From: Viridibacillus arenosi
GTDB lineage: Bacteria; Bacillota; Bacilli; Bacillales_A; Planococcaceae
Length of the DNA: 64,000 nt
Direction of reading: 5' to 3'
Assembly: GCF_001955655.1 (NCBI RefSeq)
Contig: NZ_MSPW01000003.1
Location: 1 to 64,000 of the forward strand
In this document: positions 1 to 64,000 of the stretch, one piece after another
How positions within the stretch are numbered: the stretch's first letter is position 1
How the letters are laid out: the number at the start of each line of letters is the position of its first letter
Program-made: the position numbers and the translations under genes
Notes under the pieces: model-generated
Told to the model about the DNA's origin: nothing
Databases searched by the model: none
The model's input: only the letters and a program-made list of their open reading frames with translations

Positions 1-2
1 GT

Positions 3-1250
3 ATTGCGATATTTATTACGTTTCAAGTGATACCGAGCCATATTGCGAAGCAAATTAGTAACAATGTGCAAAAAATTGCGCAATCGGTTGAAGAACAACA
101 ACTATCAGAAGATGCATTCCAAAATGAGCTATTCCAATTTTCATTGACGAATATCAGTTATCAATCGATGGAGACGTTGCAAAATTCGCCGCTACTAAGC
201 AATGTGTCGAAGAAAAAAATTCGCGAAGGCCAGGCAGTAGAAGGCGATGACACGTCGAAAGATTTAGTGTATATCTATCCTATTGAAATTCATAGTGACA
301 CGAAATATTTACAGTTTATTTTGAAACAGACGATTTTTAAAAATATGCTGAAGAGTGCATTTATTTTATTATCAAAGATTACGCTCTTCGTCGGCATCGG
401 CTTAAATATCTTTACGTCGATTCAAATCGTGCGCCCGATTCGCAAGCTGAAGGAATATACCGCGCAGTTTGCAAAAGGAAATTTCACATTTAAACATACG
501 AAAAACTATTCGAATGAAATTGACCAGTTGTACGAAAGCTTCGGGACGATGTCGAATGACTTAGAGAAAATGCTACAGTCGCAAAAAGATTTCGTGTCGA
601 ATATTTCGCATGAATTCCAAACGCCCTTGACTTCGATCAAAGGCTTTACAAAAGCGTTGCAACAAAAGGAAATGTCGCGCGAGAAGCAGCTTTATTACTT
701 ACGAATTATCGAGCATGAAAGCGCCCGTTTATCGCAACTAAGTCGTAATGTACTGAAACTATCGAGCTTGCAAAATGGTACGCAACCACTCGAAAAACGA
801 ACATTCGATTTAGCAGAGCAACTACGCCAAGTTATCATTTCACTTGAGCCGCACTGGGCCACCAAAGCGATTGAGTTTGATGTACAAATCGAGCGCAGTA
901 TCATTGAAGCAGATGAGTTACTGCTCTATCAAGTGTGGTACAACTTAATTAACAATGCGATTCATTTTACGCCGGAAAATTGTAAGTTAGGGCTTACATT
1001 GCGCAGTGATGGTGAACATTACACGATTCAACTAGAGGACGAAGGACCTGGCATTGAGCAACCCGAACTAGATCGCGTTAAAGAACCTTTTTATAAGGCC
1101 AAAAATCAAAAATCGACCGGCAATGGCCTTGGCTTATCAATCGTCGAAAATATTGTGCGAAAACATCATGGTACATTCCAGCTTGAAAATTATGAACGTG
1201 GCTTACGAGTAACCGTTATTTTACCGCATAAAAATGAAGCGACCAACTAA
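3..1250 (+). CDS. Sensor histidine kinase (5' end cut by window)
   Basis: The reading frame is open to the window edge, so the N-terminus is missing; the first visible residues form the end of a transmembrane helix. After an extracytoplasmic stretch a second membrane helix lies near visible residues 108-130, followed by HAMP-like sequence. The HisKA segment carries NISHEFQTPLTSIKG, with the phospho-accepting His at about visible residue 195. The ATPase part has the N box (NNAIHFTP), the G1 box (EDEGPGI) and the G2 box (GNGLGLSIV). It should autophosphorylate and pass the phosphate to a response regulator encoded upstream, outside the window. The downstream RND pump could be a target, but this is only a neighbourhood inference. 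The stop codon touches the target duplication of the miniature element that follows. Confidence 0.93.
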   Translation: MAIFITFQVIPSHIAKQISNNVQKIAQSVEEQQLSEDAFQNELFQFSLTNISYQSMETLQNSPLLSNVSKKKIREGQAVEGDDTSKDLVYIYPIEIHSDTKYLQFILKQTIFKNMLKSAFILLSKITLFVGIGLNIFTSIQIVRPIRKLKEYTAQFAKGNFTFKHTKNYSNEIDQLYESFGTMSNDLEKMLQSQKDFVSNISHEFQTPLTSIKGFTKALQQKEMSREKQLYYLRIIEHESARLSQLSRNVLKLSSLQNGTQPLEKRTFDLAEQLRQVIISLEPHWATKAIEFDVQIERSIIEADELLLYQVWYNLINNAIHFTPENCKLGLTLRSDGEHYTIQLEDEGPGIEQPELDRVKEPFYKAKNQKSTGNGLGLSIVENIVRKHHGTFQLENYERGLRVTVILPHKNEATN

Positions 1251-1254
1251 TCGG

Positions 1255-1464
1255 GTACTGACTCACTAAAATGAGACAGTGAATGTTTCAATTTGTGTAT
1301 CATTTTTGATTCCTAACTCTTCTTGAATTTGTTTTTTCGGTACACCCGCTAACCTTCTTTCAATTGCCATCATTTTTAATTCATATGAATATACACGTTT
1401 TTTGCCCATTCAAAAGCACCTCCAAAGTGCTTTTTTATGTTGTCTAAAATATTTAGGTCAGTCC
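1255..1464 (-). mobile_element. MITE-like deletion derivative of an IS3-family element
   Basis: A 210 bp unit is bounded by related ends (GTACTGAC at the left; the other end reads GGACTGACC inward) and flanked by the direct repeat AATCGG at 1249-1254 and 1465-1470, which looks like a target-site duplication. Inside, on the minus strand, are a ribosome binding site (GGAGGTG) and the N-terminal part of an IS3-type OrfA fused directly to the opposite end. The rest of the transposase is absent, so it could move only with help in trans. A relative lies at 10440-10652. The element entered exactly at the stop codon of the histidine kinase. Confidence 0.7.
1266..1409 (-). pseudogene. Truncated IS3-family transposase OrfA (N-terminal HTH fragment)
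   Basis: A 47-codon frame begins MGKKRVYSYELKMMAIERR and continues with LAGVPKKQIQEELGIKND, the usual start of IS3-family OrfA helix-turn-helix proteins, in which a leucine/glycine turn precedes KTQIE-like sequence. After about 43 matching residues it runs into the terminal repeat and stops. Normal OrfA proteins are roughly twice this length and are followed by the DDE-domain OrfB, which is missing. It is preceded by GGAGGTG, so it might still be translated into a short peptide. Confidence 0.65.
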
Positions 1465-1584
1465 AATCGGTTGCTTCTTTTTTTATTATTTTCCGATTAC
1501 GTAACATTGAGTTAACATTCGCTTTTTATGATAGTCCTTATCGAAGGGTTTGCCCTTCAATTTATAAAGAAAAGGATGAAAACA

Positions 1585-4500
1585 TTGAAGCACATTATTG
1601 ATTTTATGATTGGTAACAAACTAGCAGTGTGGATTTTGACGGTCTTACTGATTGTCTGGGGTATTTTTGCGTCAACGACGATTAAATACGAATCCATTCC
1701 GAACATTTCATTACCGACATTAAGCGTATCAGCGGTCTATCCGAATGCCACCCCTGAGCAAGTTGCCGACGATGTATCGAAGCCCCTCGAGGATGCGATT
1801 TCCTCTATTAAAGGCGTCGATAGCGTCAACAGCAAATCGTCTCAAAACGTTGCATCACTGACAGTCAATTACGACTACGACACCGATTTAGATAAGGCCC
1901 AAACTAAGCTTGAAAAAGCCTTCAAATCGGTCGACTTACCAGAAGGTGTCGACGAACCAACAATCATGCAATTTAGCTCAAGCATGATGCCTATTTTAGC
2001 ACTTAGCGTCTCTAGCGAAGATGGCAATTTAAAAACAGCTACTCAATTCGTTGAAGATGATGTGAAAACCGCACTTGAGAAAATCGACGGTGTTGGTCAA
2101 TTAACGGTAACAGGTCAAGAAGCATACGAAATTGAATTGACGTATGATGAAGACAAATTAGCAGCGCTTGGCACTACAGCTGCAGCTGTCACCCAAGCAA
2201 TTCAAGGTCAAAACGTTACAAATCAGCTTGGCCTTTACACATTAGATGACACGAAAAAATCGATTGTCGTAAACGATAAAGCGACATCGCTTAAACAGTT
2301 GAACGACATGGATATCGTGTTTGGTTCAAGTGCAGGCGCTGCACAAAGCCAAGCGCATACTGACGCTGGTCAAGCCGCTTCTGCTGGCGTTCAAACAGTG
2401 AAATTAAAAGACGTGGCTACACTTGAAAAAGTCGAAAACCACGACTCTATTTCACGCGTCAACGGCAAAGAAGCAATTTCAATTCAACTTACAGCGACAC
2501 AAGACGCCAATACGGTCGATGTTGTCAACGCTGTGAAAGACAAAATAACAGATTTAGAAAAAGCGAATATCGATATGAATATCGATATTACGAGCGACCA
2601 AGGTCAACCAATTGAAGATTCTGTGAATACGATGCTTGAAAAAGCAATTTTCGGTGCGATTTTCGCCGTATTAGTCATTCTAATCTTCTTACGTAACTTC
2701 CGCTCAACAATCATTTCAATCGTTTCGATTCCACTATCATTATTAACATCGATTGCCATCATTAAATCGCTCGATATGACGTTAAATATGATGACACTCG
2801 GTGCGTTAACTGTAGCTATCGGACGTGTAATCGATGACTCGATTGTCGTTGTCGAAAACATTTACCGACGCATGTATGATAAAAACGAGCCGTTACGTGG
2901 TCGTCAATTAATCGCGTCTGCTACGACAGAAATGTTCAAACCGATTCTGTCATCTACATTAGTAACGGTCGCGGTATTCACACCAATCATCTTTATCGAT
3001 GGTATGGTCGCTGAATTATTCGGTCCATTTGCAATAACGATGGCTATTGCTCTTGGCATATCGTTAATCGTGGCCATTACAGTCGTACCAATTATGGCGC
3101 ACACAATGTTCAAAAAAGAAATTTTAGCTACACCAGAACAAAAAGTCGGCAGTAAAGAAAAACATAGTCGTATGGCCATTCGATACGGTAAAATGTTAAA
3201 TGCCGCATTAAATCACAAAATTATTACATTAGTCATTGCGCTCGTTATTTTAATCGGCTCTGTCGCGCTATTACCGAAAGTGGGCTTTAGCTTCTTTGGT
3301 AGCGACCAACAAATGACGATGATTACGACGTACACACCAGCGACTGGAGAATTAGATGACGAAGTAAATAAATCCGTGAAAGAAGCGGAAAAATACATCG
3401 CAAAACAAGGCGACGTCACACTCGTACAATCATCAATCACATCAAGCTCTGCTTCACCAGATGCGATGTCAATGATGGCAGGCTCTGGTTCGATGCTATA
3501 CATCATTTTCAATGAAGATGTGAAAAACTTAGATGCCAAACAACAAAAACTGTTCGATCATTTAAAATCATTCGGTCATAAAGGGACTTGGAAGCAACAA
3601 GACATGTCGATGACCGGTTCTTCAAACGAAGTGAGCTACACGATTAGTAGTACAGATCGTGCAAAAGTCGAAAAAGCTGCCCTTCAAATCGAAGACGTTT
3701 TAAATGACGACAAAGGATTAAAAGATGCAAAGTCAAGCGTATCTGATTCCTATCCACAATATACATTTAACTTGAAAGAAAAAGCACTAAAACAATATGG
3801 CTTAACAGCTAACCAATTATCACCAATGTTAATGCAAGCGACAGGTGATACGATCGTCACAACGCTTGAAGATGGCGACAATACGTTAAATGTTATCGTT
3901 GCACAAGACGACAGCAAAACGTTTGAAACGATGAAAGCCTTCTTAAAACAAGATATTACGACGCAGCAGGGTACGGAGAAACTGTCTGATTTAGTATCAA
4001 TCGACAAATCAACAACACCATCATCAATTAGCCGTCAGGATAATAAAGAATACGCAACAGTTACTGCCGGCATTAAGGGTGATGACGTCTCTGCGATTTC
4101 AACTCGTATTAAAAAAGAAGTCAACGATATCGACTTTACCAAAGGTGTAACCCTTGAACAAGGCGGTACATCTGCAGATATCCAAGAAACATTCACACAA
4201 TTAGGCTTAGCGATTATTGCGGCCATTTTCCTTGTGTATTTCATTTTAGTTGTCACATTCCGAGAAGGTTTAGCACCGTTTGCGATTCTCTTCTCATTAC
4301 CATTTACACTAATCGGTGCCGTTCTTGGCTTACTTATTGCTGGCGAATCATTCACTGTATCGTCTATGCTCGGTATTTTAATGCTCGTTGGGATCGTTGT
4401 CACGAATGCCATCGTGTTCGTCGACCGCGTTATTCATAACGAACTTGCCGGCGAAACGATGCGTGATTCGTTAATCGATGCCGCTGAAACGCGCTTACGT

Positions 4501-4713
4501 CCTATTTTAATGACGGCGATTGCAACCGTATTCGCGCTATTACCATTAGCTCTAAGCAGCAGCTCAGGTGGCTCAATTATCTCGCAAGGCTTAGGAATTA
4601 CTGTTGTCGGTGGTTTAATTACATCAACAATTTTAACGTTATTTATCGTACCGGTTGTCTACGAAGGATTATCAAAATTGTTCAAGAAAGACCGCCACAA
4701 AACAATTGAATAA
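1585..4713 (+). CDS. swrC: RND-family efflux transporter, SwrC/AcrB type
   Basis: An inner-membrane proton-driven exporter of the HAE1 type. In B. subtilis, SwrC gives surfactin self-resistance and supports swarming. The protein has one N-terminal membrane helix (KLAVWILTV), two large extracellular porter domains, and two blocks of membrane helices near residues 320-510 and 850-1030. The TM4 motif VAIGRVIDDSIVVVENIYRR contains the paired Asp residues of RND proton relays, and GIVVTNAIVFVDRV is the matching C-terminal block. I start at TTG 1585 because AAAGGATG lies 6 nt upstream and the product then begins MKHIIDF, as SwrC proteins do; an ATG at 1576 and another at 1528 lie in frame but lack such spacing. 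The 1042 aa length fits the family. No membrane-fusion partner is adjacent, as is usual for SwrC. Confidence 0.9.
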   Translation: MKHIIDFMIGNKLAVWILTVLLIVWGIFASTTIKYESIPNISLPTLSVSAVYPNATPEQVADDVSKPLEDAISSIKGVDSVNSKSSQNVASLTVNYDYDTDLDKAQTKLEKAFKSVDLPEGVDEPTIMQFSSSMMPILALSVSSEDGNLKTATQFVEDDVKTALEKIDGVGQLTVTGQEAYEIELTYDEDKLAALGTTAAAVTQAIQGQNVTNQLGLYTLDDTKKSIVVNDKATSLKQLNDMDIVFGSSAGAAQSQAHTDAGQAASAGVQTVKLKDVATLEKVENHDSISRVNGKEAISIQLTATQDANTVDVVNAVKDKITDLEKANIDMNIDITSDQGQPIEDSVNTMLEKAIFGAIFAVLVILIFLRNFRSTIISIVSIPLSLLTSIAIIKSLDMTLNMMTLGALTVAIGRVIDDSIVVVENIYRRMYDKNEPLRGRQLIASATTEMFKPILSSTLVTVAVFTPIIFIDGMVAELFGPFAITMAIALGISLIVAITVVPIMAHTMFKKEILATPEQKVGSKEKHSRMAIRYGKMLNAALNHKIITLVIALVILIGSVALLPKVGFSFFGSDQQMTMITTYTPATGELDDEVNKSVKEAEKYIAKQGDVTLVQSSITSSSASPDAMSMMAGSGSMLYIIFNEDVKNLDAKQQKLFDHLKSFGHKGTWKQQDMSMTGSSNEVSYTISSTDRAKVEKAALQIEDVLNDDKGLKDAKSSVSDSYPQYTFNLKEKALKQYGLTANQLSPMLMQATGDTIVTTLEDGDNTLNVIVAQDDSKTFETMKAFLKQDITTQQGTEKLSDLVSIDKSTTPSSISRQDNKEYATVTAGIKGDDVSAISTRIKKEVNDIDFTKGVTLEQGGTSADIQETFTQLGLAIIAAIFLVYFILVVTFREGLAPFAILFSLPFTLIGAVLGLLIAGESFTVSSMLGILMLVGIVVTNAIVFVDRVIHNELAGETMRDSLIDAAETRLRPILMTAIATVFALLPLALSSSSGGSIISQGLGITVVGGLITSTILTLFIVPVVYEGLSKLFKKDRHKTIE

Positions 4714-4822
4714 CCGCTAATAAGGAATTTAACAATTCGCCTCCGGATAAACCAATTTTAAGCGCTGCATTGGGATGCTTATCAATACTATTAAGATGGT
4801 ACTGTTGTAGAATGAACAGGCA

Positions 4823-5170
4823 ATGCGACTACTTGTATTGATTAGTCTGCTCGGTTTTGAGCTGGTAGCCGCAGTACTATGGGTGGAAGCCACATCGGTA
4901 TCCATCGTTTATTCGGCAGTGGCTTTATTGGGACTTACTTTCGGAGGTGCAGCCACCCTGTTGCAAACTGCACTTGCTTATGCAAGCGGTGAAGAAGGTG
5001 TTGATGTCGTAATGCCTATTAATACCACTGAATGGAATTTAGCAGTTGCTGGTGGTGCTTTGCTAGAGATTGTTGGTGTACAGTCATTTCCAGGAGTGCT
5101 GTTGATGTTGCTGCTTGTTGTTTTGATTATAGCGTGGAGTGTAAATAGACACGGATTTCCACGAAAGTAG
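4823..5170 (+). pseudogene. C-terminal remnant of an MFS transporter
   Basis: About 115 codons encode three to four hydrophobic helices with MFS-type sequence (LLGLTFGGAATLLQTALA, then VAGGALLEIVG), resembling the last third of sugar/nucleoside efflux permeases. Intact members are near 390 aa and the first eight helices are missing. The 110 bases upstream contain no continuation in any frame and no convincing ribosome binding site. Base composition is GC-richer than its neighbours, suggesting acquisition followed by deletion. I call it a relic rather than a functional gene. Confidence 0.65.
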
Positions 5171-5352
5171 TGAAAATCCATATGCAAGAAAATGAAGCAG
5201 AATGGAAATTAGAGTACGGAATGAAACAACATGCGATAGACGAAAAAGCAGAAGAGTTAGATGTAAAAGGATTGTATCGAATGAATCTGAACTCAACAAA
5301 AGGGCACCACTGTTTAGTAACATTAGTAGAAAATGATCAAAATATTTTTTAA
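5170..5352 (+). CDS. Small hypothetical protein (60 aa)
   Basis: A short, charged, soluble frame (KAEELDVKGLYRMN in the middle). The first start is GTG 5170, overlapping the stop of the MFS relic by one base; ATG 5182 gives 56 aa. No strong ribosome binding site precedes either start. I recognise no family. An intrinsic terminator follows 27 bases after the stop, which supports a transcribed unit. It may be the tail of the eroded locus. Confidence 0.35.
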   Translation: MKIHMQENEAEWKLEYGMKQHAIDEKAEELDVKGLYRMNLNSTKGHHCLVTLVENDQNIF

Positions 5353-5378
5353 AAATCTCATACTTAGTTAGAAAAATT

Positions 5379-5418
5379 AACTCCATTTTGAACAATCCTT
5401 TTTCAAAATGGAGTTTTT
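5379..5418 (+). terminator. Intrinsic terminator
   Basis: A 14 bp perfect stem (AACTCCATTTTGAA at 5379-5392 with its complement at 5402-5415), a 9 nt loop and a following T-run. It ends the transcript of the small gene before it. Confidence 0.85.
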
Positions 5419-5497
5419 GCATTTGCTGTTAAATAAAGGTTGAAGGAAACTTTTTGATCAATCTTTTTTCTAAAGCTACAGGAGATATCAATTAATT

Positions 5498-5590
5498 TTT
5501 TACTAACGGGGATTTAGTAGAAGGTCGTTGAGCTATCAATACGAGGCTCTTTTTTCTTATTTACTAAAGGGGCAGTTTAGTTCAACAAGC
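5498..5590 (+). repeat. Dispersed intergenic repeat (GGGGCAGTTTAGTT family)
   Basis: Two related segments, ACTAACGGGGATTTAGTAGAA near 5501 and ACTAAAGGGGCAGTTTAGTT near 5563, flank a weak hairpin (GAGC...GCTC plus T-run). The same phrase recurs at about 6771, 9251, 9396, 48811 and 48868, each time close to a hairpin and between genes. It is non-coding. Confidence 0.5.
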
Positions 5591-5675
5591 GTAGGGTCTT
5601 CGAACTGTGCAAAATTAAAATTTCTACAAACTTCCATAATTTGGTTTATACTAATAAAAAGGAGTTGTTTTTTAA

Positions 5676-6050
5676 TTGAATGTTAAAAATATAAGTACAT
5701 CCATTTCTGAAGATATTATTATTACTAATTTGACAGGTTACATAACCCTTGCAGATGTAAACGCATGGTTTAATTCATTTGAAAAAACGTGCTATTCATT
5801 TATTAGACAAGGAAAAAAGTATAAGTTGTTAATTAATCGTAAAGGTTATACTCCAGAACATTTTTCTGTACAAAAATTGTGGAAAGACAAATTGTTCGCT
5901 AATAATATTTTAGAGAACACTATCGCAGTCGCTTTTTTATTAGAAGAAGGGGATATATTAACTCACCTTGAACAGTCTAATACAAAAGACAACGCAATGT
6001 TCTCAAGTAACTATGATCAATTAATTGATTGGCTTACTAAATATAATTAA
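5676..6050 (+). CDS. Hypothetical protein, possible STAS-like fold (124 aa)
   Basis: TTG start with AAGGAG about 11-12 nt upstream; no ATG lies in frame nearby. The protein is soluble with alternating short strands and helices: a hydrophobic strand early (DIIITNLTGYIT), a charged helix, a second strand (KYKLLINRKGY), and a C-terminal half with TIAVAFLLEEGDIL. That rhythm resembles the SpoIIAA/STAS-like proteins of Bacillales, as at 26089 in this window, but there is no diagnostic motif and the assignment is weak. It stands alone, with a short terminator-like hairpin after the stop. Confidence 0.6.
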   Translation: MNVKNISTSISEDIIITNLTGYITLADVNAWFNSFEKTCYSFIRQGKKYKLLINRKGYTPEHFSVQKLWKDKLFANNILENTIAVAFLLEEGDILTHLEQSNTKDNAMFSSNYDQLIDWLTKYN

Positions 6051-6064
6051 TGGATTTCACTCCT

Positions 6065-6090
6065 AAGTTGCTAAAAGGTAACTTTTTTTA
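6065..6090 (+). terminator. Probable weak intrinsic terminator
   Basis: AAGTTGC and GTAACTT form a stem of about seven pairs, including one G-U pair and a bulged G, followed by TTTTTTATTT. It lies 15 bases after the preceding stop codon. Confidence 0.45.
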
Positions 6091-6138
6091 TTTCACAGTT
6101 TGTGTTAACTCAGGCTTAACTATTATCAGTTTATTACT

Positions 6139-6697
6139 TTGTATTTTCCATTAGTTTGGCTTATGTATTTTTTAGTAAACAGAGACATTGAATTCTCTTG
6201 CGACGAAAGGGTTATTAGACAATTTGGAGATAAGGCAAAGTCAGCATATGCACTATCTCTCATCAATATGGCAGATGAAACCTATACGGTTACGTCGCTT
6301 TGTAATCATTTTAGTAAAAACGGGATTGAAGAAAGGATAGTGTCCATTATGACCTTAAAGAAAAAGTCTGTTTTAGAAACAGCATTCGCATGTACATTAG
6401 TCATTAGAGGATGACCGTCTTGCGGCAACTGGCCAAGAGTCACCAACGTTGAAAGAAGGCAAAGAACGAAATCCAGTTAGTGTTACTGATACATCAAATA
6501 GCACGACGGAATCACGTGTAATCACAACAAATAAAGGCAAAGAACGAAATGCAGTTAGTGTTACTGATACACCAAATAGTACGACAGAACCACGTGTAAT
6601 CACAACAAATAAAGGCAAAGAACGAAATGCAGTTAGAGTTACTGATGCATCAAATAGTGCGACGGAACCACGAGTAATCGCAACAAATGAAGAATAA
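6139..6697 (+). pseudogene. Broken M56-family (BlaR1/MecR1-like) peptidase/sensor gene with repetitive tail
   Basis: The first part (6139-6414) matches the segment after the zinc site in BlaR1/MecR1-type M56 membrane proteins: FPLVWLMYFLVNRDIEFSC, DERVIRQFGDKAKSAYALSL, then the KNGIEERIVSIM block and a hydrophobic helix. The N-terminal helices and the HExxH zinc motif are gone. Near 6405 the frame is lost to a stop; one frame over, translation continues through TGQESPTLKEG into three 26-residue repeats and stops at 6697. Intact family members sense beta-lactams or related signals and cleave a repressor; this copy cannot. No BlaI-type repressor gene is adjacent. The repeat tail is unusual for the family. 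Confidence 0.7.
6455..6688 (+). repeat. Tandem repeat, 3 x 78 bp
   Basis: Units start at 6455, 6533 and 6611, each 78 bp, beginning AAGGCAAAGAACGAAATG or close to it. Each encodes 26 residues built around KGKERNAVSVTD and TTEPRVITTN. Units differ at a handful of positions, so the array is neither brand new nor fully decayed. The exact multiple of three keeps a frame open across all copies. Confidence 0.9.
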
Positions 6698-6827
6698 ATA
6701 AATTACTCCAAAGACTAGTCCTCAATGAGCAATCATCAGAGAACAGTTTCCTGATGATTGTAGGAGAAAAGGGTGTGCTTTAGTTCAATAAACGAGTTAT
6801 AAAAACAAACGAACATTTAAAGTGAAA

Positions 6828-6858
6828 GATCGACTCCTTAAAGGAGTCGATCTTTTTT
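6828..6858 (+). terminator. Intrinsic terminator
   Basis: A 12 bp perfect stem (GATCGACTCCTT with its complement, one-base loop) followed by six T. It is preceded by a phrase (ACATTTAAAGTGAAAGATCG) shared with 9340-9360 and belongs to the dispersed-repeat family. A second inverted repeat without a T-run lies at about 6725-6756. Confidence 0.8.
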
Positions 6859-6981
6859 GTTAATTATAGGAGAGATTTCTTATTTGCAGTACAAAGCTAA
6901 ATTCAAATAAGTACTTATACAAAATACGTAAAGTGTAGCTTTGAAAAAAAGATTGATTATTTATAATAAAGTTTGATTAAA

Positions 6982-7026
6982 AACATCTCACCTCTATAGA
7001 TTTCTTAGAGGTGAGATGTTTTTTTA
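6982..7026 (+). terminator. Intrinsic terminator
   Basis: A 15 bp perfect stem (AACATCTCACCTCTA at 6982-6996 with 7006-7020) with a 9 nt loop and a T-run. No intact gene lies directly upstream; it may once have served the eroded M56 locus or an unrecognised transcript. Confidence 0.8.
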
Positions 7027-7114
7027 TTGGATATTTATGTTAATATCACTATAAAGATTGTGAAGTGTTGTCCTTAAACTAAACAATAGAAAGTGACTAA
7101 AAGGGGTATTCTAG

Positions 7115-7300
7115 ATGAATTATAACTATATTGAAAACATTCAATTGTTTTATTCTGACCTTTCCATTGAAGACTTCGGGCTCCTCATATTAATGCAGTC
7201 GGTAAAAATGTTGAAATTCGCTGAATATGAGGGGAAAATTATCTTAGCGCGAAATGGTCATTTATTGGGTTGTGCATTTCATTCCGGAATTAACCGGTGA
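7115..7300 (+). CDS. Small hypothetical protein (61 aa)
   Basis: ATG with AAAAGGGG about 9 nt upstream. The sequence is a mix of acidic and hydrophobic residues (NIQLFYSDLSIEDFGLLILM) with no clear signal or full membrane segment. I recognise no family. The frame ends abruptly after GCAFHSGINR with no terminator before the serS leader, so it may be a shortened copy of a longer protein. Confidence 0.5.
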   Translation: MNYNYIENIQLFYSDLSIEDFGLLILMQSVKMLKFAEYEGKIILARNGHLLGCAFHSGINR

Positions 7301-7387
7301 TTCAAGAATTCTAGAATATTTTGTATCTTATGGTATGACTTGCAAAATCTGTTTTCATATAGTACAGTATGGTTAAAATTTAAATAA

Positions 7388-7625
7388 CTGAACACGATGA
7401 TGGGAAGTAGTAGCAAGCACGTTTTTTTTAGAGAGTCAGCGGTTGGTGGAAGCTGATAGAAGCACTTGTGAATCCGTCCTGGAGTTGCACAGTCGAAGTA
7501 ATGTAAGTAGGCTGTAGCCGGCTGAAATGCCGTTATGAAATAAGTGGATTAGGTATATGCCTAATCAATTAGGGTGGCAACGCGGGTAGCTCTCGTCCCT
7601 TTTTAGGGATGGGGGCTTTTTTGTG
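7388..7625 (+). promoter_or_regulatory. T-box leader of serS
   Basis: The T-box core AGGGTGGCAACGCGG lies at 7571-7585, directly before a terminator (TCTCGTCCCT...AGGGATGGGGG plus T-run, about 7590-7624). Upstream is the stem I region, with AGAGAGTC...GGTTGGTG near 7432-7447 and a candidate specifier TCC (Ser) near 7473-7475 after GTGAA. Uncharged tRNA-Ser would stabilise the antiterminator and let transcription reach serS. A possible promoter is TTGCAA (7340) and TACAGT (7363), 17 nt apart. The specifier assignment is an inference from position. Confidence 0.9.
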
Positions 7626-7707
7626 TTTATTTTGATTCTAAGCGGAGCTATTCGAGTTTAGCTTGCAACGCAATTACACCAAGACTTAACGGATGCAATG
7701 ACATTAA

Positions 7708-9006
<1,299 letters not shown>

Positions 9007-9244
9007 ATAACGGGTAAAAGCTATTTTAGATATCCTTTAACAGGTAATTGTATTGCCTTTTTATCGATTTACAGGTGCTTTTAATAGTATCGGGTGGTGT
9101 AAACGTCGTGGAATTGAAAAAATGCTTTATTTCTTAAAGGAAATTTAGCGGGACTAAAAAAGATGTTACTATAATAAAGGATGGGGTGCATTAGAAAAAA
9201 TTTAGAAATGACATTTTGCAGCTCTTTCGCAATTTCCACTATTC

Positions 9245-9415
9245 CGCAATCGGGCGCTTTAGTTGAACAAACAAGTTAGAAAAAACATTATATCTAAGGT
9301 CTTTTTTTATCTTTAAACGTATGAAAATAGATAGAAACAAACATTTGAAGTAAAAGATCGAGAGCTGTTACGACAGCTCTTTTTTTATTCAACTAAAGGG
9401 GCAAGTTAGTAGAAG
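9245..9415 (+). repeat. Dispersed intergenic repeat copies
   Basis: AATCGGGCGCTTTAGTTGAA near 9248 and ACTAAAGGGGCAAGTTAGTA near 9392 bracket a hairpin. ACATTTGAAGTAAAAGATCG near 9341 matches 6813-6832 with few changes. The segment belongs with the copies at 5.5, 6.8 and 48.8 kb. No coding frame is seen in it. Confidence 0.5.
9361..9387 (+). terminator. Intrinsic terminator within the repeat
   Basis: AGAGCTG and CAGCTCT form a 7 bp stem with a short loop, followed by seven T. It may end a transcript reading through from serS, 355 bases upstream. Confidence 0.65.
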
Positions 9416-9510
9416 AAGTTACAGAATAATTATTATTGAAACATTACGTTGAATTTTTTGATGAAAAAGATATAGTAGGGACAAAAAAATTGATTTTAAA
9501 AACAAGAAAA

Positions 9511-9550
9511 CCCGGCTGAAGGACGGTAGTCCAACAGTCGGGCATTTTTC
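9511..9550. terminator. Strong hairpin terminator, probably bidirectional
   Basis: CCCGGCTG pairs with CAGTCGGG (9535-9542) and an inner GGAC/GTCC stem encloses GGTA, with AA/AA internal loops. T-rich sequence lies on both sides (ATTTTTCTTT on plus; GGGTTTTCTTGTTTTT on minus). On the minus strand it sits directly behind the relic gene at 9556-9708, whose terminator it most likely was. Confidence 0.7.
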
Positions 9551-9555
9551 TTTAC

Positions 9556-9708
9556 TTATACGTCGAAAGTATATGTAATTTGGTATTTGAAAATATCATT
9601 GATTGGTGATCCATTACCTTAAATTGTGATTTCGCTAACATTAGCAAAAACGCCTGCAAACGAAGATCATTATGGTAAGTTAATCGCAGTCTTTTGGTTA
9701 AAATTACG
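9556..9708 (-). pseudogene. Decayed 3' end of a surface/secreted-type protein
   Basis: On the minus strand one frame reads FNQKTAINLP, two stops, SSFAGVFANVSEITI, one stop, then GNGSPINDIFKYQITYTFDV and a final stop. The beta-strand-like rhythm (NVSEITI; KYQITYTFDV) suits a repeat-domain or adhesin-like protein, but I cannot name a family. All pieces are in the same frame, so substitutions creating stops rather than indels have killed it. The hairpin just beyond its final stop is its likely terminator. Confidence 0.45.
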
Positions 9709-9818
9709 CAAAAACAAAAAACTTTATTTCCAATTGATACCGTCTTGACTTCATCTTAACATTGTCCAACTATAATCGTTTTTGTAAGGCAAATAAAACA
9801 ATGGAATGAGGAATTTAA

Positions 9819-10355
9819 ATGGGTAAAAAGAATTTATTCACTGTACTTAGTATTTCAACAGCATTATTAGTAGGAACTGGAAGTGCCTATGCTACACAAA
9901 TTCAGAAAGATGAGGCAGTAAAAGCGGAACAAATAGTTAACAAACAATCGAATGAAACAACAAAACAAGAAGTAAAAGTACAAGAAAGCAAAAAAATACC
10001 AACTGAATTTAGTTTTACTGATGAGGCTTTTTTTACAAGTGATGGTCAGCCTGATTACTATGCTGATAACTTTTTAAATAATCAGGACCTATTTTCTTTA
10101 TTAAATATGAATGGGGCAGAATTAAAACAAGAATTAGCAACTGGAAAATCGGTTGTTGAAATTGCATCATCTAAAAATGTTTCCACACAACAAGTGTTTG
10201 AGGTCATTGCGAAAGCACAGATTATCCTGCAGATTCAAGGTGAAGAAAATGGAGAAATTCCTAAAAACTCTCATACAATGGAACAACGATTAAAAGAGAT
10301 TGAACCGAAAGTATTACAAATGATTGAGCACAAAACTGAAACACCTTGGAGGTAA
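9819..10355 (+). CDS. Exported hypothetical protein (178 aa)
   Basis: A clear Sec signal peptide: basic MGKKN, hydrophobic core to about residue 20, and an AYA cleavage site near residue 25 (GSAYA|TQ). The mature part is hydrophilic. Near residues 95-128 is a pattern seen in Bacillales exported proteins (LLNMNGAELKQELATGKSVV then EIASSKNVSTQQVFEVI), where a helical pair resembles an LysM- or SHOCT-like small module. The remainder is charged and helical. ATG 9819 is preceded by AATGAGGAA. Function is unknown. The downstream terminator has been split by the miniature element at 10440. Confidence 0.75.
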   Translation: MGKKNLFTVLSISTALLVGTGSAYATQIQKDEAVKAEQIVNKQSNETTKQEVKVQESKKIPTEFSFTDEAFFTSDGQPDYYADNFLNNQDLFSLLNMNGAELKQELATGKSVVEIASSKNVSTQQVFEVIAKAQIILQIQGEENGEIPKNSHTMEQRLKEIEPKVLQMIEHKTETPWR

Positions 10356-10439
10356 TGTTCTGTTTCACCGCTTTACTGATTAGAAAATTCAAATATTAAA
10401 ATTTTTTGTAAAACAAAAAAGACTCCTCTTATTGACTGG

Positions 10440-10652
10440 GAACTGACCCCATAGTTTGAGACAAATAAAAACACCTTAAGTTGAAAAACAGGTATGTATT
10501 ACCTAAGACAACTTGGAGGTGTTTTTCTATGGGTACAAGAGTAAGTTATCCAGCAAATATAAATTAAGAGCAGGAGTACCTGTAAAACCAAATAAAACAC
10601 AAATCAAACCATAGTTGAGATTTGTTCCCTGTCTCATTAACTTGGTCAGTTC
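10440..10652 (+). mobile_element. MITE-like IS3-family deletion derivative, second copy
   Basis: GAACTGACC at 10440 and its complement GGTCAGTTC at 10644-10652 are the ends; the similarity continues inward to GAGACA on both sides. Inside, AACTTGGAGGTGTTTTTCTA precedes ATG 10529, which encodes MGTRVSYPAN, the canonical start of IS3-type OrfA, and then a frameshift and stop. Vestiges of GVPVK and NKTQI follow in other frames. The 213 bp length, end sequence and internal plan match the copy at 1255-1464. No clear target duplication is visible. Confidence 0.7.
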
Positions 10653-10751
10653 GCTAAGAGGACGCCTTTTTCTTTCATACCACACTTAATAACAGTCATC
10701 TACTTCAAATGAAAGATATGATGGTAACCTGATGTTTAAATACAGTACATT

Positions 10752-12593
10752 TCAACGATTCATATTTAAGTAAAAGTAAAATAGTACCCCATCCGAAGTA
10801 TTCATGACACCATACTGCAAACCATGTAGATCTAATATATTTTTCGAAATGGCTAGACCTAATCCTGTACTACCTTCAGATCGTCGTCTAGACATATCAC
10901 CACGATAGAATCGTTCCCAAACCTTTTCTAATTGGTCACCTGGAATATGTGATCCTTTATTTTCCACGCATACTTTTACCTGCTCATTCTCAACGATGGT
11001 CGAAATATAGATATGCTCATTCAAAGGTGTATAACGGATTGCATTTGTAATATAGTTCGTAATGACTTGTTCGATAAGATGTTGATTTGCTAAAACTTTT
11101 ATTGAAGTTAATTCTTTATGAATGGTTAATTGCGTTTTCTCTATTTCTAAATGTAACTGATGACAAATATGCTCAATTACTTTGTCTAAATAAAAAGATT
11201 CCATTTTCATTTTGTACGTTCCAGACTCGTATTTTGCTAGTTCAAGCATATCGATTATTAAACGATCCATCTTGTCTACTTCTTTTTCCATCGCTTCAAA
11301 GTAGTAATCCTTCTTATGACTAGCAACACCGTCTTTCAGGATCGAAATACAACCTTTCATAATACTTAGTGGGGTCTTCAATTCATGTGAGACACCTGAG
11401 ATAAATTCTTTTCTAGTATTCTCTAATTGTTTTTCTTTTTCAATGTCTTGTTGTAGCTGAGTAATGTGCGAATGTAGTGTATCCGATAGTAAATTTATGT
11501 TCTGAGATATATCGCCTATTTCGTCTTTAGAGAAATATTCAATTCGTTCTGAAAAATCTAAGCCTGCAATTTTTCTAGTTGAATTGTTGATTTTTAATAA
11601 TGGTCTTGCAATTTTAATTGAATAGTAGAAAGAAGCCAAAATAGTTAGTAGTAACACAAAAGCTATCATATAGATAAAATAATCGTTGACCATTTGTGCA
11701 GCTTCATCTACTGGTTGTAAGGAAGCCATAGCAAAAATATAACTAATGTTTCCATTTTTATCTTTAACCGGGTCAATGAACAGTTTATATTTTATTCCAT
11801 TTGTATCATAATTATCTGTTGTGAATGTTGTGAATTGATTTTGTTCATTAAACAATAAGCCTGTTTGGAAATCACTAATACGCTCCATAAAAAAGCTATT
11901 ACTATAAATGATACTGGAAACATCATTTTGTTCAGGAAATCGGACATTCTGTACGATTCCTTTAAATTGATTAATTCGAAAATTAGGATGATATTGATTT
12001 TGATATTTAATTGATATTGTTATTTTCTCATGTAGATTATATTCTTTAAGTTCTTTACTATTCATTTGGAGTTCATTATCAATTCTTGTCCAAATAAATT
12101 GATTTAACCAATCAGAATCATTCTGTACAGAATATAGATAAAACGGGAGTATTATATTATTTTTTTCAATCGTATAAAGATCCACTTCCTCACCCATTGT
12201 AATGGTAGGCGTATCTTTAAAAACATCTTCTCCTTTTAATAAATGATACAGTGGAATCGTTACGAATTGATTTGAATTTTTCTCGTCATTTATCTTTATT
12301 TTTACATAGTAATCATTTGATGATATGATATTTCCTTTTTTATCCAATGTGGTTATCCATGTATTGTTAGTACGATAAAAATCTTGTTCTAATTGCTGGA
12401 TGGATTGCACATTTCCATTACTTTTTAAGTATTGTTTCTCAAATGATTTGATACTTGATTTCAAGTCATTTACTTTCTGATTTTCATAGTATTGCTTAAA
12501 GAATATGGTCTGACCAATATAAATTGTCCCTGTAATGAACAAACATAGCGTTGTTGTTAATAAAAATAATTTTAAAACAATACCGTATTTCAT
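10752..12593 (-). CDS. Sensor histidine kinase (613 aa)
   Basis: Membrane-bound kinase of the two-component pair with the response regulator upstream. An N-terminal membrane helix (residues 8-30) is followed by an extracytoplasmic sensor domain of about 270 residues, a second helix (about 305-327), HAMP (to about 380), HisKA with GVSHELKTPLSIMKGCISI (His403) and a HATPase domain with N box (TNAIRYTP) and G2 box (STGLGLAISKN). The sensor is unusually large for this class and its ligand is unknown. Its ATG overlaps the regulator's TGA by four bases, so translation is coupled. The gene reads toward the split terminator and miniature element. Confidence 0.95.
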   Translation of the reverse strand: MKYGIVLKLFLLTTTLCLFITGTIYIGQTIFFKQYYENQKVNDLKSSIKSFEKQYLKSNGNVQSIQQLEQDFYRTNNTWITTLDKKGNIISSNDYYVKIKINDEKNSNQFVTIPLYHLLKGEDVFKDTPTITMGEEVDLYTIEKNNIILPFYLYSVQNDSDWLNQFIWTRIDNELQMNSKELKEYNLHEKITISIKYQNQYHPNFRINQFKGIVQNVRFPEQNDVSSIIYSNSFFMERISDFQTGLLFNEQNQFTTFTTDNYDTNGIKYKLFIDPVKDKNGNISYIFAMASLQPVDEAAQMVNDYFIYMIAFVLLLTILASFYYSIKIARPLLKINNSTRKIAGLDFSERIEYFSKDEIGDISQNINLLSDTLHSHITQLQQDIEKEKQLENTRKEFISGVSHELKTPLSIMKGCISILKDGVASHKKDYYFEAMEKEVDKMDRLIIDMLELAKYESGTYKMKMESFYLDKVIEHICHQLHLEIEKTQLTIHKELTSIKVLANQHLIEQVITNYITNAIRYTPLNEHIYISTIVENEQVKVCVENKGSHIPGDQLEKVWERFYRGDMSRRRSEGSTGLGLAISKNILDLHGLQYGVMNTSDGVLFYFYLNMNR

Positions 12594-13270
12594 AAACTCT
12601 CCTCAAACTTATACCCTGTTCGAATAATCGTTGAAATCAGTTTTGATTTGGTTCCTAATTTCGCTCGCAAATTACGAATATGTGTATTGATCGTTCGATC
12701 ATCACCAAAGTAGTCATGTCCCCAAACCTTATACAAGAGTTGTTCTCTTGTAATCACGATTCCTTGATTTTGCATTAAATACGTTAAGATTTCAAATTCG
12801 GTATGTGTTAAATTAACATTTACACCTTCTACCTTTACTAACCTTGAAGAAAAATCTACTGAAATCCCATTTTTAGTTAAAGTATCAATTGATCCTTCAT
12901 TCAATCGATATCGACTTTCAAGTAAACGTTTAACTCTTGCTAATAAAATTGGTGGACTATATGGCTTTGCAACATAATCATCAGCACCTAGCTCAAACCC
13001 AAGTAATGTATCATCCTCATCAATACGTGCGGTTAACATGATGATTGGAACATTTGATACCTTACGGATTCTTCTACAAACAGTCCATCCGTCTACTTTT
13101 GGCAACATGATATCAAGAATAATTAGATGAAAAGCATAGTTTTGAAATGATTCTATTGCTTGTTCACCATCAATGGCTTCAACTACCTTATACCCCTCGT
13201 TTAATAAATAATCTTTCACTATCTCACGTAAAATAGTTTCATCTTCCACTATTAAAATTTTGTACTGCAT
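12590..13270 (-). CDS. OmpR/PhoB-type response regulator
   Basis: A 226 aa DNA-binding regulator. The receiver domain starts with ILIVEDE, has the phospho-accepting Asp53 (LIILDIMLP) and the conserved Lys in GADDYVAKPYSP. The C-terminal winged helix carries LTHTEFEILTYLMQN and DDRTINTHIRNLRAKLG. I start at ATG 13270 (MQYKILIVE), with GGGGGTTT just upstream; the frame stays open to 13405 but that extension has no receiver-like sequence. It is co-transcribed with the kinase. Targets are not evident; the only neighbours are the HAAS membrane protein and the structured RNA on the other strand. Confidence 0.95.
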   Translation of the reverse strand: MQYKILIVEDETILREIVKDYLLNEGYKVVEAIDGEQAIESFQNYAFHLIILDIMLPKVDGWTVCRRIRKVSNVPIIMLTARIDEDDTLLGFELGADDYVAKPYSPPILLARVKRLLESRYRLNEGSIDTLTKNGISVDFSSRLVKVEGVNVNLTHTEFEILTYLMQNQGIVITREQLLYKVWGHDYFGDDRTINTHIRNLRAKLGTKSKLISTIIRTGYKFEESL

Positions 13271-13982
13271 TTTCAAACCCCCACACTCTCTTTTGATACG
13301 ATACTCTTTATTCTTATTATCCAATAACTCTTCGATTACTACATCCTTAAATGAATAAATCGTTCCCATTACGAGAGAGAGTAAATATAAAAGGAAAAAA
13401 ACCATTAAACATGGTAATAAGAAAAATGTTGCAACTCTACAATTGTTATTTAATTCTTTACCAATGGTTATGTGCTAACTTCTTTCAATATTTGAATTTC
13501 AATAAATTTAAAATCTGTTTCAATAAAGTATAGCCTTACGAAATAAAGATGAGGTAAAGATACCATTAGAGATATTAGAGAATGAACTCCAAAAGCTCAA
13601 AAATTTAGCAGTGAATGTGAATATAAATGGAAAATGAGAATTCGAATCCCCCATAAGTGAAAAAACCTTTTATTTTTCACAAGTGAAAATAAAAAAGAGA
13701 GGAACGCAATAGGTTGTGTTCGTTTATTTGTAAAGTGAATTAAAGTAGTTGCATCTGACGTAACGGTAGATATTATACTTAAGAAAAGGGAAATGAAAAT
13801 ATGTATTCAATTGGTCAATTTGCGTACAAATTCGCATGTTTCTTATCAATAGTAGGTAACTTTAGAAAGTAGTGAAGCAACGCTATTGACAAAACTGCTT
13901 TTTCGTGAGATAATAATTTTTATGCTGATTAGCTAGTTTATAAATATTGGCATTCTACTAAATGTTTTTGTAGATACTTATT
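13271..13982. other. 712-base intergenic region with decayed fragments
   Basis: No intact gene is visible. A plus-strand piece near 13540-13640 reads RNKDEVKIPLEILENELQKL and ends in NVNINGK plus stop, with no start. ATG 13801 opens MYSIGQFAYKF, reminiscent of MerR-family starts, but stops after 23 codons. A hairpin at 13667-13697 (CTTTTATTTTTCAC with its near complement) is terminator-like in both directions. These look like the remains of one or two lost genes. Confidence 0.4.
13667..13697. terminator. Hairpin, possible bidirectional terminator
   Basis: CTTTTATTTTTCAC (13667-13680) pairs with GTGAAAATAAAAAAG (13683-13697), with a 2-base loop. Being A/T rich on both flanks it could act on either strand. 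Confidence 0.5.
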
Positions 13983-14196
13983 CACACTGGAGTGACTTTG
14001 GGGTCACAAGGACGCAAAAGAAGGTAGGGTTTGCGTTGCTTAGGTTAGAAAGCTAACCAGTGGAATTTTACCGCGGTACAGAAAGCTATAGGCTTTTGAG
14101 TAAATATTCCCCGGATGATTGGGTTGAAATTTGAGTTTTATTAAAATTAGCTAATTATAAATTAAGGGGTACTCTCATGCTGAGGGTGCCCCTTGT
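13983..14196 (+). ncRNA. Structured RNA of unrecognised class
   Basis: Several helices nest in order. P1 is CACTGG (13985-13990) with CCAGTG (14057-14062). P2 is GTGAC (13992) with GTCAC (14003). P3 is ACGCAAA (14012) with TTTGCGT (14030). P4 is GGTTAG (14043) with CTAACC (14053), which competes with P1 for two bases. P5 is GGAATTTTA (14062) with TAAATATTCC (14101), and AAAGC/GGCTTT lies inside it. A 14 bp hairpin (AAGGGGTACTCTCA with 14181-14194) follows. The compact multi-branch plan, P1/P4 overlap and final hairpin suit a riboswitch or stable small RNA. It precedes the HAAS gene by about 230 bases, with a terminator between. I could not match it to a class I know. Confidence 0.5.
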
Positions 14197-14261
14197 CCAA
14201 TTCTAGAACTGTTTTTACATATAAAACAAATGATTAATGCAAATTGATATGATTAAGAAAT

Positions 14262-14296
14262 GACTATCTCTTCAAGTAGATAGTCGTTTTTTTATT
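14262..14296 (+). terminator. Intrinsic terminator
   Basis: GACTATCT and AGATAGTC form a stem of 8 bp around CTTCAAGT, followed by G and seven T. It separates the structured RNA from the HAAS gene promoter region. Confidence 0.75.
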
Positions 14297-14427
14297 TGAC
14301 TGTATATAAAAATGAGTGTGGTGCATATAATACATTTGGCTAATATATTATGTATATGTAATTAAGTGGTAAAATAATGGGGGATACAAAATGCATCAAC
14401 ATAAGGTAGACAAAGGGGATGGTACCA

Positions 14428-15420
14428 ATGGAATTAATTGATAAATATATCCATGAAGTAACTCGAAGATTGTCTCAAAAAGATCGAGCAGCTATTGCTC
14501 TTGAATTGAAGGCGACTATTGAAGATATGTTGCCTTCTGATTATACGGAAAAAGACATCAAAGAGGCGCTTGTAAAATTAGGTGATCCAGCAGTTCTTGC
14601 AAAAACCTATCAGGATAAACCCATGTATTTAATTGGTCCTATATATTTTCAATCCTATATATCTCTTTTAAAAACGATAGTTCCGATTGCAATGACTATT
14701 GCTCTTATTGCATTTGTCATAGATTTTGCTTTTAGTTATGAGGGGGATGAAGCCTTATTAATGGTAGTCCTCAAACTTGTTGGTAATGGTATTGGTATGA
14801 TGCTAGAAGTTGCGATTCAAGTATTCTTTTGGTTAACCTTAATCTTTGCGTTTCTCGAAAGATTTGCCAAAGAGCCGAAAGAGGAAATTTTGACTGGTCT
14901 TCAAAAATGGACACTTGATGATTTAAACAAAGTGCAGCTAACTACTAAGCATAAATCTATTTCAAAGTATGCGTTTTTTGGTAGTTTAGTATGGACCGCT
15001 ATTTGGGTTTCAATTTACTTTAATGCGGATCGTTTAATTGGAGTGTACGTGAATAGAGAAGAAGATCTCATTTTTAAATATCCAACATTTAATCAACAAA
15101 TTTTAAATGATTTTTGGATTCTAATTGTGATTATTGCTGTCTTGGGTATTGCATTATCTCTCTATAAACGAATCCAAGGACAATGGAGTAAAAAAGTCGT
15201 TATTTTCCAAACGTTTTATGAGCTCATTGCTACTGCTGTCTTGATCATAATCATTACGCGACCGAATATTATAGAACCAGAGTTCACAAAGTACTTATTG
15301 AATTTTATTGATATGCAGGAGGACAGATTTGTATTACTGATTGTATTAGCTACCATAGTGATTTCTATTATCACTGCTGCTTTTTCTATAAAAGATGCTG
15401 TAAGCAGAACGAAGATGTAA
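14428..15420 (+). CDS. HAAS-domain membrane protein (330 aa)
   Basis: The N-terminal 60 residues form the HAAS signalling domain (MELIDKYIHEVTRRL; a two-helix unit ending in IKEALVKLGDPAVLAKTY). Then come about six membrane helices near residues 75-95, 115-150, 185-205, 230-250, 265-285 and 295-320. HAAS domains usually accompany PadR-like regulators and act in envelope signalling; no PadR gene is adjacent here. ATG 14428 is 9 nt from AAAGGGG; an in-frame ATG at 14419 directly abuts that site and is unlikely. The specific role is unknown. Confidence 0.8.
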   Translation: MELIDKYIHEVTRRLSQKDRAAIALELKATIEDMLPSDYTEKDIKEALVKLGDPAVLAKTYQDKPMYLIGPIYFQSYISLLKTIVPIAMTIALIAFVIDFAFSYEGDEALLMVVLKLVGNGIGMMLEVAIQVFFWLTLIFAFLERFAKEPKEEILTGLQKWTLDDLNKVQLTTKHKSISKYAFFGSLVWTAIWVSIYFNADRLIGVYVNREEDLIFKYPTFNQQILNDFWILIVIIAVLGIALSLYKRIQGQWSKKVVIFQTFYELIATAVLIIIITRPNIIEPEFTKYLLNFIDMQEDRFVLLIVLATIVISIITAAFSIKDAVSRTKM

Positions 15421-15604
15421 CAATCCTACCAAATATCATACAGGAAACGACTAAGTCGTTTTTACATGAATTATTCTTATGTGTAAAAGATTATGAAGTA
15501 TCACAAATAGATGTTGAATTAAGCATTATTTCTTTATTTATGCAATGATTATTGACAGTTAAAAGAATCTGTTGCATGCTTATAATTAAATATTTAGCGA
15601 AAAG

Positions 15605-15831
15605 AAGACTAGTATGTGTGATCTTACTGTATAAGAGAGCGATGTTCACCGGCTGCAAGACATCGTAACAGCAAACACACGGAACCTACTTCTTAGCTCC
15701 TATGCAAACATAGGCGCAGTCTCAAGCGTTATGAGGTTGAGTGGGGTGCATTTAATGCATTCAACTAAGGTGGTACCACGAGAAGTAACCCTTTTCGTCC
15801 TTGATATATTCGAGGGCGAAAAGGGTTTTTT
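15605..15831 (+). promoter_or_regulatory. T-box leader of proBA
   Basis: T-box core AAGGTGGTACCACG at 15767-15780 is followed by a terminator: AACCCTTTTCG (15787-15797) with CGAAAAGGGTT and T-run to about 15831. Stem I sequence with AGAGAGCGATG lies upstream, and CCT in GGAACCTAC (15685-15687) is a plausible proline specifier. Bacillus proline biosynthesis genes are known T-box targets responding to uncharged tRNA-Pro, which fits the genes behind it. Confidence 0.9.
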
Positions 15832-15854
15832 ATGTTGTATTGGAGGCAATAAAG

Positions 15855-16943
15855 ATGGATAAAAAACGAATTGTTGTGAAAATAGGTAGTAGCTCTTTGA
15901 CGAATGCGAAGGGTGAGATAGATCAAGTAAAGTTTCAAGATCATATAAATGCAATTGCAACACTACGTAAGGCAGGTCATGAAGTGGTATTAGTATCTTC
16001 TGGGGCTGTGGCATGTGGTTTTCGTAAGCTAGGTTACTCTTCAAGACCTGTTACGTTAAAAGGAAAACAAGCAGCTGCAGCAGTTGGTCAAAGCCTTTTA
16101 GTACAATCATATACAGAACAATTAAGCAAACATGGTATTGTGACAGCACAGATTTTATTAACTAGAACGGATTTCTCAAGCAAGTATCGTTATAAAAACG
16201 CTTATTCTACATTGTCAGAATTATTGGATCGTTCCGTATTACCAATCATCAACGAAAACGATACGGTGTCAGTAAAAGAACTTACTTTTGGTGACAATGA
16301 CATGCTCTCTGCGTTAGTAAGCGGATTAGTACATGCTGATCAGTTAATAATCTTAACAGATATAAATGGATTGTATGATGCGAATCCATTTAAAAATCCA
16401 GATGCAAAACGCATTGATTTTTTAACTGAAGTTACTGAAGAAATGTTGTCATTCACTAGTGGAGCAGGTTCAAAAGTAGGAACGGGTGGCATGGAATCAA
16501 AATTAATGGCAGCGAAAACAGCATATGAACTTGGCGTGAAGGTATTTATCGGTATCGGAAAAGGTGATCGAAAATTATTGCAAGTATTGGAGGGTACAGG
16601 GGACGGGACGTATATAGAGAAAGACGAACTACCTGTATTAAATAACAATAAACAATGGATTTCATTATTTTCAGCTGTTTCAGGTAAAGTTTTTGTGGAC
16701 GAAGGTGCGGAGCAAGCACTTGTCTCCAAAGGTAGCAGTTTACTTCCTGCAGGTGTATATAAAATGGAAGGTGATTTCCAAAAAGGCGATGTTGTTGAAG
16801 TTTACGGTAAAAATGGCGTGCTTGGAAGAGGAGAAGTATTCTATTCCGCAGATGAACTAAAACAAGCTATGGGGAAACGAACAAACGAACTAATCGTATC
16901 AAATATTGAGGTCATTCATCGTGATAAGTGGGTAAAAGCATAA
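15855..16943 (+). CDS. proB: Glutamate 5-kinase
   Basis: Phosphorylates glutamate to gamma-glutamyl phosphate, the first step of proline synthesis from glutamate. The amino-acid-kinase domain (residues 1-260) begins [14 protein letters not shown], contains [18 protein letters not shown] for glutamate/ATP binding and [13 protein letters not shown] near 225. A C-terminal PUA domain (about 275-355) includes [10 protein letters not shown]. The 362 aa length fits the two-domain form. ATG 15855 has GGAGG 8 nt upstream; in-frame sequence further up belongs to the T-box terminator. The gene is followed after 18 bases by proA. Confidence 0.97.
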
Positions 16944-16961
16944 CTAAGTGGAGGTAACATA

Positions 16962-18209
16962 ATGAGCGAAGTAGAAAAAAAGGGTAAGTTAGCGAAAATA
17001 GCAAGTTATCATATGAACAGTAAAACAACGCAAGAAAAAAATGAAACATTACAAAAAATTGCAGAGCAACTACTGATAGATAAAGAATATATAATTGAAG
17101 AAAATAACAAGGATATTGAAGCAGGTAGTGAAAAAGGTCTTTCAGAATCAGTTTTAGATCGCATATTCTTAAATGAAAAACGCATTCAAGATATGTCAGA
17201 TGCGATTCTATTATTAGTAAAGTTAAATGATCCAGTTGGTGAAGTATTAGAGGATATTCAGAAAGAAAATGGTTTGCATATTCTGAAAAAAAGAGTGCCA
17301 CTTGGTGTGATTGGCATGATTTATGAAGCAAGACCAAATGTTACTGTAGATGCAGCGACACTAGCTTTGAAAACAGGAAATGCTGTACTTTTACGTGGCA
17401 GTTCATCTGCGAAGTTTTCGAATATCGCACTAGTTGCATCGATACATAAGGCACTTGAGCAGACAACACTACCAGTAGATGCAGTGCAGTTAATCGAAGA
17501 TACAAATCGTGAAACAGCGAAGGAATTATTCCATCTAAAAGAATATCTAGATGTACTGATTCCTCGCGGTGGAAAAGCATTAATCGATACGGTTGTAAGT
17601 GAAGCGACAGTTCCGGTTTTAGAAACGGGCGCGGGAAATTGTCATATTTATATAGACGAATCGGCAAAACCTGAGATGGCAACAAATATCGTCATTAACG
17701 GAAAAACACATCGTCCATCTGTATGTAATGCAACAGAAAGTGTATTAATCAATGAAAAATGGTTTGCACAGCACGGTGTTGCGTTATTAGAAGCTTTAGC
17801 GGCACATGACGTTGAGATTATTGGCGATGGCACTGTTTGTAATGCATATTCAGATGCAAAGCTTGCTACAGAAGAGGACTGGGCAACAGAATATTTGGCA
17901 TTAACAGTTAGTGTAAAAATCGTGTCAAATGTTGTAGAAGCAGTCGAGCATATAAATAAATATGGTACAAATCATTCTGAAGCTATATTAACGGAAGATG
18001 CGATTGCAGCAGCGCAATTCTTAAACGGTGTTGATGCTGCAGCAGTTTATCATAATGCCTCTACGCGCTTCACAGACGGCTTTGAATTCGGTTATGGTGC
18101 GGAAATCGGCATTAGCACTCAAAAGCTTCATGCAAGAGGACCAATGGGATTACAAGCAATGACTTCGAGTAAGTATTTTGTATATGGGAATGGGCAAGTA
18201 AGGGGCTAA
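16962..18209 (+). CDS. proA: Gamma-glutamyl phosphate reductase
   Basis: NADPH-dependent reduction of gamma-glutamyl phosphate to glutamate semialdehyde, which cyclises on the way to proline. It is an aldehyde-dehydrogenase-fold enzyme of 415 aa, the usual length. The conserved cofactor region reads [10 protein letters not shown], and [10 protein letters not shown] holds the catalytic Cys. [12 protein letters not shown] and the C-terminal [14 protein letters not shown] are family hallmarks. GGAGG lies 8 nt before ATG 16962. Co-transcribed with proB; the final enzyme ProC/ProI is not in the window. Confidence 0.97.
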
Positions 18210-18257
18210 TAACTGATTACAAAAAAATGTGTATTAGCTGAAAAAGGAGATACCATC

Positions 18258-18671
18258 TTGGATAAAACAAAAGTAATGGCTTATTTTAGTGCGTTTGGAG
18301 ATAACTTTCCTTTGGAGGAAGTAACAAATGGTCTGGATGTAGAACCTACAGAAACATACAAAAAAGGGGATGTTATTAAAACTTTCGCTACTAAAATTTT
18401 ACGTAGAAAAGAGACAAGTTGGACTTTAAGTACGGGCTATCAAGAATCTCTCGATATAAACGAACAGTTGGATGTAATATTAAAATCCCTAAAAGAAAAA
18501 ACAAAAGAATTATTACAACTAAAGAAGAAATACGATTTACAATTTCAATTTATGATTGTAATCGAAATAGAAAATAATGATAAACCTGCAATGTATTTGC
18601 AGAAAAATATCATAGACTTTTCTAGTTCAATAGATGCGGAAATTCAATTTGATTTATATGTATATAGTTAA
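18258..18671 (+). CDS. DUF4279-like protein
   Basis: A 137 aa soluble protein starting at TTG 18258 with AAGGAG about 9 nt upstream. Sequence follows the DUF4279 pattern: AYFSAFGDNFPLEEVTNGL, then VEPTETYKKGD, ETSWTLSTGYQES, a helix with two clustered charged segments, and a final ISS-like strand (EIQFDLYVYS). Members are common near contact-dependent or immunity-like genes but their function is not known. It follows proA by 48 bases and ends at a strong terminator. Confidence 0.7.
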   Translation: MDKTKVMAYFSAFGDNFPLEEVTNGLDVEPTETYKKGDVIKTFATKILRRKETSWTLSTGYQESLDINEQLDVILKSLKEKTKELLQLKKKYDLQFQFMIVIEIENNDKPAMYLQKNIIDFSSSIDAEIQFDLYVYS

Positions 18672-18676
18672 ATAGA

Positions 18677-18712
18677 AAAAAGCTGTTAGTTTTAAAACTA
18701 ACAGCTTTTTTT
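18677..18712 (+). terminator. Intrinsic terminator
   Basis: AGCTGTTAGTTTT with its exact complement (palindrome 18681-18706) flanked by A-run and seven T. It ends the proBA-DUF4279 transcript. Confidence 0.9.
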
Positions 18713-18817
18713 GATTATGATTCACTAAAAAAGTTCGAGCAAATTGATTTGCCAACGCAAACTTCCCAACTAATAATATCTTTTTATATAAAGGAAAATT
18801 TACACTGAATATTAAAA

Positions 18818-19144
18818 TTGATATTGGAAATAGATTTTAATGAAAAAGATTCATATATAACAGTTAAAAAAATTCCTCCGTTGGCAACGGTTGAAATTTC
18901 GGAAGAAACACAAAAAGAACTACTAAAGGCTTTTGAAAATGCGAAATTTAAAGAAATGAAAATGGAGGATTCAAATATAGACCTACATTACAATTACCTC
19001 ATAAACATTTCGGTAAGTGGGTACTTTGCTTTGTTTGTGGATTCATCTAATAAAATCATATACGTGGATGAGACACAAAAAAAATATATAATGGTGGATG
19101 ATAACGATTTTTTTGATATTTTAGAAAATGCTGTAAAGAAATAA
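18818..19144 (+). CDS. Hypothetical protein (108 aa)
   Basis: Small acidic soluble protein; the only plausible starts are TTG 18818 or TTG 18824, since a stop lies 12 bases upstream. The nearest Shine-Dalgarno-like sequence (AAAGGAAAA) is too far away, so the true 5' end may have been lost by a frameshift. It has alternating strands and helices (ITVKKIPPLATVEISEE; YNYLINISVSGYFALFVD). I recognise no family. It sits in a run of small stand-alone proteins of the type often found in immunity or accessory islands. Confidence 0.5.
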   Translation: MILEIDFNEKDSYITVKKIPPLATVEISEETQKELLKAFENAKFKEMKMEDSNIDLHYNYLINISVSGYFALFVDSSNKIIYVDETQKKYIMVDDNDFFDILENAVKK

Positions 19145-19333
19145 AAAAGTGTATTTTTATTACCGATAGGAAGCTAAAACCAGTTGATGATGTCTAATTT
19201 GACAATGTCCTGTTATTGCATCGTTAATACTTTTGATAGTTTACTATAAAATCGTTATAAGCCAGTAAGTGCGTTCCTGCCCTGAAAATGCTATAGTTTA
19301 CTTATGAAACGTTTAGATTTAAAGGAGCAAATG

Positions 19334-19855
19334 ATGCAAAGATATACTTATTTACACCCAAATTCGATTGAAACAACACCAAAAATTACGGTAGCTGATG
19401 AGTCAGGTCAGGCTATATTCACATTTCAACGCCACTACTCAAATAGTTTGAAGCGTATACTAGATAAAGTAATGGATTATCGTTATTTTTTAAGATATGA
19501 CGTTTTTGATATGCAGGATGAGCCACTTTTCACTTGTAAAAAGGTAACTCGTAAAGGAAAAGTTTTTTATGAAGCAAAAGATTTAAAACAACAAAAGAAA
19601 TATATGCTTGCCTACGATGGTTGGAAGGAATTGATTCCAGACCTTGTGATCACAGATAGTCAAATGAAAATGATGATACATAAGGAAATGGAAGATTGGT
19701 CCCGCTTTGCACTTGATGATGTAGATATTGCCCGTTGGAAGGCAACAGAAGGTGATGAGTTCTTGATAGAGCTAGAGATTGAAGAGAATTCGCCAATTCA
19801 AAATCCAGCATTTTTCATCGCAATCAGTCAATGTGTTCTGTTTGTTGGTGCATAA
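19334..19855 (+). CDS. Tubby-like C-terminal (LURP-one-type) domain protein
   Basis: A 173 aa cytoplasmic protein. The beta-rich sequence (KITVADESGQAIFTFQRHYS; YDVFDMQDEPLFTCKKVTRK; GKVFYEAKDL) resembles the tubby-C/LOR fold seen in Bacillales proteins of unknown role. The last third has WSRFALDDVDIARWKATEGD and a hydrophobic C-terminal strand. I choose ATG 19334 because AAAGGAG at 19321-19327 is 6 nt away; ATG 19331 is too near and ATG 19304 has no binding site. It converges on the membrane protein at 19892 across a shared terminator. Confidence 0.6.
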   Translation: MQRYTYLHPNSIETTPKITVADESGQAIFTFQRHYSNSLKRILDKVMDYRYFLRYDVFDMQDEPLFTCKKVTRKGKVFYEAKDLKQQKKYMLAYDGWKELIPDLVITDSQMKMMIHKEMEDWSRFALDDVDIARWKATEGDEFLIELEIEENSPIQNPAFFIAISQCVLFVGA

Positions 19856-19860
19856 ATTAA

Positions 19861-19893
19861 AACGTAGTAGATATAATGTCTACTACGTTTTTT
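19861..19893. terminator. Bidirectional terminator
   Basis: AACGTAGTAGA with TCTACTACGTT (11 bp), 7 nt loop, A-rich 5' side and T-run on the 3' side. It lies between convergent genes ending at 19855 and 19892. Confidence 0.85.
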
Positions 19894-20683
19894 ATTTGCC
19901 CATTGAATGGACTATTAGACCAATATGTGTAAAATAATTCAACATGCCAAATAAAATAAAGGCAATCCCTGCGATTTTCCAACAAGTGATCATGATATTG
20001 AAGATACTCGGTTTTGCATATTGTTTTAAAGTAAAGGGTAACAATATTGCGCCAATGCCTGTTATTCCGTATAGAACGGATATGAAGAGTCCTTCAACTA
20101 AAGGGTATTTGGTAAAGGAACTCGTAATTAGATCATCATTAAAAGTTGAGAATAATTGAAGACGGATACTTGCAATGGTAATAGAAAAAAGAGCTAAACC
20201 CATAGCAAAAGTAAAGTATGAAAGTGGTTTTAGCAATATGGGTGCTTCTTTCATTAATATTCGAGAAATAGTCATTGAATCAATATAATCAACGTTATTT
20301 TTCGCGAAAACATTAGCTTTTCTCCATAGAAGAATTGATACTGCTAACAATAAAACACCAAAAGCTAATGAAAGCTCGCCGAAGATAATAATGTTATAAA
20401 GAAAATCTATTTTATATAATGGCCATTTTAAAGACATTTGCGCTCCAGTTATTGTTAAAATAAAACCTGGAATAGCAAACCCAATTGACCATCCTTCCAA
20501 TTGTCCAATTTTTGATCTCTTCAAATGCTTCATAAATCGAACTATTAACAGTAATCCAACACCGATTGTAATAGACATTATGGCACCATTGAGAGGTATC
20601 GTACCTAAATTTATAGTAATGTTCATCACTCCAAACAAAGAAAGAATGGACTTAGTGTCAACATTAGAGAGAAAAACATGCAT
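19892..20683 (-). CDS. Multi-pass membrane protein, DUF981-like
   Basis: 263 aa with about seven hydrophobic helices and almost no extended soluble parts. The pattern INLGTIPLNGAIMSITIGVG near the start and the run of glycine-rich helices resemble the DUF981 family of uncharacterised membrane proteins; this match is from memory of the pattern. Start is uncertain: ATG 20683 has no good ribosome binding site, whereas ATG 20626 (MNITINLG) has GGAGTG just before it. It is divergent from the small membrane protein gene at 20774. Confidence 0.6.
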   Translation of the reverse strand: MHVFLSNVDTKSILSLFGVMNITINLGTIPLNGAIMSITIGVGLLLIVRFMKHLKRSKIGQLEGWSIGFAIPGFILTITGAQMSLKWPLYKIDFLYNIIIFGELSLAFGVLLLAVSILLWRKANVFAKNNVDYIDSMTISRILMKEAPILLKPLSYFTFAMGLALFSITIASIRLQLFSTFNDDLITSSFTKYPLVEGLFISVLYGITGIGAILLPFTLKQYAKPSIFNIMITCWKIAGIAFILFGMLNYFTHIGLIVHSMGK

Positions 20684-20773
20684 ACTTAGAAAGATAAATG
20701 AAAAGCGTAAAAGACACTGTAGGAATGAGGAACGAAGATGCAGTATCTAATTTTTTTAAAAGGAGTGAGCGAA

Positions 20774-21253
20774 TTGAAAGAGAGAGTGTTACCAATAGCT
20801 TCAATAATTTTATTGATAACAGCTGTATATTTTTACATTAAAGCAAGGCAATATGCGTTTATAGATAATTTGGGAAGATTTATAACAATATCAATTGTCT
20901 TATTAATGGGATTGGGAATCTATTATATATTGCAGCGACAAGGAAATCAGTATGCACCCATTAGTTCTCGCTTAGGTATTTCCAGCATCATTTTCGTCCT
21001 AATATTACTTATTAGTTTTGAATTTTATAAACCAACATATACACTTGCTGAAGCTGAAGTGAAGATTGCTGACTATTATAGCGTAAAAGTAATGACAGAA
21101 GAAACTGGTAAAACCATTTATAACACAGATTCTTTTGCATTACATACAGATTGCTATTTAATTATTGGTAAAGATGGCGAAAAAGAAAATCGCTATTTGT
21201 TTTATCCATATTCTGGTGAAATGACTAAAATAGAAAGCGAACAGGAGCGATAA
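20774..21253 (+). CDS. Small integral membrane protein (159 aa)
   Basis: Three membrane helices in the first 95 residues (VLPIASIILLITAVYFYI; FITISIVLLMGLGIYYIL; GISSIIFVLILLISFEFY) are followed by a soluble tail of about 65 residues with beta-type sequence (DCYLIIGKDGEKENRYLFYP). I start at TTG 20774, 9 nt after AAAAGGAG; an ATG at 20738 overlaps that binding site from upstream. The stop is one base before the next gene's start, so the two are probably an operon. Function unknown. Confidence 0.65.
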   Translation: MKERVLPIASIILLITAVYFYIKARQYAFIDNLGRFITISIVLLMGLGIYYILQRQGNQYAPISSRLGISSIIFVLILLISFEFYKPTYTLAEAEVKIADYYSVKVMTEETGKTIYNTDSFALHTDCYLIIGKDGEKENRYLFYPYSGEMTKIESEQER

Positions 21254-21254
21254 T

Positions 21255-22067
21255 TTGAACAAAATACATATCGTATTTGGAGACTCGGCTGCTGGTAGTT
21301 TAAAACATGCACTACATTTGATGAAAAAAACAAAGGAGGAAAGGGTTTTTGTCGTTAGAGATGTTTTTTCCATAGGACCATTAAATGATCCACAGGCTCG
21401 TATTGACTGGATGCAAGAACACATCATAAGAGAAGTGGAAAAGTCGTATGATCCTTTACAAAGCGATCAATTTAAAGGCATACAAGATGACGTACCTGTT
21501 TGTATTTGGGTATCTGAAAGTGCGCATGAACAAACAGGGTTACGGTTTGTAATAAATGAATTAAATAATACCCAAAATCCAATTGAAATAGTGAATGTTA
21601 GTACTCAATTAAAACAGTTAGAGCCGCTGTTTGTACCTAGGACTACAGGAGAAGTGGTTCCTGAAAAATTAATTAATATGACGTCATCTGGTGAGTCAGT
21701 CTCCAAATCGGATCAAGCTCGTTATATTAAAGAGTGGCAGAAACTCTCAAAGACAATGAATGATCTACGCTATCTGGAAGACGGCATAATTATTTCTACA
21801 GAAGCTAATTATTATGATAATTTCATCATTGAATGTGCTAGATATTTACATAAAGAACTTCAGGATAGGACTGAAGAAGAGCCTGAAGAATTTATGAAGG
21901 CAGCTAGGTTAGTTGGTGAAGCATTTGGCAATATTGAAAATCATATCGGTGATGCATTTATTGAGTACCGTTTAAGAGAGTTAATAGCAAACGGTATGTT
22001 TGAAGTAAAAGGAGACACAAGTGCTATGCGCTTATACAGCGTAAAATTAAAGGCTGCCTTCATGTAA
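21255..22067 (+). CDS. DUF1835-domain protein
   Basis: 270 aa, TTG start with AGGAG 7 nt upstream. The N-terminus HIVFGDSAAGSLKHAL and RVFVVRDVFSIGPLND is the signature of DUF1835, a Rossmann-like domain found in Firmicutes proteins of unknown biochemistry, often joined to a C-terminal DUF3658-like half as here (residues about 150-270, ending with a winged-helix-like FEVKGDTSAMRLYSVKL). Directly behind the small membrane protein gene and closed by a terminator. Confidence 0.8.
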   Translation: MNKIHIVFGDSAAGSLKHALHLMKKTKEERVFVVRDVFSIGPLNDPQARIDWMQEHIIREVEKSYDPLQSDQFKGIQDDVPVCIWVSESAHEQTGLRFVINELNNTQNPIEIVNVSTQLKQLEPLFVPRTTGEVVPEKLINMTSSGESVSKSDQARYIKEWQKLSKTMNDLRYLEDGIIISTEANYYDNFIIECARYLHKELQDRTEEEPEEFMKAARLVGEAFGNIENHIGDAFIEYRLRELIANGMFEVKGDTSAMRLYSVKLKAAFM

Positions 22068-22088
22068 AATGAAGCAGTCTTTTTTTTA
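22049..22088 (+). terminator. Intrinsic terminator overlapping the stop codon
   Basis: GGCTGCCTTCAT pairs with ATGAAGCAGTC with one bulged C and a GTAAA loop, followed by eight T. The stem begins inside the last codons of the DUF1835 gene. Confidence 0.75.
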
Positions 22089-22401
22089 TAAAGTTAAGAT
22101 TATAAGCTCTTGATGATAAAAAAGGCATTAAGTCGACATCTATGGAATAGAAAATAAAAAAAGTGGCATATCTATATAAAATCGGAAATTCATAGAGCTG
22201 CAAACAAAACATTATTGAGTTATTGGATATATGGTTAAAAAAATCAAAAAAGGGTGAGACTGAAAAATAAGAATAAGTCTAAATTGTTACTAATTAATTT
22301 TATTTAGTAATTATGAATTATCCTTGCAGCTTAAAAATAGTAAAAGAAATGCATTAATGTTAGAATTATTTGAAATTAAAGATAACTTTAGGAGGCAATC
22401 C
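22089..22401. other. Intergenic region, no feature seen
   Basis: 313 AT-rich bases. No frame with a credible start and no strong hairpin is visible; the last 20 bases carry the ribosome binding site of the lipoprotein gene. Confidence 0.5.
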
Positions 22402-22947
22402 ATGCGCAAATTTACTAAACAGAAAGCTTTTTCTTTCCTCTCAGTTTTGATGGCAGGTTCAATATTGATAACAGGTTGTAGTAGTGATAAGACAGCCAAA
22501 AAGGTAGAAACCATTGGGGTAGTTGCTGAGGCTGATGCAAAAGTTTCTAATGACTTTAAGCAAAGCATAGAAGCAGTGTTAAAAGTTGAATTGCCAACAT
22601 CTAAAGAAGAAATTCACAGTGTTGTAAAAAGCATTGTTGATGATGAATCTTATTTAAAGAATGCAGAAAATCGAGAAAAATTCCTAAAGCTAGCAAATCA
22701 GCAAATAGCGTATTTGAAAACTGTCGACATATCTCCTAAGACTGAAGCTGAAAAAGAAATTCATCATGCCTTCAATAACTATATAGGTTATCAAAAAGGT
22801 ATATACAATAGCTTGAAATCATATGCAGATGACCAAGATGAATTTTTTATGAATACGTATGCTACGAATAAAAGCATGTCCGAGAAATACTTAAAAAACT
22901 TAGAAGAAGCGCTAGCAAAGTATAATGTGTCAATAAAAAATAAATAA
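22402..22947 (+). CDS. Lipoprotein (181 aa)
   Basis: Begins MRKFTKQKAFSFLSVL and has a lipobox LITGC about 26 residues in, so it should be lipid-anchored on the outer face of the membrane. The mature protein is almost all helical and charged (FKQSIEAVLKVELPTSKEEI; a long C-terminal helix ending YNVSIKNK) with no cysteine beyond the lipid one. ATG 22402 is 6 nt from AGGAGG. I recognise no family; it resembles small coiled lipoproteins of Bacillales. Stand-alone with its own terminator. Confidence 0.75.
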   Translation: MRKFTKQKAFSFLSVLMAGSILITGCSSDKTAKKVETIGVVAEADAKVSNDFKQSIEAVLKVELPTSKEEIHSVVKSIVDDESYLKNAENREKFLKLANQQIAYLKTVDISPKTEAEKEIHHAFNNYIGYQKGIYNSLKSYADDQDEFFMNTYATNKSMSEKYLKNLEEALAKYNVSIKNK

Positions 22948-22977
22948 GGGTGATTTATTTTGACCATCCTGACAAAG

Positions 22978-23017
22978 ACGATTAACTCATTTTTGAGTAT
23001 TAATCGTTTTTTTTTTT
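22978..23017 (+). terminator. Intrinsic terminator
   Basis: ACGATTAACTCA pairs with TGAGTATTAATCGT with one bulge, followed by eleven T. Confidence 0.85.
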
Positions 23018-23120
23018 GACTTTGTTATCTTGTGTTTTCAGGATTTCACTAGTATTTTTACTGTTCATTAGCTAATATGGAAATTAATATAAAAAATTTA
23101 CTCAATACGAGGTGATGATC

Positions 23121-23843
23121 ATGGGGGATTTCAAGAAAATAAGCCCAATTGAAGCAGCGCATCTATTTATCAATAAGTATTTTCCAAATTGTCAAGGAGC
23201 AGTGTTGGCTGGAAGTGTTGTAAGAGGAGAGGGAACAGATACTTCTGACCTCGACATAGTCGTATTTGATAAAAGTCTAAATTCAAGTTATAGAGAGTCC
23301 TTTAACGAATTTGGGTGGCCAATCGAAGTTTTTATACATAATTTAACGTCTTACAAACACTTTTTCGAACTCGATTACAAAGCTGCTAAGCCTTCTATGC
23401 AAAGGATGGTATGGGAAGGGATTATATTAAAAGATAAAGGGATTATCCAATCGATAAAGCTAGAAGCTAAAGAGATTTTAGATAAGGGACCTGACAGATG
23501 GACGGAAGAAATCATTACAACGAAGCGATATTTTATAACAGATGTATTAGATGATTTTATAGGTTGCAAAAATCGTGCAGAAGAAATTTTCATTGCTAAC
23601 ACATTAGCTGAGCTTATTCATGAATTTGTGTTAAGAACTAATGGTCAATGGATAGGATCCTCAAAATGGATAATTCGAGCATTAAAGAACTATGATGAAA
23701 AGTTTACCGAGGAATTTGTTGATGCATTCGATACGTATTATAAAACGGCAGAGAAAAAAAAAGTTATTCATTTAAGTGAAATGATATTAGAGCCTTATGG
23801 AGGTCGTCTATTTGAAGGCTTTTCGATGGGAAAAGCTAAGTAA
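23121..23843 (+). CDS. Nucleotidyltransferase-fold protein (240 aa)
   Basis: The motif AGSVVRGEGTDTSDLDIVVF is the G-S ... D-x-D signature of the DNA polymerase-beta/aminoglycoside nucleotidyltransferase fold, with a third acidic residue likely in PIEVFIHN. The helical C-terminal 140 residues are like the substrate-binding half of small-molecule nucleotidyltransferases. It probably transfers a nucleotide to an unknown small molecule; an antibiotic target cannot be inferred from sequence. ATG 23121 has GAGG 8 nt upstream. Single gene between hairpins. Confidence 0.7.
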   Translation: MGDFKKISPIEAAHLFINKYFPNCQGAVLAGSVVRGEGTDTSDLDIVVFDKSLNSSYRESFNEFGWPIEVFIHNLTSYKHFFELDYKAAKPSMQRMVWEGIILKDKGIIQSIKLEAKEILDKGPDRWTEEIITTKRYFITDVLDDFIGCKNRAEEIFIANTLAELIHEFVLRTNGQWIGSSKWIIRALKNYDEKFTEEFVDAFDTYYKTAEKKKVIHLSEMILEPYGGRLFEGFSMGKAK

Positions 23844-23870
23844 AATCATGAATTAAAAAATGAAATAGAG

Positions 23871-23910
23871 CCATAGAAAGAGAACGCTTTAAAGTGGTCT
23901 CTTTCTATGG
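23871..23910. terminator. Long hairpin between convergent genes
   Basis: CCATAGAAAGAGA with its exact complement at 23898-23910, 14 nt loop. It lacks a strong T-run on either side but sits between convergent stops at 23843 and 23927, so a bidirectional terminator role is likely. Confidence 0.6.
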
Positions 23911-23926
23911 AGCATTTATCATAAGA

Positions 23927-24361
23927 TTAAGTATTACTGATTCGATGCTTAAATCGTTTGAGTTGAAAAAGAATAAAGCAACCGATACAAAACCCTAAAA
24001 TAGCTATAAAAGAAGCAACAGCGACCATGATCGTAAATGTATATGCAAGTACTGACCAATTAGTTAAATAGCCAATTAAGCCAAGAAATAAGCAAGAAAT
24101 AGCTATACATGAATTAAACTTTTGCTGGCCAACATCTTCAGGTATATAAGCAGAAGGTTCTTTTTTCAAAAAGCGACGAGCAAATTTCATAATGGGATTA
24201 TAATTAAAAATCAAACCAAGTAAATTTGCCAATAAAGGAATGGCTAGTATCCAAGGCTGATCTGTAATCCAAGTTAAAATAACGCTTAAAAGTATAGTCC
24301 ATTGATTTACACGAACTAATGGCCTTGGAATAAAAGGAACAGTACTCAAATTAAAAACCAA
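23927..24361 (-). CDS. DUF4395-like membrane protein
   Basis: 144 aa with about four membrane helices. The N-terminal FIPRPLVRVNQW and C-terminal GFCIGCFILFQLKRF match what I recall of the DUF4395 family, whose members carry a pair of Cys residues near the C-terminus; the Cys pair CIGC here might bind metal or take part in thiol chemistry. Family function is unknown. Start is ATG 24361, preceded on the minus strand by AGAAAGGTTGG. Stand-alone, converging on the nucleotidyltransferase gene. Confidence 0.65.
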   Translation of the reverse strand: MVFNLSTVPFIPRPLVRVNQWTILLSVILTWITDQPWILAIPLLANLLGLIFNYNPIMKFARRFLKKEPSAYIPEDVGQQKFNSCIAISCLFLGLIGYLTNWSVLAYTFTIMVAVASFIAILGFCIGCFILFQLKRFKHRISNT

Positions 24362-24431
24362 CCTTTCTTATTGGAATAATATTATTTTATGCGAAATTGT
24401 TTAATTTGTGAAGACGAAAATACAATTAAAA

Positions 24432-24463
24432 GGAAAAAGCTGCACCAAAAGGGTAGCAGCTTT
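24432..24463 (-). terminator. Intrinsic terminator (minus strand)
   Basis: AAAGCTGC and GCAGCTTT enclose a 12 nt loop; on the minus strand the stem is followed by TTCCTTTT. It lies just after the stop of the 24470 gene. Confidence 0.75.
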
Positions 24464-24469
24464 ACACAA

Positions 24470-24871
24470 TTAATATTGATATTTCTTTGTGTCTGTAATG
24501 ATTTTAAAGTGAATACCTTTAATTTCCTTCGTAATTTCCTCTTTTACGTCATCCAGATTGACTAGTTTATTCGACCCTACATAAGTTGAAAGCTCATCCA
24601 TTAAGCGATCAAATGAGTTTGAAAATAAGCTACGCATCGCATCAAAGTCTAAATTTCGGAAGCTTCCATCGATCTCGTAAGCTTCGATTGAATTCATTTG
24701 CTTTGAAGCACCCGCAAAGCGATCATCATACACCGTATATGTTTCATCAGAAAAGGCAACGATATATAATTCTTCTCCTGTAACCGTATGTAATTCAATA
24801 TTGTTCTTATGTTTTTTGACATCTGTAATGCTGTGAATACCTTCTGTGTGTTTAATGTTAAATAAGCTCAT
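24470..24871 (-). CDS. Hypothetical protein (133 aa)
   Basis: Soluble, acidic protein. The first half is predicted beta-rich (IELHTVTGEELYIVAFSDET), resembling small PH-like or SH3-like barrels; the second half is helical (FDAMRSLFSNSFDRLMDELS) and ends with KIITDTKKYQY. ATG 24871 follows AGGGGG by about 10 nt. I do not recognise a family. Monocistronic with a terminator. Confidence 0.65.
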   Translation of the reverse strand: MSLFNIKHTEGIHSITDVKKHKNNIELHTVTGEELYIVAFSDETYTVYDDRFAGASKQMNSIEAYEIDGSFRNLDFDAMRSLFSNSFDRLMDELSTYVGSNKLVNLDDVKEEITKEIKGIHFKIITDTKKYQY

Positions 24872-25245
24872 ATAAAAACCCCCTAGATATTAAAGCCATA
24901 TAGAATCTAGTCGAATGATAATTCCTATATAGTTACTTTCATCATATCACAATTACCGGATACTTGAATTTATACATTATAAATTACTTATTATAATATC
25001 AATATTTTGTGAACTTTATAAATATATATTTTACATTATTACCATAAATTTATAATTTAAATATTTACAAGGAAAATAAAGGATGTATAATAATATATGT
25101 AAATATAAAATAGAATTATAGACACCTCGGTAGTCTATATAATAACCCCAATATTTACCCATATCTTTATTAAGCTTTATCAATCACTTATCTATGTTTT
25201 TTTCACCAGTTTATAAAAGTTTTACTTATGGAAGGGACTGGATTT
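24872..25245. other. AT-rich divergent intergenic region
   Basis: About 370 bases of very AT-rich sequence between divergent genes. It must hold the promoters of both the 24871 (minus) and 25246 (plus) genes, but several TATAAT-like words compete and I cannot choose one. No hairpin or coding frame stands out. Confidence 0.4.
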
Positions 25246-25905
25246 ATGAAATATTTTACAAAGCAGTGGTTCGAAGAAAATCAATTATCTAATTATTTAT
25301 TTTTCCTTGTTACCATGGTCGATTGGGAAGAGGAAAAAGCTTATTATAGAGAGTATGGTATAGATTTAGAACAGGAACGAAAAATGGAGTTACAACGTGA
25401 TCGAGAAAAGTTGTTAAGATTTTTACCTGAAGAATTCCATCCTTTTGTTCTAGATGGTTCTATTATCGCAGGATCACCAAATGACAATTTGCGTAACTTG
25501 GCAAAAATCTGGTTGGAGCATTTTGATGCTTTGTCCAATGAAAAATTTGAAAGATGTGCAGCAGATTTTATATCAGCTAAAAGTAAACTTCCTAAAGCGG
25601 TAAATGATCTATTTGTTGACTCATTTCATGACGCAATAATTCAAACAATAGAAAGAAATGCAGACCATACATGTACAATCAAGTTGAATTTAGAAAATAC
25701 GTATCATGAAAATGATATGTTAATAATTACTTTCACTGGTGTTAGTGAATTTACTAGTACCGCATCAGTCGGAAATGGCTCATGGTGGTTGTACGAAGAG
25801 GTGTCAATAGTTGAGGGTGGTTTTAGACTTAATGTTTTATTTGATAGCCCCTTAGCTGAATTTACTATCGTCGCTAAAGATGTTGTAATTGAATCTAAAC
25901 AGTAA
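25246..25905 (+). CDS. DUF4085-like protein
   Basis: 219 aa soluble protein. It begins MKYFTKQWFEENQ, continues with a helical, Glu-rich first half (LLRFLPEEFHPFVLDGS) and has a beta-type second half with GSWWLYEEVSIVEGGFRLNV. This start and layout match the DUF4085 family of Bacillales as I remember it; no function is known. ATG 25246 has GAAGGGA 8 nt upstream. A terminator follows the stop immediately. Confidence 0.65.
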   Translation: MKYFTKQWFEENQLSNYLFFLVTMVDWEEEKAYYREYGIDLEQERKMELQRDREKLLRFLPEEFHPFVLDGSIIAGSPNDNLRNLAKIWLEHFDALSNEKFERCAADFISAKSKLPKAVNDLFVDSFHDAIIQTIERNADHTCTIKLNLENTYHENDMLIITFTGVSEFTSTASVGNGSWWLYEEVSIVEGGFRLNVLFDSPLAEFTIVAKDVVIESKQ

Positions 25906-25912
25906 ATAAGAG

Positions 25913-25955
25913 AACACATATGGCATTGATATGTATCGATGCCGTACGTGTTTTT
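25913..25955 (+). terminator. Intrinsic terminator
   Basis: AACACATATGGCAT pairs with ATGCCGTACGTGTT with mismatches near the middle, followed by TTTGTTT. Confidence 0.7.
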
Positions 25956-26088
25956 GTTTACCCATGTATATGACCACTATATTCTGCAAGACTCTATAAA
26001 TTTATTTACTAGTTAAATAAAATTAAAAACAAATTGACGATATTATTCTGAAAAACATGTAAAATAACTATTTATAGGGGGAGTACAT

Positions 26089-26430
26089 ATGATAGGTTAT
26101 GAATTACATGAGGACAAATTAATGAAAGTAATTCATGTTGTTGTTAATGATAAAATGACATTAGAACAGGCTAGAAAATTTGCTGAAGATTATAAAAGTC
26201 TAACGAAATCAATCGATACAAGATCATATGTCTTAGATATTGATTGTACTGCTATGAAAGTTGTAACACCAGATCTCATTGATAACCTTAGTGAAACTTT
26301 GAAAATGTATAAACAACCTGGTTTTCACAAAGTGATTATGAAAGTAAGGCATAATAATATATTAAAAATGCAATTAACACGTCTTTCTCGTGAGGCAGAA
26401 TTAACCAATGTTGAAATAATAAATGTATAA
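26089..26430 (+). CDS. STAS/SpoIIAA-like small protein (113 aa)
   Basis: ATG with GGGGGAG 8 nt upstream. The fold pattern is strand-helix-strand: KVIHVVVNDKMTLEQARKFA, then SYVLDIDCTAMKVVTPDLID, then KVIMKVRHNNILKMQLTRLS and a terminal strand. This resembles the SpoIIAA-like/STAS-like family in which small cytoplasmic proteins bind lipids or partner proteins. The characteristic phosphorylated Ser of anti-anti-sigma factors is not evident. Role unknown. Confidence 0.6.
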   Translation: MIGYELHEDKLMKVIHVVVNDKMTLEQARKFAEDYKSLTKSIDTRSYVLDIDCTAMKVVTPDLIDNLSETLKMYKQPGFHKVIMKVRHNNILKMQLTRLSREAELTNVEIINV

Positions 26431-26487
26431 ATTATATAAAAATTCACTTATGAACTAGAATAATGGGGTCTCATCAGACTAGCTGTC

Positions 26488-26868
26488 ATGTCCTTTTTAA
26501 AAACGAAAAATATTTTAATATTAAGTGGATTAACTATCCTATATATAATGGATTATTTATCACAAATAGAGATATTTTCAGTGATTCCGAGAAGAACTGT
26601 TCTAATATTTATTGTAATATTTCTATTAATTTCCTTTTTGCCAATTAAGCGTAAAGAATCAAATGCTTTAAATGAATTTAAGTGGGAAGCTTTCTTAATT
26701 GGATATATTGTCCTGACAATGATAATACTGCAATTGCTCGGAGGACAATCAGTAACTGGTATTAGCTTTGAGAATTGGTTTGTGTGGCTTGTATTACTTA
26801 TATCTGTTTGGGAATTACGCTTAAAATGGCGTAAAGTGAAGCAGGAATCTGCGGTGAAAGAAAACTAA
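26488..26868 (+). CDS. Small membrane protein (126 aa)
   Basis: Four hydrophobic helices: NILILSGLTILYIMDYL, TVLIFIVIFLLISFLP, FLIGYIVLTMIILQLL and WFVWLVLLISVWELRL, with a basic, cytoplasmic tail. ATG 26488 has no strong ribosome binding site, so a translation link with the gene at 26089 or an internal start is possible. I recognise no family. A strong bidirectional terminator follows. Confidence 0.55.
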   Translation: MSFLKTKNILILSGLTILYIMDYLSQIEIFSVIPRRTVLIFIVIFLLISFLPIKRKESNALNEFKWEAFLIGYIVLTMIILQLLGGQSVTGISFENWFVWLVLLISVWELRLKWRKVKQESAVKEN

Positions 26869-26890
26869 TTCTATAGCTTCTTACATAATG

Positions 26891-26926
26891 AAAAACCACC
26901 GTTCACATAATGAGCGGTGGTTTTGT
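26891..26926. terminator. Bidirectional terminator
   Basis: AAAACCACCG and CGGTGGTTTT with an inner TC/GA pair enclose ACATAAT. It lies between convergent ends of the small membrane protein and oppF and serves both. Confidence 0.85.
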
Positions 26927-26933
26927 CCTATTA

Positions 26934-27845
26934 TTAAGTATTTTGCCATTTCTTTACGGAAGCAGCAGTACCATAAACGAAATGCATATCAGCAACTTCA
27001 TATAAAGAAGCGCTTTCATCTAGTTCTTCGTGTACATAAGGAATTCGTGTACGTTTTGATTCAGATATTGGATCTGGTAACGGAATAGCTGAAAGCAAGG
27101 ATTTCGTATATGGATGGACAGGCGAATGATAAATATCATCTGCTAAACCAATCTCAACGATTTTCCCGCGATACATAACAGCAATTCGGTCACTTATATA
27201 TTTCACCATAGAAAGATCATGAGCAATGAATAAATAAGTTAAATTTAGCTCTTTTTGTAGCTGTTTTAATAAGTTTACAACTTGTGCTTGAATCGATACA
27301 TCAAGAGCAGAAATGGGTTCATCTGCAATGATAAAGCTAGGATTTAAACTCAGCGCACGAGCGATACCAATACGTTGTCGTTGTCCACCGGAAAATTCAT
27401 GTGCATAGCGGTTTGCATGTTCTTTGTTTAAGCCAACAGCTTCTAGTAAGGATTCTACTTTTTCGAGGCGTTCTTTTTTGTTTTTGTATAGACCGTGAAT
27501 ATCAAAGGCTTCACTAATTATTTCTCCAGCTTTCATTCTTGGATTCAGTGAAGCATAGGGATCCTGGAAAATCATTTGCATTTGGCGGTTAAATTGCTTC
27601 ATCTCATTTGCTGATTTACTACTATGAACATCTTTTCCATTAAAGATAATTTCTCCATCCGTTATATCATATAGGCGAATAATAGAGCGACCAGTCGTAG
27701 ATTTACCACAGCCAGATTCTCCTACTAAGCCAAGAGTTTCACCTTCATAAATGTCGAAGCTAATACCATCAACAGCTTTTACTGGCTCTTTTGAAGAACC
27801 GAAATATTGAGTTAAGTTTTTAATTTCTAATAGTTTTTTCGCCAT
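26934..27845 (-). CDS. oppF: Oligopeptide ABC transporter ATP-binding protein OppF
   Basis: Second ATPase of the oligopeptide importer. Walker A is GESGCGKST, the signature is [15 protein letters not shown], and Walker B is [16 protein letters not shown]. The C-terminal oligopeptide/dipeptide transporter extension starts near [15 protein letters not shown]. It has 303 aa, the usual OppF length. ATG 27845 lies inside the end of oppD with AAGGAG 10 nt upstream, so the two are overlapped by 26 bases. Last gene of oppABCDF. Confidence 0.95.
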
Positions 27846-28893
27846 TTAGCATATTCTCCTTTCCTAAATATCCTTCAATTCGTTTAGCTACAGCTTCAGG
27901 AATTGGAATTTTAGGTGCATCTGGATGCAATAGCCATGTTTTAGCAAAATGAGTTTCGCTTACTTGGAACATAGGCGGTTCTTTTTCATAATCAATTGCT
28001 AAAGCAAATTCATTGCGAGCTGCAAATGCATCTCCTTTAGGAGGCTGGGTTAAATCAGGTGGTGAACCTGGAATAGTTCGTAATAATTCATCTGAATTAC
28101 TATCTATATCTGGCATAGAACCGAGTAATCCCCATGTGTATGGGTGCTTAGGATTATAGAAAATTTCATTTACTGTACCATATTCAACAATTTGTCCAGC
28201 ATACATAACTGCCACTCGATCAGCGACATTAGCAACAACGCCTAAATCATGTGTTATGAAGATAATCGATGTATTACTAGTCTTTTGGATATCCTTCATA
28301 AGCTCTAATATTTGTGCTTGAATAGTTACGTCAAGAGCAGTTGTTGGTTCGTCAGCAATTAATAGTTTAGGCTCAGCTGCTAAAGCAATAGCAATTACAA
28401 CACGTTGTCGCATACCACCAGAAAATTCGTGTGGGTACTGTTTATAGCGTTTTTCAGGCATTGGGATTCCTACTTGATCTAATAGTTTAATAGCGCGTTT
28501 TTTTGCTTCAGACGCTGAGACATTCTTATGTTTTAAAATTACTTCAGTAATTTGTCTACCGACACGCATAGTTGGATTCAATGATGTCATAGGGTCCTGG
28601 AAAATCATAGAGATCTCATTGCCTCTTACTTTAGACATTTCTTTATCTGAAAGGGGGATTAAATCACGACCATTAAAGATGATTTCACCAGACTCATAAA
28701 TACCAGGAGGTTCTGGAATCAGCTTCATCAAGGCATTACTTGTAACACTTTTACCCGAGCCAGATTCGCCTACAATGGCAAGTGTTTCTCCGGCTTTTAA
28801 TTCAAAATTTACACCTCGGACAGCTTGTACGAAACCCGCAAACGTTTTAAAATGGATTCTTAAGTCTTTTACTTGTAAAATTGGTTCACTCAT
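27820..28893 (-). CDS. oppD: Oligopeptide ABC transporter ATP-binding protein OppD
   Basis: First ATPase of the importer. Walker A is GESGSGKSV, signature FSGGMRQRVVIAIAL, Walker B LLIADEPTTALDVTIQ, followed by the C-terminal OppD extension with TIPGSPPDLTQPPKG. I start at ATG 28893 (MSEPILQ) with AAGGAGG 9 nt upstream; a TTG three codons earlier is next to the binding site and unlikely. It is 357 aa, overlapping oppF, and lies 14 bases behind oppC. Confidence 0.95.
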   Translation of the reverse strand: MSEPILQVKDLRIHFKTFAGFVQAVRGVNFELKAGETLAIVGESGSGKSVTSNALMKLIPEPPGIYESGEIIFNGRDLIPLSDKEMSKVRGNEISMIFQDPMTSLNPTMRVGRQITEVILKHKNVSASEAKKRAIKLLDQVGIPMPEKRYKQYPHEFSGGMRQRVVIAIALAAEPKLLIADEPTTALDVTIQAQILELMKDIQKTSNTSIIFITHDLGVVANVADRVAVMYAGQIVEYGTVNEIFYNPKHPYTWGLLGSMPDIDSNSDELLRTIPGSPPDLTQPPKGDAFAARNEFALAIDYEKEPPMFQVSETHFAKTWLLHPDAPKIPIPEAVAKRIEGYLGKENMLNGEKTIRN

Positions 28894-28907
28894 TCTTTTC
28901 AACCTCC

Positions 28908-29852
28908 TTATTTACGTAATTTTGGATCTAGTGCATCCCGCAATCCATCGCCAACTGCATTAAATGCAAAAATAGTTAAAGAAATCATAAGCGCAGGGAA
29001 GATTAGTCTCCAAGGCGCATTTGTAATAGCGTTGTTTCCTTCAGAAGCCATTGTACCCCAACTTGCTAATGGTGCTGATACACCAAGACCAAGATAACTT
29101 AAGAAAGCTTCTGTGAAAATAGCCATTGGAATAGTTAGTGTCATTGTGACTAAAATAGCACCTAATGCATTTGGAATTAAATGTTTGATGATTAAATGTT
29201 TCGTATTAGCTCCAAGTGTTCGTGCAGCTAAGACATATTCTTGATTTTTGATGGATAGTACTTCACCACGAACTATACGAGCCATATTAATCCACCCAGT
29301 GACAGAAAGTGCGATAATCATAGGTAACAAACCATCTCCAAGAGCTCCATTTCCTAAAACTACTGATAAAACGATTACAACAAGTAAATAGGGAACTGCT
29401 GTTAAAACATCTGCAATACGCATCATAATATTATCTACACGTTCCCCAGCTAGACCTGAAATACTGCCCCATACTACCCCAATAACTAAATCAATAATAG
29501 CAGCAGTAATACCAATGAACAAAGAAATTCTTGCACCTTCCCAAACACGAACAAATACATCTCGTCCTAAATCATCTGTACCAAACCAATTGGCTGCTGA
29601 TGGAGCCTTATTGTATAATCCAAGTTGTTCACTATAAGTATACTGTGAAAATATAGGTGCAAAAATAGCCATTAATAAAATAGCCATAAGTGCTATTAAA
29701 CCGAAAATAGCTAATTTATTGTGAGCAAATCGAATGATAACCTCTTTCCAAAAAGACACAGATTTCTTTGCTAGCTTTTCAGTTTCTTCATGTCTTCCTC
29801 CTACAATTTCAAACATTTCTTTTTCGATTTTTTCTAATTGTTGTTGTGACAT
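28908..29852 (-). CDS. oppC: Oligopeptide ABC transporter permease OppC
   Basis: Inner-membrane permease of 314 aa with an N-terminal cytoplasmic segment, the OppC_N helix (LAIFGLIALMAILLMAIF) and five further helices. The EAA loop for contacting the ATPases reads ARTLGANTKHLIIKHLIPNA. GTDDLGRDVFVRVWEGARIS is the characteristic OppC/DppC motif. The ATG overlaps the oppB stop by one base, implying translational coupling. Confidence 0.95.
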   Translation of the reverse strand: MSQQQLEKIEKEMFEIVGGRHEETEKLAKKSVSFWKEVIIRFAHNKLAIFGLIALMAILLMAIFAPIFSQYTYSEQLGLYNKAPSAANWFGTDDLGRDVFVRVWEGARISLFIGITAAIIDLVIGVVWGSISGLAGERVDNIMMRIADVLTAVPYLLVVIVLSVVLGNGALGDGLLPMIIALSVTGWINMARIVRGEVLSIKNQEYVLAARTLGANTKHLIIKHLIPNALGAILVTMTLTIPMAIFTEAFLSYLGLGVSAPLASWGTMASEGNNAITNAPWRLIFPALMISLTIFAFNAVGDGLRDALDPKLRK

Positions 29853-30781
29853 TATTTTTTCGCCCCTCTCAGCTTAATACGTGGATCGATAATACCGTAT
29901 AAAATATCTACGATAAATACCGCAAGTAAAAGGATGATAGAGTAGAACACGGTAGTACCCATAATAACTGTGTAATCACGATTCGAAATACTTGTAACGA
30001 AGTGCTTACCAAGTCCTGGTATCGCAAAAATTTGTTCTACAATAAAACTTCCCGTCACAACACCAGCTGTTAAAGGTCCAATATATGTAACGACAGGTAA
30101 CAGGGCATTACGTAATGTATGTCGGAAAACAATTGTCCATTTGCCAATTCCTTTTGCCCGTGCCATTTTGACATAATCACTATTATTTTGCTCAAGCATA
30201 CTGGATCGTGTAAGTTTAGCAATAAAACCCATATGTGTCATAGCAATAGCAAATGCAGGTAAAATACTATAGATAAATCCTTTCCAACCACTTATTGGGA
30301 ACCATCCTAGTTTTAAAGCTACGAAATACTGCAATAAACCAGCCAATACAAAAGAGGGGATTGATATTCCTACGACAGCAATTGTAGTAGCTAAATAATC
30401 GGGAAAGCGATTGTGATAAAGCGCTGAAATGACACCTAAAAGTATGCCTAGTCCCACAGCAAGTAGCATGGCTTCAATACCCAGAGTTAAAGAAATAGGG
30501 AAACCCTCAGAAATCATATCATTTGTAGAACGCATTTTATATTTCATCGATTCACCAAAGTCGAACGAAGCTGAATCGATAAGATAATCTTTATATTGGA
30601 TATACCAAGGATTGTCTAACCCATATTTTGCATTTAACTGTTTCTCGATTTGAGGTGGAAAACTACGCTCACTTGCAAATGGACTTCCTGGTGCCAATCT
30701 CATTAAGAAGAATGTGGCAGAAATAATGACAAAAAGCGCAAGCAAAATGTACATTAGTCTTTTTAAAATGTATTTAATCAC
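29852..30781 (-). CDS. oppB: Oligopeptide ABC transporter permease OppB
   Basis: 309 aa permease with six helices. The N-terminus MIKYILKRLMYILLALF is typical of the OppB/DppB family, and the EAA loop reads RAKGIGKWTIVFRHTLRNAL. It starts with GTG at 30781, with AAGGAGG 6-9 nt upstream. A terminator-like hairpin lies between this gene and oppA, so oppBCDF should be made in smaller amounts than the binding protein. Confidence 0.95.
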   Translation of the reverse strand: MIKYILKRLMYILLALFVIISATFFLMRLAPGSPFASERSFPPQIEKQLNAKYGLDNPWYIQYKDYLIDSASFDFGESMKYKMRSTNDMISEGFPISLTLGIEAMLLAVGLGILLGVISALYHNRFPDYLATTIAVVGISIPSFVLAGLLQYFVALKLGWFPISGWKGFIYSILPAFAIAMTHMGFIAKLTRSSMLEQNNSDYVKMARAKGIGKWTIVFRHTLRNALLPVVTYIGPLTAGVVTGSFIVEQIFAIPGLGKHFVTSISNRDYTVIMGTTVFYSIILLLAVFIVDILYGIIDPRIKLRGAKK

Positions 30782-30815
30782 ATGAAACTCCTCCTTTTTT
30801 TCTTAGAGTTTAGTT

Positions 30816-30861
30816 TAAAAAAAGCTGTCTCATAAGCCGAATAAACGACTATGAGGCAGCT
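30816..30861 (-). terminator. Intercistronic terminator between oppA and oppB
   Basis: AGCTGTCTCAT with ATGAGGCAGCT encloses a 17 nt loop; on the minus strand the stem is followed by a T-run (seen as AAAAAA at 30817-30822). It ends most oppA transcripts while some polymerase reads on to oppBCDF, a common way to overproduce the binding protein. Confidence 0.8.
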
Positions 30862-30914
30862 CTTTGCTGTTGATAGAATATCTAACAGTTTATCCAGCGT
30901 GTACTGCGTGCGTA

Positions 30915-32573
30915 CTATTCAGTAATATCTGCTCTTTTAAGCTGGATATTACCGATTGGGTCAGGTTCCATACCTGTTACAGAATCCTTTTTAACAAAAA
31001 GGCTAGTGTAGTAGTAGATAGGTGCAACTGGTAGTTCACCCATTGCAATTCCTTCAGCTTCTTTTAAAATTTCTAGACGCTTTGCAGGGTCTTTTTCAGA
31101 GACTGATTTCTTCATCAACTCTTTGTACTTTGGATTTTCCCAGCCAGTATCATTGTTGCCATTATCAGCAGTAGAGTACATTTCTAGGAATGTGTAAGGA
31201 TCTCTATAGTCAGCGATCCAACCCATACGACCTACTTCATAATCTAGGTTAGTTAACTTATCTAAAAATACTTGCCACTCAGAGTTATCAATTTTCACTT
31301 TGATACCTAAGTTTTTCTTCCAACCTTCTTGGATAAACTGTGCAATCGCATTATGTGCTTCACTTGTATTAATTGAAATGCCAATTTCAATGTCAGATGC
31401 TTTTTTAATGCCAAGCTCTTTCATACCAGCTTCAAGTGCAGCTTTTGCACCTTCAATATCATTGTCTTTAATATAACCGCGGTCTTCTTCAAAACCAGCA
31501 ATAGCAGAAGGAACCATTCCTAACGCTGGTGTTTGTTCACCTTTTACTACATTTGTAATTAACTCTTGACGATTAATAGCTAATGTCAAAGCTTTACGAA
31601 TATTAGCATTCTTCGTGAATTTACCTTTATTGTTTAATTTGTACCAATATACACCAGCCATTGGTTGAATATTTAATTGGTTGCTCTTTTTGAATTCATC
31701 AATTGAATCCAGTGCTACGGTTTGGAAAGGAGAACCTAGATAATCAATTTCACCAGCTTTAAACTTACTAACCGCTGTAGGTTCTTTCTCTACCATGCCA
31801 ATATTTACTTCGTCTAATTTAACATTGGCAACATCCCAATAATCAGCATTTTTTTCTAATTTTAGAGAGGCATCATGTTGCCATTCAGCTAATTTGAATG
31901 GACCATTTGTAACGTAGTTTTCACCAGCATCTGCGTACCATTCTTTGTTTGCTTCAGCAACCTTTTTGTTAATAGGCATATATGTTTGGAATGCTGTTAA
32001 CTCAAGGAAGTAAGGTGTAGGATTTGCTAAAGTAACTTCCAATGTTTTATCATCTACAACTTTAATAGCAATGTCATCAGCAGATCCTTTACCAGTATTA
32101 AATTCTTCAGCACCTTTAATAGGGTAAAGTTGAGATGCATACTCAGATGTATTAGCTGGATCTAAAGCCCATTTCCAAGCGTATTCAAAATCACCTGCAA
32201 CAACAGAATCACCATTTGTCCATTTAGCATCACGTAATTTAAACGTGTAAGTCAATTGGTCATCACTAATTTGTATATCTTCAGCCAATGCTTTTTCATA
32301 TTTTGCATCTTTATCAAGTCTAGTTAAACCTTCAAAAAGACTTAATAAAATATTCCCAGAAGTTGTATCAGTAGCCAACTGCGGATTCATTGCAGGTGGT
32401 TCAGAAGCAATTACTAAATTTAGTGCTTTTTTCTTTTCTTGCACTTCACTTCCAGTACCTTTATCACCTTCATCTTCTTCTTTAGCTGTTTCTCCCCCAA
32501 AATTACATGCAGCTAAGATCAATGAAATGATTGCTAAAAGAGTGAACAATAAATACTTTTTCTTTTTAGCCAT
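30915..32573 (-). CDS. oppA: Oligopeptide-binding lipoprotein OppA
   Basis: Extracellular solute-binding protein (family 5) that captures oligopeptides for OppBCDF. The signal peptide (MAKKKKYLLFTLLAIISLIL) ends in the lipobox LAAC with lipidated Cys near 23. The mature protein includes NLVIASEPPAMNPQLATDT at the start and TFKLRDAKWTNGDSVVAGDF, the family 5 signature. At 552 aa it has normal length. AAGGGGG lies 8 nt before ATG 32573. In Bacillus, Opp imports nutrients and signalling peptides such as Phr peptides; the same could hold here. Confidence 0.95.
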   Translation of the reverse strand: MAKKKKYLLFTLLAIISLILAACNFGGETAKEEDEGDKGTGSEVQEKKKALNLVIASEPPAMNPQLATDTTSGNILLSLFEGLTRLDKDAKYEKALAEDIQISDDQLTYTFKLRDAKWTNGDSVVAGDFEYAWKWALDPANTSEYASQLYPIKGAEEFNTGKGSADDIAIKVVDDKTLEVTLANPTPYFLELTAFQTYMPINKKVAEANKEWYADAGENYVTNGPFKLAEWQHDASLKLEKNADYWDVANVKLDEVNIGMVEKEPTAVSKFKAGEIDYLGSPFQTVALDSIDEFKKSNQLNIQPMAGVYWYKLNNKGKFTKNANIRKALTLAINRQELITNVVKGEQTPALGMVPSAIAGFEEDRGYIKDNDIEGAKAALEAGMKELGIKKASDIEIGISINTSEAHNAIAQFIQEGWKKNLGIKVKIDNSEWQVFLDKLTNLDYEVGRMGWIADYRDPYTFLEMYSTADNGNNDTGWENPKYKELMKKSVSEKDPAKRLEILKEAEGIAMGELPVAPIYYYTSLFVKKDSVTGMEPDPIGNIQLKRADITE

Positions 32574-33121
32574 TTAAATCCCCCTTATCTAAAATAATAA
32601 GCCCTTGTGAAAAGCTTAATTTCAATATAACAAAAAAAGATTTCCATAGAAACAAATAAAATCCATTAATATATTTTATTAGGAAAATAACTTTTTAATA
32701 GTAATATTGGTAGATTTAGCGCGCTGAATTATAAAAGTGTGTTCATGGTATTTTTATGATATAAAAAATAGATATTTTAAATATTTGAAAGAAAATTGAT
32801 AACATGAATATTTATTATGTTATCAATATAATAAAAAATATAATTTCAGAATATTAAAAATAGTTCGAAATAACTACGTCTTTAATTACTGAAAATTCTC
32901 TCTATTTCTCTCTATTTCTACATTAATATACTTTTTCCGTAAACTACTTACCGCTTTAATTATATGATTCAAAGTATTCTCTTATGAATAAATGTATTAT
33001 TTTAAGATTTAACTCCATCTTTTAATTTGTTATTATTGAAAGGAGAGTTCGTCACCTATTTTGGTTAATAAAAAATCTATTCTAATTATTAAGGATCTGT
33101 ATATGAAAATGATGTAATTGT
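32574..33121. other. AT-rich intergenic region upstream of oppA
   Basis: About 550 bases with extreme AT content. The first 200 bases must contain the oppA promoter (on the minus strand, TATATT-like words lie near 32620), but I cannot fix it. A TCTCTCTATT tandem pair occurs near 32895. No coding frame with a start and ribosome binding site is seen. Confidence 0.4.
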
Positions 33122-33373
33122 ATGTGCGATTTAAATATAACTAACATATACATTTCTATATTGAAGATGATAAGTTTGTCCAAGTTCCTACACCGTAATT
33201 ATTTTAGCAGTAGGGGTCGTCAATTTTTTGGTTTCTTGTATCGAGCAGTTATATTGAACAATGAGTTAACATCAAAATTAATTGTTTTCATGATTGCTAG
33301 TGTTCTTTTGATATTGTTTTGTCTAAAAGAGATTCAAAATGTAAGAAATTATATTGAAGGAACTACAAAATAG
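33122..33373 (+). CDS. Doubtful small membrane protein (up to 83 aa)
   Basis: A frame with a single hydrophobic helix near the C-terminus (LIVFMIASVLLILFCL) followed by a charged tail. ATG 33122 has no ribosome binding site, and internal Met codons lack one too. The strong hairpin at 33389 just behind it is the main support for a transcribed gene. It could be the relic of a longer membrane protein. Confidence 0.3.
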   Translation: MCDLNITNIYISILKMISLSKFLHRNYFSSRGRQFFGFLYRAVILNNELTSKLIVFMIASVLLILFCLKEIQNVRNYIEGTTK

Positions 33374-33388
33374 GGCAACAACCAAAAG

Positions 33389-33426
33389 GGTCCATTGCGT
33401 ATTTTAAACGCAATGGACCGTTAATT
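33389..33426 (+). terminator. Hairpin terminator
   Basis: GGTCCATTGCGT pairs exactly with ACGCAATGGACC (33408-33419), with a 7 nt loop and a weak T-rich tail (GTTAATTTT). Confidence 0.65.
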
Positions 33427-33455
33427 TTAAATGGGAAATTGAATGAGGAGGTGTT

Positions 33456-33704
33456 GTGAAAATGAATAATCATAAAGTAATGATCGTTGATTTTGCACAT
33501 AATGGGCCTCAAACGTGCTTTGTAAAATTTTCTGGTTACGATGATGAATTGAAAAGGGAATTTACAGGGATGGTACGTTTTGTAGGGGAATTACCATATG
33601 GAGATGTAATTCATCCAGCAAAAAGTGAGCTTTCAAATAGCTGTAGAGAGTTTCTGAAAAATTATTTAATACAACGATTTAATCTAGGACAATTTGATGA
33701 ATAA
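33456..33704 (+). CDS. Hypothetical protein (82 aa)
   Basis: Small soluble protein with predicted strands in the first half (HKVMIVDFAHNG; TCFVKFSGYDDE) and a C-terminal helix (SCREFLKNYLIQRFNLG). GGAGG at 33447-33451 is 4 nt from GTG 33456 and 10 nt from ATG 33462, so either could be the start. I do not recognise the family; the layout suits a small single-domain protein. Confidence 0.6.
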   Translation: MKMNNHKVMIVDFAHNGPQTCFVKFSGYDDELKREFTGMVRFVGELPYGDVIHPAKSELSNSCREFLKNYLIQRFNLGQFDE

Positions 33705-34044
33705 AAATGATGCTTATAAAAATAGCTATTATATATGAAGAGATTTTTAAATTTAATATGTATAGTTCTTGTAATAAGAAAACAGATTATTACTATGGAA
33801 ATAATATAGAAACAATTACCAATGCAAAATTTAACTTATTTATAATTCAAAAGATTTAGTACTGATCCTCCTAGTTAGTAAAAAAATTTAGTAATATGGA
33901 CAAATGTTGGTTCAATTGAATCAGTAATTATGACTATTCATAATGCTATAGTTATGTTGGTGATATACAACGATTCGACAGTTTTAGTCGAGTTTTTGTA
34001 GATTAATATGTTCACTTAATTTTGGGATGCGAGGGGTTAGGCAA
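33705..34044. other. Intergenic region upstream of the first chemoreceptor
   Basis: 340 AT-rich bases. One short frame (MKRFLNLICIVLVI..., 24 codons at 33735) looks like a lipoprotein start but stops early and lacks a ribosome binding site. No hairpin stands out. The chemoreceptor promoter must lie here; I could not identify one with confidence. Confidence 0.35.
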
Positions 34045-35730
34045 ATGTCTATTCAAAAGAAAATTAGTTTAGGCTTTATTACGATGATTGTCATGCTGTT
34101 AGTAATTTTAGTATTTAACTATAATCGTTTATCAGCAGTTGAAGATGCTTTCGATGAAGTAACGAAAGATCGTTTTGAAAAAATCCAATTAGCGAATGAT
34201 ATTCAATTCAATCTTGCTGCGCAAGGTTTGTATTTACGTTCTTATTTAATAGAAGGTAATGATACAGAAAAAAGGAATTTACAAATTTATCAGCAAAAGC
34301 TTAATCAATCATTAACTGATTTAAATAGTAAAGAAATGTCGGAAAAAATGCATTCTTATATGTCTGACATCAAATCAAACAAAGACAAATTTGATAATTC
34401 TGCAGATTTGGTCATTTCAGAATATGAAAAAGGCAATAAAGACGTTGCTTATAAAGAATTGAAAGAAGTTGGTTCGGTAGCAAATGGAAAGATTCTAGAA
34501 TCTGCTATTGAAATTATGGACTTTCAGAAAAAAGAATTAGATGAGGCAAATGAAGGTGTTCATAAAGTAGCAGAACAAGCTATGCGTCTAGCGAGTATCA
34601 TCTCTTTACTTAGCATAATTCTAGCAATTTTCTTCATCATATTCATTAAGAAAACAGTTGTTAATCCTTTAATGGCAATTGTAAAAGGTTCTAATTTAAT
34701 TGCTACTGGAGATTTAACACATTCGGATTTTGAAGTTAAGACTAAAGATGAAGTCGGTCAATTAGCAGTATCCTTCAATCAAATGAAGCGCTATCTAAAA
34801 GAATTGATTACTAGTATATCGGATAATACAAGTCAATTAAGTGCAGCAATTGAAGAGCTATCTGCAAGTACAACTGAAGTTTCACAATCTGCTGAAGGTG
34901 TGTCGAATAGCGTTGAGAAAACTTCTAAAGGATCTGTCGATTCCGTTGAAATAGCGAAGGATAGCGCCATTGCAATGCAAGAAACAGCAATCGGAGTAAG
35001 CCGAATTGCTGAAGCTTCACAATTGTTATTTGATCATGCAGTTGATACTACGAAAATTGCAAGTGAAGGTACAAAGATATTAGAAGTTGCCAAACAACAA
35101 ATGCATGTTATTTCCAATTCGACAAATGAAACAAATGAGTTAATACAAAAACTGACTGCACAAACACTTGAGATTCAAAAAATGACAAAAGTAATTACCG
35201 ATATTACAGATCAAACAAATTTACTAGCATTGAACGCTGCAATCGAAGCGGCACGTGCAGGGGAGCATGGTAAAGGATTTGCTGTGGTAGCAGAAGAAGT
35301 ACGTAAGCTAGCTGAAGGATCTAAAGGGTCGGCATCACAAATTGTTCATTTGACGCAAACAATCCAAAATGATACAAAAACTGTTGCTTCTTCAATAGAA
35401 GAAGGACTAAAAAATGTCAGCCAAGGTGTTTACGTGTTGGATAATGCGAACGAATCATTTGGACAGATTGTAAACTCTGTATCTCAAATGACAACGCAGC
35501 TTGAAGATATAACGGCAACTTCCGAGCAATTATCTGCAGGTACTGAAGAAGTAACTGCCTCTGTAGAAGAAATTGCGACAAATGCCGAAATAGCTGCAAT
35601 GCAATCTGCAAATATTTCAGGTGCTGTAGAAGAACAAACTGCAACATTGCAAGAAATAAACAGTGTTGTACAAGAACTAAGTCAGCAAGCAGTAGAATTA
35701 CAAACTTTAACTCAACGATTTAAAGTATAA
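34045..35730 (+). CDS. Methyl-accepting chemotaxis protein with four-helix-bundle sensor
   Basis: 561 aa chemoreceptor. Membrane helix 1 lies at residues about 9-28 ([16 protein letters not shown]), followed by an all-helical extracellular domain of the 4HB_MCP type, helix 2 near 185-205, HAMP, and a long cytoplasmic coiled coil. The signalling tip [20 protein letters not shown] is intact. It would control CheA activity in response to an unknown attractant or repellent. ATG 34045 is 8 nt from GAGGGG. Ends at a terminator before the second receptor. Confidence 0.93.
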
Positions 35731-35747
35731 GATAGTAGTTACTATTA

Positions 35748-35790
35748 AACACCTATCTCTTTGCTTAATAGCTAGAGAGATAGGTGTTTT
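35748..35790 (+). terminator. Intrinsic terminator
   Basis: AACACCTATCTCT with AGAGATAGGTGTT (13 bp), 15 nt loop, then TTTATTATT. Confidence 0.85.
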
Positions 35791-35959
35791 ATTATTGTCA
35801 AAATTATTTGTAAAAACCTACTATGATTTAATGCCTACTTACTATAATATATATAATTATCTAATAATTAGGATTTTTATGAAGTTAATTAAGACCTTTA
35901 TCATGTATTAAGCTCTAAAAAATAAAATTGAATAACATGATATGACAGGAGAGGTTTTT

Positions 35960-37663
35960 TTGAACAAACTAAAGCATATTAAAATCGGTATGAAATTCAA
36001 TGTGTTACAAGTTTTCGTTATTTTGTTTTTATGTATTCTGATCACCATTGTAGCAAAATGGGAGATTGAAAAGTCCCTGATGGAAACGTTTGAAGAGCGA
36101 GCAATGGAGGCATCTACTTTAGGGGAGACTATAGTAAATGACCGGTTTATAGGCGATTGGACTATTAAAGATGGAGAATTGTATAAAGGAGAGCATAATT
36201 TTACGAATGATACTACTTTAGTCGATGAAATAGGCAAAACGGTAAGTGGTGCGGTCACGATATTCAATGGCGATACACGTATTGCCACAAATGTACAAGT
36301 AGATGGTCAGCGTTCTATTGGTACAAAAGCATCTGAAACTGTTGTTGATCAGGTTCTTAAGAATGGGAGCACCTATGTAGGGGTTGCAGATGTAGTTGGT
36401 ACTCCCTATGTAACGGTTTATCAACCTTTAAAAGATGCCTCGGGTAAAGTGATTGGTATGTGGTTTATAGGTGAACCTATTACGAAAATTAATGAAATCA
36501 CCATGAGTTTAGTGATGAAAATAGTATTGGCATTGTTAGTTGGAGGCACAATTGCGATTCTTGGTAGTATTTTTTTAACTCGAGCACTTGTGAGACCTAT
36601 TAAACAAATTAATCGCCAGTTAAAAGAAATCGCAGAAGGTGAAGGTGATCTTACACAAGAACTTATTGTCAAGACGGAAGATGAAACAGGTGAATTAGCA
36701 CATTCCTTCAATCAAATGCTTGCTAGTTTGCGTAAAATGATGAAGCAAGTGGCTGATTCATCGGTACATGTGGCAGCAGCTTCTGAGGAACTAACAGCTA
36801 ATGCTGAACAAACAACTGAAGCGACAAGTCAAATTGCACAATCGATTCATGATATTGCAGAAGGTGCTGAAATGCAAGAGAATGGGGCTAATATTAGTTT
36901 CCAGTCAATAGATACCGTTCGTAATAATCTACAGAAAGTTGTAGACCAATCTACAACAGTTACACAAGTAGCTAAAGAAACAAGTCAAGAAGCATTAAAT
37001 GGAAATGATACTTTACAAAAAGTAATTCATCAAATGAATGTCATAAATGATGCTACTTCAAATGCTAGTCAATCTATAGACGAATTGGGCAAGCAATCAA
37101 ATGAAATCGGTAACATTGTAGCAGTTATTACTGCTATCTCTGAACAAACGAATTTACTTGCTTTGAATGCTGCAATTGAAGCGGCAAGAGCGGGAGAGCA
37201 TGGTAAGGGATTTGCTGTAGTAGCAGATGAAGTGAGAAAATTAGCTGAACAGTCCAAAGTATCGGCATCGCAAATTTCTGACCTGATATTACAAACACAA
37301 AAAGGAACTGAAAAGGCTGTAAAAGCAATTGAACTTGGAACTAAAGAAACAGCCTCTGGTATGCTAGTCGTCGAAGAAACTAAACAAGGCTTTGAGAAAA
37401 TCCTTCAATCGGTGGACCAAGTGACAGTGAGAATTCAAGAAGTTAACCTAATTGCGAAGAATATGTATGATGCTGTTAATAAAGTATATACATCAGTAGA
37501 AGATAATTTGAGCATTGCAAAAAACTCATCTAGTACAACGCAATTAGTTGCCTCTGCATCAGAGGAACAACTTGCTACAATGGAAGAAATCACATCTTCA
37601 GCAGAAACGATGTCTAAAATGTCAGAAGAACTACAGCTTTTAGTGAGTCAATTTAAGTATTAG
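35960..37663 (+). CDS. Methyl-accepting chemotaxis protein with single-Cache-type sensor
   Basis: 567 aa chemoreceptor. The extracellular region (about residues 35-180) carries Cache-type features: [20 protein letters not shown] and [20 protein letters not shown], ending GMWFIGEP, typical of sCache_3 domains that bind small organic ligands. Helix 2 ([19 protein letters not shown]), HAMP and the tip [20 protein letters not shown] follow. I start at TTG 35960 ([10 protein letters not shown]) because AGGAG lies 8 nt upstream; ATG 35942 precedes that site. It differs from the neighbouring receptor only in its sensor. Confidence 0.93.
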
Positions 37664-37670
37664 TTTTCTC

Positions 37671-37697
37671 TACCCTCTACTTTTAGTAGAGGGTTTT
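37671..37697 (+). terminator. Intrinsic terminator
   Basis: ACCCTCTAC with GTAGAGGGT, TTTTA loop, then TTT. Confidence 0.75.
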
Positions 37698-37729
37698 ACT
37701 GTAATATGGAAGAAAGGGGGTGATAAATA

Positions 37730-38146
37730 TTGCAAACAGGAATTTTCATTAGCATTAAACCGCCATACTGCAAACTGATAAAGTCTCAAGAAAAGGTTAA
37801 TGAGTTTCGATCGAAAATCCCGAAGTTACCAGTGAATCATTTCTGGATTTATGAGTCTGCACCTAGTTCATCTTTAAAATATTGCGCCATAGTCGGTACA
37901 CCGGTTCATTTTCCGGATAAAGTAAAAGAGGTTGGCTACGGTGATCAATCCTTTAATGAGGGGAACTCAAAATATACATATGCCTATCCCATTTTACAAT
38001 TATATGAGTTAACTGAGGCTATTCCACTTAAAATATTAAAAGAAATGTACCAGTTTTCACCACCACAAGGTTTTGCGTATTGTGGAAGATATCCAAAATT
38101 AGATATTTATTTGAAAAATCATGCACAATGGCGTGAGGTTTTTTAA
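37730..38146 (+). CDS. ASCH/PUA-like domain protein (138 aa)
   Basis: TTG start with AAAGGGGGTG upstream. The protein begins with ISIKPPYCKLIKSQEKVNEF, followed by FWIYESAPSSSLKYCAIVG and AYPILQLYELTEAIPL. A leading strand ending in a K-P pair, an E-F-R binding-site-like segment and a central strand followed by ILxLxE fit ASCH-type beta barrels, which are thought to bind RNA or modified nucleosides. The assignment is from pattern only. It is 27 bases before a lipoprotein gene, so the two may share a transcript. Confidence 0.6.
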   Translation: MQTGIFISIKPPYCKLIKSQEKVNEFRSKIPKLPVNHFWIYESAPSSSLKYCAIVGTPVHFPDKVKEVGYGDQSFNEGNSKYTYAYPILQLYELTEAIPLKILKEMYQFSPPQGFAYCGRYPKLDIYLKNHAQWREVF

Positions 38147-38173
38147 CTGTACTATAAAAAGGAGACGATTGAG

Positions 38174-38545
38174 ATGAAAAATATAGAATATGATAAAAAA
38201 GTGAATCCGATCATTAAACCGTTGTACTTTCTTGGTATTTGTATAGTAATTGGAGGATGTATGGCTGGTGAAAAAACTACTGGTAATTCTAATGAGCAAA
38301 GAATTATTGTAGAGAATGATGATAGTGGTTTTGTACAATCAACTTACGGTCCACTTTTAAATGAAGAGGAAGTTATAGAATACTTGGGTATTGATGGACC
38401 AACTTTATATACTTTAACAAGTAATGATGGAAGTGATTACAAAGGTCTACCTTACCTACAAGTAGATGAGATAAAATATTATCCTAAAGAAAGATTGGAT
38501 AAATGGCTAAAGGATTTAGGTTCTTTAACGATTATCGGAAATTAA
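38174..38545 (+). CDS. Lipoprotein with an excisionase/MerR-like helix-turn-helix region
   Basis: 123 aa. After a short charged N-terminus a hydrophobic stretch ends in the lipobox IGGC (Cys about residue 36), predicting export and lipidation. The C-terminal 60 residues (LLNEEEVIEYLGIDGPTLYT ... GLPYLQVDEIKYYPKERLDKW) match the layout of HTH_17 excisionase-type DNA-binding domains: helix, turn, recognition helix, beta-wing and final helix. A DNA-binding fold on the cell surface is unexpected, so it may have a new ligand. ATG 38174 has AAGGAG 9 nt upstream. A short terminator follows directly. Confidence 0.65.
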   Translation: MKNIEYDKKVNPIIKPLYFLGICIVIGGCMAGEKTTGNSNEQRIIVENDDSGFVQSTYGPLLNEEEVIEYLGIDGPTLYTLTSNDGSDYKGLPYLQVDEIKYYPKERLDKWLKDLGSLTIIGN

Positions 38546-38572
38546 AAAGCTAGCATTTGCTAGCTTTTAATC
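38545..38572. terminator. Bidirectional terminator
   Basis: AAAAGCTAGC with GCTAGCTTTT and a four-base loop, between convergent genes ending at 38545 and 38567. Confidence 0.75.
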
Positions 38573-38788
38573 ATTTTCAACTTCCCTAGTTTTTGATTTT
38601 AATCTGAATGCCTTTATTAAATAAAAGGCAAAAGTGATACATGCAATCATAAGTATTAAGAATACAATAGCAAGGGGATAAGATTCATTGGCGTATTTCC
38701 CCAATGCTTGATTGCCGAATAGTATTATTAATACGACGACAATGGTAATGCAAAATGGATTTAACATATTTGGAACAATTTTAGACAT
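38567..38788 (-). CDS. Small two-helix membrane protein (73 aa)
   Basis: Two hydrophobic helices (FCITIVVVLIILFG and LAIVFLILMIACITFAFYL) joined by NQALGKYANESYP, with a charged C-terminal tail. AAAGGAG lies 12 nt before ATG 38788. Size and layout suggest a membrane micro-protein; I recognise no family. Its stop codon lies inside the shared terminator. Confidence 0.55.
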   Translation of the reverse strand: MSKIVPNMLNPFCITIVVVLIILFGNQALGKYANESYPLAIVFLILMIACITFAFYLIKAFRLKSKTREVEND

Positions 38789-38918
38789 GATATAATGGAG
38801 CTCCTTTAACTAATCAATCATATAACTCAATATTATCATACTGAAGGTTGTTCTAATATTGAAAACCTATTTAAGTCAATTCACTATTAATAGCAAAAAT
38901 GGAATAGAGGGAAAAGAA

Positions 38919-39737
38919 ATGCGTATTCAATTAATAGCTTTAGATATGGATGGTACTACTTTAACGCCATCATTACAGTTAACAGAAACAACGATTGAAG
39001 CCATAAAAAACACAGTGGACAGCAATGTAGAAGTTGCTATTTGTACAGGAAGAACGCTTGATGAGTTAAAGGATGTATTCATGGATTTACCTTTTGTCAA
39101 ATATGCAATCACCGGGAATGGCTCAGCAGTATGGAATTTGGCTAAGCAACAAAAAATATACGAAGATACATTAACGCTTGAACAAACGCTACAAATTATG
39201 CAATTGCTTAAGCCAATAGATTTACGTATAGAAGCATTCGCGGATGGTAAAGCCTATATAAGTCAACATTGTTATGATCGGCCAATAGAATACGGCGCAG
39301 GTGACTTTGCTGACTTTATAATCAAAACGCGCACACCTGTACCGAATATTCATGATTTTATCACTGAACGAAAATTACCAATCGACAAATTTAATCTGTT
39401 TTTTAAAAATGTTGAGGAACGGGCTGCAATGTGGGATCAACTAGAGGAGCTTGGCTACAACATTACAACATCGTTTCTGCAAAATGTTGAGGTGAACTCG
39501 AGTACGGCTAATAAGGGCAATGCATTGAGGGAGTTAAGTAATTCATTGAATGTGACGTATGAAAACGTCATGGCTATTGGAGATGCCATGAATGATTTGA
39601 CGATGCTAGAATTTGCTGGTCTACCAATTGCAATGGGCAATGCCATTCCAGCTGTTAAAGAAATAGCTCAACATATTACAGATACTAACAGCAATGAAGG
39701 GGTTGCTAAAGCCATAGAGAAATTCATATTGAAATAA
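38919..39737 (+). CDS. HAD-superfamily Cof-type phosphatase
   Basis: 272 aa cytoplasmic hydrolase. Motif I is DMDGTTL (catalytic Asp pair at residues 8 and 10), motif II lies in AICTGRT, the type IIB cap follows, motif III Lys lies in NKGNALREL and motif IV reads AIGDAMNDLTML. Members dephosphorylate sugar phosphates, pyridoxal phosphate or flavin phosphates; the substrate cannot be told from sequence. ATG 38919 is 7 nt from AGAGGG; the frame extends 20 codons upstream without a better site. Confidence 0.92.
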   Translation: MRIQLIALDMDGTTLTPSLQLTETTIEAIKNTVDSNVEVAICTGRTLDELKDVFMDLPFVKYAITGNGSAVWNLAKQQKIYEDTLTLEQTLQIMQLLKPIDLRIEAFADGKAYISQHCYDRPIEYGAGDFADFIIKTRTPVPNIHDFITERKLPIDKFNLFFKNVEERAAMWDQLEELGYNITTSFLQNVEVNSSTANKGNALRELSNSLNVTYENVMAIGDAMNDLTMLEFAGLPIAMGNAIPAVKEIAQHITDTNSNEGVAKAIEKFILK

Positions 39738-39740
39738 TAA

Positions 39741-39774
39741 AACGCACTCAATGTAAATAATTGAGTGCGTTTTT
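39741..39774 (+). terminator. Intrinsic terminator
   Basis: AACGCACTCAA with TTGAGTGCGTT (11 bp), 9 nt loop, then TTT. Confidence 0.85.
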
Positions 39775-39840
39775 GTTTAACTAGAGCCAGTATATATATT
39801 TTGGTATAATAATAAAAAAGTGTATTTTAAGGAGAATTAT

Positions 39841-40070
39841 ATGTATTTAACGTTATACATAATAATGGCATTATATCTAGCTTTATCGCCTATTTAGCGC
39901 TAGGAGATGTAGCTATAATAATCTTTTTTGGTATCATAATAGGCGTTTTGATTAGAGGACTATTTGTACTTATTGAAGTGAACAATAGACTGAAGAAGCA
40001 TGATTTTAAGTTAGATAAGGATAAGACTGCTATAGAGAAATATATTGAAGAAAGAGATTTGAATACATAG
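39841..40070 (+). pseudogene. Frameshifted small membrane protein
   Basis: AAGGAG and ATG 39841 open MYLTLYIIMALYLALSPI and stop. The frame two bases over is open across the same stretch and carries the continuation IAYLALGDVAIIIFFGIIIG, then VLIRGLFVLIEVNNRLKKHD and a charged tail to TAG 40068-40070. Neither frame alone has both a start and a sensible protein. The whole reads as a membrane protein of about 75 aa disrupted by a single frameshift near 39885, unless it is a sequencing error or programmed slip. Confidence 0.55.
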
Positions 40071-40200
40071 TAATAAAAAAGTAGTTTGAACATTGATGAA
40101 GATTTCATAAGCATATAACGCTATTAGAAATGTGTAATAATCAGGGGAATTTAGAACCTTATTATAAGTTAATGATGATAAAGACGAGGTGATTATTTTA

Positions 40201-40401
40201 TTGGGCAAAACACAACAACTACTTAAGACTTACTGGAGAAAAATAATAGCTATTGTTTTCTTTTTTGTATGTATGTTTTTATTACAGTCAATAAATAATG
40301 AAGATACAAAAATGATTACAAACATGATGTCAGCTTTACTTTTGACTTGTCTTTTTGTATTTATTAGATGGTTAATGAATGATAACAAAAATAAAAAATA
40401 G
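40201..40401 (+). CDS. Small membrane protein (66 aa)
   Basis: TTG 40201 with GAGG about 11 nt upstream. Two hydrophobic segments (IIAIVFFFVCMFLLQSI and MMSALLLTCLFVFIRWLM) flank a polar stretch NNEDTKMITN; the ends are basic. No family recognised. It belongs to a cluster of tiny membrane proteins with 39841 and 41494 around the P-loop gene. Confidence 0.5.
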   Translation: MGKTQQLLKTYWRKIIAIVFFFVCMFLLQSINNEDTKMITNMMSALLLTCLFVFIRWLMNDNKNKK

Positions 40402-40603
40402 TTTATCTTGGTTATCACATGTTTTGTCCCTTATGCTATAAGTTTTATTAGCTCTATATAATAGATGATTTGATTCAAATTTTAATTTCATTATAAATAA
40501 AATATGCTAAAATAAATGGTTTAAAGAACTATAAAAAGAGGCAATATAAATCAAATAATTGAATTATATTAAAGTAAAGAAGTCATTTCATTGGAGGTTT
40601 AGT

Positions 40604-41416
40604 ATGGAGATTTATTCACTTAGTGGTCCAAGTGGAACAGGTAAAAGCACTGCAGCGCTTGAGTTTGCGCATACACATCAAATCGATGCTATTATAGATG
40701 ATGGGCTACTGATCGTGAATGGTGAAAAGGTAGCAGGGTTATCTGCGAAATTTGAGAAATCTCCTTTTAAAGCTGTGAAACGTGCAATTTTCACGGATGA
40801 AGAGCATTTACAGGATGTTCAAGAGGCAATTGACCAACATCAACCAAAGAAAATATTGCTTATTGGTACTTCTAATAAAATGACGATACAAATTGCAAAG
40901 AGACTTGGATATGGAGATATAGATCATTTTTACTATATAAGTGATTTACGTTCCTCAGGTGAGATGAAGCTTGCGCAGTTTATACGTAAAACAGAAGGTA
41001 AGCATATTATGCCGATTCCATTGAAGCAGGTAGAACAAAATTTCTTTAAACGCTTTATTCAAAAGGGTGTGGAAATTTTCACACCAAAGCGTGAAAAAAT
41101 AGGTGAAACAACGATAGTTCAACCAGATTTTCATGATGAAACAATCACTATTCAAAAAAAAGCGTTTACAGATATGGTGAAAATTACTTGCGATCTGAAT
41201 TCTAATATTGAGAAGTCCAGTAAAATACAATATCAGCAATTACCATTGCCATCTGTACATATAACAGTAGCTTTGAAAGGTCCAATAGATTACTCTATAC
41301 CAGATGCTATGATGGCTTTGCAAAAAGATATCGCACAACAATTTGATACTCATTTCGACCTGGAATTAGCAGAAATACGAATAACAGTAAATCAGATACA
41401 AATGATTGGGAGTTAA
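40604..41416 (+). CDS. P-loop ATPase with Asp23/Gls24-like C-terminal region
   Basis: 270 aa. The N-terminal Walker A motif GPSGTGKST opens a P-loop domain with a probable Walker B around KILLIGTSN and a further switch-like YYISDLRSSGEMKLAQFI. The last 60 residues (SVHITVALKGPIDYSIPDAM ... ELAEIRITVNQI) look like the alpha-beta core of Asp23/Gls24 envelope-stress proteins (IPE...IQ ... V.EVNV.V). ATG 40604 follows GGAGG by 6 nt. Such a joint arrangement suggests a nucleotide-dependent stress or membrane role, which is an inference. Confidence 0.65.
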   Translation: MEIYSLSGPSGTGKSTAALEFAHTHQIDAIIDDGLLIVNGEKVAGLSAKFEKSPFKAVKRAIFTDEEHLQDVQEAIDQHQPKKILLIGTSNKMTIQIAKRLGYGDIDHFYYISDLRSSGEMKLAQFIRKTEGKHIMPIPLKQVEQNFFKRFIQKGVEIFTPKREKIGETTIVQPDFHDETITIQKKAFTDMVKITCDLNSNIEKSSKIQYQQLPLPSVHITVALKGPIDYSIPDAMMALQKDIAQQFDTHFDLELAEIRITVNQIQMIGS

Positions 41417-41493
41417 TTACCTATTACGGTCTTTAATAAGGAAATCGTAAAAAAACAATTAACTAAATACATACAATGTGAGGTTTACAAATA

Positions 41494-41673
41494 ATGATCT
41501 ACAAAATATTAAGTATTATAGGCACTTTATTAGTTGCAAGTTTAGTATTTGCAGTAATTGATGCGGCAATAAGCATATGGTTGAAAATAATTTTTATTAT
41601 CTTGATAGCACTATGCTATATTTGGCTTTATATAAAAGTGGAAATGATGAGGTCCAAGCGCAAACAAGTCTAG
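41494..41673 (+). CDS. Small two-helix membrane protein (59 aa)
   Basis: Begins MIYKILSIIGTLLVASLVF, followed by a second helix (KIIFIILIALCYIWLYI) and a basic tail MMRSKRKQV. ATG 41494 has GTGAGG about 10 nt upstream, and a terminator lies 70 bases after the stop. It is shorter than common gene-calling cut-offs. No family recognised. Confidence 0.55.
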   Translation: MIYKILSIIGTLLVASLVFAVIDAAISIWLKIIFIILIALCYIWLYIKVEMMRSKRKQV

Positions 41674-41743
41674 TAGTTACTATTGCTATTACGCTTTGTT
41701 ATCCGAAGAAAACAAAAAAACATTAAATATGGAATGATCTAAG

Positions 41744-41789
41744 AAACACATTTTAAGGTGATTATGTCTTGAAATGTGTTTTATTTTTT
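41744..41789 (+). terminator. Intrinsic terminator
   Basis: AAACACATTTTAAG pairs with CTTGAAATGTGTTT (14 bp with one G-U), 10 nt loop, then TATTTTTT. Confidence 0.8.
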
Positions 41790-41838
41790 CTGAAAAACGA
41801 ACAGAGAGGTACTTAGCTAAGGGAAAAATCAATTTTCT

Positions 41839-41964
41839 AATTATACTGAAAACCTTATTTCTCACTTGGATTTAGATGGATAGTTTTATCTTTGTAATGA
41901 GTAATAGGTAGAAGAAATTCCGATTGATCCACCTGGAAATTTAGCGATAATAGAAATTGTGTAA
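41839..41964 (+). pseudogene. Decayed 3' fragment of an unknown gene
   Basis: One plus-strand frame reads NYTENLISHLDLDG, stop, FYLCNE, two stops, VEEIPIDPPGNLAIIEIV and a final stop. The runs on either side of the stops are protein-like, and all are in the same frame, as expected for a dead gene. No start or upstream part is recognisable. The family is unknown. Confidence 0.35.
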
Positions 41965-42536
41965 AAATAAATATAGGGAAAATTGTAATTCTTCATTAGT
42001 TTAAATATCAGAATAACTGTGTAAATTTAAAATTTTTTATAAATAGTATAATTGTAATTATTCAAACTCAGAAAATATGACTCACTTGTTTTATTGGTAA
42101 ATTAACCTTATTACGAGTACTTTTTTAGCTAAATAGATAATAAATAAAATAGATTCAGTAGTGTTTATTTGAATCGAAAACTCGATCTTATAAATAAATT
42201 CTTTTTTTATTTTCTTATTGAGTTTAATAAATTGAATATAAGTTCATGTATATATCTTTACCTAGAGGTTTACTAGGTTTTGTAAGGTTGAGCTACTATT
42301 TTTCACTACGAAATTGTTTTACAAAAAAATAGTGAATAGATTATGCGCTTGTAAAAGGTTGATTTAATTGATAGGCACTCTTTAAGGTTTTGTGAAATTT
42401 AGAGATTCATAGAAATCCCTTAAAACTTTTTTTTGCTATTTAAAGAAGATTTTTTTTTCACTAAAAAATCTTAAAAAAATAAATTGACATGATTATTAAA
42501 ATCTATTAACATTAGCACCATCATAAATAAAGTCAT
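41965..42536. other. Long AT-rich region upstream of the metK leader
   Basis: About 570 bases without a credible coding frame. The metK-spe promoter should be near the 3' end: TTGACA at 42484 in AAATTGACATG, followed 18 bases after TTGACA by TATTAA in ATCTATTAACATTAG, is the best candidate, placing the start point just before the leader RNA. Otherwise only A/T runs are seen. Confidence 0.45.
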
Positions 42537-42712
42537 CTTATTAATAGCCGTTGAGACGAGGGGTCGAAGATACGGTGGCAAACCAATTTGGTTCGGAGTG
42601 AATCAGATCATGGGTGCCCAACCTGAGCGCAAAGTTTAACTTTGTGAACGATAAGAGGATAAGCAGCTGATATTAATCGAAGCTTTCCTTTGGTTGGAGG
42701 AGAGCTTTTTTT
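42537..42712 (+). promoter_or_regulatory. Divergent S-box-like (SAM-I clan) leader of metK
   Basis: P1 is CTTATT (42537) with GATAAG (42650-42655). P2 is CCGT ... ACGG with inner GAC/GTC and loop GAGG. The junction TGGCAAA follows, then P3 (CCA ... TGGTTC-GGAGT-GAATCA ... TGG), GTGCCCAACC, P4 (CAAAGT-TTA-ACTTTG) and GAAC. These fit the S-box order (P2, GGCAACC, P3, GGTGC, P4, GATAAG). The usual P2 kink-turn sequence is changed and shortened, and AGG in the P2 loop could pair with CCT for the pseudoknot. An intrinsic terminator (AAGCTTTCCT with AGGAGAGCTT, T-run to 42712) is the probable off state. SAM control of SAM synthetase is well known. Confidence 0.65.
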
Positions 42713-42749
42713 ATGCCTAAAAAATGAATTTATTTTACAGGAGTGGTTA

Positions 42750-43940
42750 ATGTTGGTTGAAAAAATTGTATTTACTTCCGAATCTGTATCAGAAGGGCAT
42801 CCTGATAAAATTGCAGATCAGATATCTGATGCTGTATTGGATGCAGCGCTTGAACAAGATCCATTTTCTAGAGTGGCGTGTGAAGTGTTTGACACAACAA
42901 ACACAGTAATTGTAGGCGGTGAAATTACGACTACAGCCAAATTAGATATTGAGAAAATCGCGAGAGATACATTGATTGAAATTGGTTACATTGATGAACG
43001 TCTAGGAATCAACGGGCATACTTGTGATGTACAAGTATTAATTCACAGTCAATCACCTGATATTGCTATGGGTATCGATTCATCAAGCGATACTCAAGCA
43101 ATTGGAGCTGGAGACCAGGGAATTATGTTCGGATATGCAACGGATGAAACGAAAAATTTGATGCCACTACCAATCGAAATGGCACATACGCTAGTGAAAA
43201 AAGCATCTCAACTTAGAAAAAGTGGGGCTTTTAAATGGGCACGCCCAGATATGAAATCACAAGTAACAATAGATTATACAAATCCAGGTACACCAATTAT
43301 TGATACGGTGTTGATGTCAATTCAACATGATGAAGATTTCGATAAAGAATTATTTGAAGATTACGTAATTGAAAACGTAATTAAAGAGACTGCTAGAGAG
43401 TTCGGTTTAAATCAAACATTCCGTATTTTAATTAACCCAACAGGACGTTTTGTTGTTGGTGGACCACATGGTGATGCCGGATTAACGGGACGTAAAATTA
43501 TTGTAGACACATATGGTGGAGCTGCACGACATGGTGGCGGAGCATTTTCTGGTAAAGATTCTACAAAAGTCGATCGTTCTGCGGCTTATGCTGCAAGATA
43601 TGTAGCAAAAAATATTGTTGCTGCTGAGTTAGCAAAAAAATGTGAAATTCAATTGTCGTATGCAATTGGTGTAAGCGAACCAATTAGTATTGCTGTTGAA
43701 ACGTTTGGAACTGAAAAAGTGTCACAAGAAGAGTTACTTCGTGCAATTCGCAAAACTTTTGATTTAACACCAGCGGGTATTATTAACATGTTGGATTTAC
43801 GTAAACCACAATATAAACAGGTTGCAGCTTATGGACATTTCGGAAGGAGTGACTTAGATGTACCTTGGGAAAGAACAGATAAAGTGAACGAACTGAAACA
43901 ACTTGTATCCAGCTTTGAATTTGCTGGAGTTGGTCAATGA
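42750..43940 (+). CDS. metK: S-adenosylmethionine synthetase
   Basis: Makes SAM from methionine and ATP in the cytoplasm. Motif 1 is [12 protein letters not shown] and motif 2 is [20 protein letters not shown]; the N-terminus [20 protein letters not shown] is fully conserved. It has 396 aa as usual. ATG 42750 is 6 nt from AGGAG; sequence from an upstream in-frame TTG overlaps the leader terminator. Its stop overlaps the speA start (ATGA), so SAM synthesis is translationally linked to polyamine synthesis. Placement as first gene of a spe operon is unusual. Confidence 0.97.
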
Positions 43941-45436
43941 TGAACGACATGCAAGTGCTTGCTACCGAGAGAAAAACATTTGAAGCACAGGATAAGATGC
44001 CATTGTTTGAGGCATTAATCCAGTATGCTCAGCAAGATGTTACACCATTTGATGTACCTGGCCATAAAATGGGCGCACAAATGAATCCTTTGAAAATAGC
44101 ACTTGGGGAAATGACTCTGCGCATGGATGTTAATTCCATGAAAGAACTTGATTTATTGAGTCATCCTCAAACTGTTATTAAAGAAGCGCAGAAATTGGCT
44201 GCAGAAGCTTTCGGGGCGGATCATTCTTATTTTTTAGTTAACGGTACCACAATAGGAATACTGGCAATGATAATGGCAACTTGCAAGCCAGGTGATACTT
44301 TGTTGGTACCGCGAAATGGTCATAGGTCGGTGATGGATGGACTTATCATAAGTGGGGCAAAACCTATATTTATACAGCCCGAGGTCGACCATCATTTTGG
44401 GATTACACATGGCATTTCTGTTGAGAATGTGAAAAACGCACTGCATGAACATCCAGAAGCAAAGGCTTTGTTGGTAACATATCCAACATACTTTGGATCG
44501 ATGAGTGATTTACGAGAAATCTGCCGTATCGCCCATGAGCGTGATATTACGGTTATAGTCGATGGCGCACATGGTGCCCATTTAGGGTTCATGTCTGATG
44601 ACATCATAGACCCAATTGCTGCTGGGGCAGATGCAGTTACTATAAGTATGCATAAGACAGGTGGATCTCTGACTCAAAGTTCTTTGCTACTTCTTAAAAA
44701 TGACAAAATCGCACCAGAGCACATACAAAAAGTATTGAACATGCTACAAACAACGAGTGCAAACTACCTACTTATGAGCTCGTTAGATGTGGCTAGAAGA
44801 GAGCTGTCTATATATGGTGAAGAGCGATTTGCTGATTTAAAGCCAATTATAGATGACGCAGTGAGAATAATTGAAACGGACTCACGTTATGAAGTATTGA
44901 CAGCACAATATGTACAAGCACATTTTAATCAATCGTACGACTGGACAAAATTAGTAATACGGGTCAATGATCTTGGATTAACTGGATTTGAGATGTATTC
45001 AATTTTAAAAGAAAAGTACGGGATTCAGATGGAGTTAGCAGAAGGTTATGTAGTGATGGCGGTCATTACAAGTGCCGATACGAAGAATTCAATTGACAAA
45101 TTAGTTTTTGCTTTAAAGGACATTGAAAAGAGAATAGGAAAGAATACGACGATTCAATCAACTTATGTAACAGCCAATCAAGTGAATGAACTGGTTTTAA
45201 GTCCACGCGAAGCATTTTATGCAGAACATGAATCAATCGCCATTGAAGATGCAGTAGGTCGGATAAGTGCAGACTCGTTGATGATCTATCCTCCAGGTAT
45301 TCCCCTTGTTATTCCAGGAGAACTGATTTCTCAAGATATTCTCCAGCAATACGATTATTATTGTCAAACTTTAGGGAACGTTCTGATAGAAGCAAAAGAA
45401 GCAAATCATATAACTGTAATCAAGGAGGAAGCGTAA
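43937..45436 (+). CDS. speA: Arginine decarboxylase (Orn/Lys/Arg decarboxylase family), SpeA type
   Basis: 499 aa PLP enzyme with the aspartate-aminotransferase fold of B. subtilis Spe[10 protein letters not shown] opens the domain, [11 protein letters not shown] carries the PLP-contacting Asp, and [13 protein letters not shown] holds the Schiff-base Lys. The C-terminal domain ends [17 protein letters not shown]-like. With agmatinase and spermidine synthase behind it, arginine to agmatine is the likely reaction; lysine decarboxylation cannot be ruled out by sequence. ATG 43937 overlaps metK's stop, with GGAG 7 nt upstream. Confidence 0.9.
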
Positions 45437-45868
45437 ATGGGTATAGAATTATCAACTTTAGGAAGACATGTTTTAATTGAGTTTTACGGTTGTCCAAGTG
45501 AGGTAATTGAAAATAATGCATTGATTGAAAGATTTATGAACGAGGCGGCGGACTACTCAGGAGCAACTATTGTTGAATCTGTTTTCCATCACTTTAATCC
45601 GTATGGAGTTTCAGGAGCGGTTATTATTGAAGAGTCACATTTGACAATTCATACATGGCCGGAATATGGATTTGCTTCTGTAGATGTATATACTTGCGGC
45701 GATTCAGTAAATCCATGGAAAGCAGCTGACTACTTATCTGAAAAACTGCATGCTACAAAGACGGAATCTTTTGAAATTCCCCGTGGTATGGCTGATAAAA
45801 TCCGCCAATTTGCAGAACAAGAAATTGATCAAATTAAAGTGAAAATAGAATTAGAAGGTGTGAAATAA
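45437..45868 (+). CDS. speD: S-adenosylmethionine decarboxylase proenzyme
   Basis: 143 aa proenzyme that cleaves itself to form a pyruvoyl group and makes decarboxylated SAM, the aminopropyl donor. The cleavage site is Glu66-Ser67 in IIEESHLTIHTWPE; the neighbouring His68 and the Cys in DVYTCGD are the conserved processing and catalytic residues. The ATG directly follows the speA stop codon, with GGAGG about 7 nt upstream. It is slightly longer than B. subtilis SpeD. Confidence 0.96.
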   Translation: MGIELSTLGRHVLIEFYGCPSEVIENNALIERFMNEAADYSGATIVESVFHHFNPYGVSGAVIIEESHLTIHTWPEYGFASVDVYTCGDSVNPWKAADYLSEKLHATKTESFEIPRGMADKIRQFAEQEIDQIKVKIELEGVK

Positions 45869-46722
45869 TGGCTTGGTATACTGAACAATGGAGCAATGAA
45901 TGTAAATTTTCAATTGCTTACGACAAAGAACTTTATAGTGAAAAAACTCCATTTCAACAAATTGATTTTTATCAAGGAGAGGAATTCGGTACATTTTTCA
46001 CTTTGGATGGCTTAATGATGGTTAATGAGAAAGACGAATTCGTATACCATGATATGATTGTACATCCTGCATTTGCAACAAATCCTTCAATTAAAAAAGT
46101 ATTAATTATTGGTGGGGGAGATGGCGGAACAGCGCGTGAAGTGTTGCGTTATACAACAGTTGAAGAAGTAGTAATGGTGGAAATTGATGAGCGTGTTTTC
46201 CGTTTATGTCAAGAATTCTTACCAGTAACTGCTAATGGTGTTGAAGAGGATAGCCGTATGAAGTTACTTTTTGATGACGGTTTGGCATATGTTAAAAATG
46301 CACCTGATCAATCCTTTGATTTAATACTTGTGGACTCTACTGATCCAATTTCTGTTGGTGAAGGTCTATTTACTACAGAATTTTATAAAGAATGCTATCG
46401 CGTTTTAAATGAAGATGGTATTTTAATAAACCAACATGAATCACCTTATTTTGCGGAATATGCTGCTAATATGAAAAAAGCACATAGAAAGATTAAAGAT
46501 ATTTTCCCAATTACTCATGTTTATCAATATCATATGCCAACATATCCTTCAGGCCATTGGCTATTTGGTTTTGCATCTAAAACCTTTGATCCATTGAAAG
46601 ACTTGAATGCTGAAGCTTGGGAAAAGTTTGGACTGAAAACTAAATATTATAATACGAATTTACATGCTGGAGCATTTGGTTTACCGAGTTACGTAAAGGA
46701 GGCTCTACAGCGTGGGGAATAA
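45868..46722 (+). CDS. speE: Spermidine synthase
   Basis: 284 aa aminopropyltransferase. It joins putrescine and decarboxylated SAM to give spermidine and methylthioadenosine. The N-terminal beta domain has GTFFTLDGLMMVNEKDEFVY; the Rossmann core has IIGGGDGGTAREVLRY, EIDERVF, and the catalytic DSTDPIS. QHESPYF follows. The ATG shares one base with the speD stop, so the two are tightly coupled. Confidence 0.96.
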   Translation: MAWYTEQWSNECKFSIAYDKELYSEKTPFQQIDFYQGEEFGTFFTLDGLMMVNEKDEFVYHDMIVHPAFATNPSIKKVLIIGGGDGGTAREVLRYTTVEEVVMVEIDERVFRLCQEFLPVTANGVEEDSRMKLLFDDGLAYVKNAPDQSFDLILVDSTDPISVGEGLFTTEFYKECYRVLNEDGILINQHESPYFAEYAANMKKAHRKIKDIFPITHVYQYHMPTYPSGHWLFGFASKTFDPLKDLNAEAWEKFGLKTKYYNTNLHAGAFGLPSYVKEALQRGE

Positions 46723-47572
46723 AGCTTTAAATATGAACACTTTTATAGGTTGTGAGAAATCATATAGCGAAGCAGAAACTGTATTATTTGGTGTTCCATT
46801 TGATGGAACAACGAGTTTTCGGCCAGGTACACGCTTTGCAATGCAAGCGATTAGAAATGACTCATTTGGATTAGAAAGCTACTCACCTTATTTAGATAAA
46901 AATCTTGAAGAAGCTGCAATTTTTGATGGTGGCGATTTGGACTTGCCTTTTGGCAATACTTCAAAAGTGTTAGATCAAATTTTTGACTACTGCCAAGAAG
47001 TTTTGGAGGATGGTAAGAAGTTTTTAATGGTAGGGGGAGAGCATCTCGTTAGTTTACCTACTATTAAAGCAGCATACGAAAAATATCCAAATTTGCACTT
47101 AATCCATATCGATGCTCACACTGATTTACGTGAGGATTATTTAGGTGAAAAATTGTCGCATGCTTCTGTGATAAGACGTTGTCATGAATTCCTTGGAGAC
47201 GGTAGAATTTTTCAATTTGGGATTCGTTCTGGTTTAAAAGAAGAGTTTGAATGGGCAAAAGAACATACTTATATGGAACGCTTTTCTCTTGATACACTAA
47301 AAGAGAAAATAACAGAACTTCAAGATGTTCCAGTCTATATTACAATTGACTTAGACGTACTTGACCCTGGTGTTTTCCCTGGAACAGGAACTCCAGAACC
47401 AGGTGGAATTACGTATCGTGAATTATTAGAAGCAATCAACCAATTTCAAACACTAAAACAAATTGTGGCTGCGGATGTGGTAGAACTATCACCACCATAT
47501 GATCCATCTGGAGCTTCTACCGCGATGGCTTGTAAAACTATTAGAGAACTTTTACTTACATTAGATAAATAG
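46712..47572 (+). CDS. speB: Agmatinase
   Basis: 286 aa Mn-dependent ureohydrolase that cleaves agmatine to putrescine and urea. Metal ligands lie in GGEHLVSLP, HIDAHTDLRED and TIDLDVLDPGVFPG; PEPGG is the arginase-fold signature. I take GTG 46712 as start because AAAGGAGG is about 9 nt upstream; ATG 46733 is an alternative. It overlaps the end of speE by 11 bases. It completes the arginine-agmatine-putrescine route in this operon. Confidence 0.95.
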   Translation: MGNKALNMNTFIGCEKSYSEAETVLFGVPFDGTTSFRPGTRFAMQAIRNDSFGLESYSPYLDKNLEEAAIFDGGDLDLPFGNTSKVLDQIFDYCQEVLEDGKKFLMVGGEHLVSLPTIKAAYEKYPNLHLIHIDAHTDLREDYLGEKLSHASVIRRCHEFLGDGRIFQFGIRSGLKEEFEWAKEHTYMERFSLDTLKEKITELQDVPVYITIDLDVLDPGVFPGTGTPEPGGITYRELLEAINQFQTLKQIVAADVVELSPPYDPSGASTAMACKTIRELLLTLDK

Positions 47573-47692
47573 ATTTCTTGTATGAAAAGGTCTTTAAGTA
47601 AATGAAAGTCGTATTGTTAATAAGTAACGTATTTTATTGTATTGATTCACAATTTGTGAGTGGAATTTATTAAATACTATTAAAATAGAAAG

Positions 47693-47734
47693 AATCCATT
47701 TTGATGTAGTTTATTCAAAATGGATTTTTTTTTT
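47693..47734 (+). terminator. Terminator of the metK-spe operon
   Basis: AATCCATTTTGA with TCAAAATGGATT (12 bp), about 10 nt loop, then nine T. It is 120 bases after the speB stop. Confidence 0.88.
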
Positions 47735-47983
47735 GACTATAGTAAAAAGTCTTTGGGAGAGTCAATAAATCAAATATTAAGATAGAGAATATGAAGAGAG
47801 TGTAAAGAGTTTATTTAAAGATTTTATTAGATGTTATATAATAATTCTCTGTTTTAGTAATAATTAGAAAACTATGATATTCTAATCTATAAGTTTTATT
47901 ATCTTGGTTGCTGGGAGAATGAATTAATCTAGTGATAGAGAAATTGTTAGCGTATTTGAGAACATTTATAAGAGGTGAATATA

Positions 47984-48499
47984 ATGGAATGGATTTTACA
48001 GTCTGATCGACTTGGATTTAGGAAGATAACTAAAGATGATTTTAATAATTTATGTGTTTTTCTACAAGATATAGAAGTAATGTACGCATGGGATCACGCG
48101 TTTTCAGATGAAGAAGTGAATGAGTGGATAGAAAAAAATTTAAATCGATATGAACAAGATGGCTTTAGTTACTTTGCGGCAATTGAAAAGGAAACTGGCA
48201 AGTTCATAGGTGTAATTGGACCGATGATAGATTCTATTGAGGGTGTTTCATATATTGAGATTGCCTATATTCTTGATAAAGCATTTTGGGGCAAGGGCTA
48301 TGCTATTGAAGGTGCGGAGGCTTGTATGAATTATGCCTTTAATGAATTAAATGCAGAAAAAGTTATTGCTCAAATTAGGCCTGATAATTTATCTTCAAGT
48401 AAAGTTGCCGAAAAAATCGGGATGAAAATTGAGGGAGAATTTATAAAGCATTATCGAGGTAGAGACATTCTACACTTAATTTACAGTCGATCACAATAA
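47984..48499 (+). CDS. GNAT-family acetyltransferase, RimJ/RimL type
   Basis: 171 aa acetyl-CoA-dependent N-acetyltransferase. SDRLGFRKITKDDFNNL at the start and FIGVIGPMID strand 4, followed by AFWGKGYAIEGAEACMNYAF (acetyl-CoA pyrophosphate loop) and AQIRPDNLSSSKVAEKIG, are the RimJ/RimL-type pattern. The substrate could be a protein N-terminus or a small amine. ATG 47984 has AGAGG 8 nt upstream. Single gene. Confidence 0.88.
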   Translation: MEWILQSDRLGFRKITKDDFNNLCVFLQDIEVMYAWDHAFSDEEVNEWIEKNLNRYEQDGFSYFAAIEKETGKFIGVIGPMIDSIEGVSYIEIAYILDKAFWGKGYAIEGAEACMNYAFNELNAEKVIAQIRPDNLSSSKVAEKIGMKIEGEFIKHYRGRDILHLIYSRSQ

Positions 48500-48777
48500 T
48501 AAATTACTCCGGAACATATCAGTAGAAGATAGGCATTGAATTTCAGTAATCTATAAAGTAACTCATTCGTGTAGCTTTTTAACAAAACTTGATAAAACTC
48601 TTAATAAATAGAAAAGTAATCAAGGGTTCAATATTGAAATATTAGATTACATACATTTATCTCAATAATGAATATTACCTTTTACTCAAATAACGGAGGC
48701 ATTAGTAAAAGAGGCAACGACGTTCTCCTTTATTATTTAAAAGTACTTTTGATAAAACCCTTTGTTAGAAGATAGTT

Positions 48778-48802
48778 GAGCTGTTTAAACAGCTCTTTTT
48801 TA
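48778..48802 (+). terminator. Intrinsic terminator within a dispersed repeat
   Basis: GAGCTGTTT with AAACAGCTC (perfect 18 bp palindrome) followed by TTTTTT. Confidence 0.75.
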
Positions 48803-48804
48803 AT

Positions 48805-48892
48805 TTAGATCAAGGGCAGTCTTAGTTAATTGGGATATTGGATTTTAATGGTAATATATATTTGTGAAAGGGCAGTTTAGTTGAAGAGTGTT
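48805..48892 (+). repeat. Dispersed intergenic repeat copies
   Basis: CAAGGGCAGTCTTAGTTAA near 48811 and AAAGGGCAGTTTAGTTGAA near 48867 belong to the same family as the copies at 5.5, 6.8, 9.25 and 9.4 kb, again next to a GAGCTG/CAGCTC terminator. The surrounding 48500-49048 interval has no gene. Confidence 0.5.
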
Positions 48893-49048
48893 ATTTAAAT
48901 TGTGTTCAACAATGGGCCAGAATATTGAAAACTCCTCTAAAAGAGAGAGAGTTATTTATGTTAAAATATTGCAAGTGAAATCACGTTTTGACTATTTCAT
49001 CAAATATCAAGCAAAATAATTCAGAAACGAAGAAAGGACAGTACCATT

Positions 49049-49414
49049 ATGCTAAATGTATCAAATGTAGATAAATTGGAATCAATAAAATCTTTACAGT
49101 CGACAATCAGTAAGCTCGAAAATGCCTTGTCCCAGATGACTCAGAAAGGCGTAAATACTACTTTAGTAAAGAAACGACTCAAAGCTGTTTGCATCGGCTT
49201 AGCAATGCTAGAGAACGTTTGGAATCAGAGCCCCCATTATTACACCAAGGAAGATTTATCAGAAGCTCACAATGTTCTTACTGGTTTATTTCCTTCTATT
49301 GAGAAAATTTATGTTAAGTCAAAGATTGGTAGTCCCCAAAGAACGCTTTTAGAAAGAAGAATTAAAGCGTTGGAACTAGCTATTCAAGCGATTGACGATA
49401 TTTCCAATAAATAA
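49049..49414 (+). CDS. Hypothetical helical protein (121 aa)
   Basis: All-helical, basic, soluble protein (SLQSTISKLENALSQMTQKG; TLLERRIKALELAIQAIDDI). It could form a four-helix bundle. AAAGGA lies 10 nt before ATG 49049. I recognise no family. A strong terminator follows two bases after the stop codon. Confidence 0.6.
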   Translation: MLNVSNVDKLESIKSLQSTISKLENALSQMTQKGVNTTLVKKRLKAVCIGLAMLENVWNQSPHYYTKEDLSEAHNVLTGLFPSIEKIYVKSKIGSPQRTLLERRIKALELAIQAIDDISNK

Positions 49415-49416
49415 CT

Positions 49417-49449
49417 AGCCATCGTTTTGATCAAAACGATGGCTTTTTG
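49417..49449 (+). terminator. Intrinsic terminator
   Basis: AGCCATCGTTTTGA with TCAAAACGATGGCT (perfect palindrome of 28 bp) followed by TTTTG. Confidence 0.85.
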
Positions 49450-49543
49450 TATTTAGCTAAATATGCGTTACAACATAGTTTTTTTCAACCTTTAATCTAA
49501 ATCATCAAAGAGGGGCTATGAGAAGTAACCCATTAAGAAGGTG

Positions 49544-50341
49544 TTATTGTAGTTTACGTGCAAAAACGGGTGGACGTTTCTCAACAAATGCTCGAATGCC
49601 TTCAGGGAAATCAGTTGCATCAACAAATGGCGTGGATCCCTTCCATAAAACAGGTGCTGAATCAACACATTCCTGTACGGATTGCTTGACAGCAAGTAAT
49701 GAAGCAGGAGACATTGAACCTACTAATTTACCCATACGAATTGCGTAACGGTCTAAGTCCTTTTCAGTAACTAAGTAGTTTAACATACCGACGCGAAATG
49801 CTTCTTCAGCTTTTAACATGCGTCCTGTAAATACTAAATCTTTTGTCATACTTGGTCCGATTAAGTTGACAAGGCGTTGAGCAAATTGGTTGTTTAGTGT
49901 AATCCCTAATTTGCCAACAGGTATGCCAAGTTTAGCCTTATGTGAACCGATACGAATATCACAGGCAAGTGCTAATTCGAGTCCTGCACCCATCGCTGGT
50001 CCATTGATTACAGCAATTGTTGGAATAGGTAAGCGCTCAACAGTAGAGATTGTTTTTTCCATATGAATAAATGCTTCCTCTGCTTTTTCAAGAGAAATCG
50101 AATTGAATTCTTTAATATCAGAGCCGGCAGTGAATTGTTCACCATGACCACGAATAATAAGTACTTTATTTTTGGGGTTTTCTAATGTTTGTAGTGCAAT
50201 TTTACGCAGTTGATCCCACATATTCGCTGTTAACGCGTTTTTTGCCTGTGGGCGGTGAATGGTAATAATCGCAATACCAGCTGTTTCTTGATAAACGATT
50301 TTTGCATCCTCTGCTTCAAGTCTTGTAGTTATAACCTTCAT
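49544..50341 (-). CDS. Enoyl-CoA hydratase/isomerase family protein
   Basis: 265 aa crotonase-fold enzyme. AGSDIKEFNS gives the first oxyanion-hole strand and GPAMGAGLELALACDIRIG the second, with helix 3 residues for CoA binding. Family members hydrate enoyl-CoA or catalyse related reactions; the exact substrate is not set by sequence. ATG 50341 has AGGGGG about 8 nt upstream. It is unlinked to the acyl-CoA genes at 54-58 kb, but its product could act in the same chemistry. Confidence 0.88.
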   Translation of the reverse strand: MKVITTRLEAEDAKIVYQETAGIAIITIHRPQAKNALTANMWDQLRKIALQTLENPKNKVLIIRGHGEQFTAGSDIKEFNSISLEKAEEAFIHMEKTISTVERLPIPTIAVINGPAMGAGLELALACDIRIGSHKAKLGIPVGKLGITLNNQFAQRLVNLIGPSMTKDLVFTGRMLKAEEAFRVGMLNYLVTEKDLDRYAIRMGKLVGSMSPASLLAVKQSVQECVDSAPVLWKGSTPFVDATDFPEGIRAFVEKRPPVFARKLQ

Positions 50342-50506
50342 TATTATCCCCCTAAATCAGTGCTTTCTCCTATTATAGTACAGATGATGTCTGTTGTAGT
50401 CAAAGAGTCTGAAATTGAAAGAAAATACTAATAATTTGTAAAGAAATGTACAAATTATAGCGGAATTATTGTTGTAATGGAATATATATTGTTAGATAAC
50501 TATATA

Positions 50507-50546
50507 AAAAACCGCTCTATTTGGAGTTAATCAAATAGGACGGTTT
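50507..50546 (-). terminator. Intrinsic terminator (minus strand)
   Basis: AAACCGCTCTATTTG (50509) with CAAATAGGACGGTTT, 8 nt loop; on the minus strand the stem ends in a T-run. It terminates the drug exporter gene. Confidence 0.8.
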
Positions 50547-50550
50547 ATGA

Positions 50551-51747
50551 TTACTTTTTCGGTATTGATGAAAAGGCAATGATAGCAAATAGTGTGCTAG
50601 ATAATATGATAATACCCATTGGCCAAGCATTCATTTCGCCTGCTATTCCTACTAACGGAGAAACAACAGCACCACCGATAAATGGTAATAAGCCAAGTAG
50701 TGCTGAGGCACTGCCGGCATTATTTCCTTGCTTTTGCATACTCAGTGAGAAGGCGGTTGTTGAAACAATACCTACTGTCGATACGATGATAAATAAAGCT
50801 ATAAGTATGAAAACAAGAGGCAATTTAAATGCAATGACAGCTACTAATAGTAGACTGCCTGCAAAAGCGATTAAAATTCCAGATAAAAGTAATTTAATTT
50901 CTTCTACTTTTTCAGACAATTTACCGGTCATTTGAGAAGCAATGATAATACCAATACCATTAAGTCCAAAAAACAGTGAGAAAGCTTGCGGAGAAAGTCC
51001 ATAAATTTTTTGCAGAACAAATGGAGATCCTGCTATGTAAGCGAACATGGCTGTCATAATGAATGCTTGAGTTAATGCTAAGCCTATAAACGAGCGATCT
51101 TTCACTAATGCACCGAAAGTTTTGACTGTCGCAAAAACGCCACCTGTCGCTCTTCGTTGTACTGGCAATGTTTCCGGTAAGATAAAAATAACGCTGATAA
51201 GCATTAAAATCCCGATGACAGCTAATACGATAAAGACGATTGGCCATGGAGCGAATTTCAATACCATGCCACCAAAAATAGGGGCAAGAATTGGTGCAGC
51301 ACCATTAACTAAAGCAAGTAAAGCTACGAATTTCGTTAAATCCTTTCCATCATACATATCTCTTGCAGAAGCTCTAGCAATAACTATGCCTGCAGCACCT
51401 GAGAAACCTTGAACAAAACGGAGACCGATTAACATCCAAATACTACTGCTAAAAGCACAAAGTAATGAAGCAACTGAATAAATAATTAATGTAAATAGTA
51501 AAGGTTTTCTACGCCCCTTTATATCACTTAAAGGTCCGAAAATTAGTTGACCAAAAGCAAGACCTAATAAGCAAGCAGTTAAGCTTAATTGTGCATATGA
51601 AGTCGTTGTACCTAAATCAGTTGCTACTGTTGGTAAAGAGGGTAAATACATGTCCATTGAGAGTGGACCAAAAGCTGTTAAAGAACCTAAAATGAGAACG
51701 ATCCACGTTTTAGAAATCGTGCGCCCATTTAATGTTTTTTTTTCCAT
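50551..51747 (-). CDS. MFS multidrug exporter, Bcr/CflA family
   Basis: 398 aa with twelve membrane helices. GPLSMDMYLPSLPTVATDL in helix 1 and GPLSDIKGRRKPLL in the loop between helices 2 and 3 are the Bcr/CflA and MFS motif A signatures. VQGFSGAAGIVIARASARDM lies in helix 4. Such proteins export bicyclomycin, chloramphenicol-like drugs or cysteine in a proton-driven way. ATG 51747 has AAGGAG about 7 nt upstream. No regulator is adjacent. Confidence 0.92.
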   Translation of the reverse strand: MEKKTLNGRTISKTWIVLILGSLTAFGPLSMDMYLPSLPTVATDLGTTTSYAQLSLTACLLGLAFGQLIFGPLSDIKGRRKPLLFTLIIYSVASLLCAFSSSIWMLIGLRFVQGFSGAAGIVIARASARDMYDGKDLTKFVALLALVNGAAPILAPIFGGMVLKFAPWPIVFIVLAVIGILMLISVIFILPETLPVQRRATGGVFATVKTFGALVKDRSFIGLALTQAFIMTAMFAYIAGSPFVLQKIYGLSPQAFSLFFGLNGIGIIIASQMTGKLSEKVEEIKLLLSGILIAFAGSLLLVAVIAFKLPLVFILIALFIIVSTVGIVSTTAFSLSMQKQGNNAGSASALLGLLPFIGGAVVSPLVGIAGEMNAWPMGIIILSSTLFAIIAFSSIPKK

Positions 51748-51937
51748 ATTACATCTCCTTCTAAAATACTACGCAAATACTAGTCTACATGAGAAATATG
51801 AATAGTGTCTAACATGTTTTAATAAAGAATAAACTTTCTTATAAATTAAGTATTTTCATGATAGAATAGGGAGTGATTATTTATGTCTCTTCAATTGTTA
51901 GAATTGTTGAGCTGAGCAGAGTATAGGAGGATTATCT

Positions 51938-53281
51938 TTGGATTCAAAAAGAGGACAGTGGTCAACGAAAATTGGTTTTATATTATCGTCGGCTGGAGCG
52001 GCAATTGGGCTAGGAGCCATTTGGAAGATGCCATATGTAACAGGACAAAGTGGAGGGGGAGCCTTCTTTTTATTATTTGTTATCTTTACGTTACTTATTG
52101 GTTTACCGATGCTAATTTCAGAATTCATCATTGGTCGCGGATCGGGTGCAGAAGCGATCTCAGCATATAAAAAACTAGCACCAAAAAGTGTATGGGTATG
52201 GATTGGTCGACTTGGAGTAGCAGGATGCTTCTTATTACTATCCTTTTACAGTGTAGTAGGGGGCTGGATATTAATATATAGTGGTAAGGCTGTTATCGGA
52301 AATGTTATTCAAAGTGGAACAGCGCCAGATCAATTGTTTAGCATGATAACAGGGACACCTTGGGTCACATTAGTTGGACTAGCACTTTTCACACTGATCA
52401 ATGTGCTTATCATTTCCCTAGGTGTACAAAATGGTATTGAAAAAGCAAATAAATATATGATGCCTTTATTATTTGTATTCTTCTTCATACTTGTTATTCG
52501 AGCATTATCACTTGAAGGAGCAATGGAAGGGGTAAAATTCTTCTTAGCGCCGGATTTTTCTAAGATTACAGGTAAAGCCGTGTTATATGCGCTTGGACAG
52601 TCGTTTTTCGCATTAGCTGTTGGTTTTTCGTGTATGGTAACGTATAGTTCATATTTGAAAAAAGATGAGAGTTTACCTAATTCAGCAGGGTCTGTCGTAT
52701 TAATGAATATTTTTGTATCTTTACTCGCGGGGCTAGCGATCTTCCCAGTCGTTTTTGCATTTGGTTTTGAACCAGCAGAAGGACCTGGTTTATTGTTTAT
52801 GGTGTTGCCTTCAGTATTTAGTCAAATGCCATTTGGTGAACTATTCTTAGCGATTTTCTTATTACTGTTCTTATTCGCCACACTTACTTCGTCATTTAGT
52901 TTATATGAAATTATCGTAGCAGCTTTAGTAGAGAAGTGGCCGAATGCTAGAAGAAATATTGCATTTGCTTTAGGTGTAGTCGTATTTATTGCCTCTATTC
53001 CAGCAGCATTATCGTCTAGCAGTTTAAGTGATTTTACAATTTTTGAAAAGAGTATTTTCGATGCGACAGATTATTTAGTCAGTAATATTATGCTTCCATT
53101 AGGGAACTTACTAATTGCTATTTTCATCATGCATAAAGTAAAGAAATCATTTGTGAAAGATGAGTTTATGCAAGGTGGTAAGTTATCGTCCATGTATTTT
53201 AATACGTGGAAATTCTTAATGACTTGGGTAGTGCCAATCATTATTACGATCGTATTTGTCTATTCTATAACTCAATATTAA
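51938..53281 (+). CDS. Sodium-dependent transporter, NSS (SNF) family
   Basis: 447 aa with about twelve helices, like B. subtilis YocR/YhdH. SSAGAAIGLGAIWKMPYV in helix 1 contains the unwound Na+/substrate site, followed by GGGAFFLLFVIFTLLIGLP. TTG start 51938 with AGGAGG 7 nt upstream. Family members import amino acids with sodium; the substrate is unknown. A terminator separates it from the bioY promoter. Confidence 0.93.
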   Translation: MDSKRGQWSTKIGFILSSAGAAIGLGAIWKMPYVTGQSGGGAFFLLFVIFTLLIGLPMLISEFIIGRGSGAEAISAYKKLAPKSVWVWIGRLGVAGCFLLLSFYSVVGGWILIYSGKAVIGNVIQSGTAPDQLFSMITGTPWVTLVGLALFTLINVLIISLGVQNGIEKANKYMMPLLFVFFFILVIRALSLEGAMEGVKFFLAPDFSKITGKAVLYALGQSFFALAVGFSCMVTYSSYLKKDESLPNSAGSVVLMNIFVSLLAGLAIFPVVFAFGFEPAEGPGLLFMVLPSVFSQMPFGELFLAIFLLLFLFATLTSSFSLYEIIVAALVEKWPNARRNIAFALGVVVFIASIPAALSSSSLSDFTIFEKSIFDATDYLVSNIMLPLGNLLIAIFIMHKVKKSFVKDEFMQGGKLSSMYFNTWKFLMTWVVPIIITIVFVYSITQY

Positions 53282-53292
53282 GCATATTAACA

Positions 53293-53328
53293 AAACCTAA
53301 GCTAAGGAAATTCGGCTTAGGTTTTTTT
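53293..53328 (+). terminator. Intrinsic terminator
   Basis: AAACCTAAGC with GCTTAGGTTT, 12 nt loop, then TTTTT. Confidence 0.85.
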
Positions 53329-53339
53329 ATAAAAAATTT

Positions 53340-53372
53340 TGTGTTAACCTAAATTAAAAATAGGTTTACAAA
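53340..53372 (+). promoter_or_regulatory. BirA (biotin repressor) operator
   Basis: TGTTAACC (53342-53349) and GGTTTACA (53363-53370) are inverted half-sites separated by 13 bases, flanked by T and A runs. This matches the Bacillus BirA box (TTGTTAACC, 13-15 nt, GGTTAACAA) as I remember it. The right half-site covers the -35 hexamer of the promoter, so BirA-biotinyl-AMP binding would block transcription of bioY and the genes behind it. Confidence 0.82.
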
Positions 53373-53393
53373 AAGATATAAAAGTTTTATTAT
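53365..53393 (+). promoter_or_regulatory. Sigma-A promoter of the bioY operon
   Basis: TTTACA (53365-53370) and TATTAT (53388-53393) are each one base off consensus and are 17 bases apart. Transcription would start near 53400, giving a 130-base leader. Confidence 0.75.
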
Positions 53394-53451
53394 CATAATT
53401 GTGTACGATAATCATCATCAAATTGAGTTCTCTTGATGTCGTTCACGACTC

Positions 53452-53492
53452 TTCAAAGCGCTTTGAAATTATTCACATTGTCGACGATGTGA
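53452..53492 (+). promoter_or_regulatory. Two palindromes in the bioY leader
   Basis: TTCAAAGCGCTTTGAA (53452-53467) is a perfect 16 bp palindrome. TCACATTGTCGACGATGTGA (53473-53492) pairs in nine of ten positions. They lie between the start point and the ribosome binding site, so they could be operators for a second regulator or a hairpin in the mRNA leader. No family consensus known to me matches. Confidence 0.5.
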
Positions 53493-53530
53493 GAATTGTA
53501 CATAAATCTACTATAACGGAGATGAAATGA

Positions 53531-54109
53531 TTGAATACAAAAGATATGGTGATGGCCGCTCTATTTGCTGCAGTAATTGCAGTTCTAGGACTTATTCCAC
53601 CGATACCATTATCATTTATACCTGTACCGATTACAGCACAAACTTTAGGCATTATGCTTGCAGGAAGCTTTTTAGGACGTAAAGTAGGCACATTAAGTGT
53701 CTTAGTTTTTCTAGCATTAGTTGCGTTAGGTACTCCACTCTTATCAGGTGGACGTGGAGGTCTTTCAGTTTTTATGGGACCATCAGTTGGTTATTTAATT
53801 AGTTGGCTAATCGCAGCTTTCGCTATCGGATATTTAACAGAAAAATTTTGGGACAATATGAAAGTGTGGAAGTTAATAATAGTAAACTTCGTTGGAGGTG
53901 TTCTACTAATTAATATCATTGGAGCACCGGTAATGGCTATTATGACTGACACGTCTATTTGGGCAAGTATTACAGGGGCGATAGCATTTTTACCTGGAGA
54001 TTCGATTAAAGCAGTAGTTGCAGCAATCATTGCAGTTCAGTTAAAAGCTGTGAGTCCTATAAAGAAAAAAACACTTGTAATATCACAAAATATGCAGCAT
54101 TTCAATTAA
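53531..54109 (+). CDS. bioY: Biotin ECF transporter substrate-binding component BioY
   Basis: 192 aa membrane protein with six helices. MAALFAAVIAVLGLIPPIPL and FIPVPITAQTLGIMLAGSFL, followed by GRGGLSVFMGPSVGYLISW, are the BioY signature including the G-x-G region. It binds biotin and works with EcfA, EcfA' and EcfT, here encoded in the same cluster. TTG 53531 has GGAG about 9-10 nt upstream. The BirA operator upstream confirms the biotin link. A terminator follows the stop codon. Confidence 0.95.
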   Translation: MNTKDMVMAALFAAVIAVLGLIPPIPLSFIPVPITAQTLGIMLAGSFLGRKVGTLSVLVFLALVALGTPLLSGGRGGLSVFMGPSVGYLISWLIAAFAIGYLTEKFWDNMKVWKLIIVNFVGGVLLINIIGAPVMAIMTDTSIWASITGAIAFLPGDSIKAVVAAIIAVQLKAVSPIKKKTLVISQNMQHFN

Positions 54110-54115
54110 AAACGT

Positions 54116-54150
54116 GTAAGAGGAGATAAGCACTTCTCCTCTTATTTTTC
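54116..54150 (+). terminator. Intercistronic terminator between bioY and the ligase
   Basis: AAGAGGAGA with TCTCCTCTT (9 bp), 8 nt loop, then ATTTTTC. It is 33 bases before the ligase start, so it should lower expression of the downstream genes relative to bioY but need not stop it. Confidence 0.7.
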
Positions 54151-54182
54151 AAATTATTTAGTTTATAGAGTGAGGTAATTCT

Positions 54183-55658
54183 ATGAATATTGTCGATCAA
54201 ATAAGAGATTATGCACAAACAACTCCTGATAAAATAGCTATTCAATATAACGAGGTTGCCATTACATATAAAGACTTTATCAATTGTATCCATCAAGTTG
54301 GGAATGGTCTATTAAGTAAAAGCACTGAAAAAAATAATAAAGTAGCAATTTTCATGCACAATAAAGTGGAATTTCTTGAAGTTTTCCTAGGCGCGATTTC
54401 AGCAGGCTATATACCTATTCCCATGGATCCAAAATGGAGTGATAAGGAGATTAGTTATGTATTAAGTATTTGTGAACCAACAGTACTTTTAATTGATGAC
54501 GAATTTAAGGGAAAGGTAATGAACGTACATTATCCTGTCATTGTTGTAGGGGGAAATTATATTGAGTGGAGACAGCAGTATAGTACAAGAATTCCTAATA
54601 TATTGGAACAACCAACGACACTATTCATAGGTTTTACATCTGGTACAACAGGCGATCCAAAAGGTTTCGTTCGTTCTCACCATTCGTGGATTGAAAGTTG
54701 TTATGCAACAAAAGATGCATTTTTAATGAAACAACAAGACCATGTTATTGCACCAGGACCTCTCGTACATTCTATGTCACTTTTCGCCGCTATTAATACG
54801 CTATTCATTGGGGCTACCTTCCATTTAATTGATAAATTCTCTCCGGTAAAGGTAGTGCAAGAAATGCAAAAAGTTGAAAATATAGTGCTTTATGTAGTTC
54901 CAACGATGATAGAAGGCATACTTTCTTATTTAAGAAAACATACAGTCAACTTTTTTGAGCCTAAATCTATTATTTCCTCTGGAGCAAAATGGACTGAGGA
55001 GTCTAAATTAGAAGTACTAGAATTATTTAGAAATAGTGATGTTTTCGAGTTTTACGGATCTTCTGAAGCAAGTTATATTGCGTATTTACCAGCTACTGAA
55101 CAAATTATTAAACCAAAATCAGTAGGTAAACCTTTTCCAAAAGTGAAGATTTCGATTCGTCATGATGATGGAACGGAAGTAGAAACTGGTGAGATAGGTC
55201 AATTATTTGTTTCAAGTGATATGGTGTTTGATTGCTATTTTAAAAATGAAATAGAAACAGATAAAGTATTGCAAGGAAGTTGGTTAGCACTTGGAGATTA
55301 TGCTTTAAAGGATAAGGAAGGTTATTTATACATTGTAGGTAGAGCAAAAAATATGATGATAACTGGTGGTCTAAATGTATTTCCAGAGGAAGTTGAGGAT
55401 GTATTACGTTCATTAGATGAAGTATCTGAAGTTTTGGTATATGGTCAACCTGATACGTATTGGGGTGAAAAAATCGTTGCTATCATTCAATGGAAATCGA
55501 GCAAAGAGTTGTCACATTCTCAAATTAAAGAGTATTGTAGGAAGCGTTTAGCAACTTATAAAATACCGCAAATTATAAAGTCAGTAAAGGATTTCCAATA
55601 TACAGGTAGTGGGAAAATTGCTAGAGATAAGATGCAAAAACAGATAGTGGAGGCTTGA
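54183..55658 (+). CDS. Acyl-CoA ligase (AMP-forming), YhfT-like
   Basis: 491 aa ANL-superfamily enzyme. The phosphate loop reads FTSGTTGDPKGF, the A5 region FEFYGSSEASYI, A7/A8 ALGDYALKDKEGYLYIVGRA with GGLNVFPEEVEDVL, and the C-terminal catalytic Lys lies in SGKIARDK. It activates a carboxylic acid with ATP and CoA. The position after bioY and before a thiolase matches the yhfU-yhfT-yhfS cluster of B. subtilis, known as a predicted BirA target. A fatty, dicarboxylic or pimelate-like acid is a possible substrate, by inference. GTGAGG is 7 nt upstream of ATG 54183. Confidence 0.9.
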   Translation: MNIVDQIRDYAQTTPDKIAIQYNEVAITYKDFINCIHQVGNGLLSKSTEKNNKVAIFMHNKVEFLEVFLGAISAGYIPIPMDPKWSDKEISYVLSICEPTVLLIDDEFKGKVMNVHYPVIVVGGNYIEWRQQYSTRIPNILEQPTTLFIGFTSGTTGDPKGFVRSHHSWIESCYATKDAFLMKQQDHVIAPGPLVHSMSLFAAINTLFIGATFHLIDKFSPVKVVQEMQKVENIVLYVVPTMIEGILSYLRKHTVNFFEPKSIISSGAKWTEESKLEVLELFRNSDVFEFYGSSEASYIAYLPATEQIIKPKSVGKPFPKVKISIRHDDGTEVETGEIGQLFVSSDMVFDCYFKNEIETDKVLQGSWLALGDYALKDKEGYLYIVGRAKNMMITGGLNVFPEEVEDVLRSLDEVSEVLVYGQPDTYWGEKIVAIIQWKSSKELSHSQIKEYCRKRLATYKIPQIIKSVKDFQYTGSGKIARDKMQKQIVEA

Positions 55659-55662
55659 TAAT

Positions 55663-56820
55663 ATGGCAGAAGCATTTATCGTACTAGCTAAACGAAGTCC
55701 AATCGGCAAACTTGGCGGTGTCTTAAAGGACATTGAACCGGAGGATTTGTTAGCACAAGTAATTGAAAATATTGTGAATGAATACAATTTACCGGTCAAC
55801 GAAATTGATGATGTCATTATAGGGAATACAATTGGACCAGGTGGTAATATTGCGCGTCTGGCCTTACTAACAGCAAATCTACCTATTGAAGTTCCTGGAG
55901 TGACAGTGGATCGTCAATGTGGGTCTGGATTAGAGGCAATTAATATCGCAGCTCGTCTCATTCAAAGTGGTGCGGGTCATATGTACTTAGCTGGCGGAGT
56001 TGAGAGTGTAAGTAGAGCGCCTTGGCGTATGAAGAAACCTTCATCTCTGTATAGTAATAGTGCTCCAGAAATATATATGCGTTCGAAATTTTCACCAGAT
56101 ACTATCGGAGATCCTGATATGGGTATTGCAGCTGAAAATGTAGCTGAGCAATACAACATTTCACGTGAAGAAATGGATAGATATGCATTTGATAGCCATC
56201 AAAAGGCGCTTGCAACAGATTTTTCGACAGAAATTGTACCGATAACATATAAATCCAGAAATGAAATCGTTACTGTATTTGAGGATGAATGCCCAAGGAG
56301 AACAACAAATATTGAAAAGCTTGCAACACTTAAACCGATATTCAAAGAAGGTGGTGTTGTAACTGCAGGCAATGCATGTCCAGTAAACGATGGTGCAGCT
56401 GTTGTATTACTGATTTCAGGAGATAAATGTAAGGAACTTGGTTTGCAACCTGTTATGAAGTTCGTTGACGCAGTTGCAGCTGGGGTAGATCCAAATTATT
56501 TAGGGATAGGTCCAGTTCCCGCTGTTGAGAAATTATTAGTCAGAAATCAATTACATATTAATTCAATTGAACAAATTGAATTTAATGAAGCTTTTGCATC
56601 TCAAGTACTGGCCTCATTAAAATGTTTGAACATATCAACAACAAAAGTAAATGCGGGAGGAGGAGCTATTGCTTTAGGTCATCCTTATGGTGCATCGGGA
56701 GCCATATTAGTTACACGTTTGTTCGCTCAAATGCAGAAAAAAACTATTAATAAAGCAATTGCTACTTTGGGGATTGGTGGAGGACAAGGACTCGCAACAT
56801 TATTTGAAGGGGTGAACTAG
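55663..56820 (+). CDS. Thiolase-family enzyme lacking the second catalytic Cys, YhfS-like
   Basis: 385 aa thiolase. The nucleophile Cys86 is in VDRQCGSGLEAIN; NEAFASQ and GGAIALGHPYGASG (His340) are intact. The last motif, normally CxGGGxG with a Cys that acts as the acid/base, reads LGIGGGQG, so Gly370 replaces it. Condensation or thiolysis by the usual mechanism would be impaired, or another residue takes over. Start ATG 55663 has GGAGG about 8 nt upstream, four bases behind the ligase stop. It probably works on the ligase's acyl-CoA product. Confidence 0.9.
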   Translation: MAEAFIVLAKRSPIGKLGGVLKDIEPEDLLAQVIENIVNEYNLPVNEIDDVIIGNTIGPGGNIARLALLTANLPIEVPGVTVDRQCGSGLEAINIAARLIQSGAGHMYLAGGVESVSRAPWRMKKPSSLYSNSAPEIYMRSKFSPDTIGDPDMGIAAENVAEQYNISREEMDRYAFDSHQKALATDFSTEIVPITYKSRNEIVTVFEDECPRRTTNIEKLATLKPIFKEGGVVTAGNACPVNDGAAVVLLISGDKCKELGLQPVMKFVDAVAAGVDPNYLGIGPVPAVEKLLVRNQLHINSIEQIEFNEAFASQVLASLKCLNISTTKVNAGGGAIALGHPYGASGAILVTRLFAQMQKKTINKAIATLGIGGGQGLATLFEGVN

Positions 56821-56822
56821 CC

Positions 56823-57266
56823 ATGTCTTTTAAAGCTGGAATGACTTCAGACTTTTTTTATGTAACTGTGAAGCATCAAGATATTCAAAACTTTGCAAGA
56901 AGTATACAAAACAAAAACCCATTACATTTCGATGTGCATAAAGCAAAAAATGCTGGATTTCCTAATCTTCTAGCTCCTCCAACATATCCTATATTATTTT
57001 GGCAAATAGCGAAATTAGATTGGCTTGATCAATTGGATGTGCCGTTAATACATGGAGAACAAAAGTTTAACTATATAAAACCAATTGTTGCAGGTGATAC
57101 ATATATATGCAAAATCTATTTAAAAGAAGTGAAGAAAAAGCAAGGTTCTACAGGATTACTTTGGATATTGAAGCATGTACTTGAAGGTTATCAAAATGAT
57201 GAGTTATCTTTCACATCAGAAACAACTTTGATTATACGAGAATTTCAAGGAAATGAGGTGGATTAA
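56823..57266 (+). CDS. MaoC-like (FAS1-type) dehydratase, non-catalytic half
   Basis: 147 aa hot-dog-fold protein. The early segment VTVKHQDIQNFARSIQNKNP followed by LHFDVHKAKNAGFPNLLAPP is the FAS1-dehydratase/MaoC N-terminal pattern, as in HadA/HadC subunits, which contribute the fold but not the active-site Asp-His pair. The catalytic partner is the next gene. ATG 56823 follows the thiolase stop by two bases. Confidence 0.8.
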   Translation: MSFKAGMTSDFFYVTVKHQDIQNFARSIQNKNPLHFDVHKAKNAGFPNLLAPPTYPILFWQIAKLDWLDQLDVPLIHGEQKFNYIKPIVAGDTYICKIYLKEVKKKQGSTGLLWILKHVLEGYQNDELSFTSETTLIIREFQGNEVD

Positions 57267-57665
57267 TTGGTTTCATTCACAAGAGGTGATTATGTTTGTG
57301 AAAATGAGAGCGTTATTATTTCAGTAAATGATGTAAAGAATTATGCTGAAACTTCTAATGATTTTAATGCGATTCATTTAGATTTTCAAAGTGCAGTAGA
57401 AGCAGGGTTTGAAAGGGAAATTGTACATGGCATGCTTGTAATGGGAATAGCAGAAAGTAGATTGTCTTATGTTTTTCCAACTAGCTTTGTCGTCTCTTAT
57501 GAAACGAAATTTCTTCACCCTGTATTGGTTGGTGAATTATTAACTATTTCATATGTAGTAATAGAAGAAGACCTAGATATTATTACAATTAAAATAGAGG
57601 TAGCTAAAGAAAATGGAAAAGTAGCAATTATAGGTGTCATCCAATTTACAAATGTTGGAGGGTGA
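57267..57665 (+). CDS. MaoC-family (R)-enoyl-CoA/ACP hydratase subunit
   Basis: 132 aa hot-dog protein with the full hydratase-2 motif: YAETSNDFNAIHLDFQSAVE, then AGFEREIVHGMLVMG. The Asp and His in NDFNAIH are the catalytic pair. The overhang helix is present. It should hydrate trans-2-enoyl-CoA to 3-hydroxyacyl-CoA or run in reverse as a dehydratase. TTG 57267 comes directly after the stop of its partner gene, with GAGGTGG upstream; a HadAB-like heterodimer is likely. Confidence 0.88.
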   Translation: MVSFTRGDYVCENESVIISVNDVKNYAETSNDFNAIHLDFQSAVEAGFEREIVHGMLVMGIAESRLSYVFPTSFVVSYETKFLHPVLVGELLTISYVVIEEDLDIITIKIEVAKENGKVAIIGVIQFTNVGG

Positions 57666-57669
57666 GGGA

Positions 57670-58482
57670 ATGCTACAAGAAAAAGTAGTTTTAATAACGG
57701 GTTCTACAAGAGGAATAGGTAGAAGTATGGCAATTCAAATGGCTAAGGAAGGTGCTTTAATTGCCGTGAATGGTACTAATGGAAATAATGTTAAAGCCGT
57801 AGTAGATGATATTAAAACAAGAGGCGGACAAGCAGTTGGTATTTGTGAGAGTGTTGCATCAATATATGGCGCTGAACGAATTGTAAATAAAACTTTAGAG
57901 AATTTTGGGAAACTAGATATTCTCATTAATAATGCAGGTATAACGAGAGATCAATTACTTGTGAAAATGTCAGACCAATCTTGGAATGAAGTGCTAGACG
58001 TCCATTTGACAGGAACTTTTGCGTGTACAAGGGCAGCAGTTCAACATTTGAAAAGTCGGGGTGAAGGGGGATGTATTATTAATTTGACATCAACTGCAGG
58101 TTTGATGGGAACAGTTGGTCAAGTAAATTATAGTGCAGCAAAAGCGGGTATTTTAGGAATGACATTTACATTAGCAGAAGAATTAAAACGTTATGGCATT
58201 CGAGTTAATGCAATAGCACCAGCCGCTTTAACAGATATGACAAAACCGGTCATAGAACGTATTCAAACAAAGTGCAAGGAAGAAAATAAAGAGTTTCCGG
58301 ATTATTGGAAAGTTGGTTCACCTGAAGATGTAGCCAATTTAGCCACTTTATTAGCTAGTAATAGCAGTACTGTAACTGGTAAAGTTTTTTCGGTCAATGG
58401 TTCAAAAATCGGTATTTGGGAAAAGCCCTCACATACAGAACTTTCAATAGAGGAATTAAAAAAAATAGTTAATAGAGATTGA
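57670..58482 (+). CDS. SDR-family 3-oxoacyl reductase, FabG-like
   Basis: 270 aa short-chain dehydrogenase. The cofactor motif is ITGSTRGIGRSMAIQM, then DILINNAGITRDQLLVKM, and the catalytic Ser-Tyr-Lys lies in NLTSTAGLMG...YSAAKAG. It should reduce 3-oxoacyl to 3-hydroxyacyl with NADPH, the step between the thiolase and the MaoC pair. I start at ATG 57670, 8 nt after GGAGG; the frame begins at 57634 inside the hydratase gene. A C-terminal extension ends with a charged helix (LSIEELKKIVNRD). Confidence 0.9.
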   Translation: MLQEKVVLITGSTRGIGRSMAIQMAKEGALIAVNGTNGNNVKAVVDDIKTRGGQAVGICESVASIYGAERIVNKTLENFGKLDILINNAGITRDQLLVKMSDQSWNEVLDVHLTGTFACTRAAVQHLKSRGEGGCIINLTSTAGLMGTVGQVNYSAAKAGILGMTFTLAEELKRYGIRVNAIAPAALTDMTKPVIERIQTKCKEENKEFPDYWKVGSPEDVANLATLLASNSSTVTGKVFSVNGSKIGIWEKPSHTELSIEELKKIVNRD

Positions 58483-58501
58483 TAAAAAGAAGGTGCATGA
58501 T

Positions 58502-59314
58502 TTGCTTAGTTTTGATAATGTGTCATTTGCATATGGACAGCATTTAGTATTGAAAAATATATCACTACAAATTAATGAGGGTGAATTTCTAACGATTGTA
58601 GGTCCAAATGGCTCTGGAAAATCGACTCTATCAAAATTGGTGAATGGGCTTATCCAACCTCATCTCGGTCAAGTTTTGGTAGATGGGTTAATGACACAAA
58701 AGCCAAAAAGTTTAAGAGAGATTAGACGACTTGTTGGTTTGATTTTTCAGAATCCAGATGATCAATTTATAACAACGACAGTTTTTGATGAAGTTATTTT
58801 TGGTTTAGAGAATATTGGGGTAGATCCAGACAATATGAAATTAATTGCTGAAGATGCATTAAAGAAGGTTGATATGCTTTCGTATAAAGGAGTAGAACCA
58901 CATAAACTTTCTGGTGGTCAAAAACAACGTGTGGCTATAGCTGCAATATTAGCAATGAAGCCAAAATATATCGTATTTGATGAATCAACAGCTATGCTTG
59001 ATCCAGAAGGCAGGCAGAATATTATTACTCTTATGCAACAACTACATACAGAAGGAATTACTATCATTCACATTACTCATCACATGGAAGAAGTACTAGT
59101 GGCAACAAGGGTACTTGTTTTAAAAGACGGTCTTATTGTGGCGGATGGAACCCCCTCAGCTATTTTTCATAATAGCAGTGTTATTGAAAGTAATGAACTG
59201 GAAATGCCTCTTGCTCTGAAATTAAAACAATGCTTACGTTCAACGGGTATTAAAGTACCTGAACAGATAATGACTTTGGAAGGGGTTGTTGATTATTTAT
59301 GGACATCAAATTAG
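58502..59314 (+). CDS. ecfA: ECF transporter ATPase EcfA
   Basis: ATPase of the energy-coupling module. Walker A GPNGSGKST, Q loop FQNPDDQFITTTVFDEVIFG, signature LSGGQKQRVAIAAILAM and Walker B YIVFDESTAMLD are complete. I take TTG 58502 (MLSFDNVSFAYG) as start because AGAAGGTG is 7 nt upstream; GTG 58493 is too close to that site. The gene follows the SDR gene and overlaps the second ATPase by 16 bases. It powers BioY here and might also serve other S components. Confidence 0.93.
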   Translation: MLSFDNVSFAYGQHLVLKNISLQINEGEFLTIVGPNGSGKSTLSKLVNGLIQPHLGQVLVDGLMTQKPKSLREIRRLVGLIFQNPDDQFITTTVFDEVIFGLENIGVDPDNMKLIAEDALKKVDMLSYKGVEPHKLSGGQKQRVAIAAILAMKPKYIVFDESTAMLDPEGRQNIITLMQQLHTEGITIIHITHHMEEVLVATRVLVLKDGLIVADGTPSAIFHNSSVIESNELEMPLALKLKQCLRSTGIKVPEQIMTLEGVVDYLWTSN

Positions 59315-60174
59315 AAAGAGCCTCTTTTATTTATCGAAACTCTTCAATTAATAGTCACGAAAGCTTGCGAAATATTAACATATCAATAGAAACTGGTAAG
59401 TGGATATCCGTTATAGGTCATACTGGTTCGGGGAAATCTACATTAATGAAGTTATTAAAAGGCTTAATAGCTCCAACTACTGGTCATTTATTGATCAATG
59501 GAAGAGTAAATGAGCTTTCTAAAAAAGGCAAAGCTCAAATTATTAACGATATCGGATTGGTATTTCAATATCCTGAACATCAATTATTTGAAACAACTGT
59601 TATAAAAGACTTAGTATTTGGTCCCAAAAATCAAGGTATAGAAATGAAAGAAGTCAATAAGAGAGCGGAAGAAATGATAAAACTAGTAGGCCTATCCGAA
59701 GAGTACTTTCTAAAGGCCCCTTTACAATTAAGTGGGGGAGAAAAACGACGTGTGGCTATAGCAACTGTACTTATGATGAATCCTAAGGTTCTTATTTTAG
59801 ATGAACCCACTGCTGGACTAGATCCACTTGGAAGTAAACTGATTTTACAATTGATACATGATTGGTATAAAGCTGGTGGCGGACACCGTACAGTAATTTT
59901 TGTGACACACGAGATGAATGAAGTTGCTGAGTATTCAGATGAAGTACTCGTGATGAATAATGGGGAAATAGCTTTCCAAGAAAGGCCACTTTCACTTTTT
60001 CAAAACCATGATTATGAATTAAAGGAATTCGGATTAGATATTCCAGATACCGTGAAACTACTACAACTAATTGAGCAACGTTTTGGTGATTATATTGAAG
60101 TAGCGTCTTTACAGGAAGAAGTTGTTCTAAAGGAAGTAATAGCTTATTTTAAGAAACAAGGGGCTGAAATTTAG
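59299..60174 (+). CDS. ecfA2: ECF transporter ATPase EcfA'
   Basis: 291 aa second ATPase. Walker A GHTGSGKST, Q loop FQYPEHQLFETTVIKDLVFG, signature LSGGEKRRVAIATVLMM and Walker B VLILDEPTAGLDPLG are present. With EcfA it forms the heterodimer. ATG 59299 is inside the end of ecfA. Its stop overlaps the EcfT start. Confidence 0.93.
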   Translation: MDIKLERASFIYRNSSINSHESLRNINISIETGKWISVIGHTGSGKSTLMKLLKGLIAPTTGHLLINGRVNELSKKGKAQIINDIGLVFQYPEHQLFETTVIKDLVFGPKNQGIEMKEVNKRAEEMIKLVGLSEEYFLKAPLQLSGGEKRRVAIATVLMMNPKVLILDEPTAGLDPLGSKLILQLIHDWYKAGGGHRTVIFVTHEMNEVAEYSDEVLVMNNGEIAFQERPLSLFQNHDYELKEFGLDIPDTVKLLQLIEQRFGDYIEVASLQEEVVLKEVIAYFKKQGAEI

Positions 60175-60980
60175 TGATTGAAAATGTATTGATTGGACAG
60201 TTTATTGATGCATCTTCTATTTTCCATCGTCTAGATCCACGCTCGAAATTAATAAGCTTATTTTTTATCGTTATTGCATTCTTATTAATAGATAATATAG
60301 CAGGATATTTACTAGCTAGTTTTTTAGTAGTTGTCTGTATTACTTGTTCACAAATTCCATTGCGCTTTTTTCTGAAGGGTTTAAAGCCAATTTTATTTAT
60401 TCTAGCATTTACGGTTATCTATCATATTTTGTTCACTAAAGGTGAGAATTTACTATTTCAGTACGGTGTTTTGTCTATATATAAAGAGAGCATTATTGAT
60501 GGGGTTCGCATAGTGTTACGAATTTTATTACTCGTATTAATTACTTCTTTGTTAACCTTAACAACAAAGCCACTGGACTTAGCTCATGGGTTTGAAATAC
60601 TTTGCAAACCATTGAAACGATTGCATTTTCCAGTAGAGCAATTTTCATTAATGCTTGCTATAACATTACGTTTTATACCTACAATAGTAATGGAGTTGGA
60701 CAAAATAATAGATGCGCAAAAAGCGAGAGGTGTTAATTTCGAAGATAAATCATTTGTGAAAAAGGTATTTAGTTATATACCAATTATTGTCCCTCTTTTG
60801 TTTACTTCAATTCAAAGAGCGGAAAATTTGGCAAATGCTATCGACGCTAGAGCATATGGAGATGGAAGTGGACGAACACGTTTTAAGGTTTTACATTTTG
60901 AGAACCGAGATTATCTAGTGATTGGTGCAAGTCTTCTATTAGTTGGTATTTTTTTCTTGCTAAGAATGGTCGGAGGTTAG
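60174..60980 (+). CDS. ecfT: ECF transporter transmembrane protein EcfT
   Basis: 268 aa with five or so helices. The coupling motifs DAQKARGVNFED and AIDARAYGDGSGRT, in which the A-R-G/A triplets contact the ATPases, are well preserved. FHRLDPRSKLISLFFIV is the typical N-terminal segment. GTG 60174 has AAGGGG about 10 nt upstream and overlaps ecfA2. Together with BioY and the two ATPases it forms a complete biotin ECF transporter encoded in one cluster. Confidence 0.93.
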   Translation: MIENVLIGQFIDASSIFHRLDPRSKLISLFFIVIAFLLIDNIAGYLLASFLVVVCITCSQIPLRFFLKGLKPILFILAFTVIYHILFTKGENLLFQYGVLSIYKESIIDGVRIVLRILLLVLITSLLTLTTKPLDLAHGFEILCKPLKRLHFPVEQFSLMLAITLRFIPTIVMELDKIIDAQKARGVNFEDKSFVKKVFSYIPIIVPLLFTSIQRAENLANAIDARAYGDGSGRTRFKVLHFENRDYLVIGASLLLVGIFFLLRMVGG

Positions 60981-60983
60981 AGA

Positions 60984-61295
60984 ATGAAAGTGTTTGGATT
61001 AGTTGTTGATGATAAAACGCGTTGTTTGCATTATCATACGGAGAAGGATATAGTCGCATTGAAATTTAAATGCTGTAATAAATACTATCCTTGTTTTGAA
61101 TGTCATGCTGCATGTGAACTTCATGAACCAGAAGTTTGGTCAAAGAATGAATCAGATGAGTTAGCCGTGCTTTGTGGTATTTGTAACAAAGAACATACGA
61201 TTACAGAGTATGTTGGGACAACTCATTGTTTACAATGTGGATCTAGGTTTAACGAGCGGTGTGAAGCTCATTATCATTTATATTTTGATGTTTAG
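60984..61295 (+). CDS. CHY zinc-finger protein
   Basis: 103 aa Cys/His-rich protein. RCLHYHTEKDIVALKFKC, CNKYYPCFECHAACELHEP, LCGICNKEHTI and THCLQCGSRFNERCEAHYHLY give the ordered Cys and His pairs of the CHY zinc-finger family, with space for several zinc ions. Bacterial members are uncharacterised. GGAGG lies 7 nt before ATG 60984 and four bases from the ecfT stop, so it is probably part of the operon. Its role in biotin transport or acyl chemistry is unknown. Confidence 0.88.
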   Translation: MKVFGLVVDDKTRCLHYHTEKDIVALKFKCCNKYYPCFECHAACELHEPEVWSKNESDELAVLCGICNKEHTITEYVGTTHCLQCGSRFNERCEAHYHLYFDV

Positions 61296-61328
61296 AAGTA
61301 GTATTGAAAGAGTATTTGAGTTAAAAAA

Positions 61329-61383
61329 CAAAAGGAGCGTCCTTTAGTCGAAATCCGGCATAAGAGAGCGCTCTTTTTGTTTT
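61329..61383 (+). terminator. Terminator of the bioY-ECF operon
   Basis: AAAAGGAGCG with CGCTCTTTTT (10 bp including one G-U), about 29 nt between the arms, and further T on the 3' side. Confidence 0.6.
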
Positions 61384-61391
61384 TGTAGTAC

Positions 61392-61525
61392 CTAATCCAA
61401 TTTAAGTGGTGTATGTAACTTAGAATTCTGTTCATAAGCATAGTCAAATGAAAAAAATTATCCTCAGAAAACGGCTCCCCAATAAAAATCAAACTATAAG
61501 GTATATTTGATTTTATACTTGCTGG
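61392..61525 (-). pseudogene. C-terminal relic of an amidase-signature-family gene
   Basis: On the minus strand a frame reads PASIKSNIPYSLIFIGEP then FSEDNFFHL, the end of amidase-family proteins (IGLIFIGKPFSE-like). A one-base deletion near 61440 shifts the frame; in the next frame AYEQNSKLHTPLKLD and a stop complete the usual C-terminus. A further shift lies upstream of PASI. Only about 45 codons remain, beyond which nothing is recognisable. The remaining bases up to 61786 hold no gene and must contain the sbcDC promoter. Confidence 0.55.
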
Positions 61526-61786
61526 TCAATTGTAAGTTATTTAACATCAATCAAGTTTTTCCCTCCTTAAAAGCTTTGAAATTCAGAATCATCCAAATGT
61601 ATATAATCTCTCAGAAAATCTACTAATTGAAAGTTATTTAATTCGTTAAAAAAACAGGAACATTCGTTCTTTTAAGCGTGTTTGTGATAAAATGAATTTA
61701 CAGTAATTTCTGTGTGCTATTTTTCAATCACAACCACATCAATTGAATGTTAAAATAGATAATATGATATAAAAGGAGGAATTTTC

Positions 61787-62956
61787 ATGAAAATATTTCA
61801 TACAGCTGATTGGCATTTAGGGAAGCTTGTACAAGGGGTATATATGACTGAGGATCAAGCTTATATATTACAACAATTTTTGGCTGATATTGACCAAGAG
61901 AAGCCAGATGTCATCATTGTTGCCGGTGATTTATACGACAGAGCTGTACCTCCGACAGAAGCTGTTCGATTATTAGATGATATTTTCGCAGAGATTGTGT
62001 TAAAAAGACATATTCCACTCATTAGCATTGCAGGAAATCATGACAGTCCAGGTCGTTTACATTTTGGTAGTCAGTTAATGAAGGAAAGCGGTTTACATAT
62101 AGTAGGGAATCTTGATGACAAGCTATCACCAGTCGTTCTAACTGATGAGTTTGGAGAGGTACATTTTCACCTAATACCGTATGCCGATCCTTCGCAAGTT
62201 CGATACGTGTTTGATGATGATTCCATTAAAACACATCAATCTGCGATGAAACGTATAACGGATGAATTGAAAAAGAAAATGGATCCAGAGAAGAGACATG
62301 TTTTTGTTGGACATGCTTTTGTAACTTCACATGGTCAAGAAGAGGAGAATACAAGTGAATCTGAGCGACCGTTAGCTATCGGTGGTACAGAATGTATAGA
62401 TGCAGCGCTCTTTGAACCATTTCATTACACAGCTCTTGGGCATTTACACCAAGCGCATTTCGTATTAAATGAAACTATTCGTTATGCAGGCTCACCTTTA
62501 AAATATTCGATTTCTGAAGAGAATCATAAAAAGGGCTATTTAATCGTAGATGTAGCAGAAGATGGACAAGTAACAATCGAGAAGAAATTATTGCAACCTC
62601 GCAGAGATATGCGAACTGTTGAGGATACGATTGATAACTTACTTAAATTAGAAGTAAGTGAAGATTATATTTACGTTAAATTACTTGATGATACGCCAAT
62701 TATCTCACCAATGGAGAAAATTCGTACAGTCTTTCCGAATGCTATGCATGTGGAACGGAAAATGATTCATCAAAATATAAACGGCACAGAGCAACTAACG
62801 ATATCTCGTCAAAAGATGGATGATTTGACGCTCTTTGAAGCGTTTTACAAGGAAATAGTAGGAGCAGAAGTTGAAGCTGCAACAAAACAACTATTCCAAG
62901 AAGTGTTACAAGAAGGATTAGCGAAAGAACGAGAAGTAGGGAGTGATGTGAAATGA
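61787..62956 (+). CDS. sbcD: Exonuclease SbcD (Mre11-type nuclease subunit)
   Basis: 389 aa metallophosphoesterase. HTADWHLGK, GDLYDRAVPP, AGNHDSPGR, GHAFVTSH and ALGHLHQAH are the five Mre11 phosphoesterase motifs holding two metal ions. The nuclease cuts hairpins and protein-blocked ends together with SbcC. ATG 61787 is 8 nt from AAGGAGG. Its stop overlaps the sbcC start. Confidence 0.96.
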   Translation: MKIFHTADWHLGKLVQGVYMTEDQAYILQQFLADIDQEKPDVIIVAGDLYDRAVPPTEAVRLLDDIFAEIVLKRHIPLISIAGNHDSPGRLHFGSQLMKESGLHIVGNLDDKLSPVVLTDEFGEVHFHLIPYADPSQVRYVFDDDSIKTHQSAMKRITDELKKKMDPEKRHVFVGHAFVTSHGQEEENTSESERPLAIGGTECIDAALFEPFHYTALGHLHQAHFVLNETIRYAGSPLKYSISEENHKKGYLIVDVAEDGQVTIEKKLLQPRRDMRTVEDTIDNLLKLEVSEDYIYVKLLDDTPIISPMEKIRTVFPNAMHVERKMIHQNINGTEQLTISRQKMDDLTLFEAFYKEIVGAEVEAATKQLFQEVLQEGLAKEREVGSDVK

Positions 62957-64000
62957 AGCCAATTCAACTGAAAATGACCGCTTTTGGTCCTTATAAAAAG
63001 ACAGAAATAATCGATTTTCGTGAATTAGGCGACCATCGCTTATTTGTTATTTCTGGTGCTACGGGAGCTGGGAAAACAACTATTTTCGATGGTATTAGTT
63101 TTGCATTGTATGGTAGTGCTAGTGGTGAAGATCGCGCAGATATTAAAGAAATTCGCAGTGACTTTGCTGACGATGATACCCACACATCTGCTGAACTCAT
63201 TTTTGAAATCCATAATCGTCAATATCGTGTACTTCGACAATTAGCGCATCGTAAAAATGGCAATAAAACTGCAACTGGTGAATCATTTGAACTTGTTGAA
63301 ATCTTACCTACAGGAGAAAAACCAGTCGTTGAATCACAAAAAGTTGGAGAAATTAATAAAAAAATTGAAGACATTATCGGTTTATCAAAGGATCAATTTA
63401 AACAAATCGTCATGTTGCCTCAAGGGGAGTTTCGTAAATTACTAACTTCTGAAACAGAAAATAAAGAAGCGATTTTACGTAAAATCTTCAAGACTGAATC
63501 TTATCGACATATTGCGGATCAACTTAAAATGAAAAAGGAAGAAGCTGACAAGCAACTACAGCAGGCTATAGCAGTCCGTAACTTACACACAAGTAAAATT
63601 GCAAGTACGCTTCCCAAAAGAGAGTCTGCTCTTTTCGAGATACTAGAAATAAACCAGTTCAATATGTATCAACTAGTAGATGCATTAAAAGTTGAAGTCG
63701 ACTTTTATGATCAGCAAATTACAGAAGATGAAGCAAATTATAAAGCGGTAGGCAAACAATTTGAAGACAAGCAACGCCAACAATTTGAAGCCATTACATT
63801 AAATCGAAAAATTGAGGCATTCAAAGAGAAAGAACAAAAACTTCTCGATTTAAAACAAAAAGAGCCACTTTTCATAGAAAAAGAACGTGAACTAGCTGCT
63901 GCTGAAAAGGCTAGTCATATTATACCGATAGAGCAATATTACCGTGCTGCGAAGCAAAAGGTTTTACAAAAGGAAGGTACATATGAAGAAGCCGAAAAAT
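62953..64000 (+). CDS. sbcC: Exonuclease SbcC (Rad50-type ATPase), cut by window end
   Basis: The first 349 residues are visible and remain open to the window end. MKPIQLKMTAFGPYKKTEII and Walker A SGATGAGKTTIFDGI are the Rad50/SbcC N-terminus; VMLPQGEFRKLLTSE is the conserved Q-loop region, after which a long coiled coil begins (ITLNRKIEAFKEKEQKLL). ATG 62953 overlaps the sbcD stop (ATGA), as in other sbcDC operons. The protein works as the ATP-driven scaffold of the SbcCD nuclease in repair and hairpin processing. Confidence 0.96.
   Translation, partial: MKPIQLKMTAFGPYKKTEIIDFRELGDHRLFVISGATGAGKTTIFDGISFALYGSASGEDRADIKEIRSDFADDDTHTSAELIFEIHNRQYRVLRQLAHRKNGNKTATGESFELVEILPTGEKPVVESQKVGEINKKIEDIIGLSKDQFKQIVMLPQGEFRKLLTSETENKEAILRKIFKTESYRHIADQLKMKKEEADKQLQQAIAVRNLHTSKIASTLPKRESALFEILEINQFNMYQLVDALKVEVDFYDQQITEDEANYKAVGKQFEDKQRQQFEAITLNRKIEAFKEKEQKLLDLKQKEPLFIEKERELAAAEKASHIIPIEQYYRAAKQKVLQKEGTYEEAEK

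Follow-up and report, generated by a model that had tools for sequence, protein, structure and literature searches.

A biotin-importer operon of Viridibacillus arenosi that carries acyl-chain enzymes: possible salvage of shortened biotin

Ten co-directional genes (53531..61295, + strand), found in a 64,000-nucleotide stretch of Viridibacillus arenosi DNA that was analysed as a whole (the window), may form a biotin-repressed scavenging operon whose products take up a shortened biotin vitamer, activate it and lengthen it by two carbons, a tentative reading to which we assign a probability of about 0.36. The acyl enzymes are linked to uptake, and the gene content of related operons supports the reductive, chain-extending direction. 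We infer that the substrate is a shortened biotin vitamer, for which bisnorbiotin, a biotin catabolite two carbons short, is the natural candidate. The features of the operon are:

53342..53370, + strand: BirA-type operator, TGTTAACC-N13-GGTTTACA (pattern match), kept in two other Viridibacillus genomes
53365..53393, + strand: sigma-A-type promoter, TTTACA-N17-TATTAT, 10/12 matches
53394..53530, + strand: leader containing palindromes (TTCAAAGCGCTTTGAA; CACATTGTCGACGATGTG), conserved in part across three Viridibacillus genomes
53531..54109, + strand: bioY, biotin S-component; PF02632, 126.8 bits; matches the solved BioY 4dve
54117..54144, + strand: terminator-like hairpin between bioY and the ligase gene, kept in three Viridibacillus genomes
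54183..55658, + strand: YhfT-like AMP-forming acyl ligase; best match NF005797/PRK07638, 488 bits, below the YhfT equivalog cut-off of 518
55663..56820, + strand: YhfS-type thiolase with Cys86, Asn308 and His340, but Gly370 at the position of the second catalytic Cys
56823..57266, + strand: MaoC1, HadA-like dehydratase subunit; PF13452; solved HadA structures match
57267..57665, + strand: MaoC2, HadB/R-hydratase-like subunit, Asp..His kept; PF01575; 1iq6 alignment
57670..58482, + strand: SDR, (3R)-hydroxyacyl-CoA dehydrogenase / FabG-like (FabG/MFE-2-like); best solved match 2et6
58493..59314, + strand: EcfA; TIGR04520, 343.5 bits, over cut-off
59299..60174, + strand: EcfA'; TIGR04521, 315.7 bits, cut-off 330
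60174..60980, + strand: EcfT; PF02361, 142 bits
60984..61295, + strand: CHY zinc-finger protein; PF05495, 39.3 bits

The operator, the promoter and the ten-gene order (bioY, ligase, thiolase, MaoC1, MaoC2, SDR, EcfA, EcfA', EcfT, CHY) had been described in a sequence-only reading, and all were confirmed by open reading frames, Pfam, NCBIfam and operator and promoter patterns. Its account of tight spacing stands for most of the operon: the intergenic distances in gene order are 73, 4, 2, 0, 4, 10, -16, -1 and 3 nt, eight of them no more than 10 nt, but the 73 nt between bioY and the ligase gene exceed the "under 35" given there. The kinship it drew with yhfU-T-S also holds, with bioY, ligase and YhfS-type thiolase genes in that order. 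Two congeners and one further genus have the identical gene order. Related operons were compared at 80 loci, the best 80 of at least 482 confirmed places, where an operon is a run of same-strand genes with gaps below 250 nt and some loci lie on short contigs; gene names such as FabK-like, SDR and MaoC at these loci rest on BLAST similarity, and the ligase search scored three candidates per genome. This set overlaps with a set of 30 neighbourhoods (locus L044, for example, is L177). The CHY gene is found in 8 of these best 80 operons.

The -35 element of the promoter lies inside the BirA-type operator, an arrangement expected of the BirA (bioO) regulon. The operator pattern was derived from the window site itself, where its 0 mismatches are by construction, and shuffled sequence yields a mean of 0.73 matches at up to 3 mismatches. 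Genome-wide, relaxed half-site patterns were not commoner than reversed controls (3 and 0 versus 6 and 6, and in a second run 4 and 4 versus 9 and 9). At spacers of 13-15 and up to 3 mismatches, however, the box lies upstream of 32 of the best 80 of at least 482 related operons, against 0.25 expected, and because of this conservation the operator is unlikely to be a chance match. The half-sites are separated by a spacer of 13, and a pattern that set them further apart did not match here. The promoter is one of three 10/12 matches among 46 promoter-like sites (38.2 expected). No Rfam family matched the leader at the gathering threshold, and a riboswitch or other known RNA was rejected there. 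Terminator-like sites are not commoner in the region than by chance (4 versus 3.7), and the hairpin behind bioY is counted as a candidate element because it is conserved, not because of site frequency.

Several lines of evidence tie the operon to uptake rather than to synthesis. The S, A, A' and T units of an ECF importer with a dedicated module occur together, as had been claimed from the sequence, and the transported substrate is predicted to be biotin; EcfT is one of five CbiQ-family matches in the window genome, and a search of viral contigs for BioY gave no match. Among the best 80 of at least 482 related loci, bioY is present in 59 operons and bioA, bioB, bioD or bioF in none. Many cluster-bearing genomes appear unable to make biotin: bioB, bioD, bioA and bioF all fall below cut-off in 9 of 31, and bioB is absent from 23 of 49 (50 of the 80 loci, named and mostly isolates, were picked, and 49 genomes of unstated completeness were searched, without that of L199). 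In the window genome only bioB exceeds its cut-off among the four, no bioD was seen, and a second bioY adjoins bioB under a BirA-type box of its own. Together with the conserved operator, these observations support the salvage of scavenged biotin, which the sequence-only reading had mentioned in passing and which fits better than its main proposal, a route to pimeloyl-CoA. Counting against salvage, all four synthesis genes are over cut-off in another 9 of the 31 genomes.

The direction of the pathway is indicated by a gene that the window operon does not have. No enoyl reductase completes a reductive elongation cycle there, a gap noted in the earlier reading, and relatives fill it: among the best 80 of at least 482 loci, a FabK-like gene (BLAST calls at 58-83% identity) occurs in 17 operons and an acyl-CoA dehydrogenase in none, and Alicyclobacillus has the arrangement bioY-fabK-thiolase-ligase. 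These facts argue for reduction and against acyl shortening, which the earlier reading had also allowed and which is now disfavoured. The FabK-like protein scores 279 bits, below the NCBIfam cut-off of 453, and has nitronate monooxygenases among its homologues, which weakens the case. Loss of bioB was found in 13 of 16 searched genomes with FabK-bearing operons versus 10 of 33 without (Fisher p 0.0018, with kinship ignored and Paenibacillaceae dominating the association), suggesting that the complete cycle of the relatives repairs shortened, scavenged biotin rather than building it from scratch. P. glacialis (L202) is an example of a Paenibacillus that has no bioB but carries the operon in full. 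The MaoC subunits fall far short of the HadAB dehydratase equivalogs (75.6 versus 180 bits for HadA, 39.2 versus 203 for HadB). MaoC1 proved misleading as a cluster marker, matching in 84 of 200 genomes; the ligase-thiolase-MaoC order appears only in L005 and L012 among the 29 related loci listed in that search.

The condensing enzyme is the most unusual member of the set. It exceeds the TIGR01930 cut-off and reaches 416 bits, against a cut-off of 498, for PRK06690, which we take to be the YhfS family; 3-oxoadipyl-CoA thiolases are among its nearest families. The nucleophilic Cys, the Asn and the His of type II acetyl-CoA thiolases are present, the Cys having been part of the search pattern that retrieved the 80 loci. 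The remaining triad resembles that of ketoacyl synthase III. At the second catalytic Cys (CxGxG) the window enzyme has Gly370, and Gly occupies this position in 31 of 31 and in 80 of 80 YhfS-type enzymes (the latter from the best 80 of at least 482 loci); a V. arvi paralogue retains the Cys. This pattern supports the salvage reading, and the active-site change predicts chemistry unlike that of thiolases. Passages of PMC3406046 describe thiolase Cys378 as the proton-abstracting base, and passages of PMC7337054 place a second catalytic Cys in the degradative PcaF as well. Since this residue is missing, the enzyme was not assigned as a canonical thiolase.

The proposed mechanism would begin when low biotinyl-AMP takes BirA off the operator, presuming that BirA itself is the repressor, so that the BioY-EcfAA'T importer and the acyl enzymes are made. 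BioY may then import biotin together with side-chain-shortened biotin such as bisnorbiotin. The YhfT ligase would activate the carboxylate, either as a CoA thioester or as an adenylate passed to ACP, and YhfS would lengthen the chain by two carbons. Because YhfS does not have the cysteine that serves thiolases as base, this step is probably a decarboxylative condensation with a malonyl thioester. The SDR would reduce the 3-keto group, the MaoC1/MaoC2 pair would dehydrate the product, and an enoyl reductase, FabK-like in relatives and presumably a housekeeping enzyme in the window genome, would saturate it to a biotin thioester, from which free biotin would be released. No gene for this release was identified, and making the malonyl donor already requires a biotin enzyme; both points count against salvage. 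Spelled out in full, as a previously undescribed, biotin-repressed route in which the valerate side chain of a bisnorbiotin-type vitamer is rebuilt by the ligase, the condensing enzyme without the second catalytic Cys, the SDR, the MaoC pair and FabK, the proposal is rather doubtful.

The main rival is general fatty-acid handling. Acetyl-CoA carboxylase would fail in biotin shortage, and scavenged fatty acids would be activated and extended or reshaped to spare biotin, the importer being co-induced. The window ligase is of the fatty-acyl type, and fatty acid synthesis typically employs FabG-, HadAB- and FabK-like enzymes. Parts of a review (PMC10988940) report that B. subtilis YhfT makes acyl-adenylates and hands them to ACP, and that it helps to provide 3-hydroxy fatty acids for surfactin, production of which fell 38-55% when any single one of four ligase genes, including yhfT, was knocked out. 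The surfactin role counts against salvage. Transfer to ACP would, however, suit a synthase-III-like YhfS and would let housekeeping ACP enzymes complete the cycle in short clusters; that many related clusters consist of bioY-ligase-thiolase only is a further point against salvage. Biotin-sparing supply fits genomes with and without biotin synthesis alike. Yet condensation free of malonyl would require deprotonation of acetyl-CoA, for which the base Cys is absent in all of the best 80 of at least 482 loci, and this reading does not explain why 59 of them hold these enzymes in one operon with the importer. We consider this alternative unlikely, though a serious competitor.

A more improbable alternative runs the enzymes oxidatively, as an (R)-specific beta-oxidation spiral by which imported long-side-chain acids or biotin-like compounds would be shortened. 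Among solved structures the SDR best matches a (3R)-hydroxyacyl-CoA dehydrogenase, which belongs to beta-oxidation, and an acyl-CoA dehydrogenase with a fused MaoC lies further along in 3 of the 30 related neighbourhoods; both observations count against salvage. The 17-to-0 distribution of FabK-like and acyl-CoA dehydrogenase genes over the best 80 of at least 482 operons speaks against oxidation, as does the loss in the YhfS type of the Cys that degradative PcaF carries according to passages of PMC7337054, and trimming biotin during biotin starvation would be self-defeating. Pimeloyl-CoA supply for de novo biotin synthesis is very improbable: the 9 genomes with all four synthesis genes and the nearness of 3-oxoadipyl-CoA thiolases favour it, but it is rejected for the window genome, without bioD and with neither bioA nor bioF over cut-off, unless non-homologous BioF, BioA or BioD exist, and is unlikely in general given the 9 genomes with none of the four, the mostly bioB-less genomes of FabK-bearing operons and the absence of bio synthesis genes from the best 80 of at least 482 operons.

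Around yhfS and yhfT, the extended operons provide the greater part of the steps that were missing, in a module that accompanies uptake genes and is retained in genomes unable to make biotin. If salvage is correct, biotin catabolites would be usable vitamins for auxotrophs, with consequences for biotin cross-feeding between soil bacteria and possibly between staphylococci, whose yhfT-yhfS pair is under BirA control according to passages of PMC7235819. The literature consulted, in part, gave no bacterial bisnorbiotin salvage route, and older work on the biotin regulon or BioY may mention one.

Compared with known systems, the window operon shares its ligase and YhfS-type thiolase with bioY-yhfT-yhfS (yhfU-T-S) of B. 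subtilis and yhfT-yhfS of Staphylococcus aureus, and its importer with the former; it adds the MaoC pair, the SDR, EcfAA'T and CHY. BirA repression of both gene sets has been reported, and the portions of those reports at hand name no biotin-related pathway for yhfS and yhfT (PMC6391492, PMC7235819, PMC11089781). As in mycobacterial HadAB there are two small MaoC subunits, HadA-like and HadB/R-hydratase-like, here far under the NCBIfam cut-offs and in a biotin context. The YhfS type shares family, nucleophilic Cys, Asn and His with type II thiolases (Zoogloea thiolase, PcaF) and differs from them in the invariant Gly at the second catalytic Cys (80/80, best 80 of at least 482). Like BioMNY-type ECF biotin transporters, the operon holds S, A, A' and T together; unlike them, it combines the importer with acyl enzymes, in a genome with four other CbiQ-family (EcfT) matches. 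A functional parallel is the bioY-bioB pair of dethiobiotin scavenging, in which an importer is likewise coupled to an enzyme that completes a vitamer taken up in unfinished form: that pair inserts sulphur, whereas the step proposed for the window operon is chain extension.

Ten co-directional genes occupy positions 53531-61295 of the window, as judged from open reading frames, NCBIfam and Pfam: bioY, a YhfT-like ligase, a YhfS-type thiolase, the HadA-like MaoC1, MaoC2, an SDR, EcfA, EcfA', EcfT and a CHY zinc-finger protein. Neighbouring genes overlap or lie at most 10 nt apart, except that 73 nt separate bioY from the ligase gene. The sequence-only reading had described this bioY-to-CHY operon and a BirA-type operator over its promoter, and both were borne out.

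53342-53370, BirA-type box (candidate operator), TGTTAACC-N13-GGTTTACA, over the -35 element of TTTACA-N17-TATTAT
54117-54144, terminator-like hairpin in the bioY-ligase gap, conserved in both other Viridibacillus genomes (three in all)

The hairpin may leave bioY more strongly expressed than the enzyme genes after it. The 137-nt leader (53394-53530) contains two palindromes, TTCAAAGCGCTTTGAA and CACATTGTCGACGATGTG, that are partly conserved within the genus, and matched no Rfam family at the gathering threshold. Elsewhere in the window, T-box leaders lie at 7388-7603 and 15591-15805, upstream of apparent genes for seryl-tRNA synthetase (7720) and glutamate 5-kinase (15801), both identified by eye, and the minus strand at 13962-14049 matches the BsrC small RNA family in Viridibacillus (63.6 bits, gathering threshold 38).

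Of the checks that the sequence-only reading had proposed, the cluster survey and the genome search for bioA, bioB, bioD and bioF were carried out, and the cluster recurs. A ligase-family search at E 1e-110 or better picked out 27 of the 398 members of the class, one of them the window genome; the other 26 genomes and four relatives gave 30 neighbourhoods, tallied by hand. The ten genes keep their order in two members of the window's genus (G200, G201) and in a different genus of its family (G196), and G131 has bioY-ligase-thiolase-MaoC1-MaoC2. The ligase adjoins the thiolase in all 30 neighbourhoods; 28 have bioY within the cluster, 15 have the two MaoC genes and 12 an SDR. A FabK-like gene ends the cluster in four (L118, L120, L121, L123; 83-94% identity to the L120 copy). 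Three bioY-ecfAAT-ligase-thiolase-SDR operons also carry an adenine-deaminase-like amidohydrolase (L116:6783-8522; L117:6670-8397, 60% identical to the L116 copy; L119:9743-11461, 79%).

A scan of genome contigs with the thiolase alignment yielded at least 482 confirmed places, the best 80 of which span Bacillota, Azospirillum, other Rhodospirillales, cyanobacteria, Chloroflexi, Marinimicrobia and Erwinia; the nearest relative among them is V. arvi DSM 16317 (L177), of the window's own genus (thiolase identity 95%). Same-strand runs around the thiolase in these 80 loci include the ligase (72), bioY (59), SDR (38), MaoC2 (37), MaoC1 (36), an EcfA (31), EcfT (25), a FabK-like gene (17) and CHY (8), and none includes bioA, bioB, bioD or bioF. 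Two loci of Kurthia (L241, L250), which presumably belongs to the window's family, follow the window's order and then add fabK, with an unrecognised 104-residue gene replacing MaoC1. Alicyclobacillus ALC3 (L251) has bioY-fabK-thiolase-ligase. The CHY gene (60984-61295 in the window) repeatedly closes the ECF module, ahead of fabK where both are present. A table in the review PMC11089781 includes a biotin-producing Kurthia that was selected with analogues, bisnorbiotinol among them; L241 and L250, with their FabK-completed operons, are of that genus. Upstream BirA-type boxes (spacer 13-15, at most 3 mismatches) were found at 32 of the 80 loci, against 0.25 expected from shuffles. None was found in the 19 loci outside Bacillota, even at 4 mismatches, as expected if a different regulator acts there.

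Excerpts of two papers describe Cys378 of thiolases as the proton-abstracting base (PMC3406046) and place the same cysteine in the degradative PcaF (PMC7337054). Cluster enzymes, in contrast, have glycine at this second catalytic position (31 of 31, and 80 of 80 among the best 80 of at least 482 loci), whereas a V. arvi thiolase paralogue and two solved thiolases aligned have cysteine. The window thiolase retains Cys86, Asn308 and His340, a set resembling that of ketoacyl synthase III, an enzyme whose condensation is decarboxylative. From the missing base and this triad we infer that the cluster thiolase elongates using a malonyl donor. The window ligase is of the fatty-acyl/succinylbenzoate type, and the best solved match of the SDR is a (3R)-hydroxyacyl-CoA dehydrogenase. 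Aligned with the (R)-specific enoyl-CoA hydratase 1iq6, MaoC2 retains an Asp and a His that are presumably catalytic. The L120 FabK-like protein scores 279 bits against TIGR03151 (FabK; cut-off 453), and its structure matches are FabK first and nitronate monooxygenases next.

Across 31 cluster-bearing genomes, the window's own and the 30 of the neighbourhoods, bioB is present in 22 and bioD in 12, with bioA in 12 and bioF in 13 over cut-off; nine have all four genes. Another nine have none, including G354, G494, G374 and G203, four genomes with the FabK-like gene in their operons. Of 49 named genomes searched, 23 lack bioB: 13 of 16 with FabK in the operon versus 10 of 33 without (p 0.0018, kinship ignored). 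Alicyclobacillus and the two Kurthia are the three that combine FabK in the operon with a bioB. Of the four genes the window genome has only bioB; its bioF-like match (408 bits, cut-off 426) and bioA-like matches (at most 349 bits, cut-off 405) fall short and are probably other PLP enzymes. This bioB directly follows a second bioY that has its own BirA-type box (L067:9016-10696, contig C39), likely a dethiobiotin-scavenging pair. The congener G201 (L129) keeps bioD-bioA, with bioB elsewhere and no bioF over cut-off, which suggests that it scavenges 7-keto-8-aminopelargonate.

The enzymes accompany a biotin importer rather than biotin synthesis genes, persist in organisms obliged to import biotin, and in completed clusters gain an enoyl-reductase-like gene. 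On these grounds we propose that the set would repair an imported biotin vitamer lacking two carbons, for which a single round of elongation is exactly enough; with only trace amounts required, dependence on malonyl-CoA would be tolerable. As a category, elongation coupled to scavenging has good support. Naming the substrate as bisnorbiotin, a reported catabolite (PMC11203980, in the part available), is a bold but testable step.

The main rival is a biotin-sparing shift in fatty acid supply, which the known activity of YhfT fits. According to the accessible part of the review PMC10988940, B. subtilis YhfT passes acyl-adenylates to ACP, the CoA thioester not being seen, and knock-out of any single one of four ligases including yhfT lowers surfactin by 38-55%; this favours ACP as the carrier and a fatty acid role as well. 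Such a shift, however, would not call for the importer linkage and fits poorly with the absent base cysteine. The set could also form an oxidative spiral, as three related clusters (L116, L117, L119) have a fused MaoC and an acyl-CoA dehydrogenase close by, but FabK is the commoner addition and the acyl-CoA dehydrogenase occurs in none of the 80 thiolase runs listed. The pimeloyl-CoA route of the sequence-only reading is not supported, because the fullest clusters lie mostly in genomes without biotin synthase, where pimeloyl-CoA cannot be fed into biotin synthesis.

A literature search covering little subscription literature found neither the extended operon nor bisnorbiotin salvage described. 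BirA control of bioY and yhfT-yhfS is experimental in S. aureus (PMC6391492, PMC7235819) and stated for both B. subtilis and S. aureus (PMC11089781); the available portions of these three sources give no pathway for the genes. Set against these BirA-controlled genes, the window operon is a fuller form of an already known regulon member.
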